A stretch of 64,000 bases of DNA, from assembly GCA_032871835.1 (NCBI GenBank), contig CM065296.1, positions 7,202,001-7,266,000 on the forward strand, given 5' to 3'. The DNA is from Dipteronia dyeriana. Its lineage: Eukaryota > Streptophyta > Magnoliopsida > Sapindales > Sapindaceae. The notes beneath the pieces were generated by a model. It made no database searches. It was not told where the DNA came from and saw only the letters and a list, made by a program, of their open reading frames with translations. This document shows, piece after piece, positions 1 to 64,000 of this stretch. Numbering within the stretch: position 1 is the first letter of the stretch; every line of letters begins with the position of its first letter. The position numbers and the translations under genes were made by a program.

Positions 1-43
1 TGGTTCAGAAATTAAATAGCACTTTTCGGATGTGACATTTCAA

Positions 44-1112
44 CACTGTCACTGTATTAATAATTTATGTTTAAAAGACATATTATGGTGAACGGATAAA
101 AATGTCCCCAATAGTTTTTTCACATCAGATTTCTTTCATTTATTTTACAGTGACAGAGTTGTGAAGTAGAGAGAGAAAATCTTGTTGAAACCTAGGTAAA
201 TACTCGAACGGCTACGGAGTGGCGCTACACAGACGTATTCGGGGTCGAGCTCCCCGCCGAACTCGCGGTGGTCAAGTTACCGGGTCAGCTCGCGGAGTGG
301 CAAGAGGTAGCGCTCCCGGAGCTATTTTTTTCCTTGTCAGTACTTAAAAGTCTCGAAATGTAATTACAAAAAGCTCGGAGCCTTTAGTAAAAGTCTCAGA
401 GCTTTTATTAAAAAGCTCGAAGGCTTAATTAAAAAGCTCGGAGCCATAACAAAAAAGTTTGGAACCATTGTAAAAACGCTCGGAACCTTTACAAAAAACC
501 TCGAAGACTTTACACAAAGTCTCAGATAATTTACATTATAAAAAAGCTCGAAGCCATTACAAAAATGCCCGGAGCCTTTACAAAAAAGATCGAAGACTTT
601 AAACAAAATCTCAGATAATTTACATTACAAAAAAGTTCGAAGCAATTACAAAAAATTTCGGAACCTTTATAAAAAAGCTCAAAGACTTTACATAAAGTCT
701 CAGATAATTTACACAAAGGCTCGGACGTTATAAATAAAGTCTCGAACAACCTTCAAAAAGGCTCGGATAAAGTATACAAAGGCTCGGAGATTCAAAATTC
801 AAAAGTTCAAACTTCACAATACCAGCTTCATGTTCACGCAAAGACTCGAACAACAAATTATAATGAATGGATAAATTGTTACAAGACTCATAATACCTTA
901 TTATGCTGAAACACGTCGGCTTTCAAACAAGTTGTAGATCAATTTTCAGACAAGTTTATTATAGAGAGAGAGAGAAGTTGTTGCTTTCAGTGATCAAAGT
1001 GTGGAGATAGAAGTACAAAGAAAATTAAAAATTGATTATTTAAGGATAATTTGGGTAGTTCACCATACTATATGCCTTTTAAACTTAACTTATTAAAACA
1101 GTGACATCAGTG
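44..1112. mobile_element. Non-autonomous TIR DNA transposon, copy 1
   Basis: The left end (44-93) and the reverse complement of the right end (1058-1112) match over about 50 bases with a few mismatches and small gaps; the shared core is TTTAAAAG.CATA..TATGGTGAAC. No transposase ORF lies between them. The interior holds a GC-richer block (about 190-330) and a long array of short degenerate repeats. A related element with the same ends lies at 41961-42634. Long TIRs with no coding capacity suggest a Mutator-like or MITE-type element, but I could not fix a target duplication or the exact outer ends. Superfamily assignment is inference. Confidence 0.7.
360..800. repeat. Degenerate AAAAGCTCGGAGCC tandem array
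   Basis: Many units of roughly 22-27 bases share an A-run followed by GCTCGGAGCC, GTCTCAGA or GCTCGAAG. They sit inside TIR element copy 1. The minus-strand reading frames across it, rich in Phe, Leu and Ser, are a by-product of the repeat and not genes. Confidence 0.75.
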
Positions 1113-1172
1113 CAACGTAAAAAAAAAAGGCGATATTTCTTACAATTTCCACCCTAGGTATATATATGATGT

Positions 1173-2013
1173 TGTTGACGTCAATTTCTGGATATATGGG
1201 AAAAAGTCAACAAGATTGGATTTTAGCTGTGATTTCAAATAGAAAGAGAAGGAGAAAGTAATCGGACGCAAGTTTTACGTGGTAAAACTCTAATGACTGG
1301 AGAAATATCCACGGGTGGCTGAATAATCAATCGAGCCAAAATCCACTATTGAAAAGATTTACAACTCTCGATCTCTCTTTCTCTCTTTCTCTCTCTGTAT
1401 TTTTCTATATGTTTTCTGTATATCTTTTGTGACGAGATTATGAGTCTATTTATATGTTCATAGATCCATAATCCTCTTTGTACAAGTAACAAAAGATCTT
1501 TGTATTTAATTATGATTGGTTACTTGTTTGAAGTAGTCTGTCTTCTTTCCTATTTCGGAGACTTGTATAGAGATCTAATGAGACTCTAGTGATATAGTCC
1601 AGTTAGGACTTATTTCCTTATAAATGTGGTCTTTTTATGAAGAAATAAAACTGTTGCCTGATTTGAAACCCTTTTTGTTTGGTATTATATTCTTCTTTGA
1701 TATGGATATCTTCACGTATTTTAACGACTCTTAACTCGTGTGAGTTACGTGTTGGGCTTCTTTGTTCGGTTTTCTTCATGTTTGTCCCGAGTAGAACATG
1801 ATATTAGCTAGTCCTGAATGACGTCATCTGATCACAAGTAGTATATGACGTCAGTTGACCCCGAGTAGGTTTTGTTCAATACTTGTTTACTCGGGCTTCT
1901 CTTATTTGGTGATGTCTTGCGGGATACTTTCTGAATGCTTATTCGGATGTCCACCTAGCAATTCTATCCTCTTTATCAACGATGTGTACGTCTAATAAAA
2001 TTTATATACGACA
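1173..2013 (-). repeat. 3' LTR of the Tat-like element
   Basis: This is 841 bases, begins TGTTGACGTCAATTTCTGG and ends TATACGACA (TG...CA). It aligns along its length with 12275-13122. The right LTR carries a short insertion near 12915-12950 relative to this one. On the element's strand this is the downstream LTR. Confidence 0.9.
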
Positions 2014-2600
2014 GTACCCTTTTAAAATATTTTTACCGAACAAGGTTTCATTCCGGGCAAAAGTATTTTAATCAACTCTCCAATTTCTTCGTTTATTTAA
2101 TGCCAAGCTAAATGTCTTGTCATAATGGCGTGTCTTAATGGTGAACATGTAAGTTCAATTTGCCTCCTCACGTGAGATATCAATGATTGCGACGTTTTGG
2201 AGTTCTGATGACCTTGGCCAGTTCTTCTCTTAACACGTGTCCTCTACCGCTTCATTTCTCGATGCCATTTATGAGAAACGACCTACTCGTCTCCTAGTAC
2301 GCCGCCTAAAATCTATCTTTGATTTTTCCCGCCACGAGATCCTAGGGTTTCGTGCTATTACCCTTTTAAATTCTCCATTGAAAGGAGTTGTGTTGGTTCA
2401 TTCTCAGACTCAAACCAGAAATTTGCCAGCCTAGATTTCTTTACGCAAAAAATCCCTATTCTCCGTTGAAGATTTTGCATAAGGTTTTTTCATTCAATGT
2501 TAGTTTTAATGAATCCGACTTCCCGTCATCGACTTTTTACTATAGCTCTCGAAGCGCTTGATCGTGGGGATTTTAAACTAGTATCTTACGCTCGAAGATT
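2014..2600. other. Non-coding part between pol and 3' LTR
   Basis: The stretch starts with the A/G-rich tract expected at the 3' LTR (AAAAGGG on the minus strand, next to 2014). A short plus-strand frame at 2237-2434 has no recognisable domain and begins at a GTG. I see no supported gene before about 2600. Confidence 0.5.
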
Positions 2601-5484
2601 ATTGGGGGGAAATCCCCCCAGATGAACCTCCTTTTTTAGAAGTCGACTTTTATGGGCTTTACCCTGACATCCGTTTTAGTTCTATATCCAGTTCTGATTC
2701 TGATTCATCTAGTTTTGAATCTGTCATTTCTAATCACAGAGTACCACTTCGATCAAGGATGAGAAAGCATCAATGTAAAAGTGAAGTCCATAAGCACAAC
2801 TCGGGCAACGTCCAGATCAGGGAGCAGATTATTAATGAGACGGACGTCAAAGAGGAGTTCAGAGAATCTCATCTCTCTTTATCTGTTAATCGCCCGAGTG
2901 GGTTTGACACCGAACTGAATGTGGTCGGGGTAGATAAGATCGGGAAATATCTTGCCCGATTCGACTAAGATAATTCAGTTACTCTGATTCCTACTGGTGA
3001 TAGAGCTGCGTGGAACCCTCCCCATGGCATAGTGGCAATCTATGGGTTCATGCTTTGTTGTGGCGTTACTCTTCAGCTTCATCCGTTTATTGCCTGGTTT
3101 CTGGCTGAAGCAGGGATCGCTTCGGCTTAATTGGCACCGAATAGCTACAAGATCTTGATATGCATGTGGCACATGTAGAGCAGAATGAACCTGTCGCCGC
3201 CTTCCCCGAGTGAAATCAGACACTTCTACACGCTAAGGCAGTCTGGTAAGACAGGGACCTATTTTCTCATGTCTAACCCGCCAGATTGCTGGGTCCCCGA
3301 GGAGACAAAGGTGAATCAGGGAGTTAACACCTCCGGTGACGTCAAAAAGAGTGGCTTTGTATGGGGATTTCCTTCGTTCAATAAGTACAGGAAGAACAAT
3401 TGGTTTTTTACTGGAAGAACAGTTGGTTTTTACTGGAGGAAACCTAGGTCTTGAAGTCACTCTTTCGGCTGGGGAAACTCGGAGGGTGTTGAAAGTTCCC
3501 CATTTTTTCTGTTCCCCCCCGAGGTTTGGAATAAGAAAAAACTTGAATTCAGCGATACTGAGCTGACCAGACTTGCTTGGACAACAGTTCACACTCTAGA
3601 GAAAAGGAGCAGGACCTATCTTTTCAATGAGAAGAAGATGATAGAACTCGGCTTCTTTAGCTAGATTTCAGGCTACCGCAGGCGATGTAAGTGATCTTTG
3701 TATCTCTTTATATTTATATATATTATGACGCGATTCCCCTTTTTCTTCTAAGTGTATGACTCGGACATCGTCTGCGATATTCAAGCTTGTCAGGTGAAGT
3801 TAATCCTCTAAGCGAGCCAAAAAGAAGCTTCTCGTCAGAACGAAGAGGGCATTGCCCCACCTGAGTCAGATGAGGACCCTGATGAGACTAACGAGAAGAT
3901 TCCTGAAAGTGTCCCCGAGGAAATCATCCGACTGACCGTAGTGGAGTCTAGTGGTCCTAGTGGCCATACTCAGGAGTTGCCTAAAGACGGGGGGAGGCAG
4001 AGTGATGGTCTTAGTGAGGGGCCTGGTGGATCGAGCTCCCCGGTTGTGGTCATTACCTAGCGGACGGACGCTGGTGATGGGGGTAAAACCTCTTAGGGAC
4101 AAGTAAATACAAATCCTGATTTTTTTTAATCCTTCCGAGATGATGTTCAGGAAGACCCCTCAGATGATCTCGACTTTCATCGCTCTCGGGTCAAGAAAAG
4201 AAAGACGGTTGATTCTTCTGCTCATCCTCATAAGGTTCCTTGAGTGGTTTCATTCATCGACTCCAGTGATGAAGACACTGGGGCTTAAATTCCTCCGAGC
4301 GTTGATGTTGAAGCATCGGCGGGTGCGGAGACTTCTGACCCGAACATGGGCTCTTTCCCCTCCGAGGTTGAAGATCTAAGGGCTGAATCTTTGGGAGGTC
4401 ATTGTTATCCTTCTCATCAGGATATGCTCAGGGCGATGTCATCTGGTCGGACCTTTATCGGGGATGATCATTGGAGCCACCTCAGGGACGCGTCTTTGAC
4501 GAGTCGTCTTCAGAATATTTTTAGTGCATCTTATGTAAGCTTTATTCCCAATTCTCAATTGTCTGGATTGTTTGCTAGATTTTTAATTAAACTCTTTTGT
4601 ATATGATGGCCGAGTTTACTGAGCTAGTTCAGACGCAACAACATCAAGCCGATCGAATAAGGCGTCTTGAGGCTCAGCTGAAAGAAAGTGAGGATAGCCC
4701 TGCTCGGGTCGAATCTGCCTATCAAAAGGAAGTTGGGTTCGCTCAAGTGTTTGCTGACCACTATTTGGCGAAGCAAGTGGCGGCTGAGGAAAACTATTTG
4801 GTGAAGCAAGTGGCGGTCGAGGAAAAAGCTTCTTTGGCAGAGGAAAAGGCTATGTCGCTTCAAAATTTACTGTCTTCTGCCCAGGAATCAAGGCTTAAAG
4901 CCGAACAGGAAGCGGAGCAGTCCAAGTTGGCGTATGAAAAGAAGATTGAAGACTTGGAGCGCCAAGCTTTGACAGTCGAATCCCTATCCAAAGAAGCCAG
5001 GCTGGAACTCGAAGTCCAAGGGGTTGACCGTTTTAAAAGATCCCCTGCTTATGATGCCCTTCTCCTTCGGGAATTTCAGCGAGGGCTAGTTTCAACTGGT
5101 GAATTTTTTAAGGTCAAGAATCAAACAACTAAAAAAGCTCGAACCAATTGGGAGTTGTCGATCAAGAATCATGTGGATCGGTCCCTGGAATCTCTTCAAA
5201 CTCAGATGAAGGAGTGAAGAGCTTATTGTCGTAGTCGAGGCAAAGAGCCCCATCTCATGCATTTGGAGGTTCCATCAGAGCACTCCCTCTCGACCTTTTA
5301 TGCCAGTCAGGAGTCGGGCGTAGAAGGTTCGGTGCCTGATGTCGAATCGATCCCGGAAGAAGATTACAGCAAATGGATGGATGATTTGGTCGATACGATT
5401 GCTTGGCCTTCTAATGAAAGTCTCCTTCGCGAATACGAAATGGTGCCCAACCCAAGCATCGGCAAGAGTTCTAAATCCTCTTAA
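2600..5484 (+). pseudogene. Antisense ORF of Tat-like element (gypsy-type transposon domain plus coiled coil)
   Basis: Plus-strand coding sequence lies antisense to gag-pol, between integrase and the 3' LTR. The N-terminal part (2600-2968, then 2997-3180 in another frame) contains residues WNPPHGIVAIYGFMLCCGV and LHPFIAWFLAEAGI. These resemble the Pfam family called putative gypsy-type transposon (PF04195), in which a similar pattern leads into a W-rich loop like the one at 3185-3450. The C-terminal part (about 4603-5217) is a Glu/Lys/Ala-rich coiled coil of about 200 residues. Stops and frame changes separate the parts. GTAAGT at about 3690 and T-rich tracts ending in AG near 3750 could be introns, so some breaks may be splice junctions. 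Role unknown; such ORFs are known from Tat elements. Confidence 0.65.
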
Positions 5485-5624
5485 CCTTGATTTATTTTGT
5501 AGAAATTTTATTTTTGTAAAGATTCTTTGTTACGATTCTTTGTAAGGATTTATCAATGAAATTCCAAGTTAACTATAATTCTGAAAACCGAGTGGTTTGA
5601 TCTGATTCATTGCTCAAGGAATTT

Positions 5625-6035
5625 CACTGAGTATCTTCTTTAACTTTATTCTATTGTTGCCGAGTATCCTATTAAATTGGCTATTGCGATTTATGCAAAG
5701 TATCTTATTAAACTGGCTATCACAATCTTTTGAGTCGAGTATCTTATTAAACAGGTTGTTGTAATCTTTATGCCAAGTATCTTATTAAACTGACTGTTTT
5801 TGTCAGAGTAACTTCACCGAGTATCTTATTAAACTTGGTTTCGTTACATGAATAACTTGGTGCCAAGTATCTTATTAAACCGGCTTACTATTCTGTGCCA
5901 AGTATCTTATTAAACTGGCTAATTCTGATGTTCAGATAACTTCACCGAGTATCTTATTAAACTTGTTTCGTTACCCGAATAATTTTTAATGTGAAGTATC
6001 TTATTAAACTGGCTAATATTATTAACTGAGTCATC
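5625..6035. repeat. Tandem array with GTATCTTATTAAAC core
   Basis: About eight copies of a unit with the core AAGTATCTTATTAAACTGGC recur every 40-65 bases. The motif varies between CCGAGTATC and CCAAGTATC. The array lies between integrase and the antisense gene. Tandem arrays in this part of Tat elements are known and can seed satellite DNA. Confidence 0.8.
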
Positions 6036-6535
6036 TTAAAACAGGCAAGTAGATTTATACTTGTGTTTCATACTCGGTTGCTACCCGAACATTACATCAA
6101 GGCTCACCATGATCATATGTTCGAGTCCTTACACATTACCGAGGACGTCTCCCCAGTTTTTTTGTAAAAGGGTTTGTCGAATCGTTAAGCTTTTTGAACC
6201 GCTTAACACAGGTACGTATTTCATGGGAATTTTTTTCGATAGCGTCTCGAGCCTTTCTTTAGAATCTGATGTATCGGGTTTGCCTTTTTGCTAAGGTCAA
6301 TTGACCTTGCTCGGCTGGCATGCTCCTTCGAGCTTCTCTGCCCATTCGGAAATCAATGGTCTCGAGTATTCTATTTACATGTTCTTATTATCATGCTCAT
6401 CTTTCATATGTTCTTATTATCATATGCTTTATTTTTCAGAAATCTAGAGTTTGATTTTTATTTATAACTGTGAAATCAACAAAAATTTAAATTCCAAAAC
6501 TAAAATTGTCCTAATTAAAGGAAACAAAAAATAAT

Positions 6536-6730
6536 TTAAGAATAGAAAATCTTCAGATATTGGGCATTGTATGGTCGGGGTAAGACCCCTCCATTGGGTC
6601 GGGGTAAGACCCCTCCATTGGGTTGTCCAATCCAATATGCTCCATAACCAACTATTCCTTCAATTTTGTAAGGGCCTTCCCACTTATCAGCCAGGGAACC
6701 TGCAACTTTGTTTTTTGTATTCAATGACAC
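6536..6730 (-). pseudogene. Integrase C-terminal tail, Tat-like element
   Basis: The translation contains the conserved tail motif LADKWEGPYKIEG followed by YGAYWI, and ends with RPYNAQYLKIFY. It corresponds to the DNA-binding tail of Ty3/gypsy integrase. A 23-24 base tandem duplication (about 6572-6620) repeats PNGGVLPR in frame. About 290 bases separate it from the integrase core, with no clean frame between. Confidence 0.75.
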
Positions 6731-7023
6731 CTTTCTGAGTATCAGGTCTCCCAGTTGGAATTTTCTGACCCGAACATGGAATTGTAGTGGCGAGCTACTC
6801 TTTGTTGATACGTCATATTTCGTATTCGGGACTTCTCTTTTTTCTCTTATAGCTCATCTAGACTTTGTAACAGCATATCAACATTCTGATCTTCATTATA
6901 TAGCCTGACCCGGGGTGATGCATATGACGTTTCTATAGGGATAACAACTTCTGTTCCAAACGCTAAAGTGAATAGAGTCTCTCATGTTGAAGTTCTTGTT
7001 GTCATCTGATATGCCCATAATAC

Positions 7024-7701
7024 TTAGGGAAGCTTTTCAACCCAACTTCCTTTCTTGGCATCCAGCTTTGCTTTGAGTGTATGCTTGATGATTTTGTTTA
7101 CTGCTTCAGCCTGCCTGTTTGTTTGAGGATGGGCAGGTGTGGCATAGTAATTTGCAATTTGGTACTCCTTACACAGCTGTCTGAATTTCAGGTTATCGAA
7201 CTGGGTGCCGTTATCAGTGATGATAGTGTTTGGGACTCCAAACCTATAGAGTATATTCTTTTTCATGAAATTTATGGTATTTGTTTCTGTGATATGCACT
7301 AATGCTTCAGCTTCTGCCCACTTCGTGAAATAGTCAACGGTTACTATGGCATACTTCGCTCCACCCCCTGTCCCAGCTAACACTGGGACAATTAAATCCA
7401 AACCCCACATGGCAAACGGCCATGGGGATATGAGGTTTCTGAATTGTTCATGGGGTTGTCGGATATCATTAGCAATCCTTTGGCAAGTATTGCAACTCTC
7501 CGAACATCGATGTGCATCTGAGAATAAAGTTGGCCAATAATAACCTTGCCTGAGTACCTTGTGTGCCAAACCTTTGCCCCCTGTATGGCTTCGGCAAACT
7601 CCCCCGTGGATTTCTTGTAATATCCGACATGCATCTTCCTCTAACACACATATTTGAAGTGTTTGGGAAAACCCCATTCTGTATAGTTCTCCTCCGACCA
7701 A
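7024..7701 (-). pseudogene. Integrase core, Tat-like element
   Basis: The 225-residue frame has the zinc-binding H-H-C-C region (HGG..RSHTGG, then CNTCQR) and the catalytic core. The core acidic residues appear in LDLIVP, ITDNGTQF and QAEAVNK, fitting D, D, E of retroviral-type integrases. Integrase inserts the element's cDNA into host DNA in the nucleus. It continues the pol polyprotein after the second RNase H and ends at the window's break before the C-terminal tail. The fragment is a component of a broken polyprotein rather than a free-standing gene. Confidence 0.9.
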
Positions 7702-7716
7702 TGTGTACCTTGTTGA

Positions 7717-8286
7717 TCAATACATTATATGTTTTGCTTGTAAGGGATCTTCCGGGAGCATGCCTTCTTCCAGGAACCTTTTCAGCTGAGTCATCCAACA
7801 GTCTGACAGTGTTCGGATTTCTAAAATTTCAATTTTTTTTGGCTTAACTGTGCTCGGTTTAAAGAGATATGCTACCGGAATAGTTTTTGACCTGATCGTG
7901 GTTGTTGCTGATGCTAGTTTGGACAAAGCGTCTGCCTTTTCATTCTCCTCACTGGGGATCTGGGCAATCCTATATTCTTTAAATTTCTGGAGGAGCTGTT
8001 TTGTAATGTCACGATAGACTATCATGCCTTCATCTAGGACTTGGTTGACAACTACCTGTGAATCGCTAAATATCTCGACTTCATCTACCTCGAGATCTAT
8101 TCAGACTCTGAGTCCAGCTAGTAGCGCCTCATACTCGGCTTGATTATTGGTTGCTTTGAAGTCAAACCTCATGGCACATTCGACATCATCTCCTTCTGGA
8201 GTGCATACTATGATCCCTGCCCCGCTACCGTGAGTGTTCGAAGAGCCATCAACATATAATTTCCATGGGAAATTTTTACCCGACAT
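7717..8286 (-). pseudogene. Second (archaeal-type) RNase H, Tat-like element
   Basis: Two frames give one domain. 8101-8286 has KLYVDGSSNTHGSGAGI and NNQAEYEALLAGL, the first acidic residues of RNase H. 7717-8025 has EYRIAQIPSEENEKADALSKLA, the last acidic region. A stop near 8100 and a frame change part them. It lies between the ordinary gypsy RNase H and integrase. That position and the VDGSSN/NQAEYEAL signature fit the additional RNase H known from Tat-lineage elements. Its presumed job is degradation of the RNA strand in RNA:DNA hybrids. Confidence 0.8.
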
Positions 8287-8340
8287 CTTTTTTGCTTCCA
8301 GGTTTGGTTATGTGAACTCTGCTATAAAATCTGCCACTGA

Positions 8341-9668
8341 TTATAATTTGAGAGATGTCCTAGGGACATAGTGGATATCGAATTCACTTAGCTCGATTGC
8401 CCATTTGGTTAGTCTTCCTGAAATCTCTGGCTTCTGTAAAATTTGCTTCAATGGGCAGCCGGTGAGAACCTGGATTGTATAAGCCTGAAAGTATGGCATT
8501 AGCTTCCTTGCCACTGAAACCAATGCTAGGGCCATTTTTCTGCCTGTGAATACCTGGTCTTGGCTGGTAAAAGTGCTTTGCTGGTATAATACACTGGCTT
8601 CTGTACTCCATCTTCTGTTTTGACTAGGACTGAGCTTGCTGCTAGCTCTGTAATTGATAAGTATAAATGGAGTATCTCTCCCATTTATGGTTTCGAAAGG
8701 ATGAGAGTCTGCCCTAGGTACTATTTGATTTTTCAGAATGCCTTCTCGCACTCTTCGTTCCATTCAAGTCCTTTTCATTTTTTAATTACTCTGAAAAAAG
8801 GTACGCATCTGTCTGTGGCCTTTGAGATGAATCTACCCAAGGAAGCTAAACATCCTGTTAAGCGCTGTACTTCTTTTAGTGTCCTTGGTGAGGTCATTCT
8901 CTACAGGGCTTGGATCTTTTCAGGATTGACTTCGATTCCCCTTTGGTGAACTTGGAAATCCAGGAACCTTTCCAAAGGAACTCCGAATAAACACTTGTTC
9001 GGATTCAGCTTCATTTGGTATCTCTTCAAAACATCAAATGTCTCCCGCAGGTCTGAGGTATGCTTGTCTGCCGAGATGCTTTTAGTCAGCATGTCATCAA
9101 TGCATACTTCCATGTTTCTTCCTATTTGTCGTGCGAAGATTCTGTTGACCAGCTTTTGATATGTTGCCGCTGCATTTTTTAATCCGAATGACATTACTGT
9201 GTAACAGTACAAGCCCTGATCGATTGTGAACGCTGTTTTTTCTTCGTCAGCCTTGTTCATCCAGATTTGGTTATATCCTGAGTATGCGTCCATGAAACTA
9301 AGCAATTCATGGCCTGATGTAGCATCCACCAGTTGGTCTATCCTGGGGATTGGAAAACTGTCTTTTGGGCACGCTTTGTTCTAATCTTTTAAATCTACAC
9401 ACATTCTCCATTGTCCATTTTTCTTTTGGACGTGGACTACATTAGCTACCCATTGAGGGTAGTTGATCTCTCTAATCGACCCTACAACGAGTAGCTTCTC
9501 CACTTCCTGTTTGATTGCCTGACTTCTCTCGAGATTGAATGATCTTCTCTTTTGTATCACTGGTTTTGCATTCGGGTTTACTGCGAGATGGTGAGATATT
9601 ATTCGGGCATCTATCCCGACCATGTCTTCATGACTCCAGACGAACACATCCTTGTATTCTTTGAGCAT
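8341..9668 (-). pseudogene. Reverse transcriptase and RNase H, Tat-like element
   Basis: 9381-9668 holds the RT N-terminus (VIQKRRSFNLERSQAIKQEV, then QWRMCVDLKD). 8901-9329 holds FMDAYSGYNQIW and the active site, here CIDDM in place of the usual YVDD. 8341-8763 holds the gypsy RNase H end, with FTGRKMALALVSVARKLMPYF and LTKWAIELSEFDIHYVPR. A TAG at 9381-9383 interrupts the conserved D-L-N-K-A-C-P-K-D motif at the L. Further frame changes follow near 8900 and 8763. The enzyme copies element RNA to DNA; this copy is inactive. Confidence 0.9.
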
Positions 9669-9873
9669 ACCAGTGAGGCTTTATTTGACTTTTCCTTCCA
9701 AATGGGCCCCGATCTTGATCTTCTTACCTGGTTCATCTTCTTTCAATATAATTCTTCGACCGGTTCATCTTCTTTCAAGATAATTTCTTCGACCGGTTCA
9801 TTTTTGGACTCCTTCTACTCTTCCCTTGGAATAAATTCGAATGACAGTGACTCTTTGTTCTGACTCGGCTGCG

Positions 9874-10459
9874 TTATAGTGCATACTTGTTCACCATCAT
9901 TTTTGTCTTTGTATACTTACAGGTTAGCTCTTCGGGCCATCTCTTGGGACCTTTGACTACACCGACCCCATGTTCGGTCGGGAATTTGATCATCAACGCA
10001 TAGGTGGTTGTTACAGCCTTAGTTTTATTCAAGAATGGCCGACCCAACAGTGAATTATACGACCAATTATTTAAGTATACCACCATGAAATCAAGCAATA
10101 TTGTTCTCTGACAAAGTGCCGCTCCAATTTTTAAGAGGTAACTTTGCCGTCCCGAGAGACCTGGCCTCAATTCCTCTGAATCCTCTGAGTGAGGTATGGA
10201 AATGATGTAAATCCTTTCAGTCCAACCTGAGTTGATCGTAGACGGCTACATTGAGAATGTCTACCGAACTTCCATTATCTATCAGGATTCTCCTGACTTC
10301 CCGGTGACCAATCCGGGCAATTATGACCAGGGTGTCACTTGGTCGAACATCGACCCCATGTGAGTCAGCTTCTGTGAATATTATTTGGTCTCGTCCTTTC
10401 TTTACCCTTTTCAGGTCTGGTTCGATCGAGTTCACATAAAAGTTCTGTCTTGCCTCCAC
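9874..10459 (-). pseudogene. Aspartic protease region, Tat-like element
   Basis: 10217-10459 contains ILIDNGSSVDIL, close to the usual I-D-x-G-S-S-x-D-I-L active site of Tat-type retroelement proteases, after EADSHGVDVRPSDTLVI. 9874-10170 contains YNSLLGRPFLNK, the downstream flap and conserved tail. A stop and frame change between them break it. The protease would cut Gag-Pol into its units. Confidence 0.85.
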
Positions 10460-10806
10460 TGCTTCTCTGATTTCCTGTGTTCGTTCTCGGTTACTTCTCC
10501 CAGTGGACGGTCCTCCAAAGATTATTTGTATTACTTCATTGGCCTCGGGGCTGACCCTTTGAATTCAACCGGAGCTGTGATCGGCTCTTGTCTCTTTCTT
10601 TGTTTCTGACCTCTCATCCCTTTTCAAGATTACATCATGAAGGTGTCTTTCCCGAATGAGGGTTTCTATATAATCTCCGAGCTGGTAACACTTGGAAGTC
10701 TCATGACCGGTTTTCTTATGGAATCTGCAGTATTTGGTTATATCTCACTGAGCAAACTGAGACTGTCTACATGGCTATTTTACCTGATTTTTCTCTTCCA
10801 GTATGG

Positions 10807-12041
10807 TTAGGATTTCCTCCTGCTTTTTTCGAAGAGGGGTGTAGTTGGCTTATCTACCTCGGAATCTCTCCGTGGTCTGTTCGGCATTACGTCCGTTTCC
10901 TTCGTCCTTGCTTTTTTCTTTATCATTTCCTTTCCGTTTTCCCTTTTGGTTCTGTACCTTTGACTCGGCGTCCTTTTCGGGTTTTCCTCCATGCATGTAG
11001 CATCCTCCCGTGGCTAACTATTCTTCTTCAGCTAGTGCATATCCTCCCACCATGTCCATCATATCTGAATATCTGGTTAGACGAGCTCTTTTTAGGTCAA
11101 AAGATAGCCGTCCATTCTGTAGATTGTTGATGTGCAACAATTATCGCTTCGTCATTTGCACTACCTATTTCTGATACCGCTTGGCCGAATGTCCCCAGGT
11201 ATTTCTTCAACGACTCATATTTCCCTTGTTTCAGCTGAGAAAGGTAAGCCACTGATTTTTAACTGTGAACGTTGCCCAGAAATTGTCTTGAGAAACTTCT
11301 GTTTAGTTCATTGAAGCTTCCGATACTCGCTAGGGGCAATCTCCCAAACCATCTTAAGCATGTGCCTCCTAGAGTTTGTGGAAAGTTGAGGCATAGTAAG
11401 GGATCTCTATGGGCATACTGAGCCATAACACTTTTATACCGCTTGACGTGTTTTTTAGGATCCATATCCTTCTTGAACTGCTCCACGTGCGGCATCCTGA
11501 ATCTTTTTGGGAATGAAGTCCTCAGGATGTCCCTAGTGAATAGACTGTCAGAATCTTCGTCAGATAAGTCGTTGTACCCATAACGTCTGACCAGTGTGTC
11601 CATCTGATGCCTATTGTTTTCAACTTCTATGGTTAGGCTCTGAATTACGATATCTCTATCTCCCACTGGACTTCCATGATGGTTCTCTGGCTCTTCACTT
11701 TGATGCCGAGTCTCACGGGTTGATTCTTGCAGGCGTATGGTTCTGTGATGACGATTGTGATGGTGTCGATCGCTAACTTCTGATGACGATCGATCCCTGT
11801 GTTGGTCATGCTTGCGGTGCCTAACACAGGTTATCTAATCATGGCTCTGCCTCTGGCGTGGTTGCTCATTTTCAGGTGTTTCACGTTCAGCCTGATTCAG
11901 TGGAATAGAGTTCCTTCTGACTTCCGGTGTATTTAGTTTTGGCCCCACTGTAACAGAACGAAGCCTTGTCAGTGGGAGGTTAGGAGGTTGTGCTTCTTCT
12001 GCAACCAGTAGATCAACTTCTTCATTTGTTATGTCTACCAC
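10807..12041 (-). pseudogene. Gag region, Tat-like element
   Basis: 11259-11666 carries the capsid-type Gag domain, with FTRDILRTSFPKRFRMP, CLNFPQTLGGTCLRWFGRLP and FNELNRSFSRQFLGN. 11835-12041 is a Pro/Glu-rich N-terminal piece, and 10807-10992 is the basic linker ending with TTPLFEKSRRKS. Frame changes split the three parts. Gag forms the virus-like particle in the cytoplasm. No clear zinc knuckle was found. Confidence 0.8.
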
Positions 12042-12254
12042 CAGCTGATGCAGCGCCTTGCAGAAGCGTCGTGTTAGGTCTTCGTTGGTCGAAGGGATTT
12101 GTTAAAACCCTGCCAGGGATGTTGTTTGGTTCTTAGTGGTTGCAGCGAGATCTCGTGAACTACTATCAATATGGACATTATCTAGAGATTTTTGGACATC
12201 CCCGTGACTGTTTCTGCTTCCCGCCATTACTTTTAATTAAATCGAAGGTTCATC

Positions 12255-12274
12255 ACCCTCCTTCTAGCGCCAAT
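12255..12274 (-). other. Primer-binding site of the Tat-like element
   Basis: Read on the minus strand right after the 5' LTR, the sequence starts ATTGGCGCTAGAAGGAGGG. A TGGCGC start at this spot is common in plant Ty3/gypsy elements. The primer tRNA was not identified. Confidence 0.7.
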
Positions 12275-13122
12275 TGTTGACATCAATTTCTGGATGCGTG
12301 AGAAAAGTCAACAAGATTGGATTTTAGCTGTGATTTGAAAGAGAAAGAGAAGGAGAAAATAATCGGACGTAAGTTTTACATGGTAAAACTCAGATGACCG
12401 GAGAAACGTTCACGGGTGGCTGAATAATCAACAGAGCCAAAATCCACTATTGAAAATATTTACAACTCTCGATCTTTCTTTTTCTCTCTGTATTTTTGCA
12501 TATGTTTTCTGTATATCTTTTGTGACGAGATTATGGGTCTATTTATATGTTCATAAAACCCTAATCCTCTATGTACAAGTAACAAAAGATCTTTGTATTT
12601 AATTATGATTGGTTACTTGTTCGAAGTAGTCTGTCTTCTTTCCTATTTCAGAGACTTTTATAGAGATCGAATGGGACTCTAGTGATATAGTCCAGTTAGG
12701 ACTTATTTCCTTATAAATGTGGTCTTTTTTTGAAGAAATAAAATTGTTGCCTGATTTGGAACCATTTCTGTTTGGTTCTTTATATGGATATCTTCATGTA
12801 TTTTAACGACTCTTGACTCGTGTGAGTTACGCGTTGGGCTTCTTTATTCGGTTTTCTTCATGTTTTTCCCGAGTAGAACATGATATTAGCTGGTCCCGAA
12901 TGATGTCATCTGATCCAGAGTAGAACATGTTATCAGCTAACCCCGAGTAGTATATGACGTCAGTTGACCCTGAGTAGGTTTTGTTCAATACTTGTTTACT
13001 TAGGCTTCTCTTCTTTGGTGATGTCTTGCAGGATACTTTCTGAATGCTTATTCGGATGTCCACCTGGCAATTCTATCTTCTTTGTCAATGACCTGTACGT
13101 CTAATATAATTTATATACGACA
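12275..13122 (-). repeat. 5' LTR of the Tat-like element
   Basis: This is 848 bases, TGTTGACATCAATTTCTGG to TATACGACA. It matches 1173-2013 along its length. On the minus strand it is the promoter-bearing LTR, upstream of the primer-binding site. Confidence 0.9.
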
Positions 13123-13124
13123 AT

Positions 13125-13830
13125 GTCAATGTTTGATCACTACTAAAAGAGTACCACATGTGTGTATATAAATTCATACGGGTATTAGCCGGCCCAAAGG
13201 AAGGTTAATACTTAGCTGAATTGTACACACATTTGTGGTGGTAAACATATGATGATTATAAGGTTTTACATGTGAATAATAAGTCGATCCAAAGATAGAT
13301 TTTTTATTTAACATAAATAATTGTCAATGTTTGATCACTACAACAAGAGTACCACTTACAATTAATATTATTGTCCAAATACTTGATATTAACGTTGTAC
13401 TAGGTATCTTAAGATGAGACCGACCATTATTTGGTATATCTTTTATGGTTAATAAAGTGGTCTATCATTCTAAATGGGCTAATTGAAGCAAGATGTCTCC
13501 AAAGTGACCTCTCTTATGTAGATTATTCATGAGGGATGTTGGATGTTTGTGTGTTTAAATTCATGCGAGTATTAGTCTGCCCAAAGGAAGGTTAATACTT
13601 GGCCGAATTGTACACACACCTGTGGTGATAAATATGTGACGATTATAAGGTTTTACATGTGAATAATAAGTCGATCCAAAGATAGATTTATTATTTGACA
13701 TTAATTATTGTCAATGTTTGATCACTACAACAAGAGTACCACTTACAATTAATATTACTATCCAAAGACTTGATATTAATGTTGTGCTAGGTATCTTGAG
13801 ATGAGACTTATCATTATTTGAATTTGTTGA
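13125..13830 (+). repeat. Copia leader with ~390-base direct repeats
   Basis: TGTCAATGTTTGATCACTAC recurs at about 13125, 13322 and 13709, each followed by AAGAGTACCAC. A block with GGCCCAAAGGAAGGTTAATACT and AAGTCGATCCAAAGATAGAT occurs twice (13190-13310 and 13570-13690). The array lies ahead of gag and holds no convincing ORF. A (GTTT)n run of about nine units follows at 13858-13894. Confidence 0.8.
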
Positions 13831-13914
13831 TTATTGTATTTGGTTATTAATGTGAGCATGTTTGTTTGTTTGTTTGTTTGTTTGTTTGTTTGTTTTGTTC
13901 TCTTTACAGCTAGT

Positions 13915-14750
13915 GTTTCTTATATATCTGATAATATCAACTCTATACATGTACTAAATGGGACCAACTTTAAGGATTGGAAGGAGAACATTGAAATTGT
14001 TCTCGACTACATGGATCTTGACCTTGCACTTCGGGTTGAGCAACCCGCTTATCTTACGGATGCAAGTTCTCTTGATGACAGAAAGAACTTTGAGAAGTGA
14101 GATCGCTCAAATCGCATAAGTCTTATGATCATCAAGCGCAGCATTTCGGAGGCATTTAGGGGTGCGGTATCTGAAAAGATAACCAAAGCCAAGGAGTTCC
14201 TAGCCGAAATTGAAAAGCGTTTTGTAAAAAAAACGATAAGGCAGAAACAAGTACTCATTTACAAAGCTTGATTTCTATGAAGTACAAAGGCAAAGAGAAC
14301 ATTAGGGAGTACATTATGGAAATGTCTCATATTGCTTATAAGCTTAAGGCACTGAAGCTCGAGCTGTCTGATGATTTGCTCGTGCATTCGGTATTAATAT
14401 CACTTCCTGTACAATACAGCCCGTTTAAGGTCAGTTACAACTGTCAAAAGAAGAAATGGACTCTTAATGAGCTCATTTCTTACTGTGTGCAAGAGGAAGA
14501 GAGACTGAAGTGTGACAAGACTGAAAGTGCTCATTTGGCTAGCACCTCTAAGGATAAGGGCAAAAAGAGAAAGAATAATGAAGCTGCTAAGGGTCCATCA
14601 CAAAAGAAACAACAACAGGACAAAGAGGATTGTTTCTTTTACAACAAGCCTGGACATGTGAAGAAGGATTGTACCAAGTATCACACTTGGCGTGTAAAGA
14701 AAGGTATGTTCCTTACTTTGTTTTGTTCTGAGGTAAGCTTCAGTACCTAG
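13915..14750 (+). pseudogene. Gag, copia element (13-18 kb)
   Basis: The N-terminal part reads INSIHVLNGTNFKDWKENIE, typical of copia Gag. A TGA at 14098-14100 replaces an expected Trp codon (FEK-stop-DRSNR). The frame goes on through SEAFRGAV..EFLAEIEKRF and then 14268-14750. A zinc-knuckle-like CFFYNKPGHVKKDC has Tyr in place of the second Cys. Gag would package element RNA. The upstream frame from 13834 is translated GTTT repeat and probably not Gag. Confidence 0.85.
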
Positions 14751-14752
14751 AA

Positions 14753-15021
14753 ACACGTGGTGGTTAGATTCTGGTGCTACTACTCACATCAGTGTTTCTA
14801 TGCAGGGTTGCCTAAGCTATCGAAAGCCAATTGATGCTGAAAGAAACATCTTTATGGATGATGGCAAATCGGTAGAAGTGGAGGCGATAGGGCATTTTAG
14901 GTTGTTATTAGGAACTGGTTATTATTTGGATTTATCATATACTTTTGTTGTACCGTCTTGTAGACGGAATTTGGTTTCAGTTTCTTTATTGGACAAGTCT
15001 GGTTATTATTATTCATTTTGA
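14753..15021 (+). pseudogene. Protease region, copia element
   Basis: WWLDSGATTHIS (near 14758-14793) is the copia aspartic protease active site, in frame with 14800-15021. A TAG lies just upstream (about 14747) and a TGA at 15019, so it is cut off from gag and integrase. Confidence 0.85.
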
Positions 15022-16290
15022 AACAATCAATTCAGTTTATCTATAAATTCAAATGTTGTTGGAACTTGTTCTCTATATGTATATGACAACTTATATTTGC
15101 TTGATACAATCGTTTCTTATAATGAAACCTTGCATGTGGAATCACGAGGTACTAAACGCAAACTAAGCACAGAAAATTCGGCCACATTATGGCATAAACG
15201 CTTAGGTCACATCTCTAAAACTAGAGTTGAGCGGCTTGTGTCTGATAGGATTTTAGATTCCCTTGACTTTACAGACTTTGATGTTTGTATTGATTGCATC
15301 AAGGGAAAACATACCAAAATAAAGAAATTAGGAGCCAACAGAACTACAGAAGTCTTCAAATTGATACAAACGGATATCTGTGGTTCATTCCCTACTGCTT
15401 CTTGGAATGGCCAACGGTATTTTATATCATTCATAGACGATTACTCACGTTATGGGTACCTATTTCTCATTCATGAGAAATCACAGTCTTTGGACGTGTT
15501 CAAAACATTTAAAGCTGAAGTTGAGAACCAGCTCAAAAAAAGAATAAAGAGTGTCAGGTATGACCGTGGTGGTGAATACTACGGTAGATATGACGGTTCA
15601 GATGAACAACGTCTAGGACCATTTACTAAATTCCTAGAAGAATGTGGAATCGTCCCATATTACAGCATGCCAGGGTCACCTAGCATGAATGGTGTAGCTG
15701 AAAGGCGAAACTGGACTCTTAAGGATATGGTAAGGAGTATGATTTGTCATTCCACCTTACCAGAGTCACTCTGGGGAGAAGCACTCAAAACAGTAGCTTA
15801 TATTCTGAACCGAGTGCCAACTAAAGCAGCTGCAAAAACACCTTATGAGCTTTGGATAGACAGAAAGTTGTGTCTAAAGCATTTTCACATTTGGGGATGT
15901 CCAGCTGAGGCAAGGCCTTACAGGCCACATGAAAAGAAATTGGACTCCAAAACTGTGAGCAGCTACTTCATTGGCTACTCTGAACGATCAAGGAGCTATA
16001 AGTTTTATGATCTCACACTTAGGTCAATTTTTGAAACGGGAACTGCAACATATTTTGAAGATGTTGAGTTTGGGGGGAGAAATAAGGTTAGAGACATTGT
16101 CTGTGAGGAAGAATCGGTTTCGATTCCCACTATCGCTTTTGATAATGTGCAGGCTACTATACCTGTCATTGATCAAGAAGCGAATCTGGATCCTCAACCA
16201 GATAATGTTGAACAACCCCCCATTAAAGATGAGGTAATTGTTCCTGAGGAACAAACTCAACAACCTCAAGAACCAGTGTTATTAAGGTGA
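15022..16290 (+). pseudogene. Integrase, copia element
   Basis: The long open frame (15097-16290, 397 residues) has the zinc-binding HKRLGHIS and CIDCIKGK. The core acidic residues are in [16 protein letters not shown] and NGVAERRN. The C-terminal GKR-type region ([20 protein letters not shown]) follows. Its length and motif order suit copia integrase. The frame ends at a TGA before RT. Confidence 0.92.
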
Positions 16291-17963
16291 TCCACTAAAG
16301 AAATGAGAAATGCTATTCCGGATGATTTTTACGTATTTCTCCAGGAACATGATGGAAAGACATTGGAATGATGGAAAATGATCCAATCAACTTCCATCAA
16401 GCCATGCAAGGTTCCAACTCTCAAAAGTTGATTGATGCCATGAATGAGAAATATAAGTCTATGTAAGACAATAATGTTTAGGAACTTGTCTCATTACCAA
16501 AAGGTGCGAAGCCCATTGCTTGTAAATGGATATTTAAAACCAAAAGGGATTCGAAAGGTAATATAGAGAGGTATAAGGCTCGTCTTGTAGCTAAAAGCTT
16601 TACCCAAAAGGAAGATATTGACTATAAAGAGACTTTCTCTCCAGTTTCAACAAAAGACTCTTTTAGGACAATCATGGCACTTGTTGCACATTTTGACCAT
16701 GAGCTTCATCAGATGGATGTCAAGATGGCGTTTCTCAATGGTGACATTGAAGAAATAATTTATATGGTTCAATCGGAAAACTTTGAGTCGGGAGACCCAA
16801 AGAATATGATTTACAAATTGATAAAATCCATTTATGGACTCAAGCAAGCTTCCCGTCAGTGGTACCATAAGTTTCAACAAATGATTATCTCGTTTGGTTT
16901 TGAGATAAACGTTGTTGATAATTGTGTGTATCACAAAATCAGTGGGAGTAAGCACATATTCCTGGTTTAATATGTCGATGACATACTGCTTGCCAAAAAT
17001 GATATAGGCATGTTGCATGAAACCAAGAGATTTCTATCAAAGAATTATGAGATGAAAGATCGTGGTGACGCCTCTTTTGTATTAGGGATTCAGATACAAC
17101 GAGATCGCTCTCGGGGTATTCTTGGATTATCACAAAGGATCTATATCGATACAATGCTCAAAAGGTTTGGCATGTAGGACAGCAAACCAGGTGACACCCC
17201 TGTCGCTAAGGAAGACAAGTTTAGTCTCAATCAGTGCCCTAAAAGTAACCTTGAAGCTAAGGAAATGCAGAAGATTCCCTATGCATTAGCTGTAGGGAGT
17301 CTAATGTATGCTCAGGTGTGTACGCGTCCGAATATTACGTACATTGTTGGTATGTTAGGCAGATATTTAAGTTACCCTAGGATGGATCATTGGATAACAG
17401 CCAATCGAGTTATAAGGTATTTGAAGAGAACAAAAGATTACATGCTCACATATAGGAGATCGGATTAGTTTGAGATCATAGAGTATTCGGACTTCGATTA
17501 TGCTGGATGCCAAGATAGTAAGAGATCCACATCAAGCTACATATACTTGTTGGCTGGTGGAGCTATTTCTTGGAGGAGGGCCAAATAGACACTCATAGCT
17601 TCTTCTACCATGGAAGCAGAGTTTGTAGCATGTTATGTGGCATCCAACCATGGAATATGGCTGCAGAATTTTGTCACTGGGTTGCGCATTATGGAGGGTG
17701 TTGAAAGACCACTCAAACTATATTGTGATAATAAGTTAGTAGTGCTATATTCTAACAATAACAGGAGCTTATCTAGGTCAAAGAATATTGACATTTAAGT
17801 TCCTAGTTATGAAGGAAAGAGTGCAGAGTGAACATATATCCATAGAGCACAATAGGACAAACTCCATGATAGCGGATCCGCTTACAAAGGAATTACCACC
17901 CAAGGTCTTTCATGAGCACACTGCTCATATGGGTGTCATTTTGTGTGAGGATATCACATTTTA
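16291..17963 (+). pseudogene. Reverse transcriptase and RNase H, copia element
   Basis: Motifs in order: PIACKWIFKTKRDSKGN, LHQMDVKMAFLNGDIEE, SIYGLKQASRQWYHKF, then YVDDILLAKND. A TAA falls just before YVDD at about 16968. Further stops occur at 17176 and 17466. The RNase H end has SSTMEAEFVACYVASNH, LYCDNKLVV and ADPLTKELPPKVF, ending near 17963. It is dead because of the stops. Confidence 0.9.
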
Positions 17964-18393
17964 GTGGGAGTTTGTATAATTTTGTATTTTATTGCTCTAT
18001 ATTTGTTTTTGGATATACTTATGCATTTATGTATTTGGATATTTTCTGATCAGAAATAAAGTATTCGGTTAATTACACTCTGTTACATTGTGTTAAGTTT
18101 TGATCTCACTAAGGAATAAAGTAAGACCAATTGGAATAGACATATATAGATCACATTGCATGTAATTTCCAAGCTACGCATCCATGATTGATCTACGTCA
18201 TTTGGTTATGTTGGTATACGTGACCATTGATGGGTTTAGTCACGCTAAATGTGGCGAAAACCGCTTTGATCCTATGTCGGCATAATCAATGGACGAGATT
18301 GTTCGGATATACCCTAAAATTATGATAGCAAAATTTTGGAGCTTATAAAGTCATACACATTTGTAAAGTTACATATGTGGCCCAGTTGGAGAT
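17964..18393 (+). other. Copia 3' untranslated region and polypurine tract
   Basis: No ORF. Two purine-rich stretches occur, TAGTGGGAG just after RNase H and AGTTGGAGAT immediately before the 3' LTR; the second is at the position expected for plus-strand priming. Confidence 0.6.
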
Positions 18394-18644
18394 TGTTGAA
18401 AAATTCCATCATATGGGGCCACACATGTAAATATTAAATGTGTTGTGCTATCTTTTGGTTAAGTCTAAATTAAATTGATCTAATTAAGATTTAAAGTATT
18501 AAGGCTTAAGGGTATAATTGTCATGGAATTAATGTGTAGATACCATAGTGTTATTTCTAATTTGTTAAGGGGCCGAATTAGAAATAGCCAACATATAATA
18601 ATTTGATTATTATATATATTTAGGGTTATGGTCTCCAAATTACA
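18394..18644 (+). repeat. 3' LTR of the copia element
   Basis: The segment starts TGTTGAAAAATTCC and ends CCAAATTACA (TG...CA), 251 bases, preceded by a purine tract. CGATG follows (18645-18649). The uninterrupted Athila-like LTR has CGATG at the equivalent place (24094-24098), which fits a 5-bp target site. No partner LTR is in the window, so the ends are inferred. Confidence 0.7.
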
Positions 18645-19452
18645 CGATGTCAATTTTCATATGTATTTTGTATAAGTAGGGGACCTCTCCCCCCTAATTT
18701 ACACATTCTGAATCCAAATCTGATATTAGATTTGTGAAATTCTCTCTCTTTTGTTCTCAAATTCTCAGTTTAAATAAAATAGCTATTTTCTAGTTAAATT
18801 ATGTCTGGCTAATTTTATATAGCTGGGGCCAAAGGTGATACTGTTGGTATGAAAAATATGATCCAATTATGGTAAATTTATTATTTTTTTGCTTTCTCCC
18901 CTCTGATCTTTGTAGAGTTTTTGACTCACTATAGTCAGACAGATATTGTCTAGCACAGCGAGTACTCTTACCCATATTTATCAGAGAGTGGTTTCTCCCC
19001 TCTGATCTTTGTGGAGTTTTTGAGTCACTGTAGACAGACAGATGTTGTATAGCACAGTGGGTACTTTTACCCATATCTATTAGAGAGTGGTTTATCCCCT
19101 CTAATCTTTGTGGAGTTTTGACTCACTGTAGACAGACAGATGTTGTCAAGCACGGTGAGTACTTTTACCCATATCTATCAGAGAGTGATCAGTGGAGTAG
19201 AATACCCTCCCATTAATCTGGACTAGATATTAATTATTTGATCATATTCGAATTACCAACAGTGAATCCCTTAGCCCCAGTTTTAATTTTAATTAATTTA
19301 CATTTTATAACAAGCTTAGTAATTAATCTAGATTATTAATTCTACAAGGACAAATGAACAACCTCACTGTGGTTTGACCCGGTCTTACCGGTTAATTTAT
19401 TACTTTTACACTCTTATACATGAGAGTAGGAACACTTCTTTAGGACGTGTCA
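18645..19452 (+). repeat. Partial 5' LTR of the Athila-like element
   Basis: It matches 24094-24904 throughout and ends TAGGACGTGTCA. The first about 700 bases of the LTR, present at 23393-24093, are missing. The break coincides with the copia 3' LTR. Confidence 0.9.
18895..19190 (+). repeat. Three 99-base tandem repeats in the LTR
   Basis: Units starting TCTCCCCTCTGATCTTTGTG recur at 18895, 18994 and 19093. Each contains GACAGACAGAT and TTACCCATAT. The same three units occur in the other LTR near 24350-24640. Confidence 0.85.
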
Positions 19453-19476
19453 AGTTTTTGACGCCGCTGCCGGGGA
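19453..19476 (+). other. Primer-binding site of the Athila-like element
   Basis: TTTGACGCCGCTGCCGGGGA lies directly after the LTR. It is close to the TTGGCGCCGTTGCCGGGGA primer site common in plant Ty3/gypsy elements, and fixes a plus-strand orientation. Confidence 0.85.
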
Positions 19477-19889
19477 GGTAAGTCCACATTTTCTTTGTAC
19501 ATGTAATTTCTTTTTAATTTTATTTTAGTTTTGCTATTTTTTTCTATCTTTTTTTCTATCTTTTTTGTTCTTATTTTGTATTCAATTTTGCATCACTCAT
19601 CTCAATCATAAACTTTATCCACTTAAAAAAAAAAAACACTTGTAATCATTAATCACATTTTTACATTTTAGTCCTTCAACTTTTTATTTGCATTTTAGTT
19701 TAGATCTAGTTTGCATTTGCATATAGGTCATTTTATTTTTTATATTTGCATATCAGTCCCTGTAATTATCATATTTTCACTTTAGTCCCTATATTTATAA
19801 TTATTTACACTTTTGCCCTAAAATTTTGCATTTTCTTTTATTTCTTCATTTTTGTGTATTTCACCTCCATGAACCCTAATTAAATTTGC
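19477..19889 (+). other. AT-rich leader of the Athila-like element
   Basis: No ORF. T-rich leader between primer site and gag, with an A-run at about 19625. Confidence 0.5.
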
Positions 19890-20400
19890 ATGAGACGTTG
19901 GTCTCGAACATCTAGTGGTAGATTAATTAGGAGATCACAATCACCCCCATTCACTAACAACATGGCTGAAAACCCACTTAGACATCTAGCAGGAAACCAA
20001 GCCGAGAACCTTTTAGACAACCTTGACAACGTGTCTGAATACAACAACAATCAACCTTATGTTGACCATGACCAACACAGTAACCCAAATCCACCTAGAA
20101 CTCATAGAGACTACATGAACCCCACATGTACTGGAGCACCTTCATGCATTGCTTTCCCACCAAATGCAACACACTTTAATTTTAAACCGGGAATCATTCA
20201 ACTTTTACCCAATTTTCACGGTCTTGAATCTGAAAACCCATATTTGCATCTTAGGGAGTTTGAGGAAGTTTGAGGAAGTCTGCACACTTGCACTGACCAA
20301 AATGTTAGCATGGATATAATCAGGCTTAAGCTTTTCCCTTTTTCCTTAAAAGATAAAGCTAAAACTTGGTTACAAAAAGACTCTTAGAAAATACAGATTT
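19890..20400 (+). pseudogene. Gag N-terminal fragment, Athila-like element
   Basis: The frame 19890-20273 includes THRDYMNPTCTGAPSCIAFP and FKPGIIQLLPNFHGLESENP, the conserved start of Athila/Tat-type Gag. After a stop at 20271 caused by a short duplicated GAGTTTGAGGAAGT, the next frame continues with SMDIIRLKLFPFSLKDKAK and TWLQK, then ends near 20385. The rest of Gag and all of Pol are absent. Confidence 0.85.
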
Positions 20401-20716
20401 TCAAAAAGACGTTGCCGTCCTTTTTGACCCTTGTTACAAAGGTGAGTAAACAAATCTTTTGCTTTTGACTTTATTTGTGTTTGCAATTATTATTTTTGTT
20501 TTTGTTCGCTTTTACGTTTTGAATTTTTATAAGATTAATTTCTAGGTTCAGTTTTTGCTTGGTGTGTTTTGCTATATAACCTCAGTTAAGTAGCGGATAA
20601 CGGTACTCCATGACAATTTAAGTCGGTTTAATTTAGTTTCCCAAATAACTGATCCCCAAAACAAGACATGGACGAAATTTTCACAAACCTGTGAAAAAAA
20701 ATTCCATCGTTGCCCT
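20401..20716. other. Non-coding stretch inside the Athila-like element
   Basis: T-rich sequence beginning AAAGGTGAGTAAAC, with no ORF. It resembles the T-rich spacers of the element's own 3' part more than coding sequence. The GTGAGT could serve as a splice donor. Confidence 0.4.
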
Positions 20717-20724
20717 AAAATGCT

Positions 20725-21219
20725 TTGAAAAAGATTTACAAAGCTCGTTGCGAAAGATTACGCTTACTGATGATAAACAAGATTCCTGTTGAAATTCGCT
20801 GGTTGATCGAAACTAAGGTACGTCTAGCAAGTGAGTCTGCTGATTCATTTATATCTTACATGCCTGGTTTTGGAAAAAGTAACCTTGTAAAAAAACGAAG
20901 AGCTAAGAAGTTAGGGGTTACTTGTCACAAATGTGCACGTACAACTTGCAACACACATTGTCGTTCTTTAGGAATGGTGTCTAATAATCGGGAAGATAAA
21001 ATTTTATTCATTAGGCATGGTTTGCGTAGGGAGTCATTGGATAATATCCTAACGACTCTTGATGCACATCCTAATGGATATGTGCAAATGGTAATTGACC
21101 GATTATGGTCACAATTTCAAAAAGAACATGCACAATATAGTCTTGGGAATCTGACTTTAAAAGACCATGTTTGCCGATTTATAAGAAAATTGGATGGGAA
21201 GCATATCCCCGACCCATAG
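20725..21219 (+). CDS. Unrecognised Cys-rich ORF inside the Athila-like element
   Basis: The open frame runs from a stop at 20716 to TAG at 21217 (about 164 codons; the first ATG is near 20770). I do not recognise the family. It has a basic stretch (KKRRAKK) followed by CHKCARTTCNTHC, a C-x2-C-x4-C-x3-C pattern that could bind zinc. A hydrophilic, probably helical region then ends in LDGKHIP. It matches no Gag or Pol domain I know. It has no internal stop and lies about 200 bases before the LOG-like sequence on the same strand. It may be a captured host exon or an element-specific protein. Confidence 0.45.
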   Translation: MKKIYKARCERLRLLMINKIPVEIRWLIETKVRLASESADSFISYMPGFGKSNLVKKRRAKKLGVTCHKCARTTCNTHCRSLGMVSNNREDKILFIRHGLRRESLDNILTTLDAHPNGYVQMVIDRLWSQFQKEHAQYSLGNLTLKDHVCRFIRKLDGKHIPDP

Positions 21220-21414
21220 AGGATGTTGAAGCCATTTCTAAACGTCAAACCATATGAAGATGTGAGTCACAATCAGCACTACCAGTAAATATCCTTTTTT
21301 TATGATCTTTTTCCTTCCGCATTTAATGTCTTTTGTAATTATTGTTGTTTACTTTTGATTTTTGAACCATTTGGATCTAATATCATTGACAAATTTGTCG
21401 CCCTATACATATAG
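21220..21414. other. Spacer between the Cys-rich ORF and the LOG-like sequence
   Basis: T-rich with no ORF. It ends CATATAG just before the open LOG-like frame, which could be a splice acceptor. Confidence 0.35.
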
Positions 21415-22175
21415 GTGTATCATTGTGTTACCTTTTCGGGGATCTATAAATACAAGCATTTCTTTTCCTTTTTGCTTCAAGCACTTATAAACATTCAAAA
21501 GAAAATTTCAGAGAGTGCATTAATAGTGTCACCTTCAACTAAACGATTCGCAAACATTTGTGTGTTTGGTGGCACCAATTATGGGAAATACAGAGAGTTT
21601 GTTGATGCTACAACTCATCTTTGTAAGGTTTTGGCTGAGCAAAAAATACACCTAGTGTATGGAGGAGGTAACTTGGGATTAATGGGGTGTGTTTCACGAG
21701 CTACACGAGACAGAGGTAGACAAGTTCTGGGTATTGTCCCAAAACCTATGGCCGCAACATACATCATCGGAAAGACAAACGGCGAAGAGCTAATTGTTTC
21801 AGGTATGCCTGAAAGATTGATTGCTATGTTACATCATGCCGATGCGTTTATAGCTTTGCCAGGTGGTTTTGGAACCTTAGAAGAAATATTTACAATGGCA
21901 TCCTGGCGCAACTACACATCCATGAGAAACCCATCGGTTTGTTGAATGTTAATAAATTTTATGATGGTTTGCTTTCATTTCTTGATCATGCTCAGAAAAA
22001 TTATTACATTCCACATTCAATCCGAAAAATCTTTATCTCTGCTTCAAGTCCTCATGAGCTGATTGACCAGTTACAAGCTTTTAATTATGAGTCAAATCTC
22101 TCAACCTCCAAAATAGATTGGTCCATTGATGAAGAGAACAAGAAACGCAGAATTGATCTGAATCTCAGTTTGTGA
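21415..22175 (+). pseudogene. LOG-like cytokinin riboside 5'-monophosphate phosphoribohydrolase, frameshifted
   Basis: LOG enzymes release active cytokinin bases from their riboside monophosphates. Conserved blocks appear in order: ANICVFGGTNYGKY, HLVYGGGNLGLMG, VLGIVPKPM, GMPERLIAMLHHADAFIALP, then PGGFGTLEE, which matches the family motif PGGxGTxxE. One missing base near 21907 shifts the frame at the W-A-Q-L position. The second frame (21939-22175) supplies LLNVNKFYDGLLSFLDHA and the C-terminus to a TGA. There is no in-frame ATG ahead of the core; the frame opens after TAG at 21412. No introns interrupt the core, whereas typical plant LOG genes have several. It lies in sense between Athila-like LTRs. 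The family call is firm; the subfamily is not. Confidence 0.85.
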
Positions 22176-23392
22176 TTGTCCCATGGTTTTTATGCATTTT
22201 ATTTTCCTTTATTTTGTATTTCTTTTGTTGTTTTACAGGATTTTGTTGTCTTTCAAGTTATTCAGGTGATATCTTCTAAACCTTAACTTTTTCTAAATAC
22301 ATTGGGGACAATGTCTCGTTCTGGTTGAGGGAAGGAATAGTTGATTCAATAACTTTTGATTTTCAAAAAAAAAAACTTACTTCTGACTATTTTTTTTTAT
22401 AAATATGGCCTAGTAAAGAGATCTTTTAGATACTTCTGAGATGCATCTTTGTTGTTATGATGCATTTTTTTCCTCTCTTCTGACTATTCAAATTTATAAA
22501 CTCTTCATTGTAATATCATTGACTAATCCTTTTGTTCATTAAGTCATCTTGAAAAAAAAATTGAACTATTCTGGACACACACGCACATTGACACGTGATT
22601 ATGTGCAGTAAGTTGAGATTTTTCGATATTTAGTTCTGAAACATCATTCAAAGGTAACAACCGAAGGTAGTGGTCTTGTTTAAAAAAATATATAGTAATA
22701 ATAATAATAATAATTTTGTGTGTTGTGACCAAAACTGTTACTTAGTAGCCGGGCATCATGCCTCAATAAGCATAGAGTGTTCGCGTAAAACGGTGGAGTC
22801 TGGATAAGAATAAAGTGCAGTTTTGTAGCTTATTTAACTCGAGCAATTAATTCTGATGGGTGCTTCAACACTTAATGCCCTAAGACCAACTGGTTTGGGA
22901 GTCATTGACCCAAAGCTCGTTACACGGGTTAAAGAGAAAGCTTAGGGGAATTGTACTATTAAAAAAAACATCTGCAATCCGAGTAATTAAGCCTGTAGAA
23001 GTGTTTTAACACTTAATGCCCTAAAGCCAGCTGGATTGGGAGTCATTGTCCTAAAGCTCGCTACATGGATTAAAGATGGAATGCTTGTTTCCAATTTTGT
23101 TATATTAAAAAAAAAACAAAAAATAAATAAATAAAACTAATGTCTAAGGAAGAAGCCCTGATGAGATTTCGGAATGAAAATGTTGCTTGATTTCAATTGA
23201 ATCTCATAGTTATTGTGTTGATCTTTATTAAGCACAAGAAAGTTTGATTGATAACTCAATTGATGACTGGTTGTCAAAGGGTGATAAAAGAGGTATGGGA
23301 GAGTTTGTCTATTTGGTAGTTTAGAGATTTGAATTTGAGTTTTTACTATTTTCGCTTTAGTTGCTAGGGGCTAGCAATAAGCTGGTTGGGGG
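22176..23392 (+). other. 3' internal region of the Athila-like element
   Basis: No ORF. CATTGGGGACAATG at about 22300 and two diverged copies of a block of about 130 bases with CTTAATGCCCTAA..CCA.CTGG.TTGGGAGTCATTG (22860-22940 and 23005-23085) are usual in this part of such elements. The tract CTGGTTGGGGG at 23382-23392 is the likely plus-strand primer. A short (ATA)n run is at about 22695. Confidence 0.7.
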
Positions 23393-24904
23393 TGTGATTA
23401 ACACTGAAAATTGTATGTTTACTAAGGGATAATATCATCATTTTACACTTCCAATATAATTAATTCCCTAATTTAGACATAATTTCGTTCGCTCGCTTAA
23501 ATAAATGTGTTGTGTAGTAATCAGTGTATTTTTCTTTGTATTCGAGAGGTAATTCGATCAATTCAGAATTATGGAGAAGTCAGATGGTAAAACAAACATC
23601 GTTTTCAAGTTTAGGACGTCAAAAACCTTAGGAAGGTCACGAAGGGCATTTTTATAATTTTGACTATTCACTGTTTCACTGTTGACTTTTCACTGTTCAC
23701 AATTGACTTTCACTGTTCACAATTGACTTTCACTGTTCACAATTGACTTTCACTGTTCACAGTTGACTTTCATTGTTCCTGATGACGTGGCACATTACTA
23801 TCGGACCAAACTGTGAGTGCACCGTACACGCGGCTGCAGAGAATCACATTCTAGAAGTCGGTGCACTGTTCATAGTTGACTTTCTAGAAGATTATTGACC
23901 GATGACGTGACACAATTCTATTGGCCCGAGTTGTGAGTGCATCGTACACATGCTGCAGATAATCATATTATAGAAGCCGGTGCACTATTCACTATTGACT
24001 TTCAAGGATGCGTTTACTGTTCACTGTCACTGTTCATTATTCACTATTCACCGATGACGTGGCGAAATCGGGACGCTCCATTCTAAATTCATTCGATGGT
24101 CAATTTTCATCCGTATTTTGTATAAATAGGGGACCTCTCCTCCCCTAATTTACACATTCTGAATCCAAATCTGATATTAGACTTGTGAAATTCTCTCTCT
24201 TTTGTTCTCAAATTCTCAGTTTAAATAAAATAGTTATTTTCTAGTTAAATTATGTCTGACTAATTTTATATAACTGGGGCCAAAGGTGATACTTTTGGTA
24301 TGGAAAATATGATACAATTATGGTAAGTTTATTATTTTTTTGCTTTATCTCCTCTGATCTTTGTGGAGTTTTTAACTCACTATAGTCAGACAGATATTGT
24401 CTAGCACAGTGAGTACTCTTACCCATATTTATCAGAGCGTGGTTTTTCCCTTCTGATCTTTGTGGAGTTTTTGACTCACTGTAGACAGACAGATGTTGTC
24501 TAGCACATTGGGTACTTTTACCCACATCTATCAGATAGTGGTTTATCCCCTTTGATCTTTGTGGAGTTTTAACTCATTGTAGACAGACAGATGTTGTCTA
24601 ACACGGTGAGTACTTTTACCCATATCTATCAGAGAGTGGTCAGTGGAGTGTAATACCCTTCCATTAATATGGACTAAATATTAATTATTTGATCATATTC
24701 AAATTACCAACAGTGGATCCCTTAGCCCCAGTTTTAATTTTAATTGATTTACATTTTATAACAAGCTTAGTAATTAATCTAGATTATTAATTCTACAAGG
24801 ACAAGTGAACAACATCCCTATGGTTCGACCCTGGTCTTACCGATTAATTTATTACTTTGACACTCTTATAATTGGGAGTAGGAACACTTCTTTAGGACGT
24901 GTCA
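23393..24904 (+). repeat. 3' LTR of the Athila-like element
   Basis: This is 1512 bases from TGTGATTAACACTG to GGACGTGTCA (TG...CA), preceded by a purine tract. The last 810 bases match the partial 5' LTR. Confidence 0.85.
23660..24055 (+). repeat. CACTGTTCAC..TTGACTTT repeats in LTR U3
   Basis: Four or five adjacent copies of a unit of about 23 bases (CACTGTTCACAATTGACTTT) lie at 23680-23775, and looser copies continue to 24055. ATGACGTGGC with an ACGT core recurs at 23782, 23900 and 24053. This lies where an LTR promoter would carry enhancer repeats. Confidence 0.75.
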
Positions 24905-25560
24905 CTCCTCTCCTCTCCTCTCCTCTCCCCGATCTCTCTCTCTCTCTCCCCATCGATTATGTGCCGGTGAATCGTCGTGGGCATCTTCGAGAAGGCCGGT
25001 GAATCATCACTGGCCTCCTCTCACTCTCACCGAACCTCTCTTTCTATCTCCTCGCACCTCTCTCTCCTCTTTTTCTATCTCTTTCCCGCATCTCTCTCTT
25101 GTGCGACATCGTCGGCTTGCCGATGTGCCTTCGCCTAGGCTTCACGACCATCCAGCAGCGCCGTCAAGCTCCCCATCCGCCGGTGATTTGATCTGCAGGA
25201 AAAAAGGGAAGAAAACGAAAAACCTAAAAACTCACAACATTTCAAGTTTTAACATTTTAAGTTTTAACATTTCAATTTAGTCACGATTTCAAGTTTCAAC
25301 ATTTCAGTTTCAACATTTTAATTTAGTCAAGATTTCAAGTTTCGAGATAAAACGAAAAACCTAGAAACCCATAACATATCAAGTTTGAAAATTTCAATTT
25401 AATCAAGATTTCAAGTTTCAATATTTATTTTAGTCAAGATTTCAAGATTTCAAGTTTCAAGTTTTTAGTTGTGATTTCAAGTTTGGTTTTAGATTTTAGT
25501 CATGATTTCAAATTTGGTTCCAGATTTTAGTGATGATTTTAAGTTTGTAGAAATATTTTT
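24905..25560. repeat. CT-rich tract and ATTTCAAGTTT repeats
   Basis: 24905-25130 is rich in CTCCT and CTCTCT runs. 25230-25530 has about ten loose copies of a unit near 30 bases containing ATTTCAAGTTTCAACATTT. The short plus-strand ORFs at 24805-25280 are low-complexity and unconvincing. Confidence 0.6.
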
Positions 25561-26707
25561 ATAATTTATAGACATACAATGAATTTATTTTTAAAAAGAA
25601 ATAGTTATTAATTAATAAAGTTTCAAACGTGGTTACTAACGAAAGTTTAGGGGCGTTCAATGTCGTTTTTGAGAGCTCTATTTTCGTTTTTTGAGTTTAA
25701 AAAATATAGAAAACCTGTCTGGTATAGGATTTTTTTTTTTTTTAACATTGAAAACTATTTTCTGGTTTAAAGCATAAAAAGTCGTGCACATAAAAAACAA
25801 CAATAAATCATTCTCTCATTTTTGTTCTTGTTTTTTATGGACCCACCATTTATTATTACTTTTCTTTAAAAACTTTTATTATTATTAGGGTTATTAGCTC
25901 CCGTTTGAATTATACGTGTCGTTATATACTGCTTTTCAAATTTTCTTCTTAACATTAAACCTTATGAACTTTTATTTATTAGTAAAATCAAATAGAAGGT
26001 TGATGGATATTAAAAGAAAATTACACGTATACACTCTGAATATATAAATAATTGTATTAAAATTGAAAAAATATAATAATATCACATAAACACCCTTCGA
26101 TTCATTGACTAATATCCAAAATAATAAAATAATAAAATTAATAATATTACTTAAAAAAACATTTTTAAAATCTCAGTCATCCATCTCATAAATGGATTGT
26201 GTAGAAAAATTTATTAAAACAAATTCAAAAAAAAAAAAATATTTTTTAATAGATTAATTGAATTTCAATTACAAATAATAATAATAATAATACAAATTAA
26301 ACGAATTGTTTTTTTTAATGAACATCAACGCTATCTTCATAAATATGTCTAAACACTCATCGGTAGTCGTTATCGTCGTCGTCGTCGTCATCATTATTAT
26401 TATTAGTATTATCGTTATTGTCATTGTTATTGTTATCGTTATTGTTTTTGTTGTTGTTATTATTATTATTCGGTAATTAGTTAATGAATTAAAGAGTGTT
26501 TGTCTGATATTATTATATGTTTCTAGTTTTAATATAATTATTTATATAATTAGGGTATATAAATGTAATTTTTTTCTTTACCAATAAATGAAAATCAAAG
26601 AGATTTAATGTCACAACAAATATTAAGTGACAACATCAGATTTCGTGTATAATTCAAGACACCGGTCCTATTAACCCTTCTTATTATTATTAGACAAGCT
26701 TTCCGAG
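25561..26707. other. AT-rich spacer with microsatellites
   Basis: No gene seen. 26367-26475 is an interrupted trinucleotide tract of TCG, ATT, GTT and TTA units. A T-run occurs at about 25730. Confidence 0.6.
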
Positions 26708-26990
26708 TTAAAAGTAATCAGAAGGAAAATGCCCAGTAATGACATTCGATCTAAGACTCAAAATCTTGGTGTTTGGTGGAATCTGACCTGTGAATCCAAC
26801 ACCAGGCAATCTGAGAGCTACAATACGCGACCCATCTTGGCTGCATTCACTCCAGTCCAGTTGAGAGAGAGAGAGAGAGAGAGAGTGGAAAATTGTTGAC
26901 AAAATCAAGCAAAGCATGCTTGTCTTCAACTGGGTCTGCGTTGACAAAGCTTCCATTTTTACTCCCTCTGCAACCACAAGCGAAAAACAA
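26708..26990 (-). pseudogene. LRR receptor-like kinase N-terminal fragment
   Basis: Read on the minus strand, one frame gives NADPVEDKHALLDFVNNFP and another gives DGSRIVALRLPGVGFTGQIP followed by LSLRSNVITGHFPSDYF. These are the N-terminal cap and first leucine-rich repeat of plant LRR receptor-like kinases that begin with a DK.ALLDF segment. The usual WNES..C..WTGV bridge is missing, and an expanded CT/GA run (about 26862-26884) sits at the break. No transmembrane or kinase part follows; a stop comes at 26708. It is a truncated fragment. Confidence 0.7.
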
Positions 26991-27009
26991 GTTGTTTTCG
27001 CCAGTCTCT

Positions 27010-27325
27010 CGAGTCTAGTACTGCCCATTTGTGTGTGGTCTTTTACTCGGTTTTTGGTGTGATTCTCGAAGATATTACAAACTTGGCTGCAAATCTGGGT
27101 AACATTCCAATCAATCATATTCCACGAGTGGCGAATTTTATAGCGCATGGCCTTGCCAAGAATGCTCTGGTGGTAAACGAAGACAAATGTTGTATAGAGG
27201 ATTTCCCCCTCGGCCCCTTGATATGTTTTGGCTGATATGCCTTTGATGCACGTGTAATTTTCTTTTGTCTGTTGTTTTGTGTTTGCCTTCTTTATGTCAA
27301 AAAAAGAAAAAGAAAATAATAACAA
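27010..27325 (+). mobile_element. LINE 3' end with RNase H remnant
   Basis: The open frame 27029-27235 reads NIPINHIPRVANFIAHGLAK, the conserved last RNase H motif of plant L1-type elements, then SE-like acidic tail and LICFG before TGA. The 3' UTR ends in an A-rich tail (TCAAAAAAAGAAAAAGAAAAT, 27298-27318). The 5' part is truncated, as is usual for LINEs. It lies directly beside the receptor-kinase fragment. Confidence 0.7.
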
Positions 27326-28560
27326 TTTTCTTTCAATTTTATATAAAATCATAATTTATAATTTATCTATTAACAAATAATAGAAATGTGAATGATATCT
27401 TCATGGTGAATGATACGATATTAACAATTCATGTTTCATGTATTTGAAAAAAAAAAATCGGATAAAAAAAAAGTTTTTCTATTGTTGTTATACTTACCGT
27501 ATTCATTGATATTAATATTGATAAATTCAATTATATATATTGAAATATACAAGAAGGATTAGAGAACACAAGATTTGATACGATTTTTCAATTATTCGAT
27601 TTATGAAATATGAATGGTTTAGATTTAATAAATTGATTTCTTTTTTATTTCATTCCCCTTTATCATTAATTTCTTTTATTTTCTCGTCTCACCTGAATTC
27701 ACTTTCCTAATTGAAAGTCCTCTCTCTTAAGTTTTATTTTTCCTCTTCCGGCTAATTATCTCCTCTCTTAAATGATCAATTTTATATATAAAAAATGTAA
27801 AGTCTCTATTAAAATTTTGTACTTCAATTCTTCTAATCATTTTTGTCAATTTATTACATCACAATTTCAATATGAATTCACATGGTCTAATTGTCCACGA
27901 CCTTGATAGGAATTAAACTAGATTTACAATAATTCAAAGCAATCAAATAGTTCTAAAAAGTAATAAAACTAAACAAAAAGTGTTATTTAACTTTATAACA
28001 TTACAAAATTATGTCGGAGTTCATAAAGCTATGAACCCTTCCCTCAAATTTTTATTTATTTATTTTAAAAATTCTTCTTTTAAGAGAAAAAGGAATAAGA
28101 GAAAATTAACAGCGAATAAGAGAAAAAAAAATAACACTTTTTGTTTAGTTTTATTACTTTTTATATTTTCATTTTTTAGATATCGTTTTCAATAATTACT
28201 CCTAATATTTTCAAACTCGAAAAATATAAAAATCAATTTCTTAAAATCAATCGAAAACAATAAAACTAAAGACTGAAACTGAAAACGTTATCGAACGGCC
28301 CTTTAATGTTTTCGATGACTATTTTGGTTTTCCCTCTTTAAAAAAATAAACAATTGGTGCGAACCCAAACAGTAGCTAATGATACGTGAAGCGAAACGAC
28401 GTCGTAGAAGTCTTCGTCTTTGTCGTTGTATTTTCTCTGGTCAGTCTGAACATTATTATATTTAAATAAATTCGAGTTTGATTAGCTTCATAGTAGGTCC
28501 CGTCTCCAAGCACCATATCCTCTCAAAGCACCATATCCTCTCAAGTAGAGTGCGACTTTT
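27326..28560. other. AT-rich spacer upstream of the membrane-protein gene
   Basis: No coding sequence seen other than the MITE at 27955-28162. ACGACGTCGT at about 28397 is a palindrome with an ACGT core. ATTATATTTAAATAAA at about 28454 could be a TATA region, about 130 bases before the start codon. Both are weak promoter guesses. Confidence 0.4.
27955..28162. mobile_element. 208-base MITE with 34-base perfect inverted ends
   Basis: AAAAAGTAATAAAACTAAAC and the following 14 bases at 27955-27988 recur exactly as the reverse complement at 28129-28162. The interior is AT-rich and non-coding. Flanks give no clear target duplication. Confidence 0.75.
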
Positions 28561-28581
28561 CTCTTTAAATTTCTCTCTGTA

Positions 28582-30071
28582 ATGGCAACTCCATCATCGT
28601 CGTCGTCAGCAAAAGGATGGATGAGCAATATTACGTCGATAGCAGCTCGCGTTTATTTCTTTTTAATTCTTCTTCAGATCCCACTTTTCCGGTATAATTC
28701 TCAAAATAACACTATTTCATTCAATCAATTACTGTTTTTCTGCATCTGGGTTGCTTTTATTTTTCTTTTTTGTTCGCGTTGCAGCTTCTGGGTCTCATAG
28801 CTAATTTTAAATTTTCGATGCACTTTTTTTATTATTATCATTCAAACTTTGTTTATCGTCATTTTCTAGCATCTGGGTATCGTAAAACGAAAGTCTAGAA
28901 GTCAAATTTGATGCTAATAATTACTGAATGCGAACTGCCACTTCATTTAGAGTTGTTTGCAAGCTGATATAGGAATATTGAGCTTGTGGATATAAATCGT
29001 AAATTAATTTATTGATAATCCTGAAGATCGGTGGACTTGATGATGCGTAATTGCCAATTGGTAATTTGGTTGCATGAAATTTGAAATGTTTGGTTGTTTT
29101 TATAGTTGATGAGGTTAGTGATGGTTGAAAGTGATCTTGGTAACTCGAAAGCTGATGTCTCGATCATTTTTTGTGTCGAATTTTAAGCTTTCCTTCACTT
29201 TATGTGCTTTGTTTTGGGTTTTGGCTGGCATATAAGTTTGTTGTTTCGGTTTTGTTACTTCTGAACAGTACTGTAATTGAATAGGAATGTATAGGGTGCT
29301 GTAGTTTGGTCATTCATTAATAAAGGTACACAATAGAGGTATAAAAGTCCGAATTTTTCTTCATATTGAGATAGTGCAAGCTTCTTGAATAAAGAGTTAG
29401 TTTCTTTGATCATTGAACACCCATACCGATGAAAGATTGCATAGAAGCTGAATGACTGCTCTGCATTACTTTTTATCAGAGTTGGATTTGAATGAGCTAC
29501 GATTTTAAATTTGATTTATTATATTAATCATGTTGAATCTGTAATCATGTTGAATCTTATTGAAGTTATCAGTGGCCTGTCAATTTTATTATGCTGGACT
29601 TACTGCACCACTGCCTCTAATATTGGATAAGTGAGATGTTCTGTGACAAATGTGTAATGCATGAAAAAGAGATTCTATAGTTCAGATAGACATTACTATT
29701 TTCGTATGCTGCTGTGCTCATTAGAAATACATAATTTCATGATGAACATACTGAAGTCTATGCATCGTTTCTTTAACTTGTATTTTTTTTTACAGGGTTC
29801 CATGCAGATCTGGCATGTGTTCAACACCCATCCACGTCACGTCCTCCCAGTTGATTGCAAGTGATATCTTTCCTGTTGCTGCAGTGAAGGCCCTTCTCTA
29901 CCCTGGAGCCATCATGAATGGCCTTATCACCAACATGACTGTCCCTAGCTGGGAAAACTTGTTAAGCACGTATAACCTGACCAGTATAAAGGAAGCCTCT
30001 GCAGTGACTGATCTCCATCGCTTAGAGGTTCCGTCTTTCTACTTCCCATCTTCACCATTGATTCAGTAACC

Positions 30072-30102
<31 letters not shown>

Positions 30103-30739
30103 AATCTGCTGTGCTGGCCAACTTCAACGCTTTTTCTTTTTGTACAATTTCTTGATTTGTAAATCTTTCAAAACCATGAATCCTATCTGAGTAGCTTAGG
30201 GAACCACGGCTAGTTGACTCTCCTTGTGCATGTCGATCTTGTTTCCATTGAAGAAATTGGGAGATTAAGTAGATAACACCAGATTAACCTAAATCCCATA
30301 ATCATGTTTAGTGAGTATAGAAGACTGGTGATTGCTAGGTTCAGTTTTTGTCAAAATCTTGATATATATTTTACTTGGTTTTTTCAGTTTTGACTCCCGT
30401 TTCAATTTATTTCTGATCTAGATATTACGGTTTGTGTACCAGGTTCTTGCCGGAAGCTACTTCTCTGTGGCGGGAGCACTTGTGGGTATTCTAAAGCCTG
30501 GGAGGATGGGTATGTTTGGGACACTTTTGATACTTTGGGGCCTTGTCAAGGAAGGGATCCTCGGAAAGCCAGAGAACACGGATCCTACTAAAGCTGTTTA
30601 TGTGTACCCAACAATGATCATCGCTGTGATATGTGCCTTCTCCGCGGTCAAGTATGATCTGAAGAAGATTGCAAGAAGTGCACCAGCTCGACCCATTGCG
30701 AAACCTATGACAAGTTCTTCAAAATCTAAACTGAAATGA
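28582..30739 (+). CDS. Uncharacterised plant membrane protein, three exons
   Basis: The inferred exons are 28582-28691, 29796-30027 and 30443-30739, giving 639 coding bases and 212 residues. Both introns have GT-AG ends and all junctions keep the frame: cg|g gives Arg37, and gag|gtt joins Glu to Val. Start: ATG at 28582 after a CT-rich leader. Residues 24-36 form a hydrophobic segment (VYFFLILLQIPLF). After a Cys-containing loop (PCRSGMC) and a hydrophilic central part come hydrophobic runs in AGSYFSVAGALVGIL, MGMFGTLLILWGLV and YPTMIIAVICAFSAV. The tail is basic (KKIARSAPARP..SKSKLK). I infer about four membrane spans. I do not recognise a named family or function. It is the only intact gene here, with no stops and ordinary splice sites. 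Confidence 0.88.
30075..30102 (+). repeat. (TATG)n microsatellite in intron 2
   Basis: About six TATG units lie just after exon 2 of the membrane-protein gene. It is probably length-variable and of no evident function. Confidence 0.8.
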
Positions 30740-31547
30740 GTTCAAATGTAATACTTCTGATTCAGCGACTCATTTTTTGTTAAATTTTCATAGTTACCGA
30801 GTTTGAAACTTGTATGCCTTACGTTGAAATTGCGCTTGAAATTTGTAATTTACTTTTAAGAATTTTTTCTTATTCTATCAGATGTCGTTTGATAACCAGA
30901 TTTTACCATTCTCAAGCGAAAATGCTATGGCTTGTCGCTCATAAATGAAAAGAAACGTGAAATATTATCAAGACGTGTTTGTAAGTGAAGATGTGCCTCC
31001 TAATTAGCATCACCTCAGCCGAAATCAGAATGAATACGAAAGATGGTATTAAAATCTGTTCTATAATAGTTACTTCAATTTCATCAGTCATCACTCGATG
31101 GAGTTACATTTTACGAAGAATTTCACAGGATTATGCCATCTGTGATTGAGACTAAAAACCTGTCATAGACTACAAGCATTTTTTACAGAATTATGTGAGA
31201 AGGCTCAACGCCAAAGGAAAAGTTAAATGTTATCCATGGCTCTCGTCCAGGAAGGGTTCTCTGTTTTCAGACTTGTACCTGCTTCTCTTAAAGATGGATC
31301 TTAGCATTTAGCAAGCAGAAAGCATGTGTGCCATTGCAGTTCTAGAATATTAGACAAATTATGTTCTGATTTTTTTCGGAACAAATCTTTATATAACAAA
31401 TAATAAACAAAATAGTGAATCAGAAACAAACTGCATTGAAATGAATGACATCAAGTAAACTTACCAAGCACATGCTTGGATTCGACTTCCATACGAATAG
31501 AGTGATTATTTATCTATAAGGTCATTGTCTTCTGCGATAGCTTTTGA
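30740..31547. other. 3' flank of the membrane-protein gene
   Basis: No ORF. T-rich sequence after the stop (TTTTTTGTTAAATTTTC at about 30772) probably includes the 3' UTR. I could not fix a poly(A) site. Confidence 0.4.
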
Positions 31548-31779
31548 TCAAAGACCGATCCCATGTACAAAAAATGTATTTCCTCGATATCTCAATGGCC
31601 TACCTGCAGCACCCACAGACCATAGGTGGCCTTGAAACTCCAAAACCCCCTTCAGGCCTGCAGCCTCCCATACAAACTTGAACAGGCCAGGAGCCCTGTC
31701 CAATTGCTGTACCCCACTCCAAACCATCTTTTCGTCGTCTGATGTCAAAATTCTTCCCATACACAAGGAAAACCTATCC
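31548..31779 (-). pseudogene. C-terminal piece of a split plant gene
   Basis: The minus-strand frame reads LCMGRILTSDDEKMVWSGV, then LDRAPGLFKFVWEAAGLKG, ending with a TGA at 31548. It continues the 39970-40953 sequence. If the copia element and one TATCC copy are removed, the frame runs from RSGED directly into RFSLCMGRILTSDD without a shift. Sequences ending this way are, to my memory, a conserved plant family of unknown role; I cannot name it. Confidence 0.75.
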
Positions 31780-32403
31780 CGTGAATAATATTCGATATAA
31801 ACAAAACGAATTCAGATTACCGTTCACCATCGAAAATCCGAATTCCAACGGAAACAGGGATCGAACACCTGGAACTGAGTCATCGGTCGGAGGACGATCA
31901 CATCATCGGAAAATCCCCTCTGATCACAATGCATGTTACCCACACTTTGATTATAGATGGGAGAAAATTCTATAGGTTTTCTCCACATCTCTCTTGTGTT
32001 TTTATTCTCTGTATTTTGTGTTCTCTGTTGAACACATGCACACATGCATTCTCTTGCACACACATATGCCTTTGCATTACACAACACACACAAGTTTTTT
32101 TTTTTTTTTTTTACAGACAATGATTTCCCATACACATATATAATGCTTAGACACAGCCACACACACATTCACGTTATTATGTGTGTCTTGTTATGTGTCT
32201 CTTAATCAGTCTCTAACACTGATGTATATATATAGCATAAAACTGCTCATTGGGCTTGTGTTTGGGCTTTGCATATATGTCATAGGTATGTGCTTGAGCT
32301 TGGGTTTTGATTACATGGATTTTGGGTTCTCCATGTATTACTTGTGTTCTTGGCCCACTTAGATGTATAATGGGTCTCCAACCCATACCCAAATATACTA
32401 ACA
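31780..32403 (-). repeat. 3' LTR of the copia element (32-40 kb)
   Basis: This is 624 bases, almost identical to 39345-39969. Its first plus-strand base is C where TG is expected (CGTGAATAAT against TGTGAATAAT), a point change at the terminal dinucleotide. Confidence 0.92.
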
Positions 32404-33994
32404 TCTTCCACTCGCACAAGTGGGGCCAACACAGTTAAGTTACCACAAGCCCATCATAGGTGCAACCTTATTAATCAACATCTGCCACTCCCCAAATGGC
32501 GTAAGATGTGATATATACAGAGAAGCCTTTAAAACATTTAAACACAAGTATTATCATCATTATCAAAAGTGTTCATACGGGTAAATGCATCGTGTGACCT
32601 ATGAACAATCAATATATATATAAAAGGGAGCTAACAATCTCAAATGTAAATTCTCTATTTACAAGAGATAATTTTGTTCATTATTGTATCCTAGATTTAA
32701 TTTATAATTTTATCAGTCTAATGCATACTTGATCCCTCAAAAGCTATACTTGACTTTATCACATTTCATGTATTCACAATTGTAACAAATACAATTGGTC
32801 GACCGGTGAATACATAAGTCAGATAAAAAATTCATTAAATCTTCCCATTTCATCTCTATCTCTCCGTCTCCAGAACAACTGCTACCCTACACGTGCCCCA
32901 TAGGCTGGATTATCATAGCCATAGAAATAACATGCTAAAGGTGCTAACATTATCCTGTCACTTCAAGATAAAGTGAATGGTCATAAGGACACTGATTGAA
33001 GTTAACGTTAAACTTCAATGGAACTTACACAATGAGGAAGCATGGATTCATTTTCTCATTTTCCACATCGGTCACAAATAGCACACGTGGTATGAAACAC
33101 GTGTTACAGTGAATTTCATTATAAATAAGAATGCATATGTCTTTATATTATTCACTGTACAGATCTTAGTCTAGCCACAACTCTCGTGAATAACTTGAGT
33201 TCTTAAAGGCTCGCCTCTCTCTGGCGCCACATTAAGATCTCACATCTGGCTTGAATCAGGTATCAATGATAGTGGGGTCTATCATGATCGGTTCTAAAAC
33301 ATATTAGTATATTTAATGTGAACCTCATCTTGACAAAATCAAGGCGACATATTCATATATACTAGCTCCGCGAGAATATATCCTACATATTCTCTAATAT
33401 ATATGTGTCTCATCTCAGCTTGCTATCTCGGCAACTGAGGCGACCACACGTGTAAGAATGCTGGTCTCAACCTGACGACATATTTCTATTACATTATGTG
33501 TGTAATTATGCTAGCAATAAGGGTAAATTTCCTTACTATTAAAGTTATATCATAATCCTCTCAATCTAGGATTATATTGATATACATTTACCAATCTTGT
33601 AGCATAATTTCTATTGGGCCTTGTACATATCACAATGTACACTTATTAGTTAGTCGTACTTTCAAGGTATGTCATAATCCTCTTGACAACACTCAATGTT
33701 GTAATCAAGGATTATATTGGTGTCCACTCACCAATCTTACAACGTAACTAATGATAGACTTTGTACATATAACAATGTACATGAGACTCTGTATGGTACT
33801 AACATGAGGAACTTGTAATTAATAACTTGATCTTATGGAGTTTCAATGTACACATTGAGGATAGAGTTTGTAATTTCACAATAGGAGTATCTATGAGCCT
33901 ATAATTGCTCATTTCAAATCAACTATTACTCCTAATATATATAAGCAACAATGCTTATATAAAATCTCAAAGAAATTTGAGAATTACCATTTCA
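32404..33994 (-). other. Decayed 3' interior of the copia element
   Basis: On the minus strand GTGCGAGTGGAAGAT lies next to the LTR and is the likely polypurine tract. No RNase H motif could be read with confidence. AT-rich and full of stops. Confidence 0.55.
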
Positions 33995-34330
33995 TTATGG
34001 TTTTACAAACTCTTCATTATTTCTAGCCAAGACATATAGTCCACATATATAGATAATATAAAAATTATGCTTAACCTGTTTAGTGTACTTACCATAGCTA
34101 TCTTTAGTCGTCAATAATCTGTAAGACATTACAGCTTGATGAAATAAAAGATACCACTTTCTAGAGGATTGTTTCAAACCATACATTAATCAAGCAAACA
34201 CACTTATGCGCTCTTGATTTTTTTAAACGAAAAATTTACAGGAAACTCCATGTAAATCTCTTCCTCTAGTTCTCTAGAAGTACAATAATTACATCCATCT
34301 GATGTAATTTCAGGTTCAAATATGTGACTA
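33995..34330 (-). pseudogene. Reverse transcriptase remnant, copia (32-40 kb)
   Basis: 33995-34186 reads YGLKQSSRKWYLLFHQAVMS, the conserved copia RT motif. Just upstream on this strand (about 34240-34320) LHQMDV and an eroded F-L-N-G-E-L-E-E-E-I-Y-M block can be seen with stops. The YVDD box is lost. Confidence 0.8.
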
Positions 34331-37300
34331 GTACTAAAATAAGGCGTATAGAAGAAAACTTTACTTCCAAAGAATAAGTTTCTTCATTTGCGATTAATCA
34401 CACCTTATACCTCTTATTAGTACTTTCCGCCTTACATATGATATATATGGAATCCATATGTTCATAACGGTCTAATAACTAGGCGGTAAGTGAATCAAGT
34501 CTCGGACATGATCACTTTTCTATACTCTATCTCCCCTTCCATTGCTTTCATTCATATATTCACTTAGTAGATATAATTGATAGCTCAATTCTAAAATCTT
34601 TGGCTCATCACTGTCAAGTGAAGTAATCATAAAAAAATTCCCTTTCAATCTCCGAAAGATGAAATAGGATAATTTGGTGATTATGTCCACGAGTTGGTAA
34701 ATTATTACAGTGGCTGATTTAACAGTTGTTTCACTCCCACTAAGGATGAAAGATCCATGAGGATTTCTACTCCTACTAGGGTGTAGATTTCCAATTCCAC
34801 TTCCACTAGGGATGAAATATCCATTTAGAATTCCAATCCCACTAGGGATGGAAGATCAAGTTAAATTTTAATTTACCGCCACTCGCATATTAACACAGAT
34901 CATATAATTCTAAAATTAGATATCTATATTAAATTCACTTTTACTAAGAAATTCATTTTCTAATAATGACATTTTGTGATTCAAATTCAGTCACACTTCT
35001 ATCTAATTATACACCGTCATTTATTTAATCCTTTGGAATGTACAGAGTATCAAAATAAATATACAACTTCTCTTCTTGCATCCAATTTCTCATTTCTATA
35101 AGATGGATTATAAACATAATCTGCATACCCCTAGGGCTGTAGATTAGTCAGACCTGGCTACCTACCTATCCAGAATTCATATGGTGTAGAAGTGTTTGAT
35201 AGGTAGCAATTATCATATCTTCTAGTAAGATACTAAATAATTCACATGCACCATCACAGACTTAACCATTTCCAACAGTATTTAATTCCTTATTTCCGCT
35301 ACACAATTTGTTGCGAAATCCTAAGAATAAATAAATATCTTTTTATATCTTTCTTACTAAACAATTCCTTGAACTGTTCAGAAAGATATTTACGTACTCG
35401 GTTTATTCTTTAAAACTCAAAAAAAAATTATCATCTAATATGATCCTCAACCAAACAATTTGAATGTAATCCAATGCTTTCGATTTATGAGAGATCAAAT
35501 AGATATGACTGAGACATCTAAAGATATTAATGAATGTAACTAGATATGAAATTTCAACCTAGTCTTTACACTCATTCAATCACAAATGTAATTATGAATT
35601 AGTTGCAATGGAATTCCTGATCTAGTTCCTTATTAAATGGTTTTCTAGTTGTTTTTCTTGTTAGATAATTTGCATGACCTTTAAGATGAATAAGTTCAAT
35701 TAGTCCTCTCTGACTAATATACTCATTCTATCTAGTCCAACATGACTTAATCTAGCATGCCAAAATATCAGCACCATTACCATTGTAATGATTGAAAAAC
35801 AAACAAAATTATAACCGTCTCTACTGGCGTATAATTCCATAAAACCATTAAACTATCAAGTACCATATGAATATAATTTGCTAAAATAATATTCATATAA
35901 CCATCATGATCATTAATGATAACCCTAACAATGAGGATAACCACGGACATTAAAACTCAGTTAGATCTCAAGTGTATATTAGAACATCATGGAGTCTAAA
36001 TTTTAGGCTACCATGCAAACCCAGTTTGTTGGTACTAAACTTCAAAAAAAAATGTTCTAACACATATACATCTTGTCTCTTATAATCTAACTATACTCAA
36101 AGTATGCTTTACAGTTTCTTATTGGATGGTATGTCTTTACTTATCCACCGTCCACAATGGATGAGATTCAAAAGAAAATACCTAACTAGAAACTTAAGTA
36201 TAACTTAACAAATTCTTAAGTTTGGGTTTTACTCTTTTCGACTCAACGTATTTATGAGTGAAAAAGACCCAGCTTGTCACAACGTCAACAAGCTATTTTA
36301 GTTTTGTCCTTCCTCAATTCATTATCCCTAAACTTCTTGCATATTCCGATCTAGGATTAAGTGGTTATGACTATATTCTCTTCTCCTTTTGGAAATAACT
36401 ATTTCCACTAATATGCCCAAAACTTAAAAGTTTGGTACAAGTTGGAATCTTTCATATAAAATTGGCTAGAAGCCTAAGCCGTCTCTAAGCGCTCATCTTC
36501 TACTACCATAATGACGCAATCGAAATGTGTCATTAATTTTATATATTCCAACTATCAGAAGAGATCAAATCATTTATCATGTTTTATATCCTTATTAGAG
36601 GCTGCCACTAATTTTGGCGCTTCTTATAGGTACTTAAAACATGATACCGTACATATTAAAATTTTAGTACTGAAAATACTACTAAAATTTTCCCTTCAAG
36701 CCAAAAACCTGAAAGGTAAATCACTTTACTTAAATCATATTGTACTTGTAAAAACATACATGTGAAATTACTATTTAACTTACTCCGCAACATGATACGA
36801 GTAATTTAACTTATGGCTTGATAAGCCTTCACATCTTGTATGTCAAGCAATAAGTACTATGCCGAAGTTCAATCATGATTCATGTTATAGTCTCAAGAGT
36901 TTCATACTCTTAAAATACACTAAATCTTTTCGTATCTATTCCCTAGATTACAAGACTTAGTTTATCGCAATCAAATTGGCCACAATATTATAGATATATA
37001 ATCTATATTTTATGCTAATCTATGTAGAGACATACAATCTACTATGCAAGCATATTAATTTTCAAAAATACACAAATTTAATTTTGCTGCAAACGCTAAC
37101 CGAACAAATGATAAAACAATTTAAGGAACAGAATCGAAAAAGTCGTCAAAGCGTCTAATTACCATCCGTTTCCAAAAATTTAATCATCATTAATTTAGTA
37201 CTTTGCGTAAAATTCTAATTCTAATATTGTAATCAACAATTTAGAATTCCCAAAACAAGTGATCATATAAATAACAGAAGAATACAATGCACAAGTCCCA

Positions 37301-39333
37301 ACAAAATATTTTATGGGTCAAACCTTTTTTACTACAAAGTAAATAAACCAAAATTATTTACTATAGAACGGTTTATTAAAACCACAGTATTTTCTCAAAA
37401 TATGTGACTTTGCATGCTATTCATTATATACGTTTCATATTTATATCGATCATTGAGAAAGACTCTCTGAGTCTTCACAACTCATCTAATTGTCATTTTC
37501 TCAAAATATTTGATCATCTTTCGCGTGTGCAATAACTCATGTGCCTAGCACTATGAATATTCATTGTGAATGTAGTAGATCGCCTCACATTCCCAAGAAT
37601 GTAACGCTTCTCTACAATTTCTAGTTCACACGCTATATGACCAAAATACATCGTGGTACCTTACTCTAGCTTTTCCAACCTTATAGATATATTAACTCTT
37701 CGGGAAATTTCATTAAAAAACTATCTATTGCATCTCTCCACATAAAAGCACGAGTCATTGACTGCGGCTATATGTCATTAATAAGATTCATGAAATCTTC
37801 TCCATTAAGACATATGAGATAATGCAGATTTATTCTAAAAAATTTCTAACTCATTTAGAAAAAAATTGTCTTTTAATAACCTTATTCATTTCCAATGTAT
37901 ATTCTAATCAAACTTCGTTTTCCCGATTGCATAATTAATTAGACGGAGAATTTTAAACTAAGGCCTTTCAATATTCATAGCTCCCACTGAAGCTAAATTT
38001 CGGTGGCCAAATTTTTCGCAGGAAAATTCCATGACCGTTAGAAAACAGTTCTAAAAGTCCTACTGGAAAAATCCACGGTGGCCGAAAATGCCACCGGAAA
38101 CCATCTTTGACATCCGCATCGGAAACTATTACTAGAAACCGCACCGGAGACTGTCATCAAAAACCGTGCCAGAAACCGTCACCGAAAATCATGCTAGAAA
38201 CTGTCGGTGGAATCCAAACCAAAAATTGTCACTTGAATCCGTGCTTGAATCCGTCTTATTAAAAATCCCATTTGGAATTTATAGGGCATTAATTCAGCTC
38301 CCATTGGAGTGAAACACATTGATGGAATTAATAAATAAATAAATAAAAATTGATTTTTTTTTTAAATTATCACCGGAAAATCGCCATCGGTCACCGGAAA
38401 ACCGCCTTTGGTCGACGGTAAACCATCAACGGACTATTCACTGGTCACCGGAAAATTCGCCAGTCGGAGTACCGGAACCGGAAACTGGTCCGGTCGAGAT
38501 GACATGGTATGATGACGTGGCACCGGTAACTGTTTCGGAAGTCTGAAACCGTCACCGGAAACTTCCCCGGTGGCTGGAAACCGTCAACGGTTTCTTTCAA
38601 ACACATCGACGCCACGTGTCAAAATGAGAATGGGCCACTTGTCACAAAAGACAAAAGAACTGCCACTTGTCATCTTCTGGTGAGTCCACGTGTTAACACC
38701 AGAGCCACTTATGCATGGAATGCCAACGCCCACTCGAGCCGGAGGAGAGTGAGATGCACTCGCCGTCTTCCCATACTTTTCCGATCATGGGACCACCACC
38801 ATCTGACTCTAAATTTAATTTTAATTCCATTTACGCCCTTAATTATGACGTTTGGGTTAGGGGTGAAAAACACTCTCCGATCATAGGAGAGTGGAACATG
38901 TTATTCATGTTCTTCACCCACATTCAAGAACAAACAATTTTCCAGAATTTAATTCATTGCATGAAATTTCGAAATCGTTTTTCTCCCTCGTTTCTTAACC
39001 AAATTATGTAAATGACCTATCGTTGGAAAGCTATTGAAAGACTCTATCTAATGGTACCACGATCAAGGAAACAAAAAAATGACAATAAAATTCGAACCCC
39101 ATAACAGTCACGGGTTTCGTTTTTAATTCTTCAAAATTCTCTTAATTTTGAAGTTAAATCATGGCAAGAATCTTCAGAACATATAATCACATATATATGT
39201 ATACAATCATGCCATCTAAAATGAAATATTGAATGTGTGTGGTGTTTTGCCATTATTGAATTGTGAAGCAATCAAAACGTGAAAAACAATTCCTAAGCAT
39301 GGCATTTCTACCAGAATACAATCTCAATCATGC
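34331..39333 (-). other. Decayed 5' interior of the copia element
   Basis: About 5 kb with no long frame; expected gag, protease and integrase are too eroded to read. 34727-34860 holds three loose copies of a unit of about 45 bases with CCACTAGGGATGAAA. The plus-strand ORFs at 36511-36765 and 38680-39011 have no recognisable domain. Confidence 0.5.
38030..38620. repeat. CCGGAAA/ACCGTC-rich block in copia leader
   Basis: Many irregular copies of CACCGGAAACCGTC and variants make this block GC-richer than its surroundings. On the element's strand it lies between the primer site and where gag should begin. Confidence 0.65.
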
Positions 39334-39344
39334 TCTGATACCAA

Positions 39345-39969
39345 TGTGAATAATATTCGATATAAACAAAACGAATTCGGATTACCGTTCACCATCGAAA
39401 ATCCGAATTCCAGCGAAAACAAGGATCGAATACCTGGAACTGAATCACCGGTCGGAGGACGATCACATCATCGGAAAATCCCCTCTGATCACAATGCAGG
39501 TTACCCACACTTTGATTATAGATGGGAGAAAATTCTACAGATTTTCTCCACATCTCTCTTGTGTTTTTATTCTCTGTATTTTGTGTTCTCTGTTGAACAC
39601 ATGCACACATGCATTCTCTTGCACACACATATGTCTTTGCATTGCACAACACACACAAAAGCTTCTCTTTTTTTTTTTACGGACAATGCTTTCCCATACA
39701 CATATATAATGCTTAGACACAGCCACACACACATTCACGTTATTATGTGTATCTTGTTATGTGTCTCTTAATCAGTCTCTAACACTGATGTATATATATA
39801 GCATAAAACTGCTCATTGGGCTTGTGATTGGGCTTTGCATATATGTCATAGGCATGGGCTTGAGCTTGGGTTTGGATTATATGGATTTTGGGCTCTCCAT
39901 GTATTACTTGTGTTCTTAGCCCACTTGGGTGTATAATGGGTCTCCAACCCATACCTAAATATTCTAACA
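39345..39969 (-). repeat. 5' LTR of the copia element (32-40 kb)
   Basis: This is 625 bases, TGTGAATAATATTCG to ATATTCTAACA on the plus strand (TG...CA), next to the Met primer site. The short ORFs in it, rich in Cys and Val, are translated CA/GT-rich sequence. Confidence 0.92.
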
Positions 39970-40953
39970 TATCCTCACCAGACCTTGCATATATACCACC
40001 ACGTACATCCACTTTCGATGTCTCTAACCTGTCCATACAGATAATAAAGCAAAAGTGTTAACAAAGGCTTGGATGAGTGAACCAATGACCAATGTCTTAG
40101 TGAGCTTCTTTTGCACTAAGATTTCTTGATGCCGAATCTCCCTGTATCAAATACCTTTGTCTACCACCAAATCCTTAATTTGAGACTCCTTCTTTCATGA
40201 CTTCGACCTTTGACACCTGATAAAGTAACTCCTTTTCACTTTCCAAGCACTTAATGAGATCACTGAACATCTCGAGAACATCTTCCCATTTGAAGGAAGT
40301 AGGAGATTTGACAGCTTTTGCAGGGGAAAGCCTCATCCATGAAGAAGAGTCAGGATCTAGGAAGTGTCCGCATCAGCTACAAACTTTAAACAGCCGGAAA
40401 CAATCTGCTGACCCATCTTGGTTCCTTTGCTTGGGCATTGATCATCCAACAAATCAATTTCCAATTTCAATCCATTTAATATCTCCTCAAGCACACCAGT
40501 CCATATCCGGTGCTCTATAACCTGTGGGCAAAACGTGAGACGCACTGACTCCCTCTGTTGTGCAGAAACTTCGAGGAAGTTGTTCAATGTAGTGAGTGAA
40601 TTCACAATCATGGCCACTCTCTCACTCCGTTCACTAAAGCAAACAAATGGGTCACCCACTGAAGAGGCCGCCATGTTCTTCCGCATTGTCTGTTGAACCG
40701 AAGGACACCCAAGAAAGGCTCTCACAAGTGACTTGAAATTATGCATTCTCTGTCCAAGACGTTCGTCAACGATAACCGAATCATCTTTGACATGAACTAG
40801 CCTTCCGTCAACTAAATCCACGTTTTTTAACAACTGGGACCATCTCGCTATCTTTGGAAACATCTTCTCATAACATTCATGAGGCAAAAGCACTTCCTCC
40901 GACTCTCCAAAGCAATGATACAACTTCACATTCAAATTCACATTCAAATGCAA
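39970..40953 (-). pseudogene. Plant gene of unknown function, N-terminal and central part
   Basis: The longest frame (40357-40953, about 198 codons) includes CYEKMFPKIARWSQLLKNVD and TFCPQVIEHRIWTGVLEEIL. After a frameshift near 40357 the sequence goes on with SSWMRLSPAKAVKSPTSFKW and EDVLEMFSDLIKCLESEKEL. A deletion near 40190 and a TGA near 40155 follow, then RHQEILVQKKLTKTL. The last part ends at RSGED, where the copia element interrupts. No introns are apparent. No ATG precedes the first residues (the frame opens at TTG), so the N-terminus is undefined. I believe this is a conserved plant family but cannot name it. Several independent lesions show it is dead. Confidence 0.7.
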
Positions 40954-41960
40954 AGCTACATTTCACTTGGTCGTACAATACCTTGCACCCAGTAGAAACG
41001 TTTGAAAATGTTTATAAGCCATTATTATCTAGCCAAACCCACAAAACGAAACTTGATTTAAGTTCAGTTACCGAACCTATAAAAAAACGAAACCCAAATC
41101 AGAGACATCATCGGTACTAGAACTTTTAAGCGGCATTATATCAAACATATTGTCTGCATATAAATTATGTGAATAAATTCATCTATAATTTGAGTTCGGA
41201 AGTAATCCAAAAACAAAACGACTATAAACTAAAAACATCCCAAATCTCTTGAGCACCAAATAAAAAAACTACATAGCTACCATTAGTTCAAGATCAAGAT
41301 CTAAGGGGCTGGAGTTTAAATCTTATGAAATACAAAATGAAGTTTCGGGTTTAAACAAATGTTGTGATGTGAACCTATTCGGGCTGGAGTTTGGACCCAA
41401 ATTGAATGTTTTAATTGGGTTTGGGAACTAAAAGCATACTCTTGTGTTCGTTACAAATATGATAATATAATGACTTTGGGAGTTGCGGGGGAAAACGTGA
41501 TTCGAATTCATAATCCTATAGATATGACTCATACGAGTGTGATTTAGGGTGAGTTTGATATTATTTTTAAAAAGTTAGAATCAGATTACTTTATAATTTT
41601 GATCTAAAATTATATTTGGTAAAACTTCTAAAAGTGATTAATTGATAATTTGATAAGTTTTTATAGTGATTTTAAGAAGTAGGTGAGAGTTACTTTTTGA
41701 AAGCGATTATGGAATAATATATTTCAACATTTAATATATTTCAACATTTAATACATCTCTTAAAATATCGTAATTATCCTTATGAAATCAAATTAAAATT
41801 ATTTATATACTTTATTTCTTCTCAAAATTAAATATTCTATTTAAATATTGATATGATTTATATAAAAAAATAAAAATATTTTTATTGTTCTTATGATTTT
41901 TTTTTTCAATTTAAATATGTGAAAATGGTGAGGATTGTCGCTTTTGTTTTCTTGTATTGC
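40954..41960. other. Spacer, mostly AT-rich
   Basis: A plus-strand ORF at 40854-41120 overlaps the minus-strand pseudogene and is probably spurious. Nothing else supported. Confidence 0.5.
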
Positions 41961-42634
41961 GATGATGTCACCAGTTTAATAACTTATGTTTAAAAGACAC
42001 CTATTATGGTGAACTGTCCAAAATACCTTTGAAAGTTGTCTTTATACTTCAATCGGCTCGTACTTTGAAATTTTCAAAGAATTTATTTTATTCTTTCATT
42101 TTCAAACATCATAACATTATCAGCTTAGTATGGCTACATCATAACATTATCAATGCATTTCATTGGATAATTAGTTTAGTATGGCTATACAGACGCATTC
42201 AGGGGCACAGAGCTTTTTTTTTTTGTCATTACTTACAAGACTGAAAATGTAATTACAAAAGCTCGAACAGTCAAATAAAAGCTCAGAACTTCTTTATAAA
42301 AGCTCGGATCGAGCTTCGAAGCTTCTGTATAAAAGTTCGAAGCTTCTGTATAAAAACTCGATTATATGTCAAAATCTCGAAAAATAAAAACTTGAATGCA
42401 AATAAAAGCTCGATTTCATCTTCCTGAACAACTTTCAACAAATAAAAAACCATGACCTAACCCATTTTCATTCTCAGATCTACAAATAAAGCATAATCTA
42501 ACATTTCATTCAATTAACAAACAACCAAAACGATACAAATTCTAGCTCAACTAACCTCGACAATGATGGTATGAGTATTTTCGTCTCCACACTTAAAATG
42601 GTGCATTTTAAACATGATTTATTAATGTTGTGAT
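41961..42634. mobile_element. Non-autonomous TIR DNA transposon, copy 2
   Basis: The left end (41961-42014, GATGTCACC..TTTAATAACTTATGTTTAAAAG) matches the reverse complement of the right end (42589-42634) and both ends of the 44-1112 element. The interior has a CAGACGCATTC..GGGGC..GAGCTTTTTT block like copy 1, then GCTCG-type repeats (42255-42410). No coding capacity. Confidence 0.7.
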
Positions 42635-43309
42635 ATTTTCACAAAAACCCCCTAAAGGTGCTATTAATTTTTCGAACCCTTTAAATATTCTACTTAAATA
42701 TTGATTTAATAAATGTAATTAACGAAAAAAAATGAAATAGAGCCTAAATTATACATATTTTAGTCATTGTAATTGATTTCAGTAATTTTGTAATAAAATT
42801 ACCAAACATATGTATACTGCTTTTGAGTTATACATTATCTTTAAAAATACAATTAACCAAACATTTGTTGATTAACTTCACAGCTGATTATTTTTTCAAC
42901 CATTGGCATAGCTAGAAAATAAATAGGGGTGAGCTGGTCTTAAGTTTATTTTATTATTTAAAAGTACTAAAATTTTGAACTAACTGACAGACACCCTAAG
43001 TTTATTATTATTAATTAATAAATTCAATATAAAATAAAAAATCACAACTTTCTCCTGCCGCAAACCACCCTAAGTTGTGCATAAAGTAAATCCCCAAGCC
43101 GATAATATGTTCACAAGATTTATAGAAGACTTTAGTAAATATCAATCAAAAAAATATAAAACCGAAAATTAACTTCATTATAAGTAATTAAGTAAATAAA
43201 AAGAAAAGATTAAAGTAACGGAATTATCACAAGTTAATCTGAGATTTGGGAAAGTGAAAGAAAGAAAAGAAAAAAATGGGAAAATGATCAAAGAAGAATG
43301 ACAGATGCA
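42635..43309. other. AT-rich spacer
   Basis: No gene. TAGGGGTGAGCTGG at about 42926 hints at a further hAT-type terminus but no partner with a target duplication was found. Confidence 0.4.
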
Positions 43310-43838
43310 TAGGGGGGGATCTTCATGGGGGCTACACGGGGCTGTAGCCCCATCTGTCTTTTTGACAAAAAATTACAAGTTTTTCATAGTATATTAAATT
43401 TATATAAATCCAAATGTACAATATAAGTGATCCACGTTATCATGTAGATATATAGATATTATTATGAGTAATAATCTAATAGTATATTAAATTTTTACAA
43501 ATCCAAGTGTAACTGTACAAGTCATGACTTTTAAACGTCCCTTTATTTTTTAGTAACAGATCCCACCACATCACCACTCTCCTCTATCAGATATTTATAC
43601 TTCTTTTTTTTTTCTTTCTTTTTCTTCTCCTCTCTAATATTTTTCTTAAATCTTTAATATTACTCTATTAGTTAGGTACTGACTACCTAGATATTGTTCT
43701 ACATTTATTACATCTCATGACTCATTATGTATTTACGTTTTATTAATGAAATTCATCTTTATACTAAGGTTGTTTAAAAAATTTATAACTAGTACTTACT
43801 TCAGCCCCGCTGGATAGAAAATCCTGGATTCGCCCCTG
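43310..43838. mobile_element. 529-base hAT-type MITE
   Basis: CAGATGCA lies on both sides (43302-43309 and 43839-43846), a perfect 8-bp duplication as hAT elements make. The ends are TAGGGGGGGATC and, reverse-complemented from the right, CAGGGGCGAATCC, a short imperfect TIR. There is no ORF. Confidence 0.65.
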
Positions 43839-45915
43839 CAGATGCAGTGATGTTGGAGAGTGGAGAGTGGAGAGAGAGATTTGAGAAAGTAAAAAAAAAA
43901 AAAGAAGGTAAAGTGATCAAAGAAGAATGACAGATGCAGTGACGGTGGAGGGTGGAGAGTGGAGAGAGAGAGATACATGAGAAAGTGAAAAAAAAAAAGA
44001 AGACAATATTTTATATCAATTTTTTTGGGCTATTTGGGTTGTCGGGTTTAAACAATTGAATTGGGTTATAACTAATTTATTTGGGCTATAACCCAATTTT
44101 GTTTATAAAAAATAAATTTAATTCAAACTCAAAAAACTTGGCAGCCCACCCTAGCCCCTGAAGTCCTCTGCCCCTCTGCCTGTTTTCAATACTATCAACA
44201 GTGATTCTTATAAAAATTACAATACCAAACTGTCCCTGTATCAAGTGACCTCAACTTCTGTCATTAGGTTATATAGACTAGATGGGACGATGAACTTCTT
44301 GAATGGAAACCCAATGGTTGGAGGCTGAATATGTCAAGTTGCAAAAAAAAAAAAAAAAAAAGTCCCGATCAGATAAGCAGCCAATAACTATATATTGTTT
44401 TGTATATACAATAGCTCCATTTTTATTGAAAACAAGTATAATACGGATTACACATACTGATATACTAGGGAATTTATTATGTATAAACATATATATTATT
44501 GGAGCTTTAATACAAGGTTAATCAATGTTCTTTTTCTCAAAAATAAATTTGAAACATGCATGCTTGGTTCATTGAGAAAAAGAGAGAGAGAAAGAGAAAT
44601 ACTTTAGACTAAAAAGGATTTTGAACATGCTTGGCATATAAAGACCAAAGTTAATTTACAAAAGGAAAAAACTTTAAAAAAAGTATTAAGTAATTTTTTC
44701 GTGCCTTGAATTGGATAAAAAAGTTCTCTTGTTTTTGCTATATAGCATTTGACCATCACAGTGTTGGATGATTATTATTAACATTTCAAGTGTTAATGAG
44801 TACTTAAATTCAGTGAATTTTTCCATTACTTTCATGGTTTTTTTTTTTTTTTTTGGGGGCCCAAACTGACATTTAATATCATGATTAAAGATAGATATAT
44901 GCTCATGTTCATGTTCTTCTTTCTTGAGCATTTGAGTCCATCAACTGTCTTGTCTATGTTAGATGATCGAAATTTTTATTGAATCTCATGATCAAATTAC
45001 TACTCCATCACAATGTCGTGCAAGCATGCTATTTCTTCGTTTTAAGAGGAAGTAATTAAACATTGGTTTTGATAATTAAAAATATCGAAAATATTGTACA
45101 GTTTTCATAATATCAATTATATTTAATGATATTTTTTTATTTAACTCTGATATTGAGATATTTCGATTAAAATGTACATATTTACTTCCTCGGTTAATTC
45201 TTAGATTCTAAAAATCATTTTCGAAACATAATAATATATAGTTTATTTTAATGAGAAATTTGTAAGAATAACGACAATTAATTATCTACGATTAAAGTCC
45301 TTCTAATTAAGAAACTGAATGTGTTTTCGAACCTTCTAATTAAGAAACTGAATGTGTTTTCGAACACTATTTCTCGATGCGATTTTCAATATATGATTTG
45401 TTTTTTATATGTAAAACAGAAATGATTTCTATAATTGAGTTTCAATTCTTTACCATAATAACTTTTAACAATACATTCAAATTTAAATTTCACAAATTTT
45501 ACATTCACCTAACAAAAAATCAAAATCACGTGCAAATAAGGACCGGATCCCATCATACAAAGAGAAAAGAAAAGAAAACCAAAACTTTAATAATGATGGC
45601 AGTACGTAGTGCACTGAAAATGGAATAAGAATCGAAAATAATTGCATGCATAAAAACTTGGGAATGATTTAATGGCAAGTACTTTGACTTCACTAACATC
45701 AACAAAAAAGCAAAGCAAAGGCATATATATATGAAGCAACATAAAGCTAAGCCTAAAGTGAAACAAAGATTCTTGCTAAAAAAGCCAAGTAATGGAGTGT
45801 AGTAACGAGCAGACACTAATGAATGTTTTGCTTGCTTTTTTGACCAATAAATTAACATCAGAGAAATGGGTTTCGGATGCGAGATTTTTACATGTTTTTT
45901 ATATAGGATGAACTA
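43839..45915. other. Spacer with simple repeats
   Basis: A diverged tandem duplication of about 90 bases (GATGCAGTGA..TGGAG.GTGGAGAGTGGAGAG, 43841-43890 and 43931-43980) lies at the left. A-runs or T-runs occur at 44344 and 44838. No supported gene. Confidence 0.5.
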
Positions 45916-46904
45916 TGTTTAATTAGTAATACATAAAAACAATCTGGTTCAAATCTGCAGAACATAACAAATAGCAACAAAACGTTAGGGAATAGAGTTT
46001 GATCTTAGGCCCGTGTTTTATACGGTGTCCTTAAGACAATTTCGCCGGACAACACCGTATGTGTATTAGGCGATCGTCTCTCAGGATACAACGGTTCAAC
46101 AGTGGTAGGCCTAAGCACTATCCACTACCAGCGACCTCAAACCGAGTTTTGAACTTACCAAGAAAACCAGAGAATAAAAGAATTCGGCTGCTCAAAAGAA
46201 AAACTGGAATTATTTTTCTATATATTAACAGAATATTAGAGGTATTAAATACCCAAACCGAAACACTAGGGTTTTGGGATTAATTCGGGATTATTTTGGA
46301 AAATTCGTTTTGATTTAACAAGGAAATAATTTAATTAGATAATATTCTCCAAAGAGATTTATTTCTAATTAAAACCCGATTCTGTATTCTTAGTGATCAA
46401 GTAAGAAATCAGAATCCAAATAATTAAAGCTTTCCTTATTCATCACAATAAAAAACGTTGACTTAGGGAAGTGGCAAAGGTCAGCTGGACTCTCACGGTC
46501 CAATCGGAGCGGCATTCGTGTCCGCAGGTCGCGCCCACACACGAGTCGTGCGTTCGAAGGTTCGGGATCCATGATTTGCACCCCCCCCCCCCCCTGCACG
46601 CGCGAGAGAGAGCCTCTATGCCACACATGTTGATAGCCCATATCACACATTCACTTATAAACTACATATAAGTGATTTCCCTAAGCAATATGGGATTCAT
46701 TTATCATTTTAATCCCTACACAATGGGTCCACTTTGAGACTCAATTTCTCATTTACCCATTAACCATTTTGTGAATTTTAGTATACCATTTCGAAGTTCT
46801 CACGGAGGAGAATTCGAATCCACTTTAATCTTCCAGTTCTATGGAATTTATCATACTCAATTTGTACTCTCAAAATGAGAGTTTATCACAAAAAATTTCC
46901 AACA
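45916..46904 (-). repeat. 3' LTR of the copia element (46-56 kb)
   Basis: It is about 989 bases and ends TTTCCAACA. It includes a C-run of about 14 at 46580. The left edge is set only by where similarity with the other LTR starts. Confidence 0.75.
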
Positions 46905-47495
46905 ATCCCCCACATGAATGAAATTGACATAGGAGACACAAAGAAGATGTTTGGTAAGTTCAAACGGTCGAAACCTGCATAGGATATGTAGGTGTTACCC
47001 TTTGAACCTTCCATTGTAAAGGCATGCTTACTTTACTGGCTGATCAGTAGATGTGATATACTTGACTGTTCTGCCGTTTTGTGTAAATGACCACACACCT
47101 TACACAGGTATCTTCCAGACCCGATTTGGTTCTCATTTTTATATTCGTTTTGGCCATGAACATGCGCCTAGTTCTGTGAGAGTCTCTGGAGAATATAGAC
47201 TTTCACTATTCTCTTTTAGAAGCGGCCCCACTTCTCTCTCACATAGGTGATTCCTTAATTAAGAGTAACCCGCTTTACTCTGCTCAGATTTCAATAGCTA
47301 GAAATTTCGACGCATAAGAATCATTAAAAACCACAGTTAAACCTTTTCCCTAGGGGCATCACTGTTTCATCATAGGAATGGACTTGAGGGTAACCCCCAC
47401 AGTGATCCAACTGAGTCTTACAACTTGGTTGTCCCATTGAATCTAGATCTTGGGATCTCCAGTCAACTAGGTTGGGTGTCCATTTTATCAACCTT
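46905..47495 (-). other. Copia 3' untranslated region
   Basis: Polypurine tract at the left edge; otherwise AT-rich with no supported ORF up to the end of RNase H. Confidence 0.55.
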
Positions 47496-49058
47496 TTATC
47501 TAATGGGCTTTAGTCTCATTCCTCTCGATGATGTCTCAACTAATTCTCTATTTAACCCTTTAGTTAGCGGATCCACAATGTTATCTTTTAACTCTACATA
47601 GTCAATAGTGATAACCCCAGTTGAGATTAGTTGTCTAATGGTATTATGTCTTCGACGTATATGTCTAGACTTCTCATTATACATATTGCTATGTGCTTTT
47701 CCTATTGCTGATTGACTATCACAGTGAATGCAAATCGTTGGCTCAGGCTTTGACCATCTTGGAATATCTTCTAAGAATTGGCGTAGCCATTCAGCCTCCT
47801 CTCCATATTTATCTAATGCTATAAACTTAGATTATATGGTGGATCTGGCTATACATGTTTGTTTGGAGGATTTCCAAGATACCGCCACACTACCTAGTGT
47901 GAACACATACCTACTAGTGGATTTTGAATCCTTCATATCAGATATCCAGTTAGCATCAGCGTATCCTTCTAGGACAGCTGGATATCTGGTAGTATGCAGT
48001 CCATGATTACGAGTGAATCGTAAGTACTCCAGTACTCTTACTATTCTTTTCCAGTGATCGGTTCCTGGATTACTCGTATACCTGCTTAATTTGCTGACTG
48101 CATTCGCTATGTCTGGTCTTGTACAACTGGTTAAGTACATCAGACTTCCTATCACTCGAGAATATTCTAGTTGAGAGATGTTATCACCCTTATTCTTGGA
48201 TAGATGTAGATTTGTATCTACTGGTGTTCTAGAAATTCCAGAATCATTTTTGTTGAATTTCTCAAGAATCATGTCAATATAGTGTGATTGACTTAGTATG
48301 AGTCCGTTAGATGTCCTTGAGATTTTCATTCCCAACATTACATCAGCCGGTCCCATATCTTTCATATCAAATCTTGATTTCAACATATCCTTGGTAGATT
48401 TGACCACTTTATCATCACTACCAACAATGAGCATGTCATCAACGTAAAGACACACAATGACATAGCCATTTTCCGTGTCCTTTACATAAACACATTTGTC
48501 ACATTCATTAATCTTAAATCCGTTTGACATCATAGCATTGTCAAATTTCTCATGCCATTGTTTTGGTGCTTGCTTTAAACCATATAAAGACTTCACCAAT
48601 TTACAGACTTTCTTTCCTTGTCCTGGAGCAGAAAAACCCTCAGGTTGTTCCATGTAAATTTCTTCATCTAAATCTCCATTTAAGAAAGCCGTTTTCACAT
48701 CCATTTGATGTACTTCAAGATTTCGTAAAGCTGCGATTGCAAGTATCATTCTAATGGAGGTTATTCTTGTCACAGGAGAATATGTATCAAAGTAGTCTAG
48801 GCCTTCTCGTTGATTGTAACCTTTAATTACAAGTCTGACCTTATACTTATCAATTGATCCATCTGCTTTCATCTTTCTTTTGAAAATCCATTTGGATCCT
48901 ATCGGTTTACATCCCGGAGGAAGATCCACTAATTCCCAAGTATGATTTTGAAAGATGGAATCAATTTCGCTCTTAATTGCCTCTTTCCACAAGAATCCTT
49001 CAGAAGAGCTTACCTCTTCTTTGAAAGTTCGAGATTCACATTCTAGCAAATAGGTCAT
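47496..49058 (-). pseudogene. Reverse transcriptase and RNase H, copia (46-56 kb)
   Basis: A 408-residue open frame (47832-49058) has [57 protein letters not shown] and [13 protein letters not shown], an intact RT active site. RNase H follows with [13 protein letters not shown] stop near 47830 parts it from the last piece (47496-47684), which has SRHIRRRHNTIRQL and IVDPLTKGLNREL. It is the best-preserved retroelement enzyme of the window. The stop in RNase H argues it is dead. Confidence 0.92.
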
Positions 49059-49163
49059 AAAATCTGGACCAAAAGATGTTTTCGTCCTTGCTCTTTTGCT
49101 ATGTTTAGGTTCACCCTCTACTTCATTTCCTTGTTCTTGGTCCTCACAACTATCAGTATGTGT

Positions 49164-49715
49164 TCATTTTGACGAACTTGCTTCATCATTGGATTTACAT
49201 GGAAATACATGTTCAAAGAACATTGCATTTCTAGATTCCATTATCGTGTTTTTGTGTATATTTGATATGCCAGATTTATAGACCAAGAATCGATGTGCAC
49301 TACTGTTTTGTGCATATCCAATGAAACTACAGTCAACCGTTTTCGGACCTATTTTCACCTTCTTAGGTATAGGTACTGCTACTTTGGCAAGACACCCCCA
49401 CATTCGTAAGAATTTATAGGAATGCTTTCTTCCTTTCCATAGTTCATATGGTGTCTTGTCTTCTTTCTTTCGGGGTACCTTGTTTAAAAGGTAATTGCTA
49501 GACAATATAGCGTCACCCCACATGTTCTGAGGCACTCTAGAACTTATCAGCATTGCATTCATCATCTTTTTCAAGGTACGATTTTTATGATTGGCAATAC
49601 CGTTTTGTTGAGGGGAATACGGTGCAGTAGTTTGATATATAATTCTGTGTTGAGCACAGAATTCACCAAACAGTGCTACACATTCACCACTTCGGTCACT
49701 TCTCAGTGACAGCAG
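49164..49715 (-). pseudogene. Integrase C-terminal half, copia (46-56 kb)
   Basis: The fragment includes RSDRSGECVALFGEFC, SPQQNGIANHKNRTLKKMM (normally E where N-H falls) and YELWKGRKHSYKFLRMWGC. The zinc-binding start and first catalytic Asp are missing. Immediately upstream on this strand the sequence is gag, so a deletion fused gag to mid-integrase. Confidence 0.8.
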
Positions 49716-50239
49716 CCACCAGAAGGTTTCACTTTAGGTAATCCCTTTGGCATGAATCTCATGCAGACTCACTTGAAGCTCTTGGACTTGACTCATAACT
49801 GTCATGAAGTCCTTCATCTTGTACTCAAGAAACCGCCCTATAACAAACCTTTTGGATCCAATATCCCCAGTCTTGTATTTCCGGTCTAACGACTCCAATA
49901 GTTCTTTGGCTGGTTTTCTTTTAAAGAATATACGTTATACAATGAATCTGACAGCCCGTTCAGTATGCAGTTTCGGTATAAAAATCTGAATGGTTCCATG
50001 CATCAATAGCATTCCATACCTGAACATCACGCCCTTCACCACTATTAGGTTTAAGAGCTTTTTCAGTCAGGAACCCAGCTGGGTTCAATGTGGTCTAACA
50101 AAACAATATCTTTTGTTGCCACCACTAAAAGTTCGTGTGACTCACACACTTGCTCATCACTGGTTCTACCATGTTTCTCATGAATGAGTTGATGGCCGGA
50201 GTCAATGTTGCTACACTTGGTAACACAATAGGCACTTCG
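49716..50239 (-). pseudogene. Gag, downstream part, copia (46-56 kb)
   Basis: The minus strand gives ELLESLDRKYKTGDIGSKRF and FLEYKMKDFMTVMSQVQELQ, the conserved copia Gag helical region, after NEVPIVLPSVATLTPAINSF. It is interrupted by stops and continues on the far side of the hAT element. Confidence 0.8.
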
Positions 50240-50261
50240 TTCACAAGTAGTGCTGTAATAA

Positions 50262-50500
50262 TGGGCCGGCCCGTGACAGGCTGGTCCGGTCGGTCCAGGA
50301 AGACAACGGGTCGTGCTTGGCACGGCCTGTGAAAAAAGCGAGCCAGGCCGCGGCCTGTCCCGTGACAGGCAGCGTGCAGGGCCGCTGGTAGGAGGCCCGG
50401 CAGGCCGGCCGGCCAGCCACCGAATGCCAAGCCGGCGTGCCAGGCCTGTCCGACCGGCTTATTGGACAGGTCGGCCGGTCTGTTCAGCCAAGTAGGTTTA
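50262..50500. repeat. GC-rich subterminal GGCCGG/CAGGCC region of the hAT
   Basis: It has dense copies of GGCC, CCGGC, CAGGCC and GGTCGG in both orientations. A shorter counterpart is at 53890-53960. Such clustered motifs near hAT ends are typical transposase-binding regions. Short ORFs across it are spurious. Confidence 0.65.
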
Positions 50501-51465
50501 ATTTTTTTTTCAAAAACCCTTCAACTGCTGGAATTCAAATTCTAGCCATGACGTCAGCCAACGGCTGGAATTTGAATTCCAGCCGTTGGATAAAAAAAAA
50601 ATTACAAAACCCCTCAGAAATCTTTTAAATTACATTTTGATCCACAAATCAATTTTTTTTATAAATACTTCCATCCATTTCATTTTCCATTCACTCTCTC
50701 TATCATTCTTTCAATCTCTCATTCTCTCAAATCTCAATCTCTAATATATTCTCCAATTCTCTAAACTTTTTCATTCAATTTAGTTATTATTCTCTCTACA
50801 AAATTCTCTACATTTTCCACCAACACACCAAATTTTAAAGGTACAATTTTGTTATTACTTTTGCTCAAACATATTCTCATAGTAAATTTATATGTTTATG
50901 TTTAGATTTTAGTTACTTAATGAAAACATTTTTATTTAGTTAGTTAGTTTATCAATTTTTGGGTTTTAATGTTAATATTATTTGTTTAGTATATTAAGAT
51001 TTTTAAGTTTAGTAGTAATTTTAATATTTGTTATTAGTAAATTTATAAAGTTAATTTGTATTACTGAATTTAGTTTTTGTAATAAGTAAATGATGAATGT
51101 TAAGTGTAGTAATTACGTTTGATATTGTTTTTTTTCATAAATTATGAATTTATAGTGTAGTTGTTTATTTTAATATTTTTGGTGAGTATGTTATGAATTT
51201 AAAGTGTAGTAGTGAATTTAAAATTTTTTGTTAGTAGATTATGTTAGTAAATTTAAGAGTAGTGGTTCAATTCATCAATTTTATGTTAGTATATTATGTT
51301 AGTAAATTTATCAATTTTATTTGTAGTAGTGAATTTAATATTTTTTGTTAGTAGATTATGATTTTTTTGTTTATTTAATTTGTTTTTGAAGTAAATTAAT
51401 TATTGTAAGTGTCGTATTATTTATAGTAATTATTGTTAGTAAATTAAGATTACTGTTAGTAAATA
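50501..51465 (+). other. hAT 5' non-coding region
   Basis: Contains a perfect inverted pair around GGAATTTGAATTCCAGCC (about 50525-50585), then CT-rich and TTAGTAAATTTA-type repeats (50940-51460). ACTTCAG just ahead of the ATG at 51502 could be an intron end. Confidence 0.5.
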
Positions 51466-51501
51466 TTGATTTTTAATTTGACTATTAACTTACTTCAGAA
51501 A

Positions 51502-53530
51502 ATGGATCCTAACCAGCAACCTTATTTTCCGGACGATTTGAATATGCTCAACGATGAATTTGATATTTCAGAGCCGACCCATACTCAAGTGAGACCTTCT
51601 GGTTCCGGCATTACACCAATATCACGTCCTAGAAAATTAACATCAGATGTGTGGCAATGTTTCAACATAGTCCAAATGACACTCCCAAACGGGACGTCTG
51701 ACCCAAAAGCTAAATGTAAGTTTTGTCATAAGGATTATGCTACAAGTACGAGGGAAACCGGACATTTGAGACGGCATATGCACAAATGTATTCCTGCACA
51801 TGGACAGGTAGACACTACACCCAGACAAAATTTCAACGGCACCCAGACGGGTCCGTTACGACTTGACAGTTTGACGTCATGCACGCTAAAGAGTGATTGG
51901 CATGATACATTACATAAACTGATCAACCGATCAGTATTGGTGAGAGTTCATTTTATAAAGAATTAATCACATCTGCATATAACCCCCAATTTGAACCTGT
52001 TTCTAGAACCACCACTAGAAATGATTTGATACGATTATTTGAAACCCAAAGGGATGACTTAGTTGTTGAAATAACACATTTAATTGTCTCTGTTGCATTA
52101 ACTTCTGATATTTGGAATGCATGTTCCAAACAGGACTATTTATGTGTCACGGAAAACTATTTAGATTCTGACTGGAGGATAACAAAAAGAATTTTTGGTT
52201 TTCGTCCCATGGATTTTGCATATATCGCAGAAAATATTTTTAATGTCATAATGGAAGTTTTAAAACTTATGAAATCACGCATTGCATCCTTTCGATCACA
52301 TTTGATAATGCATATGTAAATACTAGCTCTATTGCATTGTTTGTTGCAAGAAATATCCCGCAAGATGGAGGTTATTTCTTCCATCAACGGTATGCATGCC
52401 ATATTATAAATTTAGTTGTACATGCTGGTTTAAAACAGGTAAGCGACCAAATAGATCGCATCAGAGATGCCATTTCTTGGATTTGCAGTTCTAATCCTAG
52501 ATTCAGTGAATTCAAGAGACATTGTAAATTAAACGGTCTCAAACCCCGACGATTCCAAACTGATATGCCGGTAATGTGGAACTCTACTTATTTAATGTTG
52601 AAAAATTATTTGGAATATGATACAATCTTTACATGTTTTTATAACATGAAATTGGCCGAAACAGGTCAACATAGTCCAAAAATACTTACCACAGACAATT
52701 GATATGTGGCAAAGATTTTTGTTCAATTTTTAAAGATTTTTTACAATGCCACTGTAACTCTTTCCAGGGTATATTACCCCATATCTTCCCAGACAATCCA
52801 TTATATAGTGGAAATATCTGAACTGTTAAACAGTTATAGAGAAGATGAACATCTAGGCGCTGCAGTTGTTGCCATGGAGACAAAGTTGAAAAAATATTGG
52901 GCTAACATTCCTCTACTTTATGTCTTAAGTGCTATAGTAGATCCTTGGGTTAAATTATCTGGTTTAGAAGTTTTGCTTGAGTTTATTGCTATTAATTTGT
53001 CAATAGATTATTCAGAACAAATTACTGACATTCAAACCAAGTTGTTCGAGATTTTTCGTATTTATGAGAGCAGGTTTGACAACATTGACACCCCCCAATC
53101 AACACAACCGGAGACAGAGCCGAAGCAAACAAGTTGGAGCCTTCTGAAACGCTGAAAAAAGTACAAATCTGCAAGTACTTCTTCAGGGTAAAGATCTAGC
53201 CCATCTTTTTGTACCGAACTTATTAGGTATCTTGAAGCACAATTCAATGTTGTTGAAGACAAGGAAGAGTTTGATTTGTTGTTATAGTGGAAGACCTATA
53301 TGTACAGGTATCTAGTTCTGTCACACTTAGCACGTGACATACTGGTTATTCCAGTGTCAACGGTGTCTTCAGAACAAGCTTTCAGCACCAGTGGATGCAT
53401 AATTGAACCAAGAAAAAACTGTTTGTCTCCAGAGATGGTGGAGGTACTAACATGCCTTCGGGATTGAGAACATGCTAAAAAAAGGTTGCAAAATCTAACT
53501 GTAGATAAAGAACTTATTCTAAATTTCGAC
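51502..53530 (+). pseudogene. hAT transposase, BED finger to dimerisation domain
   Basis: The ATG at 51502 opens MDPNQQPYFPDDLNM. A BED zinc finger follows: VWQCFNIVQ, CKFCHKDY and HLRRHMHKC. Catalytic-domain blocks are ALTSDIWNACSKQDYLCVTE (52100-52160), ACHIINLVVHAGL, MPVMWNSTYLMLKNYLEYD and KYWANIPLLYVLSAIVDPW. The dimerisation domain has IPVSTVSSEQAFSTSGCI and LSPEMVEVLTCLRD. Frameshifts near 51960, 52320 and 53150 and stops at 52700 and 53467 break it. The order and spacing match plant Ac-type transposases. Inactive in this copy. Confidence 0.92.
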
Positions 53531-53995
53531 AATATATATATATATATTGATGACTCTTCAGGTAGTGGCCAGAGCCAGAACTAGGTTATACTTTTACATA
53601 TGTATTTATTATTTACTTGTAAGTTGTAAAACGGTTGCACTCTTTTTCTCTTACCAAGTTTTTATCCCACTGAGTTTTTCTTGGTAAGGTTTTTAATGAG
53701 GCAATCATGTAAATATGTAATACTGAATTCCATAAGTGAAAAATAAATAAATAATTAAAAAATTGATCGTTCTCTTTATTCATTTCAAATCCTATTAATT
53801 GTTCGTTCTCTTTATTCATTTCAAATCATAAACCCTAAACCCTAAATCCAAACAAACGTAATTTGAAAAAAAAAAAATTGGACCAAAAGACTAGCCCGCC
53901 GGACCAGGCTCGTCAGGCCCGTGCCTGGCCCAGCCAGACATGTTTCCACAAATGGACTGGCCAGACCAATCCATTTTTACACCACTATTAACAAG

Positions 53996-54091
53996 CAAAG
54001 AATTAACACCCGAAGTGTCTAATCCTACACTTGGATTATCATTTGAAGTCTCTAGTGGAAAGCTCGAGTTCATGTTTGATTTATCCACCAT
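53996..54091 (-). pseudogene. Second gag start, upstream of the hAT insertion
   Basis: The minus strand reads MVDKSNMNSSFPLETSNDNP and then GVNSLLVN at the hAT edge. LLVN recurs in frame on the other side (LLVNEVPIV), because the 8-bp target lies in it. This places the hAT insertion within gag coding sequence. Confidence 0.75.
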
Positions 54092-54305
54092 AGTATGATG
54101 AGGAGATCAACTGAATTAATATGAAAATTAATTCTCATTAAAATTGGCAACATTAAAGTCAAATCAGTTTGTTTTGAATTCAAAATTTAATATTTCAATT
54201 AATCCGAAATTAATAATTGAAATAAATCATCATGAAATTGATAATTACAATTTTGAAGTTCAAATAATTGATTTTGACAATAACCACAATTTTAAACTTA
54301 CATAT

Positions 54306-54636
54306 CCAACTCGTTACCACTGTTGGTCTTAAGATTCAATGTGGTCAGTTAGAGCAACATCTTTTGTTACCATCTTTTGAAATTCATACCACTAAATTTC
54401 TCTTGTTTCTCTATATGATTCATCATAACTGAAATTGGAGACACAAACGAATTCAACGTTTTGGTATTCATTTGACCCATAAAAGGGTTAACTATCGGGT
54501 CGGTCAACTGGCCCACAATTGGGTTGACCACCGGATTCTCTTTAGCCACGCTCATGTTCATTGTTGATTTGACAGTTATCTTACATAGAAAACCAAACTT
54601 TTTTTTAAACCACATATATACAATGATATAAACCAT
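54306..54636 (-). pseudogene. First gag start, copia (46-56 kb)
   Basis: The minus strand gives SVAKENPVVNPIVGQL and NHIEKQEKFSGMNFKRW, then QKM and a degraded LYLTTLN block. The same kind of sequence occurs again beyond 54091, so the gag N-terminal region is present twice. Confidence 0.75.
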
Positions 54637-54651
54637 TAATCTATTACATCC

Positions 54652-54688
<37 letters not shown>

Positions 54689-55455
54689 CAATCTCAGATA
54701 CTGATATAACACAATCAGTTTGTTAATATATATCAACATCCATGTACAACAATATATCAATAAATGATATGTCAAATATAGTGTTTCAAACACTATTCTA
54801 GCACTTTAAATATAATATGTATATTTATAAAGCAGTGCTGTTACATGGTAAGATTATATAATAATATAATCAATTTATTCCGATTGATATCTAACACTGA
54901 TATCAAACAATAATACTGTCTTTTGATTAACCAAAATTTTGTATTATTTAGTTCAACACATATCAGTACAACATACTAATATATCAATCGATCTAATTTT
55001 ATGTTAATATATATCAACAATAAATATAGCACATACAGATTAATCAATAAAATGATTTGAAAACCAGTGTCAATACTTAGAATTAAGTGAACTTAATATA
55101 TATATATATATACTCGTATATATATAAACTGGTTTGTACCTGATTATATTAAGATATAATCCTTTTAGCGGTTGTTTCAGATATAGACTACAATTCTATA
55201 TCTCTAAAATGTCATGTATTTACACAACTCGTGTGTACAATCGATATACTATTAGAATCACACAAATATCATATATATTATATGATAGTACCGATATCAA
55301 TCAGTTGATATCAAACCGGTGAATCAATAATTAATTCTAGATTTTACAATTCAAATCACAATCAGTGTCTGATATTACAGACCCGATAACACAATTGAAA
55401 TCGCAATCGATTTCGAAATCAGTGTCTAATAATAGACCCAATTTGCACAGATTAA

Positions 55456-55501
<46 letters not shown>

Positions 55502-55680
55502 GAAATCAGTATTCCAAAGAACCTGATTTCCACAGGTAACGTATGTATATAAAATTGAAATCAGTGTTTAAAAAAAAACGAATTCCAAATTGAATCAGTG
55601 TTCCAAAGGAACCCGATTACCACAGCTGAAAACTGAATCAATGTTTATTTTTCAAGTCTGTTACGACCTGAACCAGAACT
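54637..55680 (-). other. Copia leader region with AT microsatellites
   Basis: No ORF. (AT)n runs at about 54654-54686, 55098-55112 and 55459-55495. Short motifs ATCAGTGT and AATTGAAATC repeat. TCTGATACCA at 55681 is the primer site on the minus strand. Confidence 0.55.
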
Positions 55681-55758
55681 CTGATACCAGAAAGTTTGAA
55701 AAAGCAAACGTTGTTTGAAAATAATTTAAAAGAGAAAACGATAAATTGTCTTAAGATT

Positions 55759-56430
55759 GTAATTAGTAATACGTAAAAACAATCTGGTTCAAATCTGCAG
55801 AACATAACAAATAGAAACAAAACGTTAGGGAATAGATTTTGATCTGAGGCCCGTGTTTCACACGGTGTCCTCAAGACAATTTTCCCGGACAACACCGTAT
55901 GTGTATTAGGCGATCATCTCCCAGGATACATAATATTTTTCTGTAGGTTAACATAATATTAGAGGTATTAAATACCCAAACCGAAACAATAGGGTTTTGG
56001 GATTAATTTGGAAAATTCGTTTTGATTTAACAAGGATTCTGTATTCTTAGTGATCAAGTAAGAAATCAGAATCCAACGGCATTCGTGCGCGATTCGAGGT
56101 TCATGATTTGCACCCCCCTGCGTGTGCGCGAGAGAGAACCTCTATACCATACATGTTGATAGCTCATATCACACATTCATTTATAAACTACATATAAGTG
56201 ATTTCCTTAAGCAATGTGAGATTCATTTATCACTTTAATCCCTACACAATGGGTCCACTTTGAGACTCAATTTCTCATTCACCCATTAACCATTTTGTGA
56301 ATTTGAGTATACCATTTCGAAGTTCTCACGGAGGAGAATTCGAATCCACTTTAAACTTCCATTTCTATGGAATTTATCATACTCAATTTGTGCTCTCAAA
56401 ATGAGAGTTTATCTCAACAAAATTCCAACA
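55759..56430 (-). repeat. 5' LTR of the copia element (46-56 kb)
   Basis: It is about 672 bases and shorter than the left LTR because of internal deletions, for example the block after GGCGATCATCTC and part of the AATCCAACGGC region. The ends match the left LTR. Confidence 0.75.
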
Positions 56431-57162
56431 CCATGTAATGTTACAAAATTCATTTTGTAGTGTTTCAAAGTGATACGATCACTTCTGGAACTATGAAAGT
56501 ATATACAGTTCACTTTGTAATATTACAAGGTAAATCGATTCCGTACAAAAAAAATAGGTGAAAAAATCTCAAATCTAAACCCAAGAAGAAGCTAGGTCAA
56601 CGAGGGTACCCATGAAAGTTGTTTGGTTTAAAAGCCTTGGAATCCTATGTGAATTGTGCTTTTTAAAGATTTTTTTTAGGTGAAGCTAATTGTGCTTTTT
56701 AAAGACGCTGAAGGAAAAAAGACACTCTTGATTAATTGGATTATTGAAAGTAAACCCATATCCGTTAATCATAAAATAATTGGACACTAATTACGTATAC
56801 ACATCATGATCATCACGAACAAGTTAAAACTCTCTTTTGCATGAATTTTGTTTCCATTTAAAATTATAAATATATATAAAGGGTTGGCTAGAGTTATATA
56901 TGTTTGGAGTTTCTCATTGGTACTGTAATATATTAAAACATTCAAGTCTGCAAGATAAAGGGTTTGTGTATCAAAATTGGAATGTGACGAGAGATGTTTC
57001 GATAAAAGCATGGTCCATTATACAATTCTCTATAGGTCAAAGGAGAGATATTTCCATACTTTTTGATTTAATGAGTAATAGTGGAATTTAAATTTCTATA
57101 CCGTTGTACTCTGTCATAGACGTTAAAGGATATCGAAATATATAACCACTTTTTTAAGAGTG
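56431..57162. other. Spacer
   Basis: Short ORFs at 56787-57091 have no recognisable domain. No gene supported. Confidence 0.45.
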
Positions 57163-57239
57163 AACGACAAAAAAAAGTGTCTTTTCTGACCAACTATTTC
57201 CGACAAGATGAAACTATGGTCGGTTATTGTTGTTTTTCC

Positions 57240-57880
57240 AACGAAAAAAATCAGGTCGTCGGAAAAATGTAACAATAATATGCATTTTTTATAACGAAAC
57301 AAATACCTTTGGATATAGTGCCCAAAGTCGTCAGAAATAATATGAAAATGACCCCAAAGCTTGGCGCCAATATTATTTTTGACCATATGTATCTAGCTAT
57401 CTTCATCTTTTCCGACCATAATATTTGATCATCAAAAATGTCAATACTATTTTTGACAACATATGCATGGCCATCGAAAAAGCTGAATATTTTCCGACCA
57501 CAAAGTTTGTTCCTCAAAAATTCTAATATTATTTTTGACAACATGTACCTAGCCCTTTGAAAAACTGAATCCTTTCCGAACATAATATTTGATCCTCGAA
57601 AATACCAATACTATTTTTGATGACATATATCTAGCTCTCGAAACAGATAAATATTTTCCGACCACAATAGTTGATCCTCAAAAACGTCAATATTATTTTT
57701 GACCAAGTGTATCATGTCCTCAGAAAAGATGGATATTTTCTGACCATCTTTTCCAACTACTATAGCTTATATTTCTAAAACATCAATACTATTTTTGATC
57801 ACATATACTTAGCCCTCAGGAAAAAAATAATATTCTCCAAACACAATAGTTGATCATGGAAAATATCATACAATTGTCGA
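57240..57880. repeat. ~80-base tandem array, CACTA left subterminal
   Basis: About seven diverged units share TATTTTCCGACCAC, TTGATCCTCAAAAA, ATACTATTTTTGACAACAT and TAGCCCTCG. The spacing between TTTTCCGAC motifs is close to 80 bases. Confidence 0.75.
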
Positions 57881-58235
57881 CCTCATGTTACATGTTACAT
57901 GCCCTTGGAAATACTCCAACCATAATTATTAACTATAAGAAATAGTATATTTGTTACGTATTTTACATTCGGAAAGAAATTTTAATAATATAAAATTGTG
58001 ATTTTATTTTAATAAAAAAATATAATTATAAAATAACATTTAAATAAAATAAAATATTCAAATCAATGGTGAAACAGTAAATGCAAAGAAAATATAATAT
58101 TGGACTCAAAAGAAAAAAAAATAAATCAAAACAAAGTTACCCTCAATGTGGCTCTATGGTAAAGAGCAATCATTTAGTCCGGCAATGTTTTAGGTAAAAA
58201 AAATATTATTCAACAATCATGGCATCAGTCTCAAC

Positions 58236-58655
58236 TAGAGGTGTCTACGATTCGGTTAAATCGTGGAATCCAAACCGAAATCGTCCTTTAAAAGTCGTGA
58301 CCGAAACCGTCGATTCCAAAACCGGTTTCGAGCGGTTCAGTTATGTTTTTTGGGTCCCAAAAACCCGTCGAAACCCAATGGTTTAACCGTCCAAAACCGG
58401 TGGTTTTTTTTTTAAAAAAAAAAAATCAACCAAACAATCAGAAATTGACACGTGGCATAAAATGTTGAAAAAATTGAACTGCCGGCCGGAATCGAAACCG
58501 AAATGAAACTGGTTGGTTTCGAAACCAAAACTGAAACCAAACCACCGGTTAAAACCGAAAACCAAACCGTGGTGGCCAGTTACGATTACAGTTTTGGGTG
58601 CCCGCGGAACCGAAACCGACGGTTTCAAATCGAAACAGAACCGTGGACACCTCGA
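58236..58655. mobile_element. 420-base hAT-type MITE
   Basis: The ends TAGAGGTGTCTACGATTCGG and (reverse complement) TCGAGGTGTCCACGGTTCTG form a TIR. Flanks GTCTCAAC (58228-58235) and GCCTTAAC (58656-58663) agree at 6 of 8 bases. The interior repeats AACCG/CGGTT and ACCGAAAC motifs and has no real ORF. Confidence 0.75.
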
Positions 58656-58724
58656 GCCTTAACCCTAGACCAGTCTATTTCATCTTCTTCTTTATTACCT
58701 TCTTGGTTGACATTTGTACTATTG

Positions 58725-59044
58725 AATTTAAATACATTATTTTTGACCGCAATGGTACTTGGAAATATATTATTTTCGATAGTTATTGTACTTGGAAATA
58801 TATTATTTCCAACTGTGAGGCTCATCTGAAATACATTATTTTCGACTGGTGTGGTTATTGGAAATACATTATTTTCAACCACTATGGTCTTTGGAAATAC
58901 AATATTTCTGATATTAGACTTCATTTGAAATAAATTATTTCCGACAACTACACTCCTTAAAAATACATTAATTATGACTGCTACATTCATCATAAATACA
59001 TTATTATCGACCGCTACGTTTCATTGAGAATGCATTATTTCCGA
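58725..59044. repeat. ~42-base tandem array, CACTA right subterminal
   Basis: Units with AAATACATTATTTTCGACC followed by a variable ACT.TGGT.CTTGG recur about seven times. The array resumes at 63286 after the retroelement. Confidence 0.8.
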
Positions 59045-59611
59045 TGACGCAGCGGGGTATGACGAAAATAAGAATGATCACTTTGTCGAACCCTGAGGCA
59101 CACTCAGAGGAACCTTAACGCAGCGACCGGTAGTTACTCAAGCATGGACTGCCATGCAGAGGCCATCATTCCCTAATCTTCGTTAGAAAATGGTGCTCTC
59201 GTATCCTCAAAGAGCATGTCGAATCCACGACAGATAAATGTTCCAAAGGAACGATTTTATTAAAATCAATCAAAGGTTTAAAAGTTATAATAATTGGAAA
59301 TAATAAGACTATTTATAATAAACTAATCCTAATACGACTCGAATACAACATCCTTAAAAAAAAACTAAAACAAGAAAAGATCTAAACTAATCAGAATCTT
59401 CTAAGATTCATGACTCCTAACTTTACTAGAAAACAAAGATCAAATCTTACCCAAAAGGTAAGTTTGATTTATTTCCAAAACCTAAATTTAATTCCTAATC
59501 AAATTAAAATAAATAAACTTACTAAATAAGGAAAGACCCAAATTAACAAAATAAGAAAATAAAGAAATTGTTCGACATGGATCGCGGTTCCTTCATCTTT
59601 GTCCTACATCA
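59045..59611 (-). repeat. LTR 1 of the tandem retroelement
   Basis: This is 567 bases from TGACGCAGCGGG to GTCCTACATCA (TG...CA). GTCACCCCTTCTT follows, whose complement AAGAAGGGGTGAC is the polypurine tract. Confidence 0.9.
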
Positions 59612-61026
59612 GTCACCCCTTCTTAAAAAGAACGCTTCCTCGAGTTCGGTTGAAACACACGGAAACACAGGTAAACAAAGAAGAACCTATATTTGTCTTG
59701 TGGGAGTGGTAAACGCCAACCGAAAAATCTGTCCATAGTTCATCCCAAATCCACAACGGCACCACAACAATCGTCCAACGGAATGCAGAAAATGTCCAAG
59801 CTATTCGCCACTGGCGATGCCTATTGGTTGCGGCTTAGACCGCTAGACACCTGTAGTGGTTTGGACGATATTGATTACTCGTTGCTAGTTCTTCCCATCC
59901 CATATAGTATTCTCCTCCTCTTAAAATAAACTCGTCCTCGAGTTTGGTAAGGTTTTGTTTGGGTGGATAATACTTCAAATGTACCATATTGTCAATCACT
60001 GGCTTGAACAAATATACTTCAGATGGTAAGAACAATGTTGGATCTTCAAATTACCCCAATAAAAATTATGTGGATTTTCAAATAAGTTATCACCCTTGGA
60101 AATTTTATCAATAGAAATTGATTTAGCTTCCAGTTTTGCTTCAACCACATCTAAAGTGCAATCATTATCAATGGTTGGATCGCAGTCTTCAACATCTAAG
60201 ATCCAAGGCTCACCTTCAATGACTTCAACAATTTTAACTTCATACGAAATATCTTCAACTGTATCTTCTGCATAACAAAATCTTCAAAATAATCATTTGG
60301 AAGATATTCCTCCCGCATTACATTTTTCAACACAGACCATGATTGGATCTTTTCAATCCCAATTCTTTTCCGATCCTTTTGAAAGTCTTCCCACCAAATT
60401 AATGCTTCGGTTTTTAAATAAATTTCTACTAATAAAACTTTCAGACTTTCTTCAGTTTTCTGATATACAAAATATTCTTCAACTTCTTCCAACCAATTAA
60501 TAAATTCTTTAGTTTTCAAATGTCCAGAAAAAAATCGAAGTCTTGGTTGATAATCATTATAGCTTGAAAAATAATTATTGGAACCAAGAGAACCATTGAA
60601 ACCCATTGAGAACCGAAATCAGAGTTCGAGAAAAAAAACGTACCAAAACTTGAACCCTGAGAATTGCTTACAAAAAACTAATTCACTCGCGGCTTCAGGT
60701 GTGTGTGATGGTGGACGCAATCTGAAATATCTGGAACACGTGAGACTGAACTGAAATTTCTAGCATTGTTGAGGTTGATCTGCAAATTGTAACACTGTTG
60801 GGCTGATCCACAATTTCTGTTGTGACTGATTGTTAATTCTCAAAACTATCACACAAACACTCTCATTCTTTTATTTTTTTCAATTTCGTTTCTCTACTTT
60901 ATTTTTATTTTTCTTTTTTATGGGGGGATATGGAGGGTGAATATATGGTGTTTAGGAAGGTAGTTGGTTGTGGTCCGTGGACACTGAGCCTAGCACAGAG
61001 GTAGACTCGGTCACTCTGATACCAAC
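59612..61026 (-). pseudogene. Interior 1 with Gag-like ORF
   Basis: The minus-strand frame 60196-60606 begins MGFNGSLGSNNYFSSYNDY. It has FINWLEEVEEYFVYQKTEE and ALIWWEDFQKDRKRIG, then VLKNVMREEYLPNDYFEDF. This is the Gag capsid pattern of Ty3/gypsy elements (F-xx-W-L-x-x-V-E, WW, then a basic helix and P-x-D-Y). Further along, a second frame (59835-60035) has KLEDEFILRGGEYYMGWEEL, an unrecognised tail shared with interior 2. No enzymes. Confidence 0.75.
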
Positions 61027-61273
61027 TGACGCAGCAGGGTATGGTGAAAATAAGAATGATCACTTTGTCGAACCCTGAGGCACACTCAGACGAACCTTGA
61101 CGTAGCGACCGGTAGTTAACCAAGTATGGACTGCCATACAGAGGCCATCATTCCAATCAAACTAAAATAAATAAATAAACTTACTAAACAAGAAAAGACC
61201 CAAATTAACAAAATAAGAAAATAAGGAAATTGTTCGACATGGGTCGCGGTTCTTTCATCTTTTTCCTACATCA
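61027..61273 (-). repeat. LTR 2 (middle), internally deleted
   Basis: This is 247 bases. About 320 bases are missing between CATCATTCC and AATCAAAC. In LTR 1 both sides of the lost piece carry ATTCC, so the deletion joined short repeats. Confidence 0.88.
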
Positions 61274-62717
61274 GTCACCCCTTCTTAAAAAGAACACGTC
61301 CTCGAGTTCGGTTGAAACACGCGGAAATACAGGTAAACAAAGAAGAACCCATATTTGTCTTGTGGGAGTGGTAAACGCCAACCAAAAAATCTCTCCGTAG
61401 TTCATCCCAAATCCACAACGGCACCACAACAATCGTCCAAGGGAATGCAGAAAATGTCCAAGCTATTTGCCACTGGCGATGCCTATTGGTTGCGGCTTGG
61501 ACCGCTGGTCACCTGTAGAGGTTTTTGACAATAGTGATTCCTCGTTGCTAGCTCTTCCCATCCCATATAGTATTCTCCTCCTCTTAAAATAAACTCGTCA
61601 TCGAGTTTGACAAGGTTTTGTTTGGATGGATAATACTTCATATGTACCATCTTGTCAATCACTGGCTTGAACAAATATACTTCAGATGGCAAGAACAATG
61701 TTGGATCTTTAAAATCCAAATCAAGAAAAATAATCTTCAAATTACCCCAATAAAAATTATGTGGATTTTCAAATAAGTTATCACCCTTGGAAACTTTATC
61801 AATAGAAATTGATTTAGTTTCCAGTTTTGCTTCAACCACATCTAAAGTGCAATCAATATCAATGGTTGGATCGCAATCTTCAACTTCTAAGATCCTAGGC
61901 TCATCTTCAATTACTTCGACAATTTTCACTTCATACGAAATATCTTCAACCGTATCTTCTACATGACAAAAACCTTCAAAATAATCAATTGGAAGATATT
62001 CCTCCCGCATTACATGTTTCATCACAGGGCCATGATTGGATCCTATCCATTCCAAATCTTTTTCGATCCTTTTGAAAGTCTTCCCACCAAATTAATGCAT
62101 CATTTTTCAAATAAATTTCTACAAGTAAAACTTTCAGACTTTCTTCAATTTTCTGATATGTAAAATATTCTTCAACTTCTTTCAACTAATTAATAAATTC
62201 TTCAGTTTTCATATGTCTAGAAAAAAATCGAAGTCTTGGTTGATAATCATTATAGCTCGAAAAATAATTATTGGAACTAAGAGAACCATTGAAACCCATT
62301 GAGAACCGAAATCAGAGTCCGAAAAAAAACGTACCAAAATTTGAACCCTGAGAACTGCTTACGAAAAATTAATTCACTCGCGGCTTCAGGTGTGTGTGAT
62401 GGTGGACGCAATCTGAAATATCTGGAACTCGTGAGACTTAACTGAAATTTCTAGCACTGTTGAAGTTGGTCTGCAAATTGTAACACTATTGGGCTGATCC
62501 ACAATTTCTATTGTATCTGAGGCTGATTGTTACTTCTCGGAACTATCTCACAAACACTCTCATTCTTTTTTTTTTTCAATTTCGTTTCTCTATTTTTTTT
62601 TTCTCTTTTTTATGGGGAGTATGAGGGGTGAATATATGCTGTTTAGGAAGATAGTTAGTTGTGGTCCATGGGCGCTGAGCCTAGCACAGAGGTAGACTCG
62701 GTTGCTCTGATACCAAT
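61274..62717 (-). pseudogene. Interior 2 with Gag-like ORF
   Basis: The same layout as interior 1. Frames 61985-62185 and 61483-62055 have ALIWWEDFQKDRKRFGMDRI and MREEYLPIDYFEGF, then an acidic stretch (VEDCDPTIDIDCTLDVVEAK) and FILRGGEYYMGWEELATRN. A frameshift lies near 62000. The acidic to aromatic tail is not one I recognise. Neither interior keeps an enzyme domain. Confidence 0.75.
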
Positions 62718-63285
62718 TGACGCAGCGGGTATGGCGAAAATAAGAATGATCACTTTGTCGAACCTTGAGGCACACTCAGATGAACCTTGACGCAGCGACT
62801 GGTAGTTACCCAAGCATGGACTGCCATGCAGGGGCCATCATTCCCTAATCTTTGTTAGAAAATGGTGCTCTTGAATCCTCAAGGAGCATGTAGAATCTAC
62901 GACAGATAAATGTTTCAAATGAACGATTTTATTAAAATCGGTCAAAGGTTTAAAAGTTACAATAATTGGAAATAATAAGACTATTTATAATAAACTAATC
63001 CTAATACGACTAGAATACGACATCCTTAAAAAAAAAAACTAAAACAAGAAAATATCAAAACTAATCAGAATCTTCTAAGATTCATGACTCCTAACTTTAC
63101 TGGAAAACAAAGATCAAATCTTACCCAAAAGGTAAGTTTGATTTATTTCCAAAACCTAAATTTAATTCATAATCAAATTAAAATAAATAAACTTACTAAA
63201 CAAGAAAAGACCCAAATTAATAAAATAAGAAAATAAAGAAATTGTTCGACATGGGCCGCGGTTCCTTCATCTTTGTCCTACATCA
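62718..63285 (-). repeat. LTR 3 of the tandem retroelement
   Basis: This is 568 bases, TGACGCAGCGGG to GTCCTACATCA, matching LTR 1 along its length. On the minus strand it is the most upstream LTR. Confidence 0.9.
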
Positions 63286-63586
63286 TTCGACCACATTACT
63301 CCTTGGTAATATATACATTATTTCCGACCACCATCTCCTTCATAAATGATCTCCTTATTTGGTTTACAAAACCTATTTCCGACGGCATATTTCCTTTATC
63401 TCCAACCACTCATAGCCCTCATAAATGTTGTATTTTCGACGGCTCGACAAAAAAATATTATTTCCCACGATATCACTTTCGATGGAGATCAACGATCTTT
63501 TCCCGTAAAAAAAACACATTTTCGATGATTTTTTGACATTTTCCGACCATATTTAGCGTTCGAAAATGACACTTTTTCTTGTGGTG
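63286..63586. repeat. Right end of the CACTA subterminal array
   Basis: TATTTCCGACCACC, ATTTTCGACGG and TTTTCCGACC motifs continue the array broken at 59044. It ends with ACACTTTTTCTTGTGGTG, the terminal motif. Confidence 0.7.
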
Positions 63587-64000
63587 TTAGTCGCTAGCAT
63601 TTTTCACCTGTCGATTTTCAATGGCCTTGACCTTATAGCTATATCAAGTAAGGAATTAAGTATATCAAGAAGGGTATTGATTTTGATGAGTTTTAATGAA
63701 TGGAGTACTGTACATACCACTGATATGATTGACTGTAGTAAAACTAGGGTTTCACTTGATTTATGGAGTAGTGTATAGTAGAGTCTGCTAATAATTAAAG
63801 TACGTAACATTAAAATTAAACTAGCTATAACTAAACAAATGACTGATTTTGTTGATGAGATTTCCTAAATTTCAATGTCTGTTTTTGTTTTCTTTTTTTT
63901 AATTGTATCTTTATTAGCTAGTTAGAGTTTTCCTTAAAAGTATGTTCTAAAATACCATGCACAAACAAATTTATTATTGATATATCACAAGCATTATGCT
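63587..64000. other. Spacer at the right edge
   Basis: No supported gene. Two short overlapping ORFs on opposite strands (63566-63810) have no domain. Confidence 0.45.

What the first reader, a model, noticed from the sequence alone, without database searches (positions are those of the whole stretch)
19453..23392. LOG-like phosphoribohydrolase occupies the pol position of an Athila-like LTR element
Seen: an Athila-like LTR pair, primer site, gag start and polypurine tract surround a sense-oriented LOG-like sequence with the PGGxGTxxE motif and no introns in its core; no retroviral enzyme is present. Known: LOG enzymes activate cytokinins, and plant retroelements sometimes carry host gene pieces. 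Inferred: a retrotransposon picked up a (possibly spliced) cytokinin-activation gene. One missing base and no upstream ATG say this copy is dead, but other copies might not be.
Basis: partly seen in the sequence, partly recalled or inferred. Interest (0 to 1): 0.82.

Follow-up and report, generated by a model that had tools for sequence, protein, structure and literature searches.

The report
Plant retroelement with virus-hormone gene pair
This is a dead copy of a plant jumping gene whose relatives, found in several flowering-plant families, carry two extra genes side by side: one resembling a plant-virus nucleic-acid-binding protein and one resembling the plant enzyme that activates the growth hormone cytokinin.

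Summary
The LTR element is real (5' LTR partial), and a sense-oriented, intronless LOG-like sequence lies inside it; this copy is dead. Directly upstream of LOG, at 20668-21219, lies a gene like the nucleic-acid-binding / cysteine-rich proteins (NABP/CRP) of carlaviruses. LOG is not in the pol position: pol is missing here, and in gene models of other plants the order is RT-IN-NABP-LOG, in 45 of the 47 models holding at least two of these modules. The pair thus sits in the 3', env-like position. NABP and LOG occur together in 30 of 98 models from a search built to favour fusions: 21 from Citrus, 9 from Acer, Rhamnella, Orobanche, Primulina and Henckelia, so in rosids and asterids. 57 of 74 long LOG hits end in a tail with an LxLxL motif (recalled as an EAR motif), which a structure model shows as disordered. 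LOG in Gypsy elements of Citrus and Populus is already in print (PMC9289625). My searches found no report of the NABP partner or the pair. A host-manipulation role is inference. No other DNA copy could be examined: the own-genome search did not complete.

The parts
18645..19452 (+). 5' LTR, partial (last ~808 nt)
   Evidence: 93.5% identical to 24094-24904
19459..19476 (+). primer binding site, tRNA-Asp type
   Evidence: 16 of 18 bases of the recalled tRNA-Asp 3' end; best site in the window
19890..20380 (+). start of a gag-like frame, cut off and broken
   Evidence: ORF 19884-20273; Athila-like gag by recalled wording; no Pfam gag match
20668..21219 (+). carlavirus-like NABP/CRP gene, two in-frame stops
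   Evidence: aligned end to end with P0023, 64.5%, E 1.6e-74; 347 homologues; relatives match Carla_C4 and Viral_NABP; stops
21444..21452 (+). TATA-like CTATAAATA about 80 nt before the LOG start site
   Evidence: only + strand occurrence of CTATAAATA in the window; TATAAATA occurs 9 times on +; function untested
21523..22175 (+). LOG-like gene, intronless, start codon lost, one frameshift
22140..22172 (+). C-terminal basic stretch plus LxLxL tail of LOG (KKRRIDLNLSL)
   Evidence: translation; same kind of tail in 57 of 74 LOG hits of 205 aa or more
23384..23394 (+). polypurine-tract-like G-rich run
   Evidence: read from sequence
23395..24904 (+). 3' LTR
   Evidence: start read by eye

Best explanation
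The locus is a pol-deleted, dead copy of an Athila-like Ty3/gypsy element. Its lineage carries a two-gene cassette between integrase and the 3' LTR: a carlavirus-type NABP/CRP followed by an intronless LOG (cytokinin riboside 5'-monophosphate phosphoribohydrolase). Shown: the anatomy of this copy, the identity of both genes by profile and sequence, and the order IN-NABP-LOG in gene models of other plants. Inferred: LOG came from a spliced host mRNA; NABP is shared with plant RNA viruses, direction unknown; the models reflect intact elements. Inferred mechanism: NABP suppresses RNA silencing or acts on transcription, as related viral CRPs are reported to do; LOG raises active cytokinin and so cell division; the LOG tail may dock to a nuclear co-repressor. 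Together they would help the element to be expressed and inherited. My odds: about 0.9 for the anatomy and the gene-carrying family, about 0.35 for host manipulation as the function.
Against: Window NABP itself stays below both Pfam cut-offs (17.7 against 20.9 bits, 16.1 against 23). The NABP model is poor (pLDDT 69.3, pTM 0.35), and structure searches gave nothing significant. Gene models may join neighbouring elements; 21 of the 30 with both genes are Citrus; two order exceptions, P0241 and P0275. With one pair per lineage NABP and LOG distances correlate only moderately (r 0.46, 1643 of 40320 permutations). The Acer/Xanthoceras branch lacks the tail. No DNA of other copies, no dN/dS, no expression data. 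Nothing here tests function.
Confidence: 0.72

Rival explanations
1. Passenger capture: an ancestral element picked up a LOG cDNA and an NABP sequence by accident and they are carried along without a role.
For: This copy is broken in both genes; no functional data; correlation between the two genes is moderate when one pair per lineage is used.
Against: Both genes stay open over their length in many hits (84 of the 120 NABP hits listed end at the same family end; 74 of the 120 LOG hits are 205 aa or longer), between plants whose copies differ by 32-46% (NABP) and 41-63% (LOG) from the window; the tail is kept.
Confidence: 0.25
2. The NABP-like gene is not of viral origin: RNA viruses took it from elements or host, or the likeness is limited to a basic stretch and zinc finger.
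For: The profile match covers mainly the basic stretch and zinc finger (34-68 of 91 in the window copy); no significant fold match; no viral NABP sequences were at hand for a tree.
Against: Two separate viral profiles match many members; among the 14 non-significant viral structure matches the first is the silencing suppressor of Fig latent virus 1 and the fourth an NABP.
Confidence: 0.3
3. Two unrelated partial LTR insertions around a native LOG gene (the refuter named by the first reader).
For: The 5' LTR is partial and no target-site duplication can be tested.
Against: PBS directly after the 5' LTR and a G-rich tract directly before the 3' LTR; NABP and LOG follow integrase in other genomes; LOG is intronless.
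Confidence: 0.03

Closest known systems
Gypsy LTR elements with a YgdH/LOG domain in Citrus and Populus (PMC9289625, section 12 read; it credits Steinbauerova et al. 2011, not held)
   Same: LOG-family domain in plant Ty3/gypsy elements; Citrus and Populus are also hosts of hits here.
   Different: The passages seen name no NABP partner ('Carla' and 'nucleic acid binding' 0 occurrences in the main text; its supplements were not seen), no gene order and no tail; hosts here also include asterids.
Phalaenopsis Gypsy elements with an AlkB-type RNA demethylase (PMC9289625, abstract and section 12)
   Same: Plant Gypsy element with an acquired enzyme gene proposed to act on the host.
   Different: One gene, one orchid genus, another enzyme.
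Athila elements with 3' env-like extra ORFs (passages of PMC11728184, and PMC6317226)
   Same: Extra ORF between pol and the 3' LTR; tRNA-Asp-type PBS (recalled for Athila).
   Different: Cargo here is NABP and LOG; Athila ORF-1 (PF03078) was not among the Pfam matches seen.
NABP/CRP of carla-, allexi- and mandariviruses (PMC12172455, abstract, introduction, one section)
   Same: Basic stretch before a zinc finger; profile matches to Carla_C4 and Viral_NABP.
   Different: Here encoded by an LTR element, next to LOG.

Membership tests
LTR retrotransposon | matched LTRs with PBS and PPT inside | tested here: met
   5' LTR partial
LTR retrotransposon | target-site duplication | not testable with these tools
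   5' end of the element is missing
Athila clade of Ty3/gypsy | RT/IN phylogeny | not tested
   no pol in this copy; no labelled reference set was at hand
Athila clade of Ty3/gypsy | no second RNase H (its presence marks the Tat clade, PMC6317226) | tested here: inconclusive
   P0256, P0289, P0293, P0294 show RT, some with RT_RNaseH, without another RNase H at E up to 0.01, but the gene models are incomplete
Athila clade of Ty3/gypsy | tRNA-Asp PBS (recalled) | tested here: met
   16 of 18 bases
LOG (cytokinin riboside 5'-monophosphate phosphoribohydrolase) | PGGxGTxxE motif and fold | tested here: met
   motif in the window's N piece; Pfam; fold of relative P0127
LOG (cytokinin riboside 5'-monophosphate phosphoribohydrolase) | enzyme activity | not testable with these tools
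   needs an assay of an intact relative
viral NABP/CRP | profile match above curated cut-off | tested here: inconclusive
   window copy below; several relatives above, e.g. P0245, P0264, P0297
viral NABP/CRP | basic stretch followed by zinc finger | tested here: met
   arrangement in viral CRPs: PMC12172455 section 5
viral NABP/CRP | silencing suppression or transcription-factor activity | not testable with these tools
   needs a leaf assay

The most novel reading that the evidence does not exclude
A eudicot lineage of endogenous retrovirus-like elements carries a host-manipulation cassette: a silencing-suppressor or transcription-factor gene shared with RNA viruses, joined to a hormone-activating LOG whose conserved tail (basic stretch plus LxLxL) recruits a nuclear co-repressor of the TOPLESS type. 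The element would push cells towards division and lowered silencing so that new insertions reach the germ line.
Probability: 0.3. Interest if true: 0.92.

Novelty: new variant of a known kind. Interest (0 to 1): 0.76.

Why it matters
Extra ORFs in plant Gypsy elements are often described as lacking known domains (PMC9289625, passage). Here two identifiable genes form a recurring pair in rosids and asterids: one shared with RNA viruses that use it in pathogenicity, one of a family that activates a growth hormone. This makes it testable whether a plant retroelement acts on silencing and hormone state, and in which direction genes moved between RNA viruses and LTR elements. It also warns annotators: LOGs with this tail carry the name LOGL10 in Populus.

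Tried and rejected
Own-genome search for further DNA copies: 15 identical requests to the genome search did not complete, machine busy. So copy number, TSDs and dN/dS could not be tested. Scans of viral contigs with LOG, NABP and alignment A1 gave no relative.

Shared contig lengths (4511, 1558) between NABP and LOG hits were considered as evidence of linkage; a few coincidences are expected by chance among two lists of 120, so this is a hint only. The pair P0023/P0137 rests on it. Splice-donor-like GGTAAGT (19477) and GGTGAGT (20441) were considered for a spliced mRNA; the motif occurs 12 times on the + strand of the window, so two in about 4 kb is not clearly above chance. Foldseek of the NABP model against viral and solved structures gave nothing with E up to 0.001.

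Paper searches: NABP in retroelements or plant genomes; LOG in LTR elements; extra ORFs; CRP function. Searches returned no paper at all, so their profile-name terms may simply not occur in the library. Only open-licence main texts were searched; supplements were not seen.

Full report
The element. The finding's coordinates hold the internal part of an LTR element. The 3' LTR reads as 23395-24904. The 5' LTR is present only as its last ~808 nt, 18645-19452, 93.5% identical, K2P 0.065. At recalled rates of 2.5e-9 to 1.3e-8 per site and year that is about 13 to 2.5 million years. A tRNA-Asp-type primer site follows the 5' LTR, 16 of 18 bases, the next best site in the window having 5 mismatches. 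A G-rich tract abuts the 3' LTR. The LTRs hold tandem units spaced 98-99 nt.

What is inside. Between primer site and G-rich tract lie a cut-off gag-like start, an NABP-like gene and a LOG-like gene. Sixteen proteins of relatives, most with pol parts, were aligned to the window: pol parts match only another Gypsy element at about 6.6-9.6 kb on the minus strand. So this copy has lost pol. The gag assignment rests on recalled wording; Pfam gave no gag match.

The overlooked gene. 20668-21219 reads as 183 codons with two in-frame stops and aligns end to end with P0023 at 64.5%. Its open part (166 aa) has 347 homologues at E up to 1, of which 120 were listed, the best 73% identical; named hosts in the list are Xanthoceras, Acer, Populus and Rhamnella. 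In alignment A1, 20 of 24 members match Carla_C4 (best E 2e-07) and 17 of 24 Viral_NABP (best E 1.1e-08) at E up to 0.01. The window copy stays below both cut-offs (E 0.0036 and 0.011). The family has a basic stretch (KKRRAKRL) followed by C-x2-C-x4-C-x3-C, the four cysteines at 90% or more in 58 sequences. This is the order of NLS and zinc finger described for viral CRPs (PMC12172455, section 5). That paper's introduction reports silencing suppression by CRPs, and transcription-factor activity with hyperplasia for the chrysanthemum virus B protein. A structure model of relative P0001 is poor; of 14 viral structure matches none is significant, and there is none in solved structures.

Position and pairing. 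A search with the stretch from NABP into LOG returned 98 proteins. Scanned with profiles of both families and with RT and IN probes, 30 hold NABP and LOG: 22 these two alone, 7 with IN, 1 with RT and IN. A further 13 hold NABP with IN (8 with RT) and 4 LOG with IN (1 with RT); 45 hold only LOG, 6 only NABP. Of the 47 with two or more modules, 45 follow RT-IN-NABP-LOG. Exceptions: P0241 (an extra LOG piece in front) and P0275 (NABP before an integrase). The 30 are not a frequency, as the search was built to favour fusions, and gene models can join neighbouring elements. By name 21 of the 30 are Citrus (changshan-huyou, sinensis); the other 9 are Acer yangbiense (2), Orobanche gracilis, minor and hederae (4), Rhamnella rubrinervis, Primulina tabacum and Henckelia pumila. 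Domain positions agree, for example P0290 with IN 248-340, NABP 551-585, LOG 602-662.

Evolution. In a tree of 46 chosen rows, 37 LOGs of this kind, from rosids and asterids, form one branch (90/93) apart from two Arabidopsis LOGs and a fern LOG (95/91). Only these three plant host LOGs were at hand, not every one of the 37 is shown to lie in an element, and some rows have long branches. NABP and LOG distances correlate, r 0.72 over 18 elements, 0 of 2000 permutations, but many are Citrus copies. With one pair per lineage, 8 in all, r is 0.46 and 1643 of 40320 permutations reach it. Co-inheritance is supported moderately.

The tail. Of 74 LOG hits of 205 aa or more, 57 have LxLxL within the last 12 residues. 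Of the 90 new proteins, 16 have it within the last 14, among them Citrus and Orobanche copies. The window's frame ends KKRRIDLNLSL. In the model the last 15 residues are below pLDDT 50, and the match to At2g37210 ends before them. Rows of the Acer/Xanthoceras branch end before the motif. LxLxL is recalled as the EAR motif that binds TOPLESS-type co-repressors; no call here tests binding.

Most likely mechanism. An autonomous relative would make gag-pol and, from its 3' end, two accessory proteins. NABP would blunt silencing or alter transcription; LOG would raise active cytokinin; both could favour dividing cells and expression of the element. This is inference. How the two are expressed is open: a TATA-like CTATAAATA lies about 80 nt before the LOG start site.

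Known or new. LOG (YgdH) in Gypsy elements of Citrus, and of Populus with a looser filter, is in print (PMC9289625, section 12), with credit to a 2011 paper that is not held. Its main text has no 'Carla' or 'nucleic acid binding'; its supplements were not seen. My searches listed no paper on a carlavirus-type NABP in an LTR element. Passages of PMC3136472 report a flexivirus replicase-like sequence in cucumber, which is different. I rate this a new variant of a known kind.

Noticed in passing
21220-21285: After the NABP stop the window keeps, in frame, a stretch (read by eye) like one that five other proteins have fused to NABP (P0051, P0242, P0259, P0266, P0270), while 84 of 120 NABP hits end at the stop. 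Possible stop read-through or an older, longer NABP.
   Followed up: partly
P0146, P0182, P0212 (Populus): LOGs with the LxLxL tail are named 'probable LOGL10', a host cytokinin gene, in Populus trichocarpa and P. nigra; whether these lie in elements was not tested.
   Followed up: no
19477-19483 and 20441-20447: Splice-donor-like GGTAAGT just after the PBS and GGTGAGT before NABP; 12 such motifs on the + strand of the window.
   Followed up: partly
14214-17970: Ty1/copia-like ORFs (by eye) run up to the cut 5' LTR; the unique stretch 17400-18644 has no second copy in the window, so the origin of the cut is unexplained.
   Followed up: no
about 6600-9600, minus strand: Another Ty3/gypsy element with RT and integrase (Pfam RVT_1, rve).
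   Followed up: no
51463-53155: ORFs that look by eye like a BED zinc finger and hAT transposase; no profile search was run.
   Followed up: no
23660-24063: 3' LTR holds short repeats of TTTCACTGTTCACAATTGAC, 20-nt units.
   Followed up: no
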